From Antedon bifida (taxonomy: Eukaryota; Echinodermata; Crinoidea; Comatulida; Antedonidae), in the NCBI GenBank assembly GCA_963402885.1, contig OY727094.1, forward strand, positions 5,768,501 through 5,832,500: a stretch of 64,000 nt of DNA. Direction: 5' to 3'. Each line of letters begins with the position of its first letter. The stretch's first letter is position 1. Below the pieces are notes generated by a model that saw only the letters and a program-made list of their open reading frames with translations, searched no databases and was not told the origin of the DNA. This document shows positions 1 through 64,000 of this stretch, in pieces. The position numbers and the translations under genes are program-made.

Positions 1-115
1 CTTTGCCTCTCGTCTGGACACTGACATTTCTCCATAACAGTTGTATTTATGATAAAATTCATTGCTTGTTGTGTTGCCTTGGAGATAGAGTCGCAAGAGT
101 CGTATATTTCAGTAT
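1..115 (-). CDS. Class C GPCR, exon 2 (partial, runs off left edge)
   Basis: On the minus strand a pyrimidine-rich acceptor ending TTTCAG at 116 opens an exon whose frame, joined to the single base left by the exon at 21937-22201, reads N-T-E-I-Y-D-S-C-D-S-I-S-K-A and then ATQQAMNFIINTTV...KCQCPDERQ. This is the expected continuation of the extracellular ligand-binding (ANF-receptor/Venus-flytrap) domain of class C receptors, where the motif Y/F-D-[ST]-C follows the 'LLP' segment. The S-K-A after the cysteine and the later C-x-C pair resemble calcium-sensing-receptor-like members more than metabotropic glutamate receptors. That subfamily placement is inference from a short stretch. The exon is cut by the window edge; the rest of the binding domain, the cysteine-rich domain and the seven helices must lie to the left. 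Confidence 0.8.
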
Positions 116-408
116 CTGAAAAAAAATTGTTGCTTAACATTCATTTATTCAACAGTATGTAGGCCACTGGCCCAAGTACAATAATAGATAATAATACATA
201 TTAAAAATTTAAGTAGTAGTAACAGCAAGATAATTGGTTCTCTTTTTATATGCGAAAAAGGCAAATCTTACCAGGTTATTGATTACTTTTTTCTTTTTGT
301 TTTTCATTAGTAAAATAAACTTTTTATTTTAACATAATCAAAGTGTATTTCGTAATGTAATTGAATTTAACTTTAAAATGGTATACTTGATGAATATACT
401 GTAACTAA

Positions 409-704
409 TATTTATTTTGGAAAAAGTGTTGTCGCATCGGTTTTTCTGTATGAATGCACCTTTAACTATAGCACGTTCACACGACGTATATGATGTTTAC
501 AAACTAGTGTTGAGAGGATAAATCACATGAAATCTCATTATCTGCAGGTAGCTCAATATTTATTTTGGAAAAAGTGTTGTCGCATCGGCTCTTCTCGTAT
601 GAATGCACCTTTAAACTATAGCACGTTCACACGACGTATATGATGTTTACAAACTAGTGTTGAGAGGATAAATCACATAAAATCTCATTATCTGCAAGTA
701 GCTC
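409..704. repeat. Two-copy tandem duplication, about 146 bp unit
   Basis: The segment starting AATATTTATTTTGGAAAAAG at about 409 recurs at about 555 with only a few changes, including the GTTGTCGCATCGG, CACGTTCACACGACG and GAGAGGATAAATCACAT blocks. The second copy ends near 704. The high identity indicates a recent duplication. Confidence 0.9.
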
Positions 705-1039
705 AATGTCCATTCAAAATAACCGTAGTAATAATTAAATATTGCTGTCATTCACTCAAAACATCACGTAAATGAATTATTTCAATATTGAAGCGACGAA
801 TCTCTTCAGTTCATATAATCTAAAGCAAGAGGAAATAGTACTATTTTGGACGTTGAAGGATTATTATGCGAGATTGCTTAAGAGTTTGTCATTATTAGCA
901 GCTTTAATGGTTTAAGAGAAACACTTTGTATTTATTTTCTGTTTTCCTATACATTTATGAAAGCGAAATAAATGGACTTTTGACGTTTACCATAACTTGA
1001 CTGTAAAATTTGTCAGCTAAATTTACTATAAAGACAGCT

Positions 1040-1800
1040 CTTCCTTCAAGAAAAAGCTAACCATTAAAAAAAAGCCCACCTAAAAAAGAATCACATCTAA
1101 AAACGAAGCCCAGTTAAAAACGAATTCATCAACTTTTAAAAAAAAAGCCCACCTTAAAAAGAAGCTCATCTCAGAAAGAAGCTCATCTCAGAAAGAAGCC
1201 AACCCATCTAAAAAAGAAGCCCAGCTCAAAACGAATTCATCAACTTTTTTTCAAAAGCCCACCTCAAAAAGAAGCTCATCTCAGAAAGGAGCGTATCTCA
1301 GAAAGAAGCCAACCTAAAAAAGCTCATTTCAAAAAGATTGATTCAAAAAAGCTCATTTCAAAAAGATTAATTTAAAAAAGCTCATTTCAAAAAGAAAGGC
1401 CCATTAGTCAATTATAAGCCAACCAGTAACTAAAGAAGCACAACAGTTAAACAGAAACCAACTTCGAAAAGAAACCCATAAGTTAAAACGAAGAAGAATC
1501 CCACCTCAAGAAGAATCCCATCTCAAGAAGAAGCCCACCTCAAGAAGAGGCCCACCTCAAGAAGAAGCCCACCTCAAGAAGAGGCCCACCAGTAAACGAA
1601 GCAAACCTCGAAAAGAAGCCCACCAGTTAAACGAAGAAGAATCCCACCTCAAGAAGAAGCCCACCTCAAGAAGAAGCCCACCTCAAGAAGAATCCCACCT
1701 CAAGAAGAAGCCCACCTCAAGAAGAATCCCACCTCAATAAGAAGCTTACTATAGTCAAAAAGAAGCTCACCACAAAAAAAATACCCACCTCCAGAAGAAG
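1040..1800. repeat. Degenerate minisatellite of AAGAAGCCCACCTC-like units
   Basis: Dozens of short units built on AAGAAGCCCACCTC, with variants such as AAGAAGCTCATCTC and AAGAATCCCACCTC, run head to tail. The left third is the most degenerate and the 1490-1740 part the most regular. The plus strand is strongly purine/cytosine biased. No reading frame stays open across it. Confidence 0.85.
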
Positions 1801-2082
1801 TAAAACTAATAAATAAGAGTCATGGCAACGATGTAGAATGGAAAAAAACAGAAATATGTTCGGTCTTATAATATATAGTTGTTCTATAATTATCACGTTA
1901 TACATACTGTAATTGATAGGCCTACTCTCTGTATAAACGAGTCATATCAAATTCATCAAGTAGCACACGTTACAGCGAAATTAATTCAGAATTGATTTTA
2001 CGTTTGCTATAAAGTGTTTAGGTACGATTAAAGCTACGCCATTCTGAATGGTTACAGCTTCATTTCATTTAATTATAAATTA

Positions 2083-2390
2083 TGCGTGGTTCCCACAACG
2101 ACGTGACGCAACATAAGGAATTTGACCATTGGTCAACTCGCTTGAGTTGCGTCTACGTCCTTGCGTTGCGTGCTGCTTAAAGCTTGGTTCTCACTAGCGA
2201 CGCAACGTAACGCGATCTACGCAACGTAAGGAAATGCCCTTCCAATCATTGTGTTTGCCCCCGCCTGCGTGAAATCAAACGTGTTGTTTGCAGCACTAAT
2301 TGCGTCGTCGGTTCCCACTTGTGATTACGCAATACAGCACTTTGCGTCGATACGTCGCTGCGTTGCGTTCTAGTGGGAACCACGCTTAAC
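2083..2390. mobile_element. Family B inverted-repeat elements (one or two, adjoining)
   Basis: Ends of the type GCGTGGTTCCCAC and GTGGGAACCACGC face each other. A further internal end, AAGCTTGGTTCTCACTAG at about 2180, suggests a complete 210-bp element at 2179-2390 next to a partial one at 2083-2178. Subterminal regions are full of ACGCAACG/CGTTGCGT motifs. The 2179-2390 element is about 90% like the one at 17094-17303 in opposite orientation. It is non-coding and so non-autonomous. Confidence 0.75.
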
Positions 2391-2988
2391 CAACATGCTT
2401 CTATAACGTATACCTCCACGATTATTTTCAAGCAAAGTTGCCAATGTTAGTTTCATGTTTCATACAGACAATATCGGGGATTATTTTCTTTAATTTAGGC
2501 CTAAAGTGTGATAGATTGACATTTGAATAACCTATAATAGAATCATCACTGTATTGTTTTATCCAAACTAAGAATAAACCTCGTATACGAACTTAACCAT
2601 CCCTGTGTCATATACATTATATTGATGGATTGCCCACATCGGGAATTTACATATAGTATAGGCCCATAGCAAACTAACATTCGAATAATGTAATTCATCA
2701 TTCATAATTGCTTTATATCATGAAGGAATGATAACGATATAGAAAAACATGACCATTATCATACAGCGGAGCCCGAGGTTCACTGCTTCATTCATTCATC
2801 AGTGGAAAACTTCCATTTATTGTCATTTGCATATAAAATATACATAGACATTTTGTTTTCTCTGAGATATACAAAAACAGATAAGTGAAAAACTAACAAA
2901 AACAATTGTCACATCGCTCTCGTACTTCATTATCATATCAAAATTCTGCATTATTATATAGACGGGCAATGTAAAAACTTAAGTTAAT

Positions 2989-3151
2989 CTCTGTCTACAC
3001 TATCAAACTAGTTTGACAAAAAAATTGTTATGTGCCCAAATAAGGTAGCTGATATGCTTAAATATGGTAGTGATATGACATCATTATGTCCATATATGGA
3101 CAAATCACTTTTTTTTTGTGACATAAAGTTTGATAGTGTAGACAGAGCTTT
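2989..3151 (+). mobile_element. Family A MITE, copy 1
   Basis: Terminal inverted repeats CTCTGTCTACACTATCAAAC and GTTTGATAGTGTAGACAGAG (here TTTGATAG...) bound a core with ATGTGCCCAAATA, GATATGACATCAT and the palindrome CCATATATGG. The left tip is slightly degraded. Confidence 0.85.
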
Positions 3152-3993
3152 ATAGATTACCACCGGTAAATATTATTGCATATTACAATGAAACCATCTT
3201 TTCCGAGACATTCAACAAAATCATTGTTTAAAGGTTGTCATGGAGAATGGCGATACTCCCAGTAAAATCATATTGTGGTACATTATGTGCTTCCAAAAAT
3301 AAATAAAGTTGAGAATATATTGTTAGCCACAACCGTCTTTTGTAGCACATTAAACCTTGCTTTACTATTCCAATCAGGTTAATTTATGCAGCAATAACTT
3401 GATTTTGTCCCTCCATTTTCAATTATTTTGTTTTGCTTCCAAACTCCAGTCACAACCACGACATAATGATTACAATCATACATTACCCACAAAAACCAGA
3501 GCATGAAATTTTGTTTATTTTCTATAATTTAATCATCAAAAGAAAAATTAATAAAGAGAGATAGATACACCATCACCAATGACTGTTCATGCTTCGTATA
3601 TCGTGTATAATAAGATTACACAATTTGGGTGTAATTTGACCTTGAGATTCACTTTATGTTCATATTATGTTACTTATGTAGAATACATTGCACCCAAGAC
3701 AATGGAGAACTCCAACGCTAAACCACTATGCTAATTTCACACGAAAACACAAAGCGAAATTTTCTACGAGCTGACGAGTGGCATGGAATGAATGAAAAAG
3801 AATCGTATTCCAGCAATAATGATTCTAAACTATTCCTTTCTATAATTTAAGACAGTTGGCCTCGTTCTGATTTTAAACGATAAAATGTCAACTAAACATT
3901 ATTAGTGACGTCAGTAGGCTATTAAAGAACGCCACAACTATATTAAAATTGTTCCATCAAGAAGAGCAGATAATAATGTTTATATGTTCAGGG

Positions 3994-4038
3994 CATGGAG
4001 GTATAATTCTATTTTTTTTTTAATTTTATACCTCCATG
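3994..4038. repeat. 45-bp palindrome (hairpin)
   Basis: CATGGAGGTATAA and TTATACCTCCATG form 13-bp perfect arms around an A/T loop with a run of T. A related hairpin occurs at 4319-4356, and another with a CATGGAGGTAT arm at 50866-50895. Confidence 0.8.
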
Positions 4039-4114
4039 TTCAGGATATATGAGAGCATCAAAACAAGTTGGTTGGGGAGTCGTGTGGAGGAGGCAGATGG
4101 ACAATATTATGTTA

Positions 4115-4244
4115 AGCGTGTGTGATGTGCCCAAATATGGTAGTGATATGCTTAAATATGGTAGTGATATGACATCATCATGTCAATATATGGCCACATC
4201 ACATTTTGTTGTCACATAACGTTTGATAGTGTAGACAGAGCTTT
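4115..4244 (+). mobile_element. Family A MITE, copy 2 (left end missing)
   Basis: The core (two tandem 'ATATGGTAGTGATATG' units, GACATCATCATG) and the right terminal repeat ending GACAGAGCTTTA are present. The left terminal repeat is absent, so this copy is 5' truncated. Confidence 0.8.
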
Positions 4245-4318
4245 AGGGTCAGGTTTATCTTTCAGTGTATTAAATTGAAATTTAACCCGGCAAATCTAAA
4301 ATTAAATTGTACAGTCAT

Positions 4319-4356
4319 ACCATGGAGTAAAGCATTATTCTTTTACTCCATATGGT
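4319..4356. repeat. Short palindrome
   Basis: ACCATGGAGTAAA and TTTACTCCATATGGT are inverted copies with a two-base insertion in the right arm, around a 10-base loop. Confidence 0.65.
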
Positions 4357-4591
4357 CATACCAGAAAATATGCTAAATTCCAGTAGCCGAACTGAATAAA
4401 ATTATATCTAAAGGGGAAATCTTTAAATATCTATTGACTTAAAGTGAAATGTGTAAGGAAATTATCTCACACAGTGTTTTTCGTATTTTTGTTGTTCACG
4501 CATGCTCTTTGATACCCATAAATCCGCATCTTTCAGTTGCAGAAATGCAGTTGTAATCATTATCTTTTTTATGTTAGTCTTTTCGATTTTT

Positions 4592-4685
4592 GTCTCAAGT
4601 AGTATACGTATGAAACGCCATATTTGCCAAAATATTTATATTTTTACTAATATTAAATCAAACTTCCGTCTAGAACATAGACTAA
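4592..4685. repeat. Local dispersed repeat D, copy 1
   Basis: The block TACGTATGAAACGCCATAT...CCAAAATATT...TTACTAATATTAA...CGTCT is shared with 6412-6505 at roughly 85% identity. In both copies the same plus-strand frame is open, reading R-M-K-R-H-[IM]-C-Q-N-I...F-T-N-I-K-S...R-L-E. No known domain is recognised. Confidence 0.7.
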
Positions 4686-6411
4686 TCTATATTAAACAAA
4701 ATGATATTTCAATAGAGAATGCTGTTGGTTTCGTATCCAATGCGCATGCCTACTACTAGTTAAAATTAGAAGATAATAATTGTATTAAGTAAAAATCTCT
4801 GTCGGTTCATTGCGCATGGGCAGTATATATTCGTCTCCGAAAAGATTGTTAAGTGTGTCATTAGAGCTACTGTAGCCTATTCGTCTTTTTTATGGTTTAT
4901 TAGATAGCTTTAGAAAGAATCTACCACACTATCTAGGGTACAATGTGGACTTGATATATCCTAAAGGTTAAATCTGAAATTGTGTATTTCATCATATATT
5001 ATGATGACATAAGCATGCCGAGAGCTAGTACTATTACATGCTATAATGACAAATTATGGTAAAGAAAATAACACCTTGCAGCTGAGAAATGAATGAGTGA
5101 GATTGAATGGCGAAAAACATCACTTTCAACTGAACATTATTATAAACATAGAAGAATGATTCAATTTAAAGATGCGTCTACATTTTAAAAATGTATTTAT
5201 CTATTTTCAATTTTCTACGTCATAGAAACGACAATGGTAGCCTATCGGTACCAGATTATTATTGAACCACAAATTCAACCACATAAATACACTATTTTAT
5301 CAGTATTTGTACGCGCGCGTGAGTCTGATAATCAAGTTTTTTTTTTCAACTTTCTCTGGAAAAAAAAAATAAAAACAAGCGTTTCTCAACTGATTTGTGT
5401 CATATGGGGTCTATATATCCACCAAAAAAAAGTTCCAGCTCATCTGGCCTGGGGAAAGTCGCCATTTGAATTTTCAAAATGGCCGCCATAAAATACAGGT
5501 TTTTGCTCATATCTCCGCTTCTACATCATTTCAGTTTAAAAAATTAGAGTTTTGATTTTAATAAACAGATTTTTATTTCTATAATTTAACCAACTAATAA
5601 CACTGCAACAACATAAATGGAATAAACGCTATGTTGGTATGTTTACGTTTTTGGCTATAATCATTGTGTAAGTATAATTTACATTAGTTAATTGTATGTA
5701 AATAAATTAACAAACCTACGTATTATTACTAACCAACATTATAGGCACTTATAATATAGTATAGAAAGAAGGGCAATATAATGGAATTCACAATTCACAA
5801 GACGTAGGCCTATACTCTTCATTAAAAGTCCTATTTTGACAGATTATAATATTAACTTGATAAAGTGTTTGAAATCAATCATAATTTAATTGCATACTTA
5901 ATTAGCTACTGATAAGCTTTTAAGAAACAGCTGCTTATTAATGATATTACATTATTCATTTGGTGTCAGAAATGTTGTCAATGATTGAACGTTCGCCGTA
6001 AGAGAAATCAGGCTATACGAAAATGATGTTTGAATTATATAAAATATACATTACGATGAAAGAAAGCTTTGAAGGAATAATCTGAAATAGTATGGCAATG
6101 TACAAACAATCACTGTACTGTCTTCTTGTAATTAATAGTGACAGTGAAATAACACTAGAAAACATAAAGTATCTATGAACACTACGTAACATATTGAATG
6201 TAAACAAATAAAGAGCTGAGTACAGTACGAACTCAGACTGCTGAGGCTTGATACATGCGCTATACAATGAGACCATCGTGGCGTTTTCATTGAGTGGATT
6301 AGCTCTTTCACAGCAACAGTTAGTTTTGTGCATTTTTTTGTCACACAATTTTCTTTTCACAAACACTCGATTCTGCAGATGTCTATTCGAGGCTTGTCTG
6401 AAAAAGTTTAC

Positions 6412-6505
6412 AAGCTCAAGTAGTACACGTATGAAACGCCATATGTGCCAAAATATTAATTTTTTTACTAATATTAAGTCAAAACATCGTCTGGAACCCA
6501 TACCA
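6412..6505. repeat. Local dispersed repeat D, copy 2
   Basis: This is the second copy of the block at 4592-4685, in the same orientation and 1.8 kb away. It lies in an open plus-strand frame from 6248 to 6586. Flanks are not shared, so the repeat is short. Confidence 0.7.
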
Positions 6506-7067
6506 ATGTCTATGGTAAACCTTAACTCAACATACGAACCAGTGACAGCTGGGTTGACATATATTAATACACTCGTATCTAGATGACTGTCAATAGTTAG
6601 TTAGTATCTACCTAGTGACAGCAGAATCGACGTATCTTTACATGGCATCTTATAAGGCAATATAACAAACAACTTTATTATTATATCATAGATTTAACAT
6701 TATAAGATCTTAGTTTAGAACTGGGATGAGGCCTACACCATAAATCAGCTCTTTGTTTGCGTGAATAGCCTAAAAAATATGTTTAGCCTAATCGATGCAG
6801 CAAAGGTCTTTGAGTAGAAAGAAAGGTCTAATGCTGACATCTGTCTTAATGCCGTAAATTTCTCTTTTATTAAGACTGCAACAACAACATTACCAAATGT
6901 ACGTCACTACAGGTGTTTCACTGTCGTTTGATAATAGAATTGTACTATAGCAATAACATAACAGTATTGCTAACAATTATGTTACATTTCTTTAGTTACT
7001 ATTAAAATGTGTTGTCTTTGTCAATGTATACGTCCTTTTGGATCAATTATTAACCGTTATGTTATGA

Positions 7068-7118
7068 TGGGCACATCACTTTTTTTGTCACATGTTTGTT
7101 AGTGTAGACATAGCTTTA
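7068..7118 (+). mobile_element. Family A MITE, copy 3 (right-end remnant)
   Basis: Only GGGCACATCACTTTTTTTGTCACAT and the right terminal repeat (GTGTAGACATAGCTTTA) remain. It abuts a family B fragment that starts at about 7122. Confidence 0.7.
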
Positions 7119-7121
7119 GAC

Positions 7122-7235
7122 GCAACGCAAGGACATAATTACGCGCGCCGCAAATAATTGGCCAATAACGCCGCAACGGATCACCAGAACGTAGGCTTAC
7201 AATAAACTGCGTCCAAGTGAGAACCGATCTTTAAC
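7122..7235. mobile_element. Family B element fragment
   Basis: ACGCAACGCAAGGAC, a TTGGCCAATAACG-type CCAAT block, and AAGTGAGAACCGATCTTTAA correspond to the interior and right end of family B. The left tip is lost at the junction with the family A remnant. Confidence 0.55.
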
Positions 7236-7768
7236 ACAGTTCACGCTGTACGTAAACTCAACACGATTTTTGTTAAAACTACCGATTTACATAATCAACT
7301 TGTCGTTGATGGTTAGGTAATTCTATAATGTTTGATTCTGCACGAATTTTGTCAACAAAACGGTAATGAATTATATAATCGATTGTGTTGCCGATAACCA
7401 GTGACATTTGTTAAGTGGCAACACGTGACTTACGGTAAACCTGAAGTCACAATTGAGAGCGTGTTATCCATCTTGCGTTTATTCAATTCATTACTATGCT
7501 GATGGGTGGCATTATAGTTAAACGAATTATTGATTAAAGAATTCAACATCAATTTCCATGAACTTAAAAAATACAAGTTTAGATAGGAATATAACTAATA
7601 AGAATGTATAGCGTAAATGTCTAATTATACTGTTGTACATAAATTAATCTAGAAAAGGCTTTCACGGCGCAGACATCAGATTTTTAAGCAATACAAAATT
7701 GTAGAAACACGGAGAAGGCAATATAGAAACTACTTGCTCTTTCGTATAAATAAACAAGACCATATACA

Positions 7769-7860
7769 TCATCTGCAGAGTCGCGTGCTCAAATATGTGT
7801 TTACCGACCGACCAACCGACCGACATAGCGAGCTGTAGAGTCGTGTTTGCACGCGACTAA
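7769..7860 (+). repeat. Repeat family E with internal (GACC)n, copy 1
   Basis: CTGCAGAGTCGCGTGCTCAA is followed by GACCGACCAACCGACCGAC, then ATAGCGAGCTGTAGAGTC and CGCGACTAAAAAT. The same order is seen at 14519-14620, and inverted at 10362-10434, with different numbers of GACC/GACA units. Confidence 0.75.
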
Positions 7861-7870
7861 AAATTGGAGT

Positions 7871-7942
7871 GGAGTTGTGGCTTGGCGGTTATGGTACTCG
7901 GCTACCAATCAGTTTCCTGGGGTTAAGTCTTGTCATGTCAGG
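7871..7942 (+). mobile_element. tRNA-derived SINE head (degraded)
   Basis: GTGGCTTGGCGGTTATGG resembles a pol III A box, and TGGGGTTAAGTCTTG, about 40 bases later, is a decayed B box (consensus GGTTCGANTCC). The spacing matches a tRNA. No functional cloverleaf is expected. Confidence 0.5.
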
Positions 7943-8218
7943 ATTTGTTCAATGACGAATAACAAATTACAAATCCAAAGACTAACACTGTGTTTATTTA
8001 TGTAGAACATTTTTGTATTTGTCTTGAAGCAAGAATGATAGTAAATAAATTCGGTTATGATTATCCTTGGCAATTTGCCTAAATATAAAACAAAAATAAA
8101 TAAATAAATATATAAATAAGCACCAACTTAAATTAAAGCAAGCTACAGGAATAACAAGATGACGGATTAGGACGGCAGCAAAAACTGGAACCGATAAAGA
8201 CACACAACAAATGCTGGT

Positions 8219-8361
8219 AGAGGCGGATTCAAGGCAGGTCCCAAATCCTGAATTTCAAAACTTTTAATATAAAAGATAAAACATCAAATTAAGCTCAGAA
8301 CTTAATTGCACCATTTTTAGACCCTGTCTCCGCCCCTTTTAAATCCAGGATCCGCCACTGG
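8219..8361. mobile_element. Small inverted-repeat element with GGCGGATCC-type ends
   Basis: AGGCGGATTCAAGG at the left and CCAGGATCCGCCACTGG at the right form imperfect terminal inverted repeats around 110 bp of non-coding AT-rich sequence. Ends of the CAGTGGCGGATCC type are widespread on non-autonomous DNA transposons of animals. The left end is more decayed. Confidence 0.55.
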
Positions 8362-9709
8362 CTAGATCAAAAAAAGACAACACAAACGACTGCTAGAACA
8401 ACTAATAAAGGCTGTATGATTTCCAGTGTGTGTGTTTACAAAAAAAATAAATTAATATTCATATGAAGACAAGAAAATAAAACAAAGGTATACAAAAACA
8501 TAATTGTGTATTGGATATCAAGATTGGCAACAACAAATTCTAAAAATGGACATTTATGAGCGTTTCTTGAGTAACTGTGTAATTTAATAACATGTTATAT
8601 TATGTTCCTTTCTTAAATCTATCAAAAATAGATATGATTTAATAATGATACGTTATGTCTCATTAGTTTTAGTTAGTCGTAGGATTGTGTTACAAATAAA
8701 GATATTTCAAAATCTATTGATATTTACCATGTTGACAGATAAATATCAATATCAATTCGTTTTGTTATTTGTCACTTTCAAAAATATTCTAAATAATATT
8801 CCCAAAGGGCATAACGAACTAACATTGCGTTAGTTTGACAATGTTTATTAAAATGACTTGTGTGAGGTGGATTCAATATTTTGCACTGTGCGCTCAATGG
8901 TTCAATGCAGTCACGGACGCGCGCGTTCCATTTTTTAACGAATAACTTAACGCGCGCGTTCAACTGTTGTTGACAAGTTAGGAAGCAAGTTAACTTTGTC
9001 AGACTTTGGTCAGACCTTTCTCTGTTGTTGAATTGCAAGGAACATCAAAACCTGTAAAAATGTGTGTATGCTTCATTTTGTTGGCTGCTTCTTTTCTCAT
9101 TTTGCTGACGTAATCACTTAACCTAAATGGCAGAATTACCGTCGTATACAATGCAGGATTTGGTTTAATCGTTCCACAGAGAATGTACTATTTTACTACA
9201 AAAAGACAGAAAATAACAATAGTTGGCCAACTGATAGAATGTTATCAGAGCCGAAATTATTCTTCGAAATTGTTTGTGGAAACATATGCTGCTTACTTAT
9301 TTTTATTTTGCAAATACAGAAAATAACCTTTTCTTTTGTAATAGGTCCATGCTTTTTGTGGCTAAATAAATGTGATTTTGAATAAATACAGTTTATCGTT
9401 GATGATGGAGTGAAATTAATATGCAACATTTATTCCAAAATTAGTTAAAAGAAACTTCCTGTTTTACATTGTGGTCCTGTCTTAAATACAAAAAAAAACA
9501 TGGGAAAAAAGTTTTAGTTTTGAAAAAAGAAATGAGGTCGACATCTTTAGCTTTATATGAAGTAGGCCTAATTGTTGGAGAATATTTAATTTCAGCAGTT
9601 GGTAGGTTATTCGATATTTTAGCGCCTGCAAATATTCTGCAACTATGAATAAACATATATTTATGTTACAATGTGTGAAAGAGTCTGAAACTGTTTTTTT
9701 ATAACCAAT

Positions 9710-10060
9710 GATTAAAGATGTATTGTCCCCCAAAAACATGAAAAATGAAGATTAATTAAATCATACTTTGAATAGGTTGTTTTGTAGTTTTAATAAATTA
9801 AATCACTTCCGTAGAAAAAAAATTGAAAACAAGTAATGTTTCCACTTATAAAATGATAAAATAAATGGTGAAATTAAACCAAAAATCTATTGGCTGGAAG
9901 CCACTTTGACTATTTTTTTTCTTTAAATAAAGTTTTTTTAGGTAAATTTTTTTTTCTTCTAATTTTTGGGCAAAGTCGATAACTATTATATGTCATTGGC
10001 ACATTCAACAACAAAAATGTTCAATAATTATTTTTTAAGGAGGACAATACATCTTTAACA
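9710..10060. mobile_element. Family C inverted-repeat element, copy 1
   Basis: The ends TTAAAGATGTATTGTCCCCC and GGACAATACATCTTTAA are inverted repeats about 350 bp apart. The interior is poly-A/T rich with no long open frame. The same element appears at 43282-43640 and, truncated, at 15650-16123 and 41285-41437. Confidence 0.75.
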
Positions 10061-10361
10061 TATTTATCATGAATGGACATTGTTATACAAAGAGTACAAA
10101 ATAATATACAATATAGTTCTAAACATTACAAAGCAAATCATAGATATATCCATTTTATCTTTGCATTTATACATTATATGTATTTACCTTTTATTAACAT
10201 CAAGGTTAAATTAGACAATAAGAAAAAATTTGGCTTTTATCTCCTTTCCAAACATCTTTTATGCATAATATAAAGGCTTATACATAAAACTGGTAAATAC
10301 GGTATTAATTTGTTACGCCCCTTCACGCATAGAAAGGCTACTTTTATCACAGTGTTCATTT

Positions 10362-10434
10362 TTAGTCCACAACTCGCTATGTTGGTCGGTTGGTCGGTCG
10401 TCGGTTGCTCAAATTTGAGCACGCGACTGCAGCC
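10362..10434 (-). repeat. Repeat family E, copy 2 (inverted)
   Basis: Read on the minus strand this gives CTGCAGTCGCGTGCTCAAAT, a (GACC)n-like stretch, ACATAGCGAGTTGTGGACTAAAAATG: the same order as at 7769 and 14519. It also contains CTCAAATTTGAG, a short perfect palindrome. Confidence 0.7.
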
Positions 10435-10965
10435 ATGTATATGGTTTTGTTTTAAAGAAAATTATATAGTTATATATATACATACCGCGTATTAGTTGTT
10501 ATTATTATCATTAATATAAATATATTTTTATTCGTCTATCAACACTAAAATTTAATAATAAAACATTATATCCAGGAATAGGTGTATCAATAATAATTAC
10601 TGATGTAAATCCATGTGAGGTCCCCAGAGGACGTTGTAACGACACACAAGACATCAATGTGCTACGCACCGGCACATACCTGGCTAATCATGCAAGAGAA
10701 AGCGATGATTTTTAATATTTGATGGGCGATTATAATTGCCTGCAGGTGTCTCGTGTAGCATTGCCTGATTGAGTTAGGCGCGAACGTTCATGTTGGCCAG
10801 AAGAAGCAACAGTTCAGCAGAAGCATCATGCGTAACAACAGTCTGCATTCACTCGTAATGTGCACTCTTGCGAACATTATTTCAATTTAAACATTTTAAA
10901 CTCACGTGATGTCTCGATCAGAAACTCTATTCAATCCTCAATATAAACTTTCGAATCTGTTACTG

Positions 10966-11120
10966 AAGCTTTGTTCCCATTAGAACGTAACGCAAAAACG
11001 TACTGTAAGGGCAACGCAAGTCATTTGACCAATCATGGCGAGATTATGCATCATCCATCGGGTCGTGATTGGTCAAATTACTTGTGAATTGCTTTGCGCG
11101 TACGTCCTGGCGTGAAACTC
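10966..11120. mobile_element. Family B element, copy
   Basis: AAGCTTTGTTCCCATTAGAACG at the left end, followed by CAAGTCATTTGACCAATCATGG, then the inverted GTGATTGGTCAAATTACTTG and CGTACGTCCTGGCGT. The two CCAAT-type blocks face each other; the right tip is eroded. Confidence 0.65.
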
Positions 11121-11989
11121 TAATTGTATACTTTATAATAATAAATTGTTGTAATTGTGTCAAGCTTCTAATTGTATTGTATGTCGTGTTGTATTGCTGG
11201 AGTGCCATAAAAACACAGCAACAGAATCAAAAGCATGGCATAAAAAAACCTCACGCTGGCCCGATCGCCGTCACCAGCTTTACTTGAGTGAAATGACAAT
11301 GCATACGGAACACAGTAACAGAATCAAAAGCACAGCAGCAACATACTCATACTATAATGCATGTTTCTTAAACTTTGTGGCCAAATGGCTTTCGAGCCAC
11401 GCGTGTGGATTGAAATAATAGTTATTATTTGAGTTCTGTGTACCATTATGGAGTATTCTTTACTTCATGTGTGTACACGTTCCATTGGTAATAAGATGGT
11501 ATGTTTGAGAATAAAGTTTGACATTCTGTAATACAGGAATTATCAATAGAACATTAAATCCGTCGAATAAGCTTCGGTTAACATATAAAACAATTAATTT
11601 GTATGTGCGTAATAAAGTACTTTCCTAATGAACTGTCATCAAACATAAAACTATGGAACGCCATCGCTGTCTTCGGTAGTTTTCTTTACCATTACGAAGA
11701 CATAAACAACGTCTAGACAATCTCATCTCAACGGGCAAGGAGCAGGTGTCATAACGGAAACAAGAGACAACAGTAATACCAACATCAACATAACATTCAG
11801 ATGGCAAAAGCCTCAATCGAAAACGATGGCTAATGCGCATGCGTATTTGTATTTTCATCTATTTGAGTTATATTTGGAAATGAAGACAGAAGCATCTCAT
11901 TGAATATTTACAACTCATCAAACTAAACCCTAAATAAACTTAATCTAACTCTCTAAATAATGAATAATAAAGGTTGTTATCAATCAATC

Positions 11990-12088
11990 ACAAGCGACAG
12001 TTTGGATGACCAATCGCGTCGTGATTGGTCAAATAACTTGCGTTACTCTTACGTCCTTGCGTTACGTTAGTGGGAAACAAGCTTTAAT
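11990..12088. mobile_element. Family B element, right part
   Basis: Contains GACCAATCGCGTCGTGATTGG (inverted CCAAT boxes) and the end CGTCCTTGCGTTACGTTAGTGGG followed by AAACAAGCTTTAA. The left tip is not visible. Confidence 0.6.
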
Positions 12089-12719
12089 AACGAAGAGAGA
12101 AGAACGACGAAAGAAAACGTACGAACAAAATAAATGCGTCAAAACGCACATTTCCAATTCTAATTTTGTCATTGAGTGAAACAAACGAGGTGACAATTTC
12201 GAAAGACTACAGTGACACTTTGATATTATCTTAACAACTCTTAGACACAATTAAATATTCATTTAATGTTGTATTTATACATTCATTGCTGTTTCTACAG
12301 CCATCAAGGCCATGACAGTATATCATCTCGCTTTACCTGATCTAAAGTTAGCGTTTTTCGATTTATTTTTAATTGTCCTGTAATTGAAGAGGACTATAGG
12401 GTGATGGTACATTTATAAATTATTGTCAAGCCTTGAGAAATATTGATAGTAAATATAAAATGTTTAATGGCCTCTTAGGTTCCCCAGTGAGAGGCTTAAG
12501 TGTTCATTACAACGAAGGAGCAGCAAGGGAAAGGATAATTAATGTTCTACAATTTTGTTCAAACTCAGTGCAATCTCGCATTTCCAATGACATTAAGTGT
12601 TATCAATTGTAGTTTGCACTGATGGACAGGCATTGTGTTAAAAATATAGGTAAAGACAGCAAAACAAGCAAAACTGTAAGCATAGAAGCTATAGACACAA
12701 TTTACTTTATAAAGTATAG

Positions 12720-13075
12720 AGTTTATCACCTCCTTCAGGCGGCTATACGGTATATCTAAATTTGGAGGCATGATAAACACTTAAAATATCTTCTTTGTTT
12801 CATATAACATAAAAGAAGCATTGATTCGCCACCTCCTTCTGCTATACCTTACGTTTGATATGTGAATTTACATGTCATAGAGAAATTCTTAATGAATATT
12901 TTTCATCTCAGATACACACATGAAAGAAGCAGGATTCGCCACCTCCTTCTGCTATATCTTACGTTTAGTATATTTGAATTTGGAGGCATAGAGAACTCTT
13001 CATGTATTTTCTTTATTTAAGATACACACATGAAAAAAGCAGGATTCGCCACCTCATTTTACTATGCTGTATATA
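12720..13075. repeat. Tandem repeat, 105-120 bp unit, about 3.3 copies
   Basis: The block AGCAGGATTCGCCACCTCCTTC...CTTACGTTTA...TTTGGAGGCAT...ATACACACATGAAA recurs with CGCCACCTC at 12828, 12938 and 13058 and a diverged first copy at about 12724. Copies differ by small indels. Confidence 0.8.
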
Positions 13076-13409
13076 ACTTATATGTATATATCTTTGCTAC
13101 ATCCAAAATAAACATGAAATAAGCTAATTTCTAATGCATTAAATTACATATGCAATGTAATCGGAAAGTGAGAAATAATCCATTAAAGACAAACATACAA
13201 AAGAACAATCCAGATGCCTAAATCATTTCGGTAATCATTTGATTTGAATTCTTCATTACGTTATTTTGCATTAATTTTCTTCTGACATTTTACATAATTC
13301 ACTGTAATTGTCTGTAGCAATGATTAAAGTATGGTACTACACTGCCGGCGGTCCAATGAATTGATATGACATTGTTCGTACTAAAATTCCATCCACTTGT
13401 ATATTGAAG

Positions 13410-14500
13410 AATGCGACGGAAGGAGAGAGAAGACATGAAAAGAGTGTGATGAGAGGGAAGAGATGAGAAACGAGAGGGTGAGAGACGAGAAGACAAAATG
13501 GGAAATATAAGAGAAAGGGCAGGGGTGAGAGAAGAGAAGAGAAGAGAAAAAAGAAGAAGATGTTAAAAGGAGAGAGACGAGAAGACAGGTCGAGAATAAA
13601 AGAGGAGAGACAACAGCGAGAGACGAGAAAACATAAGTCGATGTTAAGAGAAGAGAGAAGAGAAGAAAGTAGAAGACGTTAAGAGAAGAGAGACGAGAAG
13701 AAGTAGAGGACGTTAAGAGAAGAGAGACGAGAAAAAAGTAGAGGACGTTAAGAGAAAAGAGAAGAGAAAAAAAAGTAGAAGACGTTAAGAGCAGAAAGAA
13801 GAGAACAAAAGTAGAGGACGTTAAGAGAGGAGAGAAGAGAACAAAAGTAGATGACGTTAAAAGAATAGAACAAAAGTAGAGGACGTTAAAAGAAGAGAAC
13901 AAAAGTAGAGGACGTTAAAAGAAGAGAACAAAAGTAGAGGACGTTAAAAGAAGAGAACAAAAGTAGAGGACGTTAAGAGAGGAGAGACGAGAACAAAAGT
14001 AGAGGACGTTAAGAGAAGAGAGACGAGAACAAAGTAGAGGACGTTAAGAGACGAGAGAAGAGAAAAAAAATAGAAGACGTTAAGAGAAGAGAGAAGAGAA
14101 AAAAAGTAGATGACGTTAAGAGAAGAGAGAAGAGAACAAAAGTAGAGGACGTTAAGAGAAGAGAGACGAGAAAAAAGTAGAGGACGTTAAGAGACGAGAG
14201 AAGAGAAAAAAAATAGAAGACGTTAAGAGAAGAGAGAAGAGAAAAAAAGTAGATGACGTTAAGAGAAGAGAGAAGAGAACAAAAGTAGAGGACGTTAAGA
14301 GAAGAGAGACGAGAACAAAGTAGAGGACGTTAAGAGACGAGAGAAGAGAAAAAAAATAGAAGACGTTAAGAGAAGAGAGACGAGAACAAAAGTAGAGGAC
14401 GTTACAAGAAGAGAGAAGAGAAAAAAAGTACATGACGTTAAGAGAAGAGAGAAGAGAAAAAAAAGGAGAGGACGATAAGAGAAGAGAGACGATAAGAAAC
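13410..14500 (+). repeat. 1.1-kb purine-rich GA minisatellite, about 36-bp unit
   Basis: The plus strand is almost entirely purine. From about 13640 it is built of units like GAGGACGTTAAGAGAAGAGAG followed by ACGAGAACAAAAGTA. The only regular pyrimidines are in the ACGTT of each unit. Variant units (AAAAAAATAGAAGACG, ACAAAGTAGAGGACG) alternate in blocks, which indicates higher-order amplification. The Ser/Leu/Phe-rich frames on the minus strand are a by-product of the repeat. Confidence 0.95.
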
Positions 14501-14518
14501 AAGGCCAACAGCCATTAA

Positions 14519-14620
14519 GTCGCGTGCTACAATGCAGAGTGATACCGGACCGACAGACAGACAGACAGACCGACCGACCGACCGACCGACATAGTGAACT
14601 ATAGAGACTAAGAGACTAAA
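14519..14620 (+). repeat. Repeat family E, copy 3, with (GACA)n(GACC)n
   Basis: AGTCGCGTGCTACAATGCAG is followed by four GACA and five GACC units, then ATAGTGAACTATAGAG and ACTAAAAATAA. It sits directly against the end of the GA minisatellite. Confidence 0.8.
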
Positions 14621-15584
14621 AATAACTTGTTTTAATATAATCTTTCGAAAAAATACAATACAACTTAAATTAAATTAAATTAAAATGATAATTCTAATCT
14701 AAATATAGGGTTTAGCAGCCCAATCATGCAAGTACATGAGTGAGAGTGAAATATGCAGCTTTATGGATTGAAATAAATCTAGTAAATATTGAATTTATTA
14801 TTCCATCAGTTAGTATGAATAATGTAATTCTATAAATTACTGAACCAAAATACTACTACAAAGTCTTGTGTTTCCAAATATGGAAACCTATAGAATATCA
14901 TTATCTGAAGTAAAAATGCATAAAATGAGCTGCAGTCAGTCAGGGTTGATCCAAAACTATGAGCCTGACGAATATTGTCCATAATATTAATAAAAGTAAT
15001 TACATTTTATATTCATATAACATTAAACAGTGTTTGTGTTGATGGATATTATTTGTAATGCTCTTTATCATTACTGATATTTTAATTTTGTTGTGAAGTG
15101 TTTTATGTCGTGTTTAAGTGGAACATTAATATTGTATTCTGTTTATACTGGATAGAGTGTTTCACATTCTCTACCGTACTGTTACCATTGTACTAATAAC
15201 CTGCCCTATTTTTTCCTTATACGAGACAACCTAATTGTTAGGCTGATAGAAATGTATTCATCATCATCATAGAAAATAATTAAAAAGCAGACATTAAGAA
15301 GCAATTACCAAGAACATCATAATTATTCGGAAAATATAAATTATTCACGAAATTAAAATGGCAGATCGTTAGTTATATCACAGCCGTTGCACTATTAGCA
15401 CCGGTCATGTAAGCAGTAATGGGTTTCGATTTTGCGTCAACCTGGACCCACAAATTATGCAAATTAATCAATATGTCATTTACACAAATACTTTGAAGTA
15501 GGTCACTGGACTACTACCAATTTGGTATTTTCGATTTTACGATGTTTTGATCTACCCCTCAATTAATCAATCAATCATATTTCA

Positions 15585-15604
15585 TAATATATATATATAT
15601 ATAT
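15585..15604. repeat. (AT)n microsatellite
   Basis: About ten uninterrupted AT dinucleotides. Confidence 0.9.
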
Positions 15605-15649
15605 TATACATAATCATAAAGTTAAATGTCAAATTCCAAAAAAATAAAA

Positions 15650-16123
15650 AATAAAAGATTTCGAAAAAAAGTGGGTCATTTTGAAGTATCATAATAGTTA
15701 TTAACTTTCACCAAAAATTAGTTAAAAAATAACTTTGACTTCCAGTCACAGTTTTCGATCAAAACATATCTCATAATGCAACGCGCTTATTTGGCTACTC
15801 TGTATGCATAATCATAAAACTTCCTCGCGATTTCGGTGAAAACACCTTCTCAACCGTGACGAGTTGTAAACAATCCTAATTAGCATCATGCATAATGTAT
15901 AATCATGGTTTGAAATCTTTGTTTACTTTCGCTCGCGACGATTTTCCAGAGGAAATGTAATCAAATTAATTTAGCTGTTAATTACGTAAACCTGTTGTTT
16001 TTGGCTCGAATTTTCGACTGAAAGTGAATAACTTTAATATTACTTTGATATGGCCAATTTTAATTTAGAATATTCTGACCTTCATTTTTTTGTGTTTCAA
16101 GGGACAATACATCTTTAAGGAAA
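15650..16123. mobile_element. Family C element, copy 2 (right end intact)
   Basis: GGGACAATACATCTTTAAGG closes the element at the right. Internal blocks (ATCATAATAGTTATTAACTTT, TGACTTCCAGTCACAGTTTT) match the other copies. The left terminal repeat is not identifiable, so the left border is approximate. Confidence 0.45.
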
Positions 16124-17093
16124 GGGTACTCAAAATAAGAAAAAGTGACCGCTACACCTAAAACGACATAATAATCACAAACATTTATTTCTATAATTTC
16201 GCTAAACATAAATTATATAGATGGGGAACTTATGCAATTGTGAAATTGCATATCATTCTTTCTTTAATCAACCAAATTCAACTTTATTTCAGACAAACTG
16301 AATGAAACATATACATACAATAAAAAAGAAAAGAAATACAAAGCATTATAATATGCTAACCGTTATGGAAAGAGGACTAAGAATTATTTGTTGACATATT
16401 GCCTCTCTCCACTTAAAATGCATTTTGGAATCAATCAGTAAATATTCATAAATACAATTTAACATTTTATTTTTGCCTTTCATAATTCTGGAAAGAAAAC
16501 AAGAATTCATAACAAGATGGAAACATCAAAGGTGTGAAGTCACAAGTAGGCCTACATTGCTGACATATAATACAGTGCTGATTGATACGGCACAGTATTA
16601 TCAATGAGGGGGAGAAAAACACCTGGGGGTTGAAATATTTTGCAGCTCGTAACAGAATGTCAACAACGTGTAGTAGGTAATAATCAAAGATGTTGATAAA
16701 GATGCAAAATATGTCAATAAATGAAACGACAAGATGCGTTCGATCAGCTTTATACTTCAGCAAACAAAGAGTGTTTGAAGAGTGTTTCACGTATCTACTT
16801 ACGATTAAGCAGAAAATCACTCAATCGAAAACCGTGCTTAATACTCACTGCAACAGGTCAGCGCATGCGTGTTGCCAAGACATGAACCAGCCCTACATTT
16901 ACTTAAAATAAGGTTGGGAAGCCATGATTTTTTTGATAAAAATAGAAAGATAATTACTGTTCGGATTCAAAATGTATTTTTATTGTTTTGTGATGATAAT
17001 TCGGTTGATTAATCTGCCTTGTGTGATTATCAGTGCGTGTGCGATATGCATGGATATTGTGATAATGGGAACAAAACGTGAACTTTAACACTA

Positions 17094-17303
17094 TAGCGTG
17101 GTTCCCACTCGAACGCAACGCAACGACGTATTGACGCAAAGTGCTGTATTGCGTAATCACAAGTGGGACCCGACGACGCAACAGTGCTGCAAATATCGCA
17201 GGTTTGATTTCACGCAGGCGGAGGCAAACACAATTATTGGAAGGGCATTTTCTTCCGTTGCGTAGATTGCGTTACGTTGCGTCGTTAGTGGGAACCAAGC
17301 TTA
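17094..17303. mobile_element. Family B element, complete copy
   Basis: GCGTGGTTCCCACTCGAACG and CGTCGTTAGTGGGAACCAAGC are the inverted ends, about 210 bp apart. The interior includes GATTTCACGCAGGCGGAGGC and AATTATTGGAAGGGCATTTT, which match 2179-2390 read on the other strand. An open frame of 101 codons beginning inside it is incidental. Confidence 0.85.
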
Positions 17304-18359
17304 CGACGTGTTACGCCGTGAATATAGATTCACGACGTCAATTCAAGAAGTCGCGAATGCAACAACTCGACGTGATGTACTTACGGCGTCATGACGATGT
17401 AAGCGGCGTGATAAAATGCGATTACACATTTCCAGAGCTAACGTAACTTATACGTTATTATGTTTGCGTGTTTTAAAGTTTTTGATTTTTAATATTAAAA
17501 TATTAAAAACTGGTATCGAATTACGTCGTTAAAAGCGTTGCGTTATGACATCAGTCTAATATCTGATGGCTGTAGAAGTACGCTTTCATTTTTAGAGATT
17601 ATACAGACTTTGGTAGTATTAGTTTATGTGTGGTGTGGACTTCGTATCACTTTGACGTGTTGGTTGGCATGCGTGCTATGTATGCAAACATTTAACGTTA
17701 ATTAATATTAATTAACATTGAGAAACATGTCAATTGATATTTTCCCGTTTCATAACATACTACGTTTTAGCGGGTAGATTTACGGTCCATTTTAGTTTTG
17801 TCAGCAACGTGCAGACCCAAACTACAATCGATGTAGGCCAGGCGCAAAGGATGCCACTTAAGTTAGCTAATTAGCCTACATTTTAACAATAATTAATCAC
17901 GTATCGTAAATCACTTTCGACGAAGAAAAAGTAATTTATCGATCGTCTTATCCAACGATGAAAACGCAGCTTGATGGAGTAGATTATTTGCACGCGTCTC
18001 TGTACAAACTGTCATCGTGTTCAAATGTCACAATTGTGTGTCACAAAAGTTATAATATGCAAAGTCAGTAATGTATATCAGTACAATGCAGAGAGACAAA
18101 AGGAAGATAAAGATAAATATTTGCTCAGTTGAGTTCAAATAAAATAATTATGTTACTTCACGTTGGGGGGCTTTACACAGTATTGTGATGATAAATATCA
18201 GAAGAGAATAAGGAATAATGGTGTAAAGGTTCAGTCGCAAGATTACGCATCAACAAGTTTGACTACCGCAATCATGCTGCAATTTTAATTAAAATATCGA
18301 AATTGTCTTTTACTGTATACCATCTTTTTAAAAAATAATAATTTTTTAAAATTCATGCG

Positions 18360-18495
18360 TAAAGCTCTGTCTACACTATCAAACTTTATGTGATGTGCCC
18401 ATATATGGACATGATGTGGATGGATGGATGGACATATTTGTGGATATCACTACCATATGTGGGCACATCACACTTTTTTTGATAGACAGAGCTTT
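18360..18495 (-). mobile_element. Family A MITE, copy 4
   Basis: AAAGCTCTGTCTACACTATC opens the element, and GATAGACAGAGCTTTA closes it (a few terminal-repeat bases deleted). It has a local GGATGGATGGATGG expansion in the core. Confidence 0.85.
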
Positions 18496-19418
18496 AGACG
18501 CACAATTTGATGAGGGAGCGGATGTGAAACTTAGTATTTGACCTAATGTAAGACATCATGACAAACAAAGTACAAGTTGTCCTTTGTTGAAAATTGATTA
18601 CCACTGGGATTAAGTATAAACATGCATGAGTATTGAGTCATTTATTAATTCAATTTTTCAATCTACAAATTATCGATCGGTTTAGTGTTTACAGAATAAT
18701 TTAAAACAGCGACATGGGAGGTCATTACACTACACTAATATAGATATAAGTTATTCCAGGGATCACTCTTACCTGGTTATACTACCGTGTTGCATAAAAT
18801 CGTACCGAATTATCTGTTCTCTAAATTATGTATATTAGCAACTTTTGGTTTTCGCAGCTGTCGAAACACATGAGCATGCGCAGAATGACTATTAGACTCA
18901 ATAGCTGCGTAATCGTGAAAACTACGTCGCTCTATACAGGGAATAATTCGCCAGTTAGTTAGCACAGTAAAAAGCTATAACAAAACTATATAATTGTAAA
19001 ACTATATTTCTAGACTCAAAATTGTGTTTGATTAGCAATATTACTGGACAAAAGTTACATTTCATTTGAGAGAATTTCAAACAAAAGTTTTACATTTAAA
19101 TTTTTGTTTTGTCGTATGAGATTATGCTGTGGCAGTTACTAATACGTCATATTAACGTTTTCGACTGAATTATTTATCGTGGACTACTATATGATTTATA
19201 CGTGACCAACAGCTTAACGTCTGATCTTTGGATAGGATAGGATAAAGCACGTAGGGAAGACTATTTAAATTTCCCCATCATACCGAACAACACATCAACG
19301 TTGATATATTTAAAATCAAATCCGTCGTTGTCTTAGCTAGAGGCATGCAATAGTTGTTTTTACGACCTAATACAGAATTAGTTAATTCGCCATACAGGCT
19401 AGAAACATTCGAGAATCA

Positions 19419-19585
19419 TAAAGCTCTGTCTACACTATCAAACTAGTTTGACAAAAAAAGTGTTATGTACCCAAATATGGTAGTGATATGCTTAAATATG
19501 GTAGCGATATGACATCATCATGTCCATATATGGGCACATCACATATTTTTGTCACATAAAGTTTGATGGTGTAGAAAGAGCTTTA
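19419..19585 (+). mobile_element. Family A MITE, copy 5 (leading the SPEN-derived duplication)
   Basis: The complete element is bounded by TA-AAGCTCTGTC and GAAAGAGCTT-TA. The DNA immediately to its right (19586-19861) matches, in the same order, the SPEN intron that lies next to the element at 27564-27705. This element therefore travelled with, or carried, that piece. Confidence 0.85.
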
Positions 19586-19861
19586 CTGAGGGCATGAACA
19601 TAACACTTCCTTTTTTAAACACAAATAAAAACTTCCGAAACCAACTGAAATAAATTGTGGAAAGCATAATCTTTCAAACCTTTTAAAAAAATTGTGAAAA
19701 TTTTAAACTTTCTAAATCAAAAAATTATTTTTTGGTCAGGTCAAGGGATCACTTCCTCTATCCAAAAAATAATGTGGTTTTATACTAACTTATTCCTTAC
19801 ATTTGTTTTGCAGAGATACCCTATAATGTGGCAAGGAGTTTTAGCCTTGAAGAATGAAACA
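19586..19861 (+). pseudogene. Copied SPEN fragment: intron, 3' splice site and start of the first SPOC exon
   Basis: Read on the plus strand this matches the minus strand of 27563-27290 at about 97%: some eight to ten differences in 276 bases. It includes the TTGTTTTGCAG acceptor and the codons for R-Y-P-I-M-W-Q-G-V-L-A-L-K-N-E-T. The match stops abruptly inside the exon after GAAACA; the following sequence is unrelated, although a frame happens to stay open to 20068. The two differences inside the exon piece are both synonymous (TTA/TTG and GAG/GAA). With only 16 codons of a 69-codon exon, it cannot make a SPOC domain. Confidence 0.9.
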
Positions 19862-20196
19862 TTACAGTTTTCAACATTAAATAAAAATCTTCCTTATATA
19901 ATATTACCTCCTCGCGGCCAACAAGTCAATGTGTTTCGCTTTTGGCATGGTGTTTTTTGTTTAATAAACCGACGCTACTATTTCAATAAGATATATTTTG
20001 GATTTTGCTGTAGTGACGTTTTAAAAACTGAATCTTTAAAGCTATCAGAACTGATTTGTTACGACTAGTGTTCCGAATGAATGTTTGTACGGCGATTCTT
20101 TGGACGTCATAAATATCTGGATATTTCGCAGACTGATTGTGATTATACCATTGCAGCATAAGCCTAGCTAGCATAAGTAGTTTAGTGCTTACTTAT

Positions 20197-20410
20197 AGCT
20201 CGGTTTCCTATTAGACGGAACGCAGACACGTAAGCGCAACGTAAGTGACCAATCACAGGCGATAAATTATTCGAACTGTTGTGATTGGTCAACTCGCCTG
20301 CGTTGCGCTTTAGTGTGGTTCTCCCTTGGACGAAACGCAAGTGAGTTGACCAATCAAACAGTTTGAATAATCCATTGCGTTGTGATTGGTCGAATTATTT
20401 ACGGTGGGCT
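20197..20410. mobile_element. Family B elements, tandem pair with inverted CCAAT boxes
   Basis: AGCTCGGTTTCCTATTAGACG opens the first. It contains GTGACCAATCACAGGCG facing GTGATTGGTCAACTCG. TTAGTGTGGTTCTCCCTTGG at about 20310 begins a second one with GACCAATCAAAC facing GTGATTGGTCGAA. Ends are eroded. Confidence 0.65.
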
Positions 20411-20489
20411 TACATCCTTCGGACTTGCTTGATGAAGAAACAATATTAGAAATCACCATTAATTAATTAATTATAATGCGGTAGCAAGT

Positions 20490-20665
20490 AAAGCGTGGTT
20501 CCCACTAGCGACAAGGACGTAACGCAACGCAAGTGAATTGACCAATCACAAGCGATGGCTTATTCGCTTATGATTGCTAACTGTCTATAACTTCGCTTGT
20601 CATTGGTTAAAACGCTTGCGTTGCGTTTACGTCCTTGCGTTACGTTTTAGTGGGAACCAAGCTTA
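20490..20665. mobile_element. Family B element, complete copy
   Basis: AAGCGTGGTTCCCACTAGCG and TTTTAGTGGGAACCAAGCTT are the ends, 175 bp apart. Almost the whole element is a fold-back: GGACGTAACGCAACGCAAG faces CTTGCGTTGCGTTTACGTCC (interrupted). A central CCAAT block is also present. Confidence 0.85.
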
Positions 20666-21936
20666 ATGCCTATAAAAGATATTTTCTTCAACTTCAGGAA
20701 TTGGATGCGAAACACTACACACGTACAGGCACAACGTACGCATTGACCAATCACAAGCGTTACGTGTACGTCATTCTAGCGTTATATCTAAATTACAGAA
20801 TCTATCTTTGTCCAGTTATTGTAGCCTACCTACGTAAAGCCGGAAAAGCGTATGGAAATGAATTGTCAGACGTACTCTTCAATTGATATAACCAATTAAT
20901 TTGCAACGTAATTTAGTTTAGTCTGTTTAAATTATAATCCTATAAATGACTTCTTTTGAGTGGACTGCCATTGGCGATTTATAGAGAAGCATTTCGATCG
21001 AGAGCTGCTCTGTATTTTATTGGCTTATCTCAAGTTATGACTTTCAAAGAATAAGATGACCATATGCTCATCCTAACATTATACTATAAAGCGGTACAAT
21101 GTGTACACAGTAATACAATTTCTGTTTTAACAATATCATGTCAGCATCATTTAGGTCACGCGCACACGCGCATCCACGCACCTATTATACTGGTCATTCT
21201 GTATTAACTGTCGGTTCGTTTTATACTGTAATCGATATTCACCTTCAAAAGAAATCTGTGTTATTGACTTACACACAAATTAGTATGTCTCCTCTGAGAA
21301 TACTAAAAATAAAACTTGATTGACCGCGGATGATTGCGGTGATTGTCGTCTATATTTATATGATTATTATGCCTAGGCACAGGTCTGCTAATTATGAGCT
21401 TGTGATTATAGGATCTAGTAGTATAGAGGATACCGTGTATTTATAATTTATCAATCATGACAAGTTTACACGGCGTACAAAAAGCTGTATCAGCATTTGA
21501 AAGCACGCACGCGCGTTTGATCGCACGCCTCATATTTATGAGCGTGTTGTGGTTTCAATGATTGCGAATTGAATTCCATTATTTCATTAATTCGTCTCGA
21601 TTCATACAAATATTCACAACCAACACCACACTCACTTTTAGTACACTTATGTTTTGGGGATGGAGGTACAATAAAAGCATTAAAATGTACCGGTAATTGT
21701 TATACTCGAGGGATGTGGGTTGAAGCTACATGTGCCAAAGAAAGCACACCAAACAAAAATGAACTAGGCCTCATGAAATCATAATGTAAAACATGTTATT
21801 GGGTAGGGCTAGTCACACGTTGTTGTTGGACAAAGTCAAAACGACAAAACTGCCAAACAAATGTAGATCTGTATAATCTAGTATTGGTGCACATAAAACT
21901 GACTAAATAAATAAATAACGATAATAAAAGACTTAC

Positions 21937-22201
21937 TGATGTGTATTCCTGGTAGTAAGTTCTTGTCTTCATTTATTTTATTTACAGCGTACACCATGGC
22001 GTATTTTTCCTGTAGGCCATTTAGGCTTGGTCGCCCGCAAGTGTTATTCTCGGCACGCGTCCTGATCGGAAATACTCCGCCTAGGACCACATTCCTATCG
22101 GGTTCCACGTGTGATCCTCCTGGTTTTGTTGTTGTTTCAAAACCAATAACAACATAGCAGTTGACAAAAACTATAACACTAAACCAAAACACAAACATCA
22201 T
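21937..22201 (-). CDS. Class C GPCR, exon 1 (signal peptide and start of ligand-binding domain)
   Basis: The exon begins MMFVFWFSVIVFVNC, a hydrophobic signal peptide, with two adjacent start codons (22201 and 22198). It then gives VVLGGVFPIR, a cysteine (N-N-T-C-G), and GLQEKYAMVYAVNKIN followed by LLPGIHI. The order 'LGG-[LV]-FP-[VI]', Cys, 'AM..A...IN' and 'LLP' is the classic N-terminus of family-3 receptors (metabotropic glutamate, calcium-sensing, V2R-like). The exon has 88 codons plus one base and ends at a GTAAGT donor (phase 1) that matches the acceptor at 116. The receptor would be a plasma-membrane sensor of amino acids, calcium or similar small ligands; the ligand cannot be told from this part. 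The assignment to class C is firm and the subfamily is open. It is transcribed in the same direction as SPEN, whose stop codon lies 3.9 kb upstream of it. Confidence 0.85.
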
Positions 22202-25200
22202 TTAATCTTCAAAGCAGTCCAATTGAAATTCAAGTTCCGTATGAGGAGGATGCTTGGTCGATAGCACTACGACACCGTTGCAAAATAATCCTTCGTACCA
22301 GTTCGTCTGCTCTCAGTACGCGCGCGTCTTAAGTACGCTACTCAGTGGTACTACTACTACACGATGAAAACAAATACATCTGCTATCGTTGAGCTCCGTT
22401 AAAGATCTGTTATCGATTTCGCACGGAGCGTCTGTTGCTAGTATGCCAACACATATAAAAGGCTTCGATGACCTAAATGAAACAACAAACGTGCCTATAG
22501 TATTTCATTGATTACATAAAGATTGGTAGTATACACGTAAGACAAAAAGAGTGGTAGTATATTGGAAAACACTAAATAAACAATGTATATTATCATAATA
22601 TGCAATATAAGAAATAATATTGACAACATTTTGTATACAAGCAAAACAAATGTAGTATTATATCATCGTTATCTTTTGTAATTATTATTTTGTACATTAT
22701 CAGCGTTTTTTAATCCGAAAATACTCAAAATTGTTTGCGTGTATCAAACAATATAAATATACATTATTTCTTTCCAATCTGAGGTGATTTTGAATAAATT
22801 GAAAGATCTCAATAAATATTGAATTGAATTTACCTATTTTAATTAGACAACAAGGCTGTCATATCTGATTGAAAATTATGTTTAATTCTCAATAAACGTA
22901 GAGCTTGTTTATGTACCGTAATTGTGATCGTAAGACAATTTTGAATGATGTGATTAGCCAAGACAGCAGCATCGCATCGCCTGCCGGAAATGACCATTGG
23001 TAGCCTAAAGTTACATAGAAGCCTGTATGCTTAATGACATTAATCAGATAATAACATTAAATAGATTCTCCAAAGACTAAGGATATTATTAGACAAGCAT
23101 TAAGAAGACTGATGATGCCAGCAAAACTCATTAAGAATTTACTTTTTTCTAAATGGCAAGATTGAATAAACAAATGGCTGTTTTGATCAGCACTGCGGGG
23201 AAAAAGCAACGATCACCTACGTAATGGACGAGTAAACTGTACATCTAACATCTTCCTACAACAACCCAGCGTAGAAGCGGCCGCGAAATTTCGCGGGAAA
23301 CCAGCAACATTTATGAGCCAATTATATGGGCGATCAAACCCACGTGGCTCTTCTGGGTGGTACCATCAGATAGGGTTGGCTTGGAAATATCTTCCAACTC
23401 TAAATTAAAAAAAAAAAAGCTATTTTCTTCACTTTACCAGGGATCGCGATATGGTGATATATGTTTAAGAGGTTGTATGTGCGCATGCTGCGTATCATAC
23501 CTGACACGCCATTTGTCGTTGGGTCTCAAGTATATACGGTAGACAATTCTAATTGTATCTCAGTGTGGTACTGCGACTGTTCAAGTAACCCTGTCATTTC
23601 ATCAGTGACACCACTAGAGCCAGAGTGATGACACGTACGCGCGCGTGTTAAATCTCGACTCAAGATTGGATGAATAAATACGTCATTGAAAATACAAAAA
23701 TTGAAAGAATACAAGACATTTGTTTGTTTACATTTCATCCATTTTATTCCATGACATTGGAAAATAGATCTCACTTCATAGTTTATTTACACGAAAAAAT
23801 GTTACGTACAAAACGAAGATCATAACGCCCTCTGCGGCTAATTATGCACCATCCCAAAATGGCATCAAACATCAAATTAATAATACACATTTAGGCGCAA
23901 AAAATGTTCAATTACCATCATTAAGAAAATGAAGAAAAAGTGGTTTTCAGTTGACAAATTTGTGTTAAAATTTGTATAATAAAATATTGTACTATGTTCC
24001 TTAAAAAAGAGTTTAGAAAGTTTAGAACAAAATGGTGTCTGATGATAATTATCCATAACTATAAGTGAAAAATATGATTAAAAATGTCACATTGAAAAGT
24101 GATCAAAGCAACCAAGAAAAAATAACTAAATGAGAAATTGGAAAAAATACTAGTTTGTAAAAATTGATAAAAGACATTGTAAATAATTCAGTCATTGATC
24201 AAAACATAATAGTTACAACAAATACACTACACACATACACAAAATGGTTGTTAAAATATTATATTCTCAATCCATTACTAACATAGAGGTCGCTATGACA
24301 TAATGAGACATGAACACACAACAAACAAACTAGTGACAGGTTCAATGCACTTTGGGATGGTCAGACGACGTCTAAATGTCACAAGTCACATGATCTCAGG
24401 GATAATAGTTTACAATATTTACATTTTTCTTCATATTGCCTACGTTCGTTTCTTACAATACACACTCACACACACCACAAAAACAATCAAAACATTATAC
24501 ACAATTAATAACAATAATTATAACAATAATAAGAGGATTTTACTAGTTTGCTTGGTTAAATAAAATAAAAAGATAAAACAATCTGAAAATATGTTAACAT
24601 TTAGTTGATGTGTAATTAATAAAGAAAGGGTAAATGATTAGAATGAACTAAATATGTGTAAATGGGTAAAATAGGAATTTCTTGAAATAAATTAAGAAAT
24701 CATCCACGCAGGATCTTAGGCTATTGGACGGATGCAAGAACTGTTCCATAACGCTATGTCTCATCCATTCCAAAAAACGTTTCCACCAAACAAAGAAACA
24801 GCTTACTAACGCGGCATCACTAATCAACTTATATATCACTATACAATCAAGGCTTTATTTATCTGAGCTTATATTTTTCTAAAAAAAAAAAAAAATTAGA
24901 AAAAAATCTCCAAACTACGACTTTATGTCTTTGTCCCTAACAAGTCAACACTTTTATAATTCTACCGAATTTTCAAATATCTACGTTATAGAAAAATAAC
25001 TTTGTTTATAACACACATTTAATACCGTGAAGTATCGAAGAGACAAAATTGCAGATGGTTAAAATACACTCGGTGAAAGTCCAACACATGTGCAGAGTAC
25101 AAACAACGCAATGTCTGAATCACGACACAAATCATCAAATAATTTACTCGAGGAAAGGCATCGATTAAATTTATAAATACCGCCCTCTTTCAGTTCATTT

Positions 25201-26074
25201 TATCCGTGAATCATGTATTTTGGAATGCATTGAGAACGACGACGGTCAATGTGTTTGTGTGCAGTTGATTTCACAATTCTTATTTATGTTTACGGTGAGG
25301 AAAATATTTTTTTCTCCGCATTCTGAAATGTTTGATCAAAGTTTTACGTTTGAAGTCTTAAGTTTCAGTTGGTAAACAACAACTTGAAAAAGCATCCAAT
25401 AAATGCAAATTCAATCCTTGTTTCAATCACTTGGTCATATACGGATGTCTGTGTATAAATAGCCACAACTATGCTTGCTCCTTGTCTACCAAGCCTGAAT
25501 TTAAATAATCCAGGTGGCAAAAAATGTTTCCCTAGCAAGTGCTTGTTTATAGTTGGCTATAAATCGTAAGGCTTTTTCCAGGTAGGCAAACTGATTATTG
25601 AATCCATGTGGCTCTTCCAGGTGGCCAATCCCTTTGGCTATTCCAGGTGGCCAATACATGTGGCTATTCCAGGTGGCCAATACATGTGGCTATTCCAGGT
25701 GGACAATACATGTGACTATTCCAGGTGGCCAATATATGCGGCTCTTCCAGGTGGCCAATACATGTTACTACTCCAGGTGGCCAATACATGTTACTATGTC
25801 AGGTGGCCAATACATTTGGCTATTCCAGGTGGCCAATGCATGTGCCCCATTACAGGTGCTAATCTCTTAATTCAACATCACAGTTAATCCTAAATTGTAC
25901 AATAATCTTCTATTATTTATAATCTCTGATTTCTTGAGATATATCTCCTGTAGAACTGTATATACATCTTTGGATTAAAAATAAACTACTCTGTAGTCTT
26001 TAACATCAAATATCTTTTCAAATTAGTCTCTCAAATCTTCTACAATAAATTCTCTACAACGTCTCTATTTAGTA
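22202..26074. other. Intergenic region between the GPCR start and the SPEN stop
   Basis: It must hold the GPCR 5' UTR and promoter (just above 22201) and the SPEN 3' UTR (just below 26075). No coding sequence is recognised. A minus-strand AATAAA at 24854-24859 is a possible SPEN polyadenylation signal, with a TATAAA variant near 25913; neither is certain. A CpG-rich patch at 23270-23400 ends in an A-run after AACTCTAAATT and could be a retroposon, but I do not recognise it. Confidence 0.5.
25603..25856. repeat. 26-bp minisatellite downstream of SPEN
   Basis: About ten units of TTCCAGGTGGCCAATACATG plus TGGCTA occur with a period of 26 (CCAGG at 25617, 25643 and 25669). The period is not a multiple of three, so the frames open across it (GYSRWPIHVAIPGGQYMWLF-like) shift from unit to unit. 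It lies 220-470 bp past the SPEN stop and so may be in the 3' UTR. Confidence 0.9.
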
Positions 26075-26203
26075 TCACGTTGTTGCTATGACGATCATTA
26101 GATGAGCAAGATCTGCGATGTCCCGAAAGAAATCCGGTGCTACATGTGCTAGATGAACTTGCGTGAATTCACATGGTGGAAATATATGCACAACAAACGC
26201 AGG
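26075..26203 (-). CDS. SPEN: SPEN exon (last): end of the SPOC domain and stop
   Basis: The acceptor CTATTTAG opens P-A-F-V-V-H-I-F-P-P-C-E-F, and the exon ends L-M-I-V-I-A-T-T and TGA at 26077-26075. 'IFPPCEF' and the terminal '[LM]MIVIA' are hallmarks of the SPEN C-terminus. It has 42 codons plus stop and enters in phase 0. It was too short to stand out as an open frame and was found by splicing logic. Confidence 0.95.
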   Translation of the reverse strand, partial: PAFVVHIFPPCEFTQVHLAHVAPDFFRDIADLAHLMIVIATT

Positions 26204-29200
26204 CTAAATAGAAAATAAAACAAATACTTTGTTAGAGAAGTACACCAAAACGTAGTAACAGTATTTATGATGATTTTCTGAATAGAGTAGAACCCTTTTT
26301 TGTGGCACGAAATAACTTTTGCATGAAAAAAATGGAAAATGTATGTTTTAAACCTACGACCAACTGCTAATTAGGAAAAAAGCCCAATTACAGCGATATT
26401 TTCTTGGGTACTAAAAGTATCCCTTTATGACTTGGATGGTGGAGATTATTTAATGAGTTGAAAGATTGACTGCTATATTAAATGAGGCAGACAGGGTTCT
26501 ACTATATCCATAACCTTAGTCTGTCTGTCTATGGTGTGTCCATAAGGCCATTGACACCTGGGTTTCCACAGAAAATGGTACCATCTGGAATTTTCACTCA
26601 TTAAAACAAAGTTGTGATAACATTTTCTAATTTACACCAACCTGATTAGATCCAGGGTGAGGCACATTAATAATTCCAGCGGCTTGTTTCTGTTGAAGAT
26701 AGGTGATGAATCCGGTGTTGAGGGCGCCAGTCTGTGACATTACGTCCTGGTGATCTCTTCCGCAAGGCAAAGCAATCAGAATACAACATTCTGATTCAAC
26801 CTGTAAGATATAGTAGTAGAAAATTAGTTTTACAATTTTATTCAATTTAATGTGGCGTGGAGGATCGCAGGATCTGGAGTTTGGGACACTACTTGCCTCT
26901 CTCTACCCAGGTGTACAAATGGGTACCTGGTAGCAGTCCATACGCGTTTGATCCAACGACCAGGGTAATGATGTGAAAGCTTTGAGCATTAGGTGCTGTA
27001 TAAGATTGACTTTTATAATGTTAATTTTTTAGTCCTTATAAGTAATATTAGTTTATAAATCAGTTTTTAAGATTCTTGTCTCTAGACCGTGAGAACAGTA
27101 GATTTTATTCACATTCATTTTACCCTACCTTCATTCTTCTACCAACACCATCCAGCTGTGATTGCTCTAATCTCATCCTCTGAGCTACTCTCAACGGTGG
27201 CGATCCCTCCTCCATTGACATGGTCTGATTTAGTGCCTGACCAGCTACATCCATGTTACCGGATACATAGTGCATCTGGATAAATGCTGTCTCATTCTTT
27301 AAGGCTAAAACTCCTTGCCACATTATAGGGTATCTCTGCAAAACAAATGTAAGGAATAAGTTAGTATAAAACCACATTATTTTTTGGATAGAGGAAGCGA
27401 TCCCTTGGCCTGACCAAAAAATAATTTTTTGATTTAGAAAGTTTAAAATTTTCACAACTTTTTTAAAAGGTTTGAAAAATTATGCTTTCCACAATTTATT
27501 TCAATTGGTTTCGGAATTTTTTATTTGTGTTTAAAAAAGGAAGTGTTATGTTCATGCCCTTAATAAAGCTCTGTCTACACTATCACACTCTATGTGACAA
27601 CAAAATGTAATGTGCCCATATATGGACATGATGTTGTCATATCACTAACATATTTAGGCATATCACCACCATATTTGGGCACATCATAGTGTAGACAAAG
27701 CTTTACAGTGAGACTGGTAACTCGAACACATTTCAGTGATTTACTCCCACTGCTTGCATACAAACAGAGAAGAGTTTGAGGAGCTGGTTATCTGCTTAAA
27801 GCAATCATCGTTTCTACTGATTTTTTATACTACCATTGGGGTCAAACAGAAGGTCAACTCACCAAAATTATGTTTCCAAGATGATCTTGTTTTCTCTGCA
27901 TAGGTGATGAAGCCGGCGGTGGTGGTATCCTGTTGTGAACTGGATGTGGACCAGTTGAGTCCATACCTGGTGGTGGAATCCTCCTAGCTTGTGAATGAGG
28001 ATCGTTGGGATGTCCTTCACCGGGATGGTAACCAGCAGGCATCTTATACATGTCTGGAGTGTTCAACATAACTTGTTGTTCTGTGACTTTTGGTGTGCTC
28101 AGGTGTGGCTCTGTTATCACAGGCGGCATATGGTGTATCCTTGGTGAATATCCAATTCCACCAATTCTCGTTAGTGGCATGCCTGGCACGTTGATATGAC
28201 CAGCTTTGTTGGTCGGATCATCATCCTTCTTTTCAGTCATTGAGACAGGTGGTGTGCCTCTTTTATGTGTTAACTGTGAATTCGGAGAAATTATTTTTGG
28301 TGAAAGTCCTGGAGAGGACACCGGTGGAATTGGCATTCGAGGTGATGGTATGTTTCCGACAGGAGATGAAAGTGGCAGATGTTCAACACCTGTGTATAAT
28401 CGGTATGGGAAAATTCCAGGTGGTACCATTTGCTGTGGAAAACCAGGTGTCAATGGCCTTATGGACACAGCATCTGTCGGTGGAATATAGTATAGAGGTC
28501 CTCCAACTACATGAACGTTAGGATGTGGTGCTCTACCAGGCGGAGCCACTTGGTGAGGTTCTTTCCTTTCCTGAGATACATAGTCATTATTTGCTTGGAT
28601 CACTCCATGGTGAGCTTCATTCTTTGCTCTTACATCCGATGCTGATGTTGACAATGCATAGCCAGGTACATACTGCATCTGTGATGTGACAACTTTAGTA
28701 TTTTCTCGACCCTTAGTCGGATTTGCTGCTGAAGTTGTCAACATTAACCTCTCACGTAGAACACTAGCTGCAGCATAAGTTGTGGCTGTCACTGATGTTG
28801 GAACAGAAAATGATTGCAATTGAGCAGTCAAATTTGCCTGATGGGCAAGAGCTGAAACACTAACTTGAGGTCCAAGTCCTGTCTGGTATATTCGGGGTTG
28901 TTCGGTAACAAAACCCACTTTCTCTGCTGGTTCAACCACACCTGGTGCTGGACTTAAATGTGTTGGTTTGATAGTCTGCTGAGGGTGCTGGGGAACATGG
29001 ACCTGTAGTGGTATTCCTAGTACTGGTGGTCTTGTTAAAGCAATTTGTGGTTGATGTTGCATGGTTTCTGCTTTTGTTGGCAATGAATCTTGCGTTTGTT
29101 GTTCCTGTTGCTGCTGCTGTTGTTGTTGTTGCTGCTGCTGCTGCAGGTGATGTAGTTGTTGCTGCATCAACTGCTGCTGTTGCTGCTGTTGTATCAGCTT

Positions 29201-32200
29201 TTGAGCAGTTTCATCTTTTTTACGTTGCCTGCCTCTAGTTTTCTTAGGTGGTGGCCCTTGCTGTGCTGGAGTCAAAGCGATATTTGTGCCCATTTCTTGA
29301 GACTTACTGTTTTGAAAACTGATGTTACCAGGTAAAACAGGACAAACCATTGCAGGTTGTGTTGGAACCTGAGTTACTATAGGTGCTGAAATCAGTTGAG
29401 CTGTGAGTAGGTTTTCCTGGGTGTTTGTTTTAGATGGGATAGTGACTTGTGGTGAAGGAACAGCTGAAGAAGTCAATTGAATTGTTGGAATTTGAGAAGT
29501 AATGGCTGGAGTTGGTCCTGGAACAAGTCCTTGTGACAGTGTTGTTGGAATTGTCGGTGCCATTGAAGCTGCAAGTGATGGGTTAAGTATATATGGTACA
29601 GCAGGATTAGAAACCATTGGTACTCGTGCTCCAGAAGGTAATGATGACAATTTCTTTCCACTATCAAAGGAAATTGCATTCTGGTTTGCTTCTCTCTGAA
29701 GCAACTTTGCTACTGTGTCAGGTTTTGGTGATGCAGGTAGAGGTTCAGATAATGGTTCAGCTAGTAGTTCATCCTTTGTCTTTAGATCTTTTCCTTTAAG
29801 AGAAGCACTACGACTTCTACTAGCACGCCCAGTTGGACGTCTTGTCGGTGTCTTGGGCTTGCGTGTTGCTTTGCTTGGAGAACTTTTCTCTTTTTCCTCA
29901 GCTGGACTTCCTTTAAACTCATAAGGATCATCTGGAACTTTGTTTTCAGAATTTACAGTTTCAGCTAGTTTTGGTTCAGAATCGATTGCGGCCTCTGTTT
30001 GTTTCTTTGAATTATTGTATTTTCCTTGCCTTCCTTTTCGTTGATAACTTGTGTCTTCTTCATTAAAATCATAAGGATCAATATTCCTCCTAGCAGAACT
30101 CCTAACATTTGGTTTAGTCTCTTTAACCTCTGTATCAATTGTTAAATTGTGGTCATGAGTATCTTGCAAAGAGGTATCTACCGCCACATGTTTGTTTTCT
30201 GTGGCTGGTTCAGCAGGAGGAGGAGGAAGAGGAAGACTGCCTGGTGTTGGTAGTGCATCAACACTGATTCCTGCAGGTGCTGCAACTATTGGGTTTTCAA
30301 TAATAGCAATTGGTTTCTCTTGCATCAGTTCCATTATAGTAGGCTTTGATTTACTGCCTCTGCCACCTTTTCCACGAGTTCTCTTTTTTGGTTTTTCCTC
30401 AGGAACATCAACTTTGATTGGCACATCCACTGGTTCTGGTACTTCTTCCACAATAGGGGGTTCAACTCTTTCTGGCTTTGCTTCAATAGGTTGTTCAATT
30501 GGAATTATTTCTGATGCATCTTGTGTTTCACTTGGAGCTGTAAATGATGGTTCTTGGTAATCCATTTCAATCTCCATCCATTTCACTGCATCTAAGACCT
30601 CCTCTTTTGCTTCTTCTTTAGCAGCAAGTGTTTCATTCTCCTTAAGTTTTGAGTCAACCATACCAGAAGTGTCTACACTAGATGGTTCTGGAATTGTTTG
30701 AATCGAGTCTGGAAAATTTTCAATCAATCTTGTGGCTAATTCAACAGAGTTGACATCAGTAGAAATCGCACTAGATGATTCTGCTACAACATTATCTACA
30801 TTTTCCTTTGTATTTGATTCTTCTTCAAACAAATTAGGCTGTTGGATTTCAAGAACAGCAGGTAGTTCCTCTTGACAAGGTTGTTCTGAAGCAGCTTCTA
30901 CTGCTTTTTTCTCAGCTTGTGATTTCTTTGGCTTTCTCCCAGATTTAGACTTCTTTTTAGGTTTACTTTTACCTCTCACTGCATCCTCTCTAGCGGGCTC
31001 ACTGTCAGTTTCATGAGCAGATTTAATCACTGGTTCTAATTCTGTAACACCAGTTTTTGTGTCTTGTGCTTCTATCGATTCAAAATTTGAATAAACATTG
31101 TTAGGTTCAGATTTTGGAGTTGTTTCTTCTACGATTGTGAGATCGCCGGTTTCTTTTAAGTCACATTCTGCATACAGACTACTATCTGGCAATTCAGGTT
31201 TCTCATCAGTTTCAATAAACAGTCGATCCTTATCATCAAAAGGTTTTTCATCTGATTGGAATAATTGCTCTTCTTCTTTTAATTCAATTCTTTCATCCTC
31301 TAATGGATCATGATGTTCTTCTTCTTGAATTATATGTTCGCCGTGAGGAAGATCTTCAGCAATGTTCAATTCATCATCAATTGAAAGTGGTTTTAAATCT
31401 TCTAATGATTCATCAATATCAAAATCTTTACATTCAGTTTCTTCTAATTTAAGCTTCTTCTTTTCTTTCTTCTTTTGTTTTTTCTTTTCTTTAACTGGTT
31501 GTTCTTCTACCTGCTGCTCCTCATCATCTTTCAATGGTTCAGGCTCAGACAGAGACACATTTGGAGTTTTGGGACACTCAATCTTATCAATTAGTTCCTC
31601 ATCAATTTTTAAGTTTGATTCATTCTCATCATCAATAGACATAATCAAACAGTCTGAGTCTTCAAATTCATTTTCTTCTATATCATCACCGAAAAAGTCC
31701 CTTTTATTTGGAATTTCTTCAGCAATAGGCTCTTGCTCATTTAGTTCCTCTGGCTTACTCTCTTCAGTTGGTGTAGATTTCTTCTTCAACTTCTTTGATT
31801 TCTTTGAATGCTTGTTGTCAATTGGTTCGGTAATTATTTTGTCTTTCTTAGCTTTCTTTACCTTTTTCTTTGTTTTCTCTTTGTCCAATTTCTTACTTTT
31901 TAGATGGGTTTCATTTTCTGAAACACCTGTATCAATATCTGATAGATGATCATCAATAATTTCTGTAACTACTTTTTCTTTATCAGAATCATCTTTTACT
32001 TCTTTCTCTTCTAACTGTTGATGGACAACTGACTCTTTCTCTTGCTTTGATTTTTTCTTCTCATCTTTCTTTTTGCTTTCTTTTGCATCATCCTTATTTC
32101 TAAAAGTATTCTTAATTGGCTTTTCCGATGTCATTTCCAAATCTACCTTCTTCTTCTTTTGTGGTTCCTTTTTGTTATCCTTTTCTTGGATTTCTTTAGA

Positions 32201-35200
32201 TTTTACACCCTTAGGTTTAACATCCAATAAGTATTCCTTGTCTTTTACTTGCTTCTTTTTTACTACTTTTGTCTTCTTTGGAGGAGGTTCCTGAACTGGT
32301 GGAATTTCTTCATCTGAATCTGATGAGTCATATATGACTGTTCTTCCTTCTCTCTTAGTTTTCGGAGTTAAAATGTCTCTAATTTCAGAGTCCGAATCAC
32401 TATCATCTGAATCAGAATAGATGTCAGAAACCTGAAGAATCTTTTTCTTAACCTCTGGAACAGGTGGTTTCTTTTCCTTTGGTTTTATTACTTTATTGGT
32501 TGAGTTCTTTATTTTCTTGGATTTCAAATCATCCTTTATATTTCGTTCTTCTTTCACTTTACATTCAACTTTGACCTTTGTGTCTTCCTTCACCTTTGAC
32601 TCTTGATGTTTTACTTTTCCTTCCTCTTTCTTAAATTCATCTTTTACTTTCCTATCTCCTGGTTTCTTTGATTTTCCACTTAAATGTTTTAATGCTTTTG
32701 TAAGCTTAACCTCCTCTTCAACCTTTTTCTTAACTGGTTTTGTTTCTTTTTCTAAATGTGGCTTTTCGTCAGGATCTTCTACTTTCTCTTTCTTTATCTT
32801 TTCCTTGATATCTTTCTTTTTTCCTTTAGATGGAACCAACTTGGTTTTATTGTCTTTTTCTTTTATCTCGGGTTTCTTAGCATCATCTTTCTTTTTATCT
32901 AATGAAACATTACTGAATTCTTTCTTTTCCTGCTTGGTAACATATTCTTTACTTCCATCCTTATTATGCTTTGTTACTTTAGTCTCTGTTTCAATTACTG
33001 ATTTCTTTTCTTTCAGAGTTTTATTTGTGTTATTAGACTTATTATTAGATTCTTTAGTAACTGTACTAGATTTTCCAGTATCTTTAGCAGATTGTTTAAT
33101 AGAATCTTTTGTCAATGTCTTTGAAGTGTCTTTATTTGAAACTGTTGTTTTTGTTCCCTCTTTAGCAGTAGAAACATTCTTGTTATTGTCTTTAACGTCT
33201 TTGATGTTAGTTGCTTTGTTGGACTCCTTTATGGATGGTTTAGATTCTTTAGAAAATTGTTTACTTGATAAATCTTTAGCAACTGTGTTTAATTTATCTT
33301 TTCCCGTAGTACTTAGTTTGCTTTGTTCTTTCATAGTAATGCTTGACTTGTCCTTATTCGTTTTTACACCAGATTTCTTCACACTTCCAATTGGTTTATC
33401 AATCTTACTGTCCGAATTGGTTATTTTATTTGACTTCTTCGCAACTGGTTTTCCAGTGGTGGATATTTTACTTTGGTTCTTCATTGACAGACTGGCTTTT
33501 GAATTAGAATTTGCAGCTTTTCCTATTGGACTCGGTGACCTTTTTCTTTTTAGAGACTGATCTTTTGGTTTCTTAACTGGTACTTCAGGCGGTGGATCAG
33601 TTTTGCTATCAGTGGATTTCGAGGAAACTGGACCAGATGGCAGAGAATAATCAGTTTTGTCTTTCTTAAGGATAGATTTCAATGGTATAGACTCTGGACT
33701 TGTTGTCACAACAGGCGGTGATTGAGCACTTTCATTGGGTAACTTGGCCATTGTTGTATCAGGCTTAATTTCCTTTGGAGATGGCAACTCATTCTCCTCT
33801 TTTCCTGGTAAAGATGGACCACTGATACAAGAAGTTGTAACTTCTTTCTTAATTTCTTCTTTCACCACATTTGGTATGTTACTTAAACTCTTCTTAAACA
33901 CATCATCAGAAGGAGGTTCCTGTTTAATTTGTGGTGTCTCTATCTCTTTTGTTGGTTTCGGCGACACAGAATCAAAAGAAGTTGCTGATGGAGTTGGTTC
34001 GGCTGTTTCAGACTTCTGATTAGGAACAGCAGCAGATATTCTTACAAAATCTCTGTGATCTTTCAGTTGTGGTCTTTCCTCAACAGTATGAACCTTTACT
34101 GGTGTGTAAGGAGCAACTGGTTTTCCTGATAAGACATCAACAGTACTGTCTTCAGTTTGTGAGTCCGACAAAATCACTGGTTTTTCTTTAGGTTGAACCA
34201 TGTTATAATTGTTGATAGTTCCTTTTAAAGGTCTCGGATCATGTAAATTGTTCGGTAGAGAGTCACGTTGTAAAGGCATACTGCTAGTGACAGAATAAAC
34301 AGATGAAGTTAAGTTCGAAGAGGCATGTGGTAACAGCCCTTTAGGATTATAGGCCACATTCTGAGGATGGATTCGTCTTCCTAAAGGGTCTAAACCTGTA
34401 TAAAACCCTGTCGGCGACTTCTCTCCTACCGGTAGAGAAGGTCTGCGATTAAATCTCTGTGTGCTATGTGCTAGTCGAGCTGAATCTTGATCAAAGATAC
34501 TAATTCTGCGACCTCTAGCTTCTCCATCCTCTTTAACAGGTGTTGTCTCTATTGTGGATGTCTTTGCAATTTCTGTAGGTGTAGAATTTGTTACAGTTGT
34601 GGTAGACATTATTGAAATAGCTGTGGTAGTCGTCACAACTGACGTTGACACTTCAGTTGATGGTACAGCTGATTTCTTTCTAATTCGATAACCTTTCTCT
34701 GCCATCATCCTAGTAGACAATGGCTCCGTTTTGTTCTCACCAGACAATGATGGAACAGAAGTTCGTAAAGAATTCCGTAATGTAAAAGTGCTAAGTTTAG
34801 CTTCAAATGATGTTGGTTGCAAGAATGCATTGTCCATTGTTTTGTCCTGAACATCAGGAATTCTTGAGAAGCCAAACTTAGCATGGGCTGAATGCATTGA
34901 ATCAGTCAGACCAGTAATTGACAAAGGAGAGCATATGCTCTCTTTTTGTGATGTGTGACTTGTATTACGGTGGAATTCTGTTGCAAACTGATGAGTTCGT
35001 CTCATTTGGTCCCTCTGAATATCTTGTGAAGACACTGCAGGAAGTATTAAAGGTTCATCATGAACAGGTGTAACACGTCCTTGTAAATTTGCCATATTGC
35101 TATCATTAATTCCTTTATCATAGTTCAATCCTGTTGACATTTCAGAATCTGTTTCAACAGGTTTCATATGTGCAGTAACATTGCTGACTGGTTCATTTCC

Positions 35201-38200
35201 TGGCCTATGACCTTTGTCTGCCAATGCTTGCTGGGAATTTTGGTCTGCAATTGGACTAATAGGTGTAAGAGCAGTTGGTGACTCAATTTCTGGTACAGTT
35301 ACACTCAATGGGATGGTAGTTCCCTTTGGTGTAAGTTGAATTTCACGCCGAACTGGCAACCTTTGTTCCCTGGGTTCTAATCTAGGATCAACCGGTCTAC
35401 CATTGTCTGATTTTACAACATCAACTTTTACAGATACTGGTATATCAGTGGGTTTAGATTCAGGTTCTTCATCTTCACTGCTCCGACGTGGTCGATAACT
35501 CCTTTTGTGAAAACTCTCCTCATTAGGCTGGTAAAATGCATTATCAGATATTCTACGAGGCTTTTTCTTCATATGCTCTACAGGTGAGAGTCGTATCAAT
35601 GTCCAAACAATATCATCCACAGTATTATTATCCTTAAGAGGGTCAGAGTTAGTTTGTTCCGTGTTAACAGATAACTTGTTTTCTGAGCTTCCGTCGTCTT
35701 TATTTTGTTGTTGCCGTAATTGTTCCATTTGTTTTCGGTAACTCAGACTATTGTCAATGGCCGGTTTATTGTGATCTGGAATGTTGCTCGATTTCAACGA
35801 AATCTTTCGAGTTGATGATCGAGATTGATCAAACAAGTCCCTTTTGATGAAGTGTTCGTCATCAGAACAGGGGCATTCAGGATCACTGCCACTCCCGTTA
35901 CTTTCACCAAATTCTAACAAATGTGTTAACATTACTTTCTCTTCAAAAGGAAACTTTGTAATCTTTGAATGTTTTTCTCTCGGAGATTTACTTTCCGTTT
36001 TTGATGATTTATAATGTTTGTCAACATGTTTTAACTTTTCATCAATAAGAATGTTTCTTTGTTTCATGATGTTATTATCCTCTTTCACAATGTCAATGTC
36101 TTCAAGTCCCATTTCAACTGGATCCACATCATCCGTTCGTAAACTCCTCATGAATTTATTCACAAGTTCCTTTTTATTTGGTTTCTCTGATAAAATTTCC
36201 TCACGTTTTGTATTTTGTAGACGATATTTCTCCGTTACCAATCTCTTATCGTAGAGAACGGACTTAATTTTAATTGGAATGTTATGATCCCCAGAAGTTG
36301 GTCTGTTAACTGCTGATTTCGCTATGTTCATGCTAATAATATTAGTCCTTAATGCATTTTCATTGTCTTTAAATGTTTTTTCCTCAACAATTCGATCCGA
36401 ATGATTCACTAAACGATTAATCCGCGTATCATCCTTTTTTAGCAGTTCGGTATCATTGTTTTTATCTGAATCAAGTTTTCGACGTTTCAACTGATTTTCA
36501 TTGTCCAATTTCTTCAGTGACCTGTCAGAATCGTAACCACCCTCATTTAATAAACTACTTTCTATCGAATCGTTCTTTAACATTTCTTGTACACGCTTAG
36601 ATCGAATTTCTTCATATTCCTTTCTTTTCATATTTGCTCGCACAGTTTCCTCAATAGCATCTTTTAATCTACCCGTTCGTAATTTTTCAGGTTTCAAGTC
36701 TTTAGAGTATTTAGAATCCAACACAGATTGCAGTCCGCTCTTTTTACGATATTTATCATTAAAAATTGAGTCCTCAAAATCTTTATCTTTCTTCCGGTAT
36801 TTTCCACGTTTTGAAATATCACTATCCGAATCAATAACTGATCGTTCAATACTATCCAATTGATATTTCTTTTTATTGATTATGCTTCCAATTGGAGAAA
36901 GAGATCTGCTTCTTGATTTTCGTTGAACAGAAACTGTACTACGTGGTGCACGTTTTGAATCGCTATAATCAGGTGAATTGCTTCGGCTACAATAGTCTTG
37001 TAGACTATTATCAGAAGAATGTAAATCCCGAGAGTCTACACTAACACTTCTTCGTTTACGACTTCTATCAAATGATCTGTAAGAACGAAAGAAAGATCTG
37101 AATGTAAGGACTTTATATTCTACAGAAGCAATCGAGAAGAAGAAATATTATCACTCTATAAACCATATTTTATGTTTTAACTTCCTTTAAATTTTGGATA
37201 ATTATATCTAGATTTTATGAGGATTTGGAATTTCAAAGTATGTAACATATTTTAACATTATTTTGAACAGATCAAATTTGAAAAAGATGAAATACATTTT
37301 TACTGAATGGATGTTATTATAAAGTTTATGAAATTCATTCAAAGGGTTTCTTGAAAATATACATTTCAGAGATTTTATTTTATTGACTTTCTAGATGTGA
37401 TCTCATCATTTTGTGGCAACACCTCACAAATATGTTTTGACCTTACCTATCTTTAGATGACCTCTTTGGCGTGCCATCCTTGTACTGTTGTTCGTGTCTT
37501 TCACGCTGGTGATGCCCGTAATCCCTGAGTTCTTTCTCATACGAGTCATCCGGGTCATAACTACCACTTCCTGAATTGTAATCATCGTGAAAACTCCCCT
37601 GTTTGTTGAAGAAGGTACCAGCTGATGATCCAGTACCATTTCCATTGCCACTTCCGGTGTAGGTCGTTGAGAAGTGAGCACCTTCTTCCAAAGATCCACT
37701 TCTTGAATTACTTCCGAAGTAACTGTTTGACCGACTTCCTCGTCGACCCTCAAACTGACCAGACGTGCTGCCGCTTCCACGAAATTCACTATAAAAGTAA
37801 TATCTCTGTTTTTAGATAACTTAATAATCATGTAATAATCATTCAACTCCATTGTACTTTAAACTTAAGAAACTGTTTTATCATTGAAGAATATGTGTGA
37901 AATGTATGCGAACGGTGTTATGTCTAGCGATGTTAAATAAAGTATCGTGTCTTCTGACAGCAACAGCCATCCCATATATTGTAGTTTATTGAAAAATGAC
38001 GCAGCACTGCACTAATGTATACCATTGCTATTTTTTTTTTCTGAATAAAATTATGTTCTGTAAAATAATCAAATTTGTACCTTGTTGTTTCCCGGTTCAA
38101 GAATCTTGTGTAGGAACCAGTAGGTGATGTCTCTCGACTTCTATCGGTAAAAGTTGGAACCGTACGCTGGATTTGGTCGTAGAAGAGTTCCTGACATTCT

Positions 38201-41200
38201 CTACTTGCAAAATCCACCTAAACAAGATTCAGAAACATTAATGTATAGATACTGTAAAAGCAATAATTAAAGATAAAATTATATACAAACTATTTTCTCC
38301 AGCTAACGGTGGTGTAAAGATATTATTATCTTAGGATATTTTATGTATCATTTTTTGTGTGTAAAGCGCTTAGAAACATTGTATTAGGTGCTATATAAGA
38401 CTACCATTATTATTATAGTCTGAAAAATAATTTACACAAAAGCATCAAATGAGTGAAATGATAGTTGTGTAACATTAGTAATAAAAAATGATAATTTTAG
38501 GACTAAAAAAAATGATAATAACACATTGACAACATGTTAACAAATGGAATCGGTTTCTTTTTTTGCTATTATGTAGATTTACAGTATGTACATTAAGTCA
38601 GATATTAAGAAATTAATGGATGAAAATCAAACTACAAGCATACCTTTAATTTTCTTCCAGATATATGTAAGCGACCACTCTTCACGTCAACGACAGCTTT
38701 CTGAGCACAGTCCATGTTGTGAAAGTGGACCAAAGCTTTGGGAAACGCCTTCTCAAATGTAACACGAGACACAGAGCCAAACCGGTTGTTGAAAAGTTTA
38801 TAAAGAAAACTTTCGCTTGTATTATGAGGTAAGTTGTCTAACCAAACACAATTCGTTGCCATGCTCTTTCCAAACCCAAGCTGTAATGTAAAGGTGTAAT
38901 GTTTATCAAATACGGTTTAGTCTACTATTGAAAACATTATTTTAAATGCTCTGTCTATACTATCAAACTAGTTTGACAAAAAAGGTGTGATGTACCCAAA
39001 TATGGTAGTGATATGCCTAAATATGGTAGTAATATGACATCATCATTTCCATATATGGGCACATCACATTTTTTTTGGTCACATAAAGTTTGATAGTGTA
39101 GCCAGAGCTTTAGACGAAATACGTTGTATCCAACTCAGCTCCTGTAATTTGGTGGCATCTCTATACCAATGGTGAGATGTAGGAGAGATGGATGTTGTTG
39201 TACGAGACATTAGTCAAACTGTGCTTTGAGACAGTATTATAAATATGCAAATATATCTAGATGCAATACAGGCTGCATTTGGCAAATGGCGATCATTCAG
39301 ATACAACACACGTTTAAGCAGGTGAAAAGTCTTTAATAACCGTTTGACTGGGTGGACGATTTAGAGAGTATAAAAAATGACCAACAATTTATTTTGTATT
39401 TCATGTTAGTTATGCTATTCTAAAGGTTGAAAGAAATTTGAAAAAAATTAACACACTACAGATTTGAGAGAAGATGGTATAGCCAACAACAAGGAGTATG
39501 ATTACTAAACAAGACTGTTTCCAAATGGTTTCAATATGTCCCTACCTTCACTTTGTTTTTCCCAACAAACTCGCCATCCATGTTCTTTCTTGCTTTCACA
39601 ACACTGTCGATATCGGAGAATTGAAGAAATGCAAATGGTTGGGCACCGTGAGGCTTTTTAATCTCGATTTCCTATTAGATAAAGATTAAAAATAAGTGTG
39701 ACATTTAGAAATAACCATAACATTACCAGACAATTATGTATACAATTACAAAGCCCGGAGATTGCCGGCAGACATAAAAATAGAACAATCGTCATCTTTT
39801 TTTATTTGTTCAATGATTCCACTTACAAGAATATCCCCATACTTTTGGAACGCCTCTGCGAGTTCATCACGTGATACCGTCCTATCTAAATTGCCAATGA
39901 AAAGTGTCCGCGTTGCTCGTGGGTGGTACTCGTCCATCTCCTTCTCATAGTAACGAATATCGCTCTCATCTACACCAACATCTTTAAGAAAGAAAAGGGA
40001 ATTAATTACAGTCTTTGCAGTAAGAGATAGGACATTTTTATAACAAAGGGTTAGTGTTATTCAAAAGCTCTGCAATTTCTTTCTGGCTGTTTTACTTTAT
40101 CTTTAAACTTAGCTTTGTGCTTATTTTATTTGTATTTCCAGCCAATGATACCCACAGCATTGTCATTTTCCCAGTAATTTTGATTGATAAATATAATATT
40201 ATCTGTTTTGTTTACTCTTTAATCTTTAATGCAATTATTTAGTAAGCTTTTTTTGGGTAATCACACATTGCTTATTGCAGTGATTGACTCATCATAAATT
40301 TAAACAAACTAAAATCACATGTTACTGCAATAAAACTAAAACATTAACTGCAATAGAATCATTTTTACATGATCCCTAAAAAATACAAAAGTGAATATGT
40401 AAAAAAAAATCAAAATTAATGTTGTTCTGTACAGTGTGGTATTTAAAATTGTGTTTACAATTTTCAAGGAAAGTTAAGCTATATAATATGCAAAGGTTAC
40501 AAGATACCTCCGGGGTTGAAATTCACATTGTTTATTTGCAAAATTTATAATGTTGTAATCCCCACTTATTTTTCGACAGCAGAGAAGTGGAACGAGAATT
40601 GTGGTGCTATACTAGCCTTTTTTGTAATAAAAGGTTTGTATATTGTAACAGAAATTTAACAACAGATTTAGATTTTTATGATTCAGGCACATGGTTCTTC
40701 AAAGATATTCATGTTATCATACAGCACTACATTATTAATTTTATAGTCAATTTAGCCTTTATAAATCTCACTCTTTCTAAAGCTCTGTTTACACTATCAA
40801 ACTTATGTGACAAAAAAATGTGATGTGTCCATATATGGACATGGTGATGTCATATCACTACCATATTTGGGCATATCACTACCATATTTGGGCATATCAC
40901 TACCATATTTGGGCACTTTTTTTGTTGACTAGTTTGATAGTGTAGACAGAGCTTAAGGCCAGACTAGAAAGACTTCAGAATCAGTGCAGTAGATCTTACC
41001 TGGACCATCCCATGCATTTAACCGCATTTCTGATCCAAAGAATAGTTTTCCTTTTGAGGTCTGCATTGCCTTTTCCATGTCTTCAGATCTTGATAAATCA
41101 AAAACAAACAATATGGTTATTTTTATTTTTTTCACAGGCTGGTCCCGTGGTTGGTGTGGGTTCATAGGCTGGTCCCGTGGTTGGTGTGGGTTCATAGACT

Positions 41201-44200
41201 GGTCCTGCGGCTGGTGTGGGCTATTAGAAGGCCAACCCAACATAGTTCCCAATGTCCAACTTGGGCAATAATTGAAAAAGACATATTGTCGTCCTAAAAC
41301 ATTTTTTTTTTCAATTTTTGTGAAATAATTAGTGAATAACTTTATTAAAACTGCAAAATGGCCTATTTAATAAAGTCGGATTTTATTATTCTTCATTTTT
41401 TATGTTTTTGGGGGACATTACTGTATACTGTATCTTTAAACTTTCAGTTGACCATATCCATACATTTACCAAATTACCTATTATCAGAGTTCACAACAAT
41501 TATGAAAATAGTTTGTTTATGAATTCACTCTTCTCAAGAAAATTTAAAATTATCTAGAATGTGTTGCCTGTTGTCAGTGGGTAAATTTGAGACAACTTCT
41601 GTATCTGATCCACAGATCAAATTATCTCATTATCTGGGAGATCTTTTTTCCTCTGCAACCAATCTTAATTCAATCATCATTTGAAAAAAAAAAAGAAATG
41701 ATGGAAAGAAAATGAAAATACCTTTTGAAGAACACAATGCCAAACCTATCGTCTGCACTGCCCTGCACTGTGACCGCTGTAACTTGACCAAACTTTTTAA
41801 ATTCATGAAATAATCCATCTTTAATACTTGTATCTAAAAAAATAAATAACATAGATTCAGTTTCCATTTTTCATACCTAGATTATTAATATTAATCATTC
41901 ATTTTATGACATATTTTATAAAAAGTGTCAAAAACCAATTAAAGTATTTTTTCCAATTGAAAAGTTATAGCAACTGTGAAGATGCAAATTCATTATTTAT
42001 GGAAATAATAATTATTAAAAAGTTTATTTGAAATTCTGCAACTTCGAGCAAATGATTAACATAACTCATTGAAAATGTTATTTTTCAATTTCAACAATTC
42101 TTTCATTCAGTGGTACTTAACATTTTACCGTTTGAATAATTAGATTTGCTCTTTTTTATTTAAAAAAACACAAAAAAAAGTTATAAGGATAACATTTTCA
42201 TGTCTTTTTAAATAGAAAACAAAAGTTTAGGAAAGTACAGCCAGCAACAAAGAACGTTCAAGTCTTATCTCATCAGCAATGGCATCAAATTATTAAGATC
42301 AGTTTCTTTGATGAATTAATGCATACCTCGATTCACCATCATAAATATCTTTTGCTTTGCTAAAACTCTGTCTACAAACTAGTTTGACAAAAAGTGTGAT
42401 GTGCCCATATATGTTAGTGATATACCCAATATAAAAATGATATGACATCATCATGTCTATTTATATGGGCACATGGTCAAACAGTAAAATCACATTTATT
42501 TTGTCACATAAAGTTTGATAGTGTAGACAGAGCTTTAGTTTTTTCAAACATTTCCGTTTTGTAGAGCTCAAAGCCCTCTAGGCCCAAAGAACACAATTTT
42601 GTGGTTTTGAGGTCAATAGACTACATCTAGGCTGACCTTATCCTATTGCTAGTTGCTTAGATTTCTCTTTTGTACAACTTAGTCACTTCCTGTTGTACTT
42701 CCCTCTTTGATTATCAAATGTTTAGCTTGCAGACTGTAACAGTCACAGCATTTTACAGATTTCTAAATTCAAATGTCTTTTCTGTTTAAAAACATGTTTT
42801 GTTGAATAATACTATTAAAGCTATGGCTTTTAAACGAATGGAAATTTGAGTTGTATGGTAACTAATGGTTAAATAATGTTTGACTGACTATATTCAAATG
42901 AGATTCAGCACAGTTTAGGAGGATGAAGAATTCTACATTTATCAAAATGTACAACAATTCTATTCACTAAAACTAAAGCTCTGTCAACACTATCAAACTT
43001 TGTGACAAAAAAACATAATGACATGATATCATACCATTACCATATTTAGGCATATTACTACCATATTTGAGAACATCACACTTTTTTGTCAAACTTGTTT
43101 GATAGTGTAGACAGAGCTTAAGAATATTCAATATTATTAAGAAAATTGCTTGATAATATTGAATATTCAAAGTATGCTGTATCATTTCCAATACTGCACT
43201 AACATTATCATCAGACTTTAGACTTGTATTTTAATTATCTCTATAAAAGTATAAGTATTGATAAAAATTGTTAATGAACTATTTAAAGATGTATTGTCCC
43301 CCTAAAAAATAATTTTTTAAATTTTTTTTGTTGAATATGCCATTTTAATATCACATAATAGTTATTCACTATGACCAAAAACTTGAACCAAAAAAAAAAC
43401 ATTTTCCACCAAAAAAATGTAATTTAAAGCAAAATATACCTAAATTGTCTGGAAGACAATGGTTTTTGGTTGAAATTAACCATTTCTTTTGTCTTTTTAA
43501 TATAAGTGAAATAATTATTTTTGATGATTTTTTTTCTACAGAAGTGAATAACTTTATTAAAACTGTGAAATTGCCTATTCAAAATCTGATTTTATTAATC
43601 TTTATTTTTTCATGTTTTTGGGGGACAATACATCTTTAAAGAAATAATATATAACCCTATATATAACCCTACAATATATATTGCATTATTAAATTTTATT
43701 GCACACGTTCACAGAAAATTGTAATCGTGTTCCAAGTCTTATTAAAATTATTTTAAATAATAGTACATTGCCAGTTAACTGGTATCAATTATGGCCAATT
43801 TACAATTTATAAATTAATATTAATATTGATGCAGGATCTAAATTGAATTTAATAGGTTGAACATTTTCCAATTTTCAGTGTAATGGTGACCTCCTTAGAG
43901 AATATCGTTTGACCTCTATTCATCTTCATTATTTATTTTCTCTGACTACAGATTTATTCGAAAATGAACACTAAACTAAAATGATTTAAGTCCATGTTTT
44001 TTCTTAAAATTTATATTTGGTATTCTAGCAAAAACAAAAAGAATAAATTGAAGATAACTTTTTAATTTGGTATTTTAATTGTTGCAATATTTGCATTTTT
44101 TTATGTTTTTAATGTCTCTCTTATAAGTTATAGGTAGGGGTCCGGGACCGCGACAGGGGTCAGGAATTTGTATGATTTGTTTTTTATTTTAAATGCGCCT

Positions 44201-45974
44201 TCAGCACTCTTGAGTGGTATGTGCGCTATAAAAATCTTATTATTATTATTATTAAAATGTATTTTCTATGCTACCTCACCAAGACAATTTTGAAAAATAT
44301 TTAACTTTTGACGAATGTCTATATCCAATGTACAGTAGTAGTTAGTACAGACTATTCATATCACAGTAATTGAAATAGAGACAGTACGACACATACTACG
44401 GTAGGAAGCAGCTTGAGTTATAACTCATTGCCTCTTCAACTAATGTCTGTCTACACTATCAAACTAGTTTGACAAAAACAGTGTGATGTGCCTAAATATG
44501 CTGGTGATATGCCCAAATAATAATATCATGTCTATATATGGGCAATTCACATTTTTTTGCCGCATAAAGTTTGATAGTATAGACAGAGCTATATAGCAAG
44601 TCCAAAAATGTACATTGAGTGATTGCAATCCCTACTAAACTAAAATCACATGATTCACTGTTTAGGAAACACTGATTTAAGGAAATGCGGCAATGTCGAC
44701 ACTTTCACTTCGTTCTCCGCATACTTCAACTAAAGGTCAAGTATGCCATTACTTGGCAAAACTACGCAACTAGCCAATCTAGGCTAAATGATAAATTGAA
44801 CATTAACAGGGAGAAATCTTAAAAGGTTATGTACACAAAAATGTTATGTACACATTAAAACACAGTACTTAAGGTGTTAATGTGATAAGGTGGCCTGATG
44901 TCAGGCAGCTACATTGTAAGTCATTTCTATCTAGTACTGTGCATTCAAAAATCAAGAACACTACAGTACTGTATATGCTTATAGTTTATCATTTATGATG
45001 AATTGTCTTATTTTTTGGAGGAAATGCTTTCTTTAAAATGTAAAGGAATATGGATTATTATTATGATAGTTAGTAAACAATAAGTAGGAATTTGAATGTA
45101 ATTCAATCATTCTCCACCCCACACAAATATGAAGTGTCAAATGTGATGAATAAACTCCCAAGTACTATTATGGTAGACAGATTGTGATGATGAAAAACAG
45201 TAATTATGGAAGCAGAATTTAAAATCTGCTTTTATCATCTTGACATCATCTTGATCTACTCTTCTTATTGCCGTTCTTTGAATGGAACACACAGTAAGCT
45301 ACAGTATAGGTCCTGAACTTAAGCTATAGGTCCTGAACTTAAGCTATAGGTCCTGAACATAGGCTATTGGTACTAAACACACACTAAGTTTTACAAAATG
45401 AGCACAGATTTTGTTTTTCTTACCTGTTGATCTTGTGGGTAAATTTTTAACACATAATCCAAATTGTTTATTAACTCCAGAACAGCTTGTATGATCCGTA
45501 TTTAAACTTCCTTTATCACTACTTTTTGATCTCCGTGAACGATTGTCACTAGTACTACTCCGAGAGTCCGAACTATTACTCCGGCTCCGTGATCGACTCC
45601 GAGAAGGACTAAAACTTTGAGATCGTGAAACTGAGCCAGAGTGAGAGGAGCCACTCTTACTCTTGTTAGTCCTCAATTTGCTTACATTTTTACTCTTTCT
45701 AGTACTATCATAGTTTTCTGTTCGCTCTGACCGGACGTAGCCAGGCGCGTATTGTTCCCTATTTCCACTGTAATAATTTCCTTCGTAATTCCCTTCAGTT
45801 CTGGAATGTGAGTAAAAGTTATTATAAGTCCGCCGATTGCGAAAAGAACCACTTGTCGTAGAGTCCGTATCATCATCTGCTACGTTTGTACCACCAGTTC
45901 TATTATTATTATAAATCCTTTCACGGTCAAAAGTTCTGCCTTCGTATGCTGAATCAAAACGCCCTTCCGTCGTT
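26075..45974 (-). CDS. SPEN: SPEN (split ends / SHARP / MINT) corepressor, 12 exons, 5' end missing
   Basis: Twelve exons with consistent GT-AG junctions and phases join into one frame of about 3,818 residues plus stop (numbered from the first full codon at 45973). The order is: RS/Tyr-rich linker, RRM2 (about 171-248), RRM3 (about 274-346), RRM4 (about 354-425), a very long low-complexity region, polyQ (about 3209-3245), and SPOC (3655-3818). This architecture, the internal RRM sequences and the SPOC sequence identify SPEN. In the family it is a nuclear RNA-binding scaffold: the RRMs bind structured RNA, and SPOC recruits SMRT/NCoR-HDAC3 and other repressors, acting in Notch/RBPJ and nuclear-receptor signalling. 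Length is close to human SPEN (about 3,660). RRM1 and the start codon are not found in the window. Six family A elements sit in its introns. Confidence 0.97.
26642..26800 (-). CDS. SPEN: SPEN exon: middle of the SPOC domain
   Basis: Fifty-three codons from ACAG/GTT to CAG/GTTGGT, phase 0 at both ends. It encodes V-E-S-E-C-C-I-L-I-A-L-P-C-G-R-D and F-I-T-Y-L-Q-Q-K-Q-A-A-G-I-I-N-V-P, nearly identical to vertebrate SPEN. The tyrosine of F-I-T-Y-L corresponds, as far as I recall, to one that contacts the phosphorylated SMRT/NCoR tail in human SHARP. Confidence 0.96.
26860..27015. mobile_element. SINE-like element in a SPEN intron
   Basis: GGAGGATCGCAGGATCTGGAG resembles a decayed tRNA B-box region. 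It is followed by TACCCAGGTGTACAAATGGG TACCTGG and then GCATTAGGTGCTGTATAAGA, a 3' tail like those at 38355 and 44193. This order fits a tRNA-headed SINE. Confidence 0.5.
27129..27335 (-). CDS. SPEN: SPEN exon: start of the SPOC domain
   Basis: Acceptor TTTTGCAG, donor ATGAAG/GTAGGG, 69 codons, phase 0 on both sides. It starts R-Y-P-I-M-W-Q-G-V-L-A-L-K-N-E-T and includes M-H-Y-V-S-G-N, P-P-L-R-V-A-Q-R-M-R-L-E and L-D-G-V-G-R-R-M-K. The basic-patch lysine (A-L-K-N) and arginines (A-Q-R-M-R-L-E) that in human SHARP bind the acidic LSD motif of SMRT/NCoR are kept. The first 45-46 bases and the upstream intron have a second copy at 19586-19861. Confidence 0.97.
27564..27705 (-). mobile_element. 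Family A MITE, copy 6 (SPEN intron before SPOC)
   Basis: TA-AAGCTCTGTCTACACTATC at one end and GTGTAGACAAAGCTT-TA at the other (with a small deletion in the right arm). It lies 229 bp upstream of the first SPOC exon. Together with the adjoining intron it is the source, or sister, of the block at 19419-19861. Confidence 0.9.
27863..37076 (-). CDS. SPEN: SPEN giant exon: disordered central region, polyQ and proline-rich tail
   Basis: A single 9,214-base exon (phase 2 in, phase 0 out) encodes about 3,071 residues. It begins R-S-F-D-R-S-R-K-R-R-S after acceptor TTCTTACAG and ends L-G-N-I-I-L before donor GTGAGT. Recognisable parts: S-Y-R-K-Q-M-E-Q near residue 1030, conserved in SPEN; R-R-I-S-I-F-D-Q-D-S-A-R-L near 1440, like the 'SSIFEQDSKRL' block of vertebrate SPEN; very Lys/Glu-rich stretches with acidic serine clusters (D-S-D-D-S-D-S-D-S-E); several consensus SUMO sites (I-K-Q-E, I-K-K-E); AT-hook-like R-G-R segments; polyQ; then P-rich sequence before SPOC. 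Giant single exons for this region are typical of SPEN genes. Long frames on the opposite strand are shadows of its composition. Confidence 0.97.
29093..29197 (-). repeat. CAG/CAA repeat coding polyglutamine in SPEN
   Basis: On the coding strand mixed CAG and CAA codons give glutamine runs of 7, 3 and 13 residues separated by L-M and L-H-H-L. The mixture of codons argues against a freshly expanded pure CAG tract. Confidence 0.95.
37447..37788 (-). CDS. SPEN: SPEN exon: Gly/Ser/Arg-rich linker after RRM4
   Basis: Acceptor TTTTATAG and donor GATAG/GTAAGG; phase 2 in and out (1 + 113 codons + 2 bases). It encodes E-F-R-G-S-G-S-T-S-G-Q-F-E-G-R-R, many Gly/Ser/Tyr residues, Y-D-P-D-D-S-Y-E-K-E-L-R-D-Y and R-Q-R-E-R-like R-E-R-H-E-Q. 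Its position matches the tyrosine/arginine-rich segment after RRM4 in vertebrate SPEN ('DPYEQDIREYSYRQRER'). It is probably disordered. Confidence 0.9.
38081..38217 (-). CDS. SPEN: SPEN exon: end of RRM4 and following helix
   Basis: Acceptor TTTAG and donor ACAAG/GTACAA. It starts V-D-F-A-S-R-E-C-Q-E-L-F-Y-D-Q-I, equivalent to 'VDFANRESQLAFYHCME' of vertebrate SPEN, which closes RRM4 and continues into a C-terminal helix. It ends F-L-N-R-E-T-T. Phase 0 in and phase 2 out, fitting the next exon at 37788. Confidence 0.95.
38355..38418 (+). mobile_element. SINE/LINE 3' tail in a SPEN intron
   Basis: GTAAAGCGCTTAGAAACATTG, TATTAGGTGCTATATAAGAC and a (ATT)n run form the 3' tail seen on many animal retroposons. 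Similar tails are at 26980-27010 and 44193-44256. Confidence 0.5.
38644..38880 (-). CDS. SPEN: SPEN exon: RRM4
   Basis: Acceptor TTACAG and donor TTAAAG/GTATGC; exactly 79 codons, phase 0 both sides. It starts L-G-F-G-K-S-M-A-T-N-C-V-W-L-D-N-L-P, identical in pattern to vertebrate 'LGFGKSMPTNCVWLDGL'. V-W-L-D-N-L is the RNP2-type strand and K-A-L-V-H-F-H-N replaces RNP1. As in human SPEN, the canonical RNP1 aromatics are not all kept, so RNA contact may be atypical. Confidence 0.97.
38946..39112 (+). mobile_element. Family A MITE, copy 7 (SPEN intron)
   Basis: GCTCTGTCTATACTATCAAAC to TTTGATAGTGTAGCCAGAGC TTTA, with the full core of two 'AAATATGGTAGT' units and CCATATATGG. It lies 66 bp upstream of the RRM4 exon acceptor. 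Confidence 0.9.
39546..39671 (-). CDS. SPEN: SPEN exon: second half of RRM3
   Basis: Forty-two codons from TAATAG/GAA to GTGAAG/GTAGGG, phase 0. It reads E-I-E-I-K-K-P-H-G-A-Q-P-F-A-F-L-Q-F-S-D-I and M-D-G-E-F-V-G-K-N-K-V-K. F-A-F-L-Q-F is the RNP1 strand. It was hidden in the open-frame view because it is short. Confidence 0.95.
39827..39981 (-). CDS. SPEN: SPEN exon: first half of RRM3
   Basis: Acceptor TTCTTAAAG, donor ATTCTT/GTAAGT. It encodes D-V-G-V-D-E-S-D-I-R-Y-Y-E-K-E-M-D-E-Y-H-P-R-A-T and then R-T-L-F-I-G-N-L-D-R-T-V, the RNP2 strand. The 'DE[YF]HP[KR]ATRTLFIGNL' stretch is among the best-conserved parts of SPEN. It enters with two bases (phase 1) and leaves in phase 0. Confidence 0.97.
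40779..40955 (-). mobile_element. Family A MITE, copy 8, with expanded core (SPEN intron)
   Basis: AAGCTCTGTTTACACTATC to TTTGATAGTGTAGACAGAGCTT. The core has three tandem TATCACTACCATATTTGGGC units rather than two. Its end is 44 bp past the donor side of the exon at 41000. Confidence 0.9.
41000..41088 (-). CDS. SPEN: SPEN exon: end of RRM2
   Basis: Acceptor TATCAAG, donor CCAG/GTAAGA, 89 bases. It encodes S-E-D-M-E-K-A-M-Q-T-S-K-G-K-L-F-F-G-S-E-M and A-W-D-G-P, matching 'DQEKALTASKGKLFFG...AWIGP' of vertebrate SPEN. It completes the arginine codon begun by the exon at 41722. Confidence 0.95.
41137..41221 (+). repeat. 30-bp tandem repeat, 2.8 copies (SPEN intron)
   Basis: GGCTGGTCCCGTGGTTGGTG followed by TGGGTTCATA repeats at 41137, 41167 and 41197, the last copy being diverged. 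It lies 48 bp upstream of an acceptor on the minus strand. An in-frame Asn-Pro-His-Gln-Pro-like reading on the minus strand is not part of the spliced frame. Confidence 0.9.
41285..41437. mobile_element. Family C element, short degraded copy
   Basis: GACATATTGTCGTCCTAAAA at the left and TTTTTGGGGGACATTACTGT ... ATCTTTAAAC at the right are decayed family C ends about 150 bp apart. Confidence 0.5.
41722..41833 (-). CDS. SPEN: SPEN exon: core of RRM2
   Basis: Acceptor TTTTTTAG, donor AAAAG/GTATTT, 112 bases, phase 1 in and 2 out. It encodes D-T-S-I-K-D-G-L-F-H-E-F-K-K-F-G-Q-V-T and D-R-F-G-I-V-F-F-K. The 'SLKDGLFHEFKKFGKVT' block of vertebrate SPEN is almost unchanged. Confidence 0.97.
42361..42537 (+). 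mobile_element. Family A MITE, copy 9 (SPEN intron)
   Basis: AAAACTCTGTCTAC-AAACTAGTTTGAC (five bases of the arm deleted) to AAGTTTGATAGTGTAGACAG with AGCTTTA. It has a short insertion GGTCAAACAGTAAAAT in the right half. Confidence 0.85.
42974..43120 (-). mobile_element. Family A MITE, copy 10 (SPEN intron)
   Basis: TA-AAGCTCTGTCAACACTATC to GTTTGATAGTGTAGACAGAG CTTA, with part of the central palindrome deleted. Confidence 0.85.
43282..43640. mobile_element. Family C element, complete copy (SPEN intron)
   Basis: TTTAAAGATGTATTGTCCCCC and GGGGGACAATACATCTTTAAA are perfect 21-bp inverted ends about 315 bp apart. The interior is A/T rich, with a short non-conserved open frame. Confidence 0.9.
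44193..44256 (+). mobile_element. SINE/LINE 3' tail with (ATT)n (SPEN intron)
   Basis: GCGCCTTCAGCACTCTTGAG, TGTGCGCTATAAAAATC and then TTATTATTATTATTATT form a retroposon 3' end ending in a trinucleotide repeat. Confidence 0.55.
44441..44591 (+). mobile_element. Family A MITE, copy 11 (SPEN intron)
   Basis: GTCTGTCTACACTATCAAAC to GTTTGATAGTATAGACAGAG CTA. The internal tandem block is shortened. Confidence 0.85.
45301..45370 (+). repeat. 20-21-bp tandem repeat, 3 copies
   Basis: CTATAGGTCCTGAACTTAAG recurs three times with the last diverging (CTATTGGTACTAAAC). It lies 54 bp past the donor of the SPEN exon at 45424. Confidence 0.85.
45424..45974 (-). CDS. SPEN: SPEN exon: Tyr/Arg and RS-rich linker, start of RRM2
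   Basis: The acceptor TACATTTCAG opens a frame (one base completes the previous codon) reading T-T-E-G-R-F-D-S-A-Y-E-G-R-T-F-D-R-E-R, then Y-S-H-S-R-T-E-G-N-Y-E-G-N-Y-Y-S. An RS stretch with S-R-S-R-S-R-S-R-S follows, and F-G-L-C-V-K-N-L-P-T-R-S-T at the end, which is RNP2 of RRM2. Donor ACAG/GTAAGA leaves phase 1. The linker matches in kind the region between RRM1 and RRM2 in vertebrate SPEN. The incoming phase requires an upstream exon that supplies two bases. Confidence 0.95.
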
Positions 45975-46356
45975 CTGAAATGTAAAAAAAAATAAATTTA
46001 AAAGATTTTAAAATAAAAGTAATTATTATTTCGACAAGCAAAGTAAATCAATTCGGTAGGTTTCTATTTAACATGAAGTCATAAATAAAAACTACATTTA
46101 TATAGATATATTTTTTGGTTGATCATTATCATCCTTTCAGAATATAAAGCATGGCTCCCTGGTGATCAATATATTGCAATAGTGCCCTGACAAATGTACA
46201 GCAATTATTGCATAAAATATTAGGTAATTCTTTACATTCACTCATCATTCATGGTATGGTACGATATCATTTTTAATATCACTTTTTCAATAGAGTATGA
46301 ACTCTACTTGTATCACATTGTTCCTTTGTTATAATAATGTTTTTCCAAGAATCCTT

Positions 46357-46500
46357 TCCTTGAAAGTCAAAACGGCAACGGATCTAGCAAATATAAAAGC
46401 AATTGCACAGAATAGAAATGAATGGAGAAATCTTGTGAGGTGTATTTCCAAGGCAGCCCAGGCGGAGAAGTACATGGACCTTTCGGCAACGAGGCTGTAA
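46357..46500 (+). mobile_element. LINE reverse-transcriptase ORF, 3' terminal fragment
   Basis: The plus frame reads T-A-T-D-L-A-N-I-K-A-I-A-Q-N-R-N-E-W-R-N-L-V-R-C and ends shortly after at a stop. 'A-x-N/D-R-x-x-W-R-x-L-V' just before the stop is the usual tail of non-LTR retrotransposon and endonuclease-reverse transcriptase ORFs. Only about 48 codons remain, a typical 5'-truncated insertion. Host frame and splice sites are not involved. Confidence 0.6.
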
Positions 46501-47595
46501 ATTGATTTTGAAAATTGAATGTTTTTCCAAGGAATAAAAAATAAAATATTAAGGGCACAAACTGAAAAAAAAAAACACTTGTGTAGGCAGTCAAACATAA
46601 ATACATTTATATACACTATAATTTATTTACTATTAATTATTTCAATTTGTAGTGTTTTCTTTATTTTACATGACTAATTACACAAAAGAAACACGACTTT
46701 TAATATGTTTATTAATCACCTTAGCCTATTAGGTAACTGGAAATCACTACCTACACTGCATGGCAACACCATACATAAAGAAAACAAGCACTACTACTAA
46801 ATAAAAGTAGGGTACATGTATTCATTGCAATTTATGCATCAATCGTTTAATTTTAATTTTCATGAGTTTTCAAAAGAACTCGTCTTCTGCGAGCAAATTG
46901 AATTTTGCAATCTATCTTTTATTATTATTCTTAGCGGCAATTTTTCAAAGACAATATCAATATTCTATACTACAGTATTTTCCGCAAGAATAATTTCCAT
47001 CATTCTGCATACAAAACCAACACAAATACTTGAACACATTGTTTTCATTAATTAATACTTGGAACATGGAGGAAATATTTAGAAAAATAATTTCGCTATG
47101 CTTGAAAGGAGTAATTCATCTATTGTGTAAGGAGCTAATGAATTATTGAAGTAGAATAAACAATTGGTCAATCAGTGACCACAAGGATGTATAGTCCATT
47201 GTTGGTCAGTCTCACGCGATTGGTCTGCACTCTCCAAAATGTACATTACATGATTGGTCTATTATTCTATCAGCAAAAATGCATCAGAAATTATAGTGCC
47301 TAGTAATATGAATAATCTTGACATTCTATGGTCCTTTGTAAAGAGTGATATTAATATTGATTGGCAGCATAATTGCAAAGGCGATGGCTGGTCCGCAACA
47401 ACTTGCACTTTACATTTCAAAATCAATTTAGGCGTTGCGAACTAATGGATGATTATTAATTGCGGATGTAAGATGTTTTTGAGAATGTTTGCATATTAAA
47501 TGTGGATTGAAGATACTATTATGGGATGCAGAACTAACAGAATAATGCTGTTGTATGTACTGAAATGCTGACAATCTAATTGGTTGAAAATAATT

Positions 47596-47670
47596 CTCGG
47601 GTGGGACTCGAACCTACGACCTCCAGATCACTAGGACAAACACCTGACCAATGAACTTAGCTATCTGATG
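47596..47670 (-). mobile_element. tRNA-derived SINE head
   Basis: On the minus strand, TAGCTAAGTTCATTGG (A box) and GGTTCGAGTCC (perfect B box, 47604-47614) have tRNA spacing, followed by CACCCGAG. The A-box side is decayed (TAAGTTCATT for YARYNGG), and stems do not close fully, so this is a SINE remnant and not a working tRNA gene. Confidence 0.65.
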
Positions 47671-47891
47671 CAATAAGCTACTTGGTAATAGTAAATTCAA
47701 TCATCATTCCAATCTATGTTTCAAGTTAGAAACTGATAATGAAATGATTGAAACTATAAAATACTACAAATATTGGTATTATAGCGGTCAAACTTAATGG
47801 TAATAATTAATATTATATTGAATTATATTCGTCAAATTCCACCATTTATTCAACAAGATGTTAGATGTTTTCTAGAATAAAATTTTAATCA

Positions 47892-48055
47892 TAAGCTCTG
47901 TCTACACTATCAAACATTATGTGACAAAAATATGTGATGTGCCCATATATGGACATGATGATGTCATATCACTACCATATTTAAGCATATCACTACCATA
48001 TTTAAGCATATCACTACCATGTGAGGTAGTGATTGATAGTGTAGACAGAGTTTTA
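47892..48055 (-). mobile_element. Family A MITE, copy 12
   Basis: TAAGCTCTGTCTACACTATC to GATAGTGTAGACAGAGTTTTA; three tandem TATCACTACCATATTTAAGC-like units in the core. Confidence 0.9.
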
Positions 48056-48464
48056 ATATGACCTGATAAATTTTAAACAAATCAAATATAAAGCTCATAT
48101 GATTATCCACAATATGATAAATGTACAATGTATATTAATTCTCTAATACGTACGGCTCCTTTAAATTTATGATTATTCTATATTCATAAACAGATAAGAT
48201 AAAGTTATCAAATAACAAATCAAGATCAAATTCTAAAGTCTAATTTAGGACCATTATGAGGACCAATTATTATAAAATGTGGTCAAAAGTTGTTGACAAT
48301 TTCTGTACTTGGCACATTTATCTTTACAACCTACAACTGTTCATATTTACAATTTCAAAGGTTAATAAAGTTTTAGTATCTACGTTGACATTGAGCCCAG
48401 ATAAAAAATCTGTGACTAATGAAACTCTCGACATGATTGCAGAGTATAGAGAATTCTAGTACAT

Positions 48465-48755
48465 ACTGTATACTGTATATCCTCTGGAATAATCCCCCTC
48501 CCCATAGAACACGAAATTGGGCCGACTTTGGGGGTGGGACTATACTCGGGCAAAGCCTGGTTCAAGAAAAAAAATGATTGGTAAGCATTTCTTGTAAAAA
48601 CTCATCTGAACTGGCTAGAGAGGCATACATCCAGACCAAAAGTTAATAGTATACTCAAGGATATGCCTGTTTGTGAAATCAGATCTAAAGTACAGGGGTG
48701 GGATTAGACCTAAAGTGGGATTATACCTGAGGATATACTGTATGGTATATGTACC
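48465..48755. mobile_element. Family G inverted-repeat element, degraded copy
   Basis: ACTGTATATCCTCTGGAATA followed by ATCCCCC at the left, and GGGATTATACCTGAGGATAT ACTGTATGG at the right, are inverted. The ends and internal 'GGGGGTGGGACTATACTCGGGCAAAG' type motifs match the better-preserved element at 61117-61911. Confidence 0.65.
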
Positions 48756-51146
48756 TCATGTAGAACCCCTATTAAAGGGACACATTCAGGACTCAACAAA
48801 ATGTTGTGTTGAACAAGTGCTGACACTTGCCTTTCGTTTCTCGGTAAAGTATCCAATTAATAGGAATGTCTCAAAGGAGGATTCTACTGTATTTTTTAAA
48901 ATTAATAATAAAGGCGAGCATCAACATCAAAACGAAGTAATATTAAGTTTTAATAGTAGTATGTTTCTTTAGTCAAACAAATGATTTGCCTAAAAGTAGC
49001 CATTTAGTACATTCTCAATAAGTGTAACTTGTTCGAAGCTGTACAACAAACTTCTCGTTGGCTGGCTGAAAATAATTAATGTTCAGCGTGTTGTATAAAC
49101 ACTATACCTATACAAATGACAACATTAATTTAACCCTTCTACGCCCACCTTCATTTACAAAGCTCTCAGGAATTACAACGTTACTTTCTTTAATCAACAA
49201 ATTGCAAACGAATCTTTCTAACCTAAAATGTGTTTATTAAAGCTTAGCAAATAACATCTGCTAGGACGTTTAAACGAATGTTTTACAAAATAAACCCTGG
49301 ATCTGACAAAAACACCCACTCAAAATTCTATTATATTAGTAATATATTAATAAAAATCCCCAGAATAAAACTAGATGTTTTATAGATAGTTCATAGTTCA
49401 TTTTATTTGTCCAAAAAGGAAATGCCAACTACACAGCACATTGCTAATATGTTTGTTGTATTTATTTATTGAAGAAAATGTTTGAAAACTGCATAAATAT
49501 TTTTTTTAATAACAATATCGTCAAATTTTAAAAATTTTGTCAGTTTCAACCTCAAAATGTTTGTAGTTTCAACTTGTTACAATTTCCATTTCAAGCATGC
49601 AAAAGGCCTATTACCGTATATCACAAATAAGTTTACATTTTTTCCTAATACAATATTTTACCTGGGGACAGGGTATTTACGCACGTTACTGACGGACTAC
49701 CATACTATTATTAATGATATTAATGATTTAAAAATACACTAATGTATTGCACATGGACATTATACAAAATTGTGCTGGTACTTTATAGCTAACAAACGCA
49801 TTGATTAACATACATAACATAAACGTTATGCATTTATTTTATATTAATATTTTTTATTTTTTTATTTTATTTTCAATTATAGTCTATTTTTAGACTTATT
49901 TTGACCACCATCCACATTTATATTTAATTAATTAACTATAAAGAAATATTTTATATATTAATATTTGTGAAAAATCAATAAACAACAACAATGTATTATG
50001 TCTTTTTAAAAAGGTGTAAAATCTACCGTATTTGACTTTGTATTTTGACTCTCTTTGAAAAAGCAGGCCTTGGTTATAATTTTGTTACAATGTTTAGGCA
50101 AGTAAGAAATAGATGTGCATGTACTCTACTCTACAATAAAAATATTTTCTGTGCTGTAGTGTAGTGTACTGGTCGTATCGTCCATCAACATGCGGTGCCA
50201 ATTTGTTTCAATGTCAATTTTAAACATTGTTGTACCTGTGTAGATGTCATGCTCTATAATCTATTTTTGTGTGTGATATTGTCAAGAGTCACGGAAAAGG
50301 TTCTAACCGCCACAGCCGTATGTAAAGCGTTGCTGTACCAGTTCCGAGCGTCACGGTAATATGATACTTCGAGCCTGGATAGGACATTTATATTCGAATA
50401 AAGAATACAGAACACATAGAAAGTAAAATAAATTTTAGCAATGCAATATTTAAAGACCTACAGTACAGTGTATACTGCTAAAGCAAAACTACCATCTAAA
50501 CCACAATTCTCCTGAGTATCATCTATTTATGCAGACATGAACATTTCTCAGTATGTCCTTGATTTTCTGTGGTGATCCCTAATCAGTGCCAGGCTGTTTG
50601 TGCTCTCAGTTGTTGCTTAGTCACTGGCTTGCTTATGCATGGTAATCAGCCTTATTTGGCAGCCATTAATATTTCATATTCTACACAACTGAAACCACAA
50701 GAATACTATACAAAATACACAACTACTGTAATAACAGCTCTAAACGAAACCCCACAACAGAAACTAGTTCAAAGGTCATCCAAAACCTAAAAACAAATTT
50801 ATCATTTCCTAAAATTATATTAATAATATAGTTAGAAAAATATCCTTTCGACGACCATGATTTAACCATGGAGGTATACAATTGGATACCTTCATGATTA
50901 ACCACAGAATCTAAGCACAAATTAAAAAACGTATGGTTCACGATTTGGACATATTTCCACAATATCATCTTTCCCTAAAATTTCAAACAATATTTTCTAA
51001 AATGTACAATATTTCGAAGAACATTTTGTTCAATACAGTTTTAAATTGTATCATGTGTGCCATCCAGCGCTTAACGATTCAATATTTTTTTTGCCTTAAA
51101 TGGAGACATCCCACAGAGGTGTAATGTTTTGATAGAAGCATTTTGT

Positions 51147-51183
51147 CTAACAAAGGGAATTTTAACACGTTTCCCTTTGTTAG
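51147..51183. repeat. Perfect 13-bp hairpin next to the minisatellite
   Basis: CTAACAAAGGGAA and TTCCCTTTGTTAG are exact reverse complements around an 11-base loop (TTTTAACACGT). It ends three bases before the 66-bp repeat array. Confidence 0.9.
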
Positions 51184-51186
51184 GTT

Positions 51187-51628
51187 GTAAAGTCCCATGA
51201 CTTGGATTTACCAATTTGTGAAAATGGTAGTACAGTAAAATACCATATTATAGTAAAGTCCCATGACTTGGATTTACCAATTTGTGAAAATGGTAGTACA
51301 GTAAAATACCATATTGTAGGATATTCCCATGACTTGGATTTACCAATTTGTGAAAATGGTAGTACAGTAAAATACCATATTATAGTAAAGTCCCATAACT
51401 TGGCTTTGCCAATTTGTGAAAATGGTAGTACAGTAAAATACCATATTATAGTAAAGTCCCATGACTTGGATTCACCAATTTGTGAAAATGATAGTACAGT
51501 AAAATACCATATTATAGTAAAGTCCCATGACTTGGATTCACCAATTTGTGAAAATGGTAGTACAGTAAAATACCATATTATAGTAAAGTCCCATAACTTG
51601 GCTTTGCCAATTTGTGAAAATTCTAGTA
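51187..51628. repeat. 66-bp minisatellite, about 6.7 copies, open on both strands
   Basis: Units begin GTAAAGTCCCATGACTTGG at 51187, 51253, 51319 (variant), 51385, 51451, 51517 and 51583. The 66-base period is 22 codons, so frames stay open on both strands: plus D-L-P-I-C-E-N-G-S-T-V-K-Y-H-I-I-V-K-S-H and minus W-D-F-T-I-I-W-Y-F-T-V-L-P-F-S-Q-I-G. No known domain, no conserved flanks and no splice signals point to a protein; I read it as a minisatellite. Confidence 0.9.
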
Positions 51629-54114
51629 CAATACTTAAAAATACTGGTACCTTACCATTTTCATTTTTTTCTCCTCTTGATCTGCGAATTTCAGTAAAAA
51701 TTTTCATAAATTATGAAATTTAATTTTTTTTGCTCAAAATATAATTACGAAATTTAATACTTTTTTTTAACAATTATTATAATAGTTCTTAAAAATGAAC
51801 AGAAATACTGTACAAATATATTTTTATATAATTTGTTTAATTTCCCAGAATTTTTTGGGGAAAAACTGACATTATTATTAACACAATAAAGTTTCAATAA
51901 CTTTAACCTTTATTCATTATCAAAATTATACTTAATTATAAAATAAAAACATTGATTTTTAATATCATTACTAAATTTACTTTTTCTTTCTCATTATTTG
52001 AAGCAAGTTTTATCCAATGTTCTAAAAATTTACAAAATTCATATTTGACTATTTTTTATTTTTTGGTAATATCAATATGAATCCATAACTTAGAAACTCA
52101 ATCTATTAGATAAGACACAAAAAAAAAACCTCAAAAGAAACTATCTATTATATGCATTCAATCTTACATTCCTCATTAACTAGTACCGTACCTGGCGATC
52201 TTATTATAGCAGAGTGTATAATTAATTACTATAACGAACTGCTACTCAGAAACGTATCAAACCGCATTCCACAATTGACAAACACACTCCTGGGATAGGT
52301 TAAGATTATTAATTAGTAACGAGTAGCTGTCGAAAAACAGCAAGTAACTATGGTGAAAACAGCGCAACTGGCCCGTGACAAGCTGGAGTGGGTTGTAATT
52401 ACAACAATCTAGGCCTAATAATCTAGCATGGTGTTCGCTGTAATGATGGGTGACACCCAGGTATATGACCTCATGCTACCGCTACAAAGCCCTTTTCTCA
52501 TACATAGAGCTATATTTGCTACTGTATGTTGCGGAAGAATGAGAAACAATGGTAATGACATGTATTTATCTTGATATCAAGTTTGCGGTACACCATGTAT
52601 GTAGATCTGAAAAGAATTGTTGAGTTTCTTAACGTTTCGATAAAAATATTCGATCGTCCTCAGGAGTGACATACTATGTACTAAAAGTAGTAAAAAACCA
52701 GTAACAATACCGCAAATTGAGACTATTACAGTACAGTAGGACTTACTGTAGTTTATCTATTTACCAGTGTTCAATTTAGTACTATAGTAGTCTAGCAAAA
52801 ACAACCTTTCTTCTTCTGTTTGGCGGTTTGAAATTGAAAATCCTAATAGTAAAAAACATTCTATTATTTCTATTTAGTTTAGCTAAAAGAATTACGTTTT
52901 GAAAGTATAATACTATTTAAATTTTTCTTTTAGCATACAAACAACTGGTTCAGGCAATGGAGAAAATGGAGTATAATTATATTGATTTAAATGCCAACAG
53001 TACCATTAACTATGAAATATTTCAACGTAGTAAAAACGTTTGCACAGATTTTTGTTTGTTTTCCCTAAATCAACAACGTAGATCATTTTAAATCCTGGAT
53101 TATATCCAGGTAAGCCGATAACAACCTCAACAAAAGAAGGATAAAAACAATCTTTCAATCAAAAGAAATCAAACAATAAATATTTACGATTTCAATGTTT
53201 ATTGATGATTCAAAGGTCGAAAGTTTGGCGGCGCTTGAAAACGATCATTGTGCATGGTCGTTTGTTTCATTCTTAAACCGGACAACCACGCCCGTTTGTT
53301 TGATTCTAAACCTATAAGGAAGTTGCATCATACTATAGTGTGAGGTAATTTGATCACGATAGAAATAGTTCATGATACCGTAGTGATATCATTTAAGAGT
53401 CAATATGGAAATTCAGAGTACACAAAAATACTTTTATATTATCCACCTGAAAACAATTTTTAATATGCCATATTGATATGTCACATAATAGTTTTTCACT
53501 TTGATTTGACCAAAAATGTGAAACTTCAGGTAAAAAATTTATTTCAAAATGTTGATTAGCAATATTGCTAATCAAACTGATTTTTGAGTCGAGAAACATA
53601 GTTTTGTATTATATTTTAGAAATGTTAGAAATGTGTAGCAATAAGGTTGTTTTTTTGTATTGCTTTTTGCTATACTATTACTATACTGGCGAAATTATTC
53701 CCTGAACTTTTAAATCAATGGCTTAAAATAAATAATGTGTAAGTAGTGAAAAAATAGATATATTTTTTTATTATTAATTATTCAATGATTAATTTTTCAT
53801 ATAATTTCAACTGGTGACATTAACAACAAACCAATTTAATTAAAATCGTATTTACAATCATAGAATGAACATTGCAACAGGGATATTATCAGAATATAGC
53901 CTAACAACAATGTTATGCAATTCCTTCCGTATTTACCAAGACTGAATAAAAATAAATTCTGGATTGATAGTTAAACATAATAAAATATTTGTTTAATGAT
54001 AAAACACAAAATTACAATTGTAACATATCGTACCATACTGTGCACATACGGAACACAATATATCCAGTTTATACTAGCTCAGTATACCGGTAATGATAAA
54101 CTACCAAGTTTATT

Positions 54115-54235
54115 TTGGGAAATTTAGGGGTTTGATATAGGTATATTGCTAGCCATACTAAATGCCTAAGGGTCAACAAACAGGTACAGTGTTCAAACTA
54201 ATAGCATACTGTAAAGAAATTTGGGAAATTGATAA
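54115..54235. repeat. Local dispersed repeat H, copy 1
   Basis: GAAATTTAGGGG, ATGCCTAAGGGTCAACAAAC AGG and TTTGGGAAATTGAT occur in the same order here and at 54470-54585. Confidence 0.75.
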
Positions 54236-54426
54236 TTTAATGTCAATTGTTGGTGTTATACATTGATATTCTTATGCATTGTATGGAAATATTAAAGCTA
54301 ATAAGCTTTTTGTATGTATTTTTTATGATTTTCCTAATAAATTCAAATCAAATCATTGTTGCAAATGTTATCCTGTAAAAGTCTATCGAAATTCAATTTT
54401 ACTTATTAATAATGTGAATATACCAT

Positions 54427-54456
54427 TATGAATGAATGAATGAATGAATGAATGAA
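54427..54456. repeat. (GAAT)n microsatellite
   Basis: Six or so GAAT units in a row. Confidence 0.9.
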
Positions 54457-54469
54457 AAGAAGTACTAGG

Positions 54470-54585
54470 AAATTTAGGGGAAATTTATGGTAATATTTGA
54501 TATGGGTATTACTAACCTTTGAATGCCTAAGGGTCAACAAACAGGCACAATGGTTAAAAATAATATGAGTTTGGGAATTGATATA
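54470..54585. repeat. Local dispersed repeat H, copy 2
   Basis: Second copy of the block at 54115, same orientation, 355 bp away, with indels (for example AAATTTATGGTAATA inserted). Confidence 0.75.
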
Positions 54586-56201
54586 ATTAAGGAACTTGAT
54601 TCTTTACAACAAGCTGATAAACTGTACAAATTTATATGCTGTATTGGTCATGTGGATTAAGTGTTTAAAGGCTTCCAGGGAAGCAGTATTTAGATTACTA
54701 CAAAGGGGGCTTATTGGGAATAAAGGGGTAGTTGGGGCGTCCAATCGCCTGATCTTCCACTTCATAGACAATACACCAAAGCTGTGACTGAAAAACAATC
54801 AAACTGTTCAACAACTTTTGTTTAGCGTGAAGGTTATATGAACAAAAACCTTTACAAATCGCACACAATTAAAAAGCTTAGAAACATGTTCTGGTCTGTC
54901 TAGCATGATGGAATAACAGAAAACATGATAATACAAATTTAGAAGAAGGTCAGATCTTACCAAAAGCAGTTTTTTTTTTTTATAGTAAAGTAAGGTTTCT
55001 TCTACGGGTTTCTTCTACAAACAAAATTAAAAGTTGAGAATGCCTCAAAAACTTGATTATTATGCTATAAATAAATAAATAAAGGAGTAATATTTTTTTT
55101 TGTTCATTTCAAAATTTAAATATTTCTGGCTTTCCAGTACCGATCAGACTAACTCGATCATGTGATTAGAAATGCTGACAATGTACATCGCGGGATCTGG
55201 TTAACTATACACTTTTGATCTATTGGGACTTCAATATTATCTGTAGCAGTGCTGCGGGAACACACCATATTGAGAGTATTCGAAATCAAGTTTTAATCTA
55301 TTTGATCATTTTCAAATAATAAATAAGTTCTTATTTTAGCTGAACAGTGTAATTTAATTTCTGATTCTGTATCACAATCTAAAAAAAGTTTAAAGGCATT
55401 TAATACTGCACAACAATAATTATGTAATCTTTTCTTTTCTTTTTTTTTATTTTAATCTCTAATTTTAATATAAATCAAAGAGCTGCATAGCCAGGGTAGA
55501 AGAAGAAAAAAATCAAATTCAAATTAAAACGACATGTTTCGGGCATAGCTCACCATCTGTATTTTAATATGTATTTTAAAGCAAGTTTCTATAGATTTTT
55601 ATTTTTATACTTTTTATCTAGATGAATTGTAAATGAATTTTTAATGTATTTTTTTTTTATTCTTGCAATTTAGCTTTTGGCTAAGAATGTTACAAACAGT
55701 ATGCTGGTGGTTTGTTTGAAATAAAATGATATGCTACTTTTCGCACTCGCTCAAAGATGAATAAATAGTGCATCAACCTATTTTAACCGTACAGTATAGT
55801 ATTACAATTATTTTTAACTATTTCATTTTCAAATTTATTCAAATTTTGTTTATAAATTCTATTTTAATACCATTTAAGTACACAGGGAAGGTTATTAATA
55901 ATTATTTATTCTTTTGAAATAAATAAAACATATGGTACTTGATAGGAGTACTTGTTTATGGAGCTTAAAATAAATTGTTGGTTTGCTGTACTTTTATAGC
56001 GGTTTCAATATAAAATGTTTTTTGTCATCGAATGTTTCTCGTCGTTAATGAATGTATAAAATCAATAAGATTGTTAATAATAGTGAAAAATACATTTGAG
56101 AAATAGTTGCCTAGACAAAATGATTTATGTGTTGCTAAGCAAAAAATGCTCATTTTAAATTAGCAATTTGGTGTACTGTACGCATGTTTAAAAAAAACCT
56201 G

Positions 56202-56366
56202 TAAAGCTTTTTCTACACTATCAAACTTTATCTGACAAAAAAAAATGTGATGTGCCTATATATGGACATAATGATGTCATCTGTACTATAATTGGGCATA
56301 TCACTACCAAATTTGGGCACATCACACTTTTTTTGTCAAACTACTTTGATAGTGTAGACAGAGTAA
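56202..56366 (-). mobile_element. Family A MITE, copy 13
   Basis: TAAAGCTTTTTCTACACTATC to TTTGATAGTGTAGACAGAGTA, with the complete core. Confidence 0.9.
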
Positions 56367-58047
56367 TATTGCTTTGTCACAAGTGTAAACACAGAATATG
56401 GCAGATACATGACGATCTCAAAGACTACAGTATCTAACTGTCTAACAAGCTCACTTTGAAAAAAACCCAATCAATTCTGTTTATCTTATTAGTATTCAAA
56501 GCAATGATTCAGTATTATAATGCAAATTAGTATGTAATGGTAATATAATATATACAATATGTCTGTACTATACTGTAGTTAAAAAATGCATAGATTATTA
56601 GTGTGACATTATCTCTCTGACTAGCATTGGCCGACTTCAATTATATAATTTTTGTTAAGCCGTCGTTTCAGAACATGGTCCCTTAATGTTGATATTTCAT
56701 AACACTACTGAAATTGGTAAGTCTTCAAACTTTCAACATGGTCCCTAATGTATGCTCTAAGCCTTTGTGCAAATGTCCCTGACCCTTCTACTAAATGAAG
56801 CACAGTAAAATGGCAAGCAAACAACATTTCACTGAGTAATCAGATATAACTGGATGGAGTTCAAGTCTCTGTTCTCACTGGCATATCAACCAATCACCTG
56901 GCTTCTACTTTGTGAAATGGCCAGGCCGAAACACAGAGTCCAACTCCATAAACTTAGATCAAGTGTAAGGATGACCTTTTCTATTTTACACTGAACTACG
57001 AAATGGAAAATTACACGTTTGACATTTTGCTGAAAGACTAGCGGCAAACGATGCTGGCCAATGGCGGACGGAAAACTCGCGAGAATTACGCACTCACAGC
57101 AGCTGGTGGAACTAAATAGATCGGTTTTCAGATTACAAATATGTCCCTTGCTAAAGACTCTAGGTCAACGAATAATAGATGTACAGTTAGCTGATCAAAA
57201 TCTGAAGATTTATCATTTTAATATAGGCTCAGCTCTCTTTTACAATAGTTGGCAGATGTTCTATGACGGACTACATTATCCTGCACAACAGTTCACATTA
57301 AAATTTATTTTTAAATTGGTCAAATCGTATTACTGTGACAGAAATTTGCCCATGGCTCAAGTTTGATATTATAAAACTCTCTGAAACTAACTTTCTTAAA
57401 ACAAACTCTGCGTTCAAAAATATTGCAATTTTTTGTTGGTGAAATAATATGTTAAAACAATTTTTAAAAACTGTCCTTGTTAAAACACAATCGTCTTTAT
57501 CATTTATTTGTTTTAATATAAATATTGTTAAAACAAAAGCATGGATCTATATGGACATATAATCCAATTTATAGGTCTATGCTAACAGTACTGTGTATTT
57601 AAATACAACAGTATCAACAATATAATGTTAAATCACAGTATAGAGAATCAATTGCAGCCTGTATGTAATGCATGCCATAAGGACTAGCAATCAGTTTAAA
57701 TAAATGATCACGCCTGGCTTAATTGGTCACATGCTCTTTGATTGATCACATGACCATAAAATAATCATGTGATCTATAATTGATCGCTGCAGCCCCTGGT
57801 AAATATAGTTACATAACCGTGCTATTACGGATACAGATCCTGTTCTTGGTTTACTGTTTACATTGTATTTTTGTTCTCACTCAAAATGTTACTGGTAATA
57901 AGCCTGATACAGTACTGTAGCTGTACTATATTTATTTGTAAGACATATGGTACAGTACTATCGTTTTGTATGAACTTATGAGAAATGGATAGGAAAAGGG
58001 GAAGGGGGTAATTTGTGTGCGTGCAAGTGAATGAGGAAGTACATAAT

Positions 58048-58062
58048 AATAATAATAATAAA
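58048..58062. repeat. (AAT)n microsatellite
   Basis: Five ATA/AAT units in a row. Confidence 0.8.
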
Positions 58063-60240
58063 TTTCAAAACTTCCTACTACTCTATAAATTTGATTGGTT
58101 GATCAAGTAAACTAAAGTACTGTATTATGATGATGAAGTCATTTCTAAATAAAGACTGGTATTTTAGTAGGATCAATGAACCATACTAGTCTTACCGACT
58201 TATTGACAATCATACAATCACTCCGCAGAAAAAATTACACCAAACAATATTTCAGCCGAAAAATAATTATTTTGTGCGATGCCAAATCAAAAGCTCATAC
58301 TTTCTCAGAAAAATGTTCTTTCTTTCTTTCAACAGCTTTTTTTTAATTTCAAAAGCCTGGCTCAATTATAAAGTTTCAATAGACTGATTTCTAATACAAT
58401 TTTAATTAGAATACCATAAATACAGTGGTTTCTCCCAATTGTTTTTTTTTTATAAATTATATATATAAATTTAATTTTTTTTATTAAACATTTTACATTG
58501 TAAACACAATTACATACTAAATTTAAAATTTGTGGTCACAACTCTATAATTTCTTTCTTGCATAGCTCAAATCAAATTTTAATAATTTTAACAAACATTA
58601 AATAACATATTAAATTGAAAATGTGTGGTCAGATCTCTTATTAATTATCTGTAATTTAATAAATTTTGTTTTAATTGGAGTAGTTTCATTCACTCATTGT
58701 GAGAAAAATGATTATACAGTATCTCTGATATAATACAGTAATCTGTGTAGTGAAATACACTACAACGTCCTATAGTAAAGAATCCCATGGACAAGAGAAA
58801 AGCACATGGTACTTCTTGTGGTAAATTGGTGCTTTGATGAGCTTTTGCTAACAAAGGAGATAAGCTCCATACGTCCTGTAGGGAAAGAATATTTAACTTT
58901 GAAATGCGTCTAATATCAATCTAACTTCCTCTGTATCCAGAATTCAGAAACAATGAATAGTAAAGGTTTGTGGCGGTAGATTATTCTAGAGTTCGTTAAT
59001 AATTAATAGGCTGCTGATAATCTATTGGTTAGCAGCATATGGTCAGACAGAAAAGATAACTGATAAATTATGTATTTTGTGTTTTTTATTTTAACAGATT
59101 ATTAACCCAAAAATATTGTTTTAATCACAAATTTATGAAATCTGATTAAAATTAAGACAATTTAATCATCTTCTGAAATGGAAAAATATGATGATAATTA
59201 AAATTATCTATAAAATTGAATAACCAGTAATTTTGTCTCCAGTGTCTTAGATGTTCATAGTTTTAATTTAGCCAGTAAGAACGATTATGTTATAGCTTTG
59301 TTTTAAAATTGTCAAGACTTCTACTGTATCATACAACAATAAAAAACAATCTACAATATTTCAGACTGTAACTCATTACCGTTAGTTTTCAATGCCCCAT
59401 ATTTATATTCAGCAAATATAAGTTAGTTTCAAATTTACCTGCGAAAACTAATTGTCAAAAAGTAATAATGTGTACGCTACGTAGAAAAACTTAATGAATT
59501 TCTAATATAAAAAAGTCAAATTTAAAATTTATTGAAGTTGACAACGATATTAACTGTTGTTCTGTACGCAAGGAAATGGTTATACATTAATTCGTGTCTC
59601 CGCAAGCAGAGCCATCACCATTTAAAATTTGACTATAAATTACAATACAACTAAAGTTATAAATACTGTTTCAAAGTGTAATAATTGAACATCAGTCTCC
59701 CTGTAATATATTTTTCCAATTTTACGACATGCTAAAAACAATTTTAAATAATTCTTTGAAATCTCATTATAAAAAAACCAAAATAATTTATAATTTCCTA
59801 TCAAAATAACCAGTTTATTGACATTCTCAATACAATGGTAAAACAAACACAATAGGTGTTGGAGCACCATTTAAAGACTATGAAACTTTTAGCAGCAATG
59901 CAAAATAGTGGCGGTTATTTTGACTTCGAGTCAACTATTGTAGCGTCTTGACCGTTTGACCGCTTTTTCAAGTCATTATATAATAAAAGAGAAAGATAAA
60001 AAATAAATGCAGTGTTAACTTGGGCGATTGGGAAAATTGAGACAAACAAACTGGCAACTGTTAAGGTCTGTAACTGTCAAATTTTGGAGACGCATAACTT
60101 TTTAAACTATTAGTCCTTTATTAAAAATTGTCATATTCAGTTTTTAAAATGGAAAGAATAATTACATTCAAAACTGTGTGTGTTCGTCATTTCATTTATT
60201 TGTTTGAAAAAAAAAAACGTCTTGGGCTTCTAAAGAGACT

Positions 60241-61937
60241 ATGGGCCTGTTTCTGCTGAGCAGAAATAATCGATTATTAACCGTTTATTTTTTTAATCGA
60301 TTATTTTTGGGCAGCAGAAACGGCGCAAAATAAAATAACCGATTAAAAATAACCGATTAAAAACACTCAATCCATTGCGTGTTTTAATCGATTATTTCTT
60401 GTTTTAACCGATTATTGCGGAGCAGTTTTGAGCTGCAACACAAATAGCGATTATTGACCCCACTTTGACCTCTAGAGTATGGCAAACTCATGTCATTCAC
60501 GTCACAAAGCATGCTGTTTATTTGCGCGATATCGACGACGATCAGCAAAACAACGATCGCGATGTAGACCGAATAACAATCAAATGTTAAACATTTGATT
60601 TTTATTATTTTGTGGGGGAGAATTATACCGAGAGACTCCAGGATTCTGTGTTACAAGTACACCGTTACATCCCACCAGTCCAGGCTAACGATGTTTTACA
60701 CGTCCTTTTTTAGGCCTGTTGTCTGTTTCGGTAGAAATATATAGCCTAATAGGCCTAGCAGGCCGAAGGTAGAACCAACGAACGAACGGCGAAACGAACT
60801 TCTCTCGCCGACGTGTCTTTATTAATAAAACATCATTATTCTGTTGTATGTGGTACGGTAGTAGGCCTAGATGTTTATTTTACAAATAATATAGCTTTAC
60901 GTAAAAGTAATTTTTAATCCTACATGTGAGAGTTTTAGGCAGCGATAGGATGTAAACAAACCAACTTCTCATCGGCCTTTCATAACTTGAATGCGCTGTG
61001 GGGGAATGATGACGTGATTTTAAAAACCGATTATCTGAATAACCGATTAAAGTCGTAGCAATTTTCAATTGCAACGCGATTATTTTTGTGGTTTGCGGTG
61101 ACTGGAAAAAATTGATTACCGTAGTTCCTCGGGTATAATCCCACCTCGGGTATAATCCCACCCCCGACTTTACGATTACCTTCGCACGCAAGCATATCCC
61201 CGGGCAAAGTCCCAGTGTATAATTTAACATTAGGCCAGAGGTGGGCCTAGGCCTACTGTAGCTAGCTAGGCCGACGTCAATTTCTCACCAAAAAAATAGA
61301 GTAATTTCTCTGAATTTGGCTGACTTAAAACTCATCGAACATTGTTAAGTTGAATACAACCTAAGGCTAGCATGCCCCGATCGTCACGTTCTGTACATCC
61401 TTTCGCCGTCGTGTACATTCTTTCTTGTTGTTTACACACTACTGTGCATGCTTGATTACCGTTAAAAAAAACAAAAAAACACCGCCCTCTATACCGACCG
61501 GCTTGTGCTGTAGAGTTTGTGTCACATGCAGCAACATGCGATTTACACAGAGAGCTCGAGCGTGTGGGTGAACATGAAGAACTCGTATGATCGAGTTCAT
61601 GTCGATTTAGGAAGCTAGGCCTAGATCACATTTTAGGGTATTTTTTAAGTAGAAATCTCGGGGAAAATCTATACGGTAGGCATAGCACAGGTAAGACCAA
61701 TTAGGCCGCCTAGGCCTAGATGGCCTGGCCGTCTAATTGCTAGGCCTACATCGGAATATAGCTTTTAGATAGCCTAAATCGTAGCTAGAAGAAATATCGT
61801 CACTTTCAGTTCATGCAGCGGGAAATCCCCGGGTATAGTCCCACCTCCCAAATTCGGGCAAATTTCACGTACAAGGGGGGTGGGATTATACCCGGGGAAC
61901 TACGGTATTTTGATTTTTTCAGCAGAAACAGACCCTA
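60241..61937. mobile_element. Family F inverted-repeat element, split by a nested insertion
   Basis: ATGGGCCTGTTTCTGCTGAG at the left and CAGCAGAAACAGACCCTAT at the right are near-perfect inverted ends. Next to the left end are many ATCGATTA/AACCGATTA motifs in both orientations (60268-60420 and again at 61025-61085). Without the inner element at 61117-61911 it would be about 900 bp. No transposase is visible, so it is non-autonomous. Confidence 0.7.
61117..61911. mobile_element. Family G inverted-repeat element nested in F
   Basis: ACCGTAGTTCCTCGGGTATA followed by ATCCCACC at the left is matched in inverted orientation by GGTGGGATTATACCC GGGGAACTACGGT at the right (one mismatch in about 28). 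ATT flanks both ends and may be the target duplication. The interior is rich in TAGGCCTA motifs; no conserved open frame is seen. Confidence 0.75.
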
Positions 61938-63126
61938 TGAAGCTCTATAGGTCGTAAGCCAGAAGTCAGTTCTGAGGTGTTTAGTATACACAGGCAACTG
62001 GACATAATAGTATCTCATGTTATTAGTAAAAGACCCTCATATTGTAAACAAAAATAAATAAACCCTGGACATGAAACTTAAAAGTTTATTGCCACTCAAT
62101 TTAATTTTCTAGCCTATTCCAAATGCTGGCACCAGTAGCATTATATTTTGATTTTATATAAGTGATTTACTTTACCGAGAAATTCATATAATTTAAATAA
62201 TCTAGACACGTTCTAGATGTAGCCTGAAATTGGCAAATGTTATATTAATTTAAAAAATACTTTAAAATTTCCAAGATAAAATATCGGAAATAATTTTTAT
62301 GATTAGTTAATACTAATAGTAAACTCAACATTTTTGTTTCTTATCTGAAGGTTTATTTAATACTAAGAGGAAATATCGGTTTTTGGAATCCAACCTGCGC
62401 AAATAACTTCCTCATTATGCGATCCTACATTACAAAATCGTAGAATATTCAAATGCATACCATAGTATCTATATCAACAACTGTGTAATACTAACTGAGT
62501 ATATTCAATATCATTATGTTAATGGGGCATATATAAAAGGCATAGCAGTAGTAGTTTAGACGCCATCCTGTCTGTTGTGAAAAGGCCAATCGTATCACTA
62601 GATACCACCAGGCTAGCAATTAACAATCTGACATGGATATAAAATGTCACTCTTTTTACATCATTATAATATATACAATATTCTATGCTTATTGCAGTTA
62701 TATAGCTACTTTAAAATATTAACTGTTGTTAAAGTTGTTTCTGTTTATAATTATTGGTTTTTCCAGGTCTCGGTTATTATTATTTTATTTCCTGGTGTCG
62801 ACTGCTGTAGCACAGTTTCGTTTTAGAACATTACGGAACAATAACAGCGTTTACTCGGATATTGTTCTCAATCTCAATGAGTAAACAACATCTGCAGTAT
62901 AAGTTTACTTTCGAACTACCAAGAAATGAATAGGTAAATTGCATGCATCCAACTTTACTATACAACACAAACACCTATTCTCACTAAATACTAAATATTA
63001 ATTTTTGTAAAAAAAGATAAAACCAATTCAAAGCATTGCAAAGTTACCTTCACTAATTAGCACCTATTCTGACCCTATTAAACATTGGAGCAATCATTAT
63101 CAAGAAACAATAATAATAATATTGAT

Positions 63127-63281
63127 GTAAAGCTCTGTCTACACTATCAAACTTTATGTGACAAAAAAATGTGATGTGCCCATATATGGACATGATGATG
63201 TCATATCACTACCATATTTGGGTATATCACCACCATATTTGGGCACATCACACTTTTTTTGATAGTGTATATATAGCTTTA
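63127..63281 (-). mobile_element. Family A MITE, copy 14
   Basis: TA-AAGCTCTGTCTACACTATC to GATAGTGTATATATAGCTT-TA. The left half (CCCATATATGGACATGATGATG) is very close to copies 8 and 12. Confidence 0.9.
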
Positions 63282-64000
63282 GACAATAGATACTGCAGAC
63301 TTAAGAATTTATTGTAAACTGTATTAATATAGCCATGATTGACCACACTCCAATAGGAAATAACAAAATAATATACAGTATATACTATAGCAATACACAG
63401 TAATGTGGCTCACAAGTTTTAAACAGTCATACAATTGCTGGATTACGATTCTGAATCCAGGCCCCTATTCTTATTGGTTTATGTCAGGAGAAAATAGTAC
63501 AGATTCTCTTTTCCATTCGTTTAGCATATAAATCAAACGTCAATGTTTGTGGAGTTTGTATTGATTGTCAATTGTGTTTATAGCCATCACACCATTTTTA
63601 TATAAACAACCCATGAATCTATACTACAGCACTATTATTATAATTAGGGACTTAAAACGCTCATTGATGTTTGCAGTGACGCTATGACATAATAGCGTGA
63701 CGCATTGTAAAGAAACTAGTTGAGATAATTTCATAGACTACAGTACACCACTAATATACCGTAACACAGCTTATCAATCCATTAAAATTATTTTTCAATA
63801 TAATGGCTGTAGAGTTTGCTGGGCAGGGACACTTTTATATTCAAAGTCTTCTTCTAAAGCTACTTTACAGCATATTTTAATGACTTCCTGGTCCAGCCTA
63901 CTGCAACTCCATCACTGATAGTCTACCTCCAATACCTATTTTATTTTTTTCTATCAACTCTTAATTTTTTACGCCAAGTTTAACCTCTAGACATCTCTAC

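Follow-up and report, generated by a model that had tools for sequence, protein, structure and literature searches.

Rearrangements between transposable elements (TEs) of about 80% similarity, termed TEMRs, are reported to be prevalent in humans (PMC9675761), and in mammalian cells a homologous synthesis that starts at one end has been described to be closed by microhomology joining, with template switching (PMC5104497). Gene capture in plants has been reviewed (PMC13317346). The locus described here, block A, is most likely an instance of a TE-anchored templated insertion, a known kind of TE-mediated rearrangement. As in the Alu-type TEMRs reported for humans, its junction lies at two diverged repeats of the same family (PMC9675761). 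In contrast to those rearrangements, the repeat is a foldback DNA-transposon MITE, and the outcome appears to be a templated insertion with one homologous border and not a simple deletion, duplication or inversion. As in the system of PMC5104497, one end would have invaded by homology and copied onward before the second end was joined without homology. That system is a laboratory reporter with an induced break, whereas here we infer the break of an old natural event. Block A also resembles Pack-TYPE transposons (PMC8903248) and the Turmoil-1 transduplication of C. elegans (PMC2572040), as these sources describe them, in that a gene fragment adjoins an element with terminal inverted repeats (TIRs). 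Unlike in both, the fragment lies outside both TIRs, occupies a single extra locus beside its source and has no recognisable second end. Word searches of the literature found no report of an animal MITE-anchored template switch carrying an exon, although absence is not thereby proven.

The window, meaning the whole stretch of 64,000 nucleotides of Antedon bifida DNA that we analysed (C7:5768501-5832500 of the 315.6-Mb genome), contains block A (19419-19861, plus strand) and block B (27705-27288, minus strand), which were aligned base by base. Positions 19465-19861 on the plus strand matched 27684-27288 on the minus strand with 94.2% identity over 397 bases (E = 1.6e-175), a real duplication far above chance. 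Block A begins with a family A MITE, continues with the closing 228 bp of a SPEN intron, TTTTGCAG acceptor included, and stops 48 bases into the exon that opens the SPOC domain. The two blocks contain the following features:

19419..19585, plus strand: MITE A, family A, 167 bp, an imperfect foldback with TA at both ends (aligned with 59 copies)
19586..19813, plus strand: duplicated 3' end of the SPEN intron, 228 bp including the acceptor AG (8/228 mismatches against 27563-27336, minus strand)
19814..19861, plus strand: duplicated start of the SPOC exon, 48 bases, ending abruptly (2 synonymous mismatches; border without a TIR)
27564..27705, minus strand: MITE B in the SPEN intron, without 25 bp of the left arm (family A alignment)
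27288..27563, minus strand: SPEN source, intron 3' end plus first 48 SPOC exon bases (the sole other locus of the fragment found genome-wide)
27129..27335, minus strand: SPEN exon in which the SPOC domain begins (splice sites placed by eye; Pfam SPOC, E = 5.7e-11)

The order given by the original prediction, namely MITE, intron, TTTTGCAG acceptor and exon start, is present in the alignment, which also bears out an abrupt stop of the match inside the exon and a block border at the outer end of the MITE, the left border being its outer TA. Its numbers required adjustment. The last matching base is 19861/27288 and not 27290, and 48 exon bases instead of 45-46 were found, since the acceptor AG ends at 19813 and the first exon base of the copy is 19814. 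The identity of about 97% claimed for the block holds for the SPEN part, where 19586-19861 and 27563-27288 are identical at 266 of 276 positions (96.4%; 10 mismatches, gapless), but fails for the MITE part (126/142, with a 25-bp gap). A comparison of the outer flanks of A and B revealed no mutual similarity just outside the borders. A separate comparison of flanks across 47 family copies gave 19 similar flank pairs, namely the A-B pair, one case of two overlapping window pieces, and 17 that are presumably neighbouring family copies. An assembly artefact such as a read foldback was considered and set aside as improbable, near-identity being expected in that case and 3.6% divergence with dissimilar flanks being observed. 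A retrocopy origin of the SPEN fragment was likewise rejected because intron sequence is present in the copy.

The source exon is genuine, with the ORF at 27120-27479 (minus strand) matching Pfam SPOC (E = 5.7e-11). The 48 copied exon bases translate to RYPIMWQGVLALKNET at both loci, their 2 differences being synonymous. The 3,097-aa SPEN ORF matched no Pfam family in the Pfam search, and the gene name is therefore based on the SPOC exon, the earlier reading and the appearance of the ORFs. When the 315.6-Mb genome was searched with the 276-bp fragment, loci A and B alone were recovered (2/2 first-look candidates scored), with two strong matches and two weak ones (E = 0.48) within the same two loci. 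The search for further copies that the original prediction had proposed thus yielded none besides A and B.

The gene around block A was read from the following features on the minus strand:

21937..22201, minus strand: probably the first coding exon of a class C GPCR that is mGluR-like (mGluR3, E = 1e-6; end placed by eye at a GTAAGT donor)
C7:5762995-5763378 and C7:5761032-5761517, minus strand: ANF_receptor stretches sharing the strand of the GPCR ORF, 5.1-7.5 kb beyond the left end of the window

The ORF at 21878-22201 (minus strand) matched mGluR3 among solved structures (E = 1e-6) and no Pfam family at E 0.001, and block A lies downstream of the probable first coding exon that it contains. 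One of the ANF_receptor stretches has a stop inside the match, and the ANF-receptor search listed no match within the window. No intervening exon was found by the ANF-receptor search, a motif search of the window for further mGluR exons or a PDB search with one ORF, and the profile region in between was not recovered. The neighbouring gene nevertheless looks like a class C (mGluR-like) GPCR, and block A is probably within one of its introns because the mGluR3-like ORF and the ANF_receptor stretches share the minus strand. The GPCR intron of the original prediction therefore gains support from both matches, although it stays unproven, with no Pfam family and no exon in between. The copied acceptor, on the plus strand, is antisense to the GPCR gene, and RNA of the GPCR intron would hold a 276-nt stretch that is 96% antisense to the SPEN SPOC acceptor and exon start. 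If the two genes were co-expressed, this RNA could mask the SPEN splice site or feed small RNAs against SPEN, as a trans-acting regulator of a neighbouring gene, a role that we regard as extremely improbable. The GPCR intron may also house a further foldback family: 20230-20413 is an imperfect palindrome, and sequences related to it occur at 11985-12087 and inside 20343-20762.

The MITE part and the SPEN part of block A seem to have differing histories. MITE A, which matches its own reverse complement at 73.7%, differs from MITE B by 16 mismatches in 142 aligned columns (15/140 or 15/142 in other alignments), giving an identity of 88.7-89.4% depending on the alignment, and 25 bases of MITE A are missing from MITE B. 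The contrast with the SPEN part was significant (10/276 versus 16/142; Fisher p = 0.0044), also when the three junction bases were left out (SPEN 8/273; p = 0.0013). About 4 MITE mismatches are expected at the SPEN rate; at the upper bound of that rate the excess stands out less, with a probability of 0.007 for at least 16. The MITE part is thus diverged 3-4 times more than the SPEN part. This difference bears on an alternative transposition with re-replication, as known for reversed Ac ends in maize, where composite insertions arise. Re-replication is reported to copy the sequence flanking the transposon and to end where it aborts (PMC4270019), a point in favour of this route. However, because the element itself is re-replicated, MITE A should match MITE B as well as the SPEN part matches its source, which was not observed, and we consider this route very unlikely.

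We then placed both MITEs among their relatives. Two genome searches for family A gave 3373 and 4901 first-look candidates, of which 40 each were scored. The first comparison set held 31 copies (20 from the top of the genome match list and 11 from the window), and the second held 59 (the first set plus 28/30 loci from the second genome search, with B and one duplicate omitted). The mean identity among the 31 other copies was 89.2%, compared to 88.7% for A and B. Among the 59 sampled copies, the closest kin of MITE A was L019 (95.2%) and that of MITE B was L034 (95.4% over 130 columns). As many as 37/59 copies were nearer to A than B is, and 29/59 were nearer to B than A is, counts that hold for this biased sample of copies only. 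Since the likeness of A and B is ordinary for the family and both have closer kin elsewhere, MITE A was probably not copied from MITE B but probably already sat in the GPCR intron when the SPEN fragment was added. A joint copying of MITE and SPEN piece is hard to reconcile with the divergence contrast and with kin at 95% elsewhere versus 89% between A and B.

Individual letters point the same way. The number of columns in which A and B share a state against the family majority was 0/142, 1/142 or 1/140, according to the alignment; the single case is column 19493, where T stands at 24 to C at 33 in the 59-copy alignment. A script had trimmed the copies for that alignment, and one subgroup of 14 rows in it may be partly misaligned. 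L034 and L048 carry the same non-majority letters as MITE B at 19482 and 19548, and L019 shares the letter of MITE A at 19464. At the 15 sites at which A and B differ, a hypothetical copy bearing only majority letters would be A-like at 9 and B-like at 6. The corresponding scores were 10 to 5 for L019 and 5 to 9 for L034, L048 and L060, and mixed patterns occur. The evidence for separate descent from these letters is modest, because such letters recur across copies in mixed patterns. The short-arm junction of MITE B was seen at 24 further places, 25 with B itself (at most 3 mismatches; reversed control 0). Nine of these other loci were read and are not specially B-like (58-89% identity to B and 58-91% to A), so that the junction does not decide the question of descent. 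The mixed backgrounds of the short-arm form in the ten loci read suggest either an old form or recurrent loss.

A clade of MITEs A and B was not rejected by an AU test (p = 0.38; log-likelihood 6.63 lower), which puts no clock on the branches; the underlying tree, built from 165 columns, was poorly resolved. Divergence and nearest kin favour the pre-existence of MITE A. The AU result leaves room for a joint segmental duplication of MITE and SPEN piece, after which the MITE at A or B was overwritten by gene conversion, for which the many first-look candidates provide possible donors, or diverged faster. Such a history needs either a second event or a 3-4-fold difference in rate at one exact border, together with a coincidence of that border with the MITE end. 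A clade of A and B with long end branches would still require the MITE to have evolved 3-4 times faster than the adjoining intron, although rates may differ. We consider a joint duplication unlikely. The small segmental duplication that the original prediction had offered as its second option is nearer to the data than a Pack-type event; its border, however, was most likely set by MITE homology and not by chance.

The first of its two options, a Pack-type transduplication in which the left end of the MITE and a cryptic end in the exon moved a unit of 443 bp, was examined at the right border. The left border at the outer TA of the MITE agrees with this route, as does a TA at 19863, two bases past the right border; the latter is weak evidence, because TA starts at about 9% of positions (frequency 0.091 per position). 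The right border itself has no MITE terminus: its best TIR match was 9/17, a score reached by 61% of random places (P = 0.61), whereas the genuine right ends of MITEs A and B scored 16 and 17 in the same scoring. Moreover, the SPEN fragment is situated outside a complete MITE A and not between two TIRs, the genome-wide search found no extra copy of it, and MITE A is no closer to B than to other family copies. With its right end at random level, we regard the cryptic-end route as highly improbable. A MITE and SPEN piece mobile together as one unit was also rejected, given the divergence contrast, the single extra locus and the lack of a second TIR.

The evidence on both borders is best accommodated by a one-sided repair copying that was anchored at a MITE, involved two independent MITEs and was completed in one event by joining without homology; we assign this reading a probability of roughly 0.7. 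MITE A and MITE B adjoin copy and source on the same side and in matching orientation. The copy starts at the right end of A where the source starts at the right end of B, which suggests that MITE homology was involved. The position at which the template would have changed can be narrowed to one zone:

19564..19590, plus strand: putative zone of the template switch, covering the last 22 bp of MITE A and the first bases after it

On the left side of 19564 there are nine sites at which A differs from B and B from the family majority. If these letters of B predate the event, the switch would have happened within the terminal 22 bp of the MITE or directly behind it. From 19589 block A follows SPEN. 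The exact switch point is uncertain because mismatches stand at 19586 and 19588, right behind the MITE. Bases 19586-19588 follow the TA of the MITE and precede 43 identical positions, and they perhaps represent native flank or filler.

We infer the order of events and the anchoring at the MITE end as follows. Two independent family A MITEs would have stood inverted and 8 kb apart, A in the mGluR-like intron and B upstream of the SPOC exon. MITE A may have suffered a break at its right end, or a replication fork may have stalled there, exposing an end that could then have annealed to the matching right end (TIR) of MITE B. Repair synthesis would have extended 276 bp into the SPEN intron and exon, along a path that presumably stopped within the SPOC exon, and the new end, once freed, would have been ligated to the opposite side of the break with no homology involved. 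Overall, this would amount to a homologous invasion, or a template switch, on one side and end joining on the other. The same geometry was considered for an inversion through the inverted MITEs, followed by an exchange with an uninverted chromosome that restored the order and left the SPEN piece beside MITE A. The two MITE-SPEN arms do form a suitable inverted pair with a spacer of 7,426 bp, but this route takes two events, the SPEN end would be cut off, and no datum demands it, so that we judge it quite unlikely. In the one-sided repair copying that we favour, the SPEN copy is most likely a passive scar of an ordinary kind, left by faulty DNA repair, as opposed to a transposon-borne gene.

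Together, these results suggest that a MITE can seem to have captured a splice acceptor and an exon when it may do no more than mark a repair junction. Comparing the divergence on either side of the border helps to separate the two, and other reports of MITEs capturing genes would merit the same comparison. The locus provides a natural example of an apparent MITE-anchored templated insertion that places an exon start in the intron of another gene.

Other repeats were also seen in the window. The region 51187-51633 is a tandem array of 66-bp units that are 93-95% alike, with a frame open on both strands, and 13532-14499 is a long imperfect tandem array whose ORFs on the minus strand overlap and are rich in Leu, Ser and Phe. 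Positions 2180-2386 and 17302-17095 form a 209-bp inverted pair with 91% identity and without a family A match at either place.
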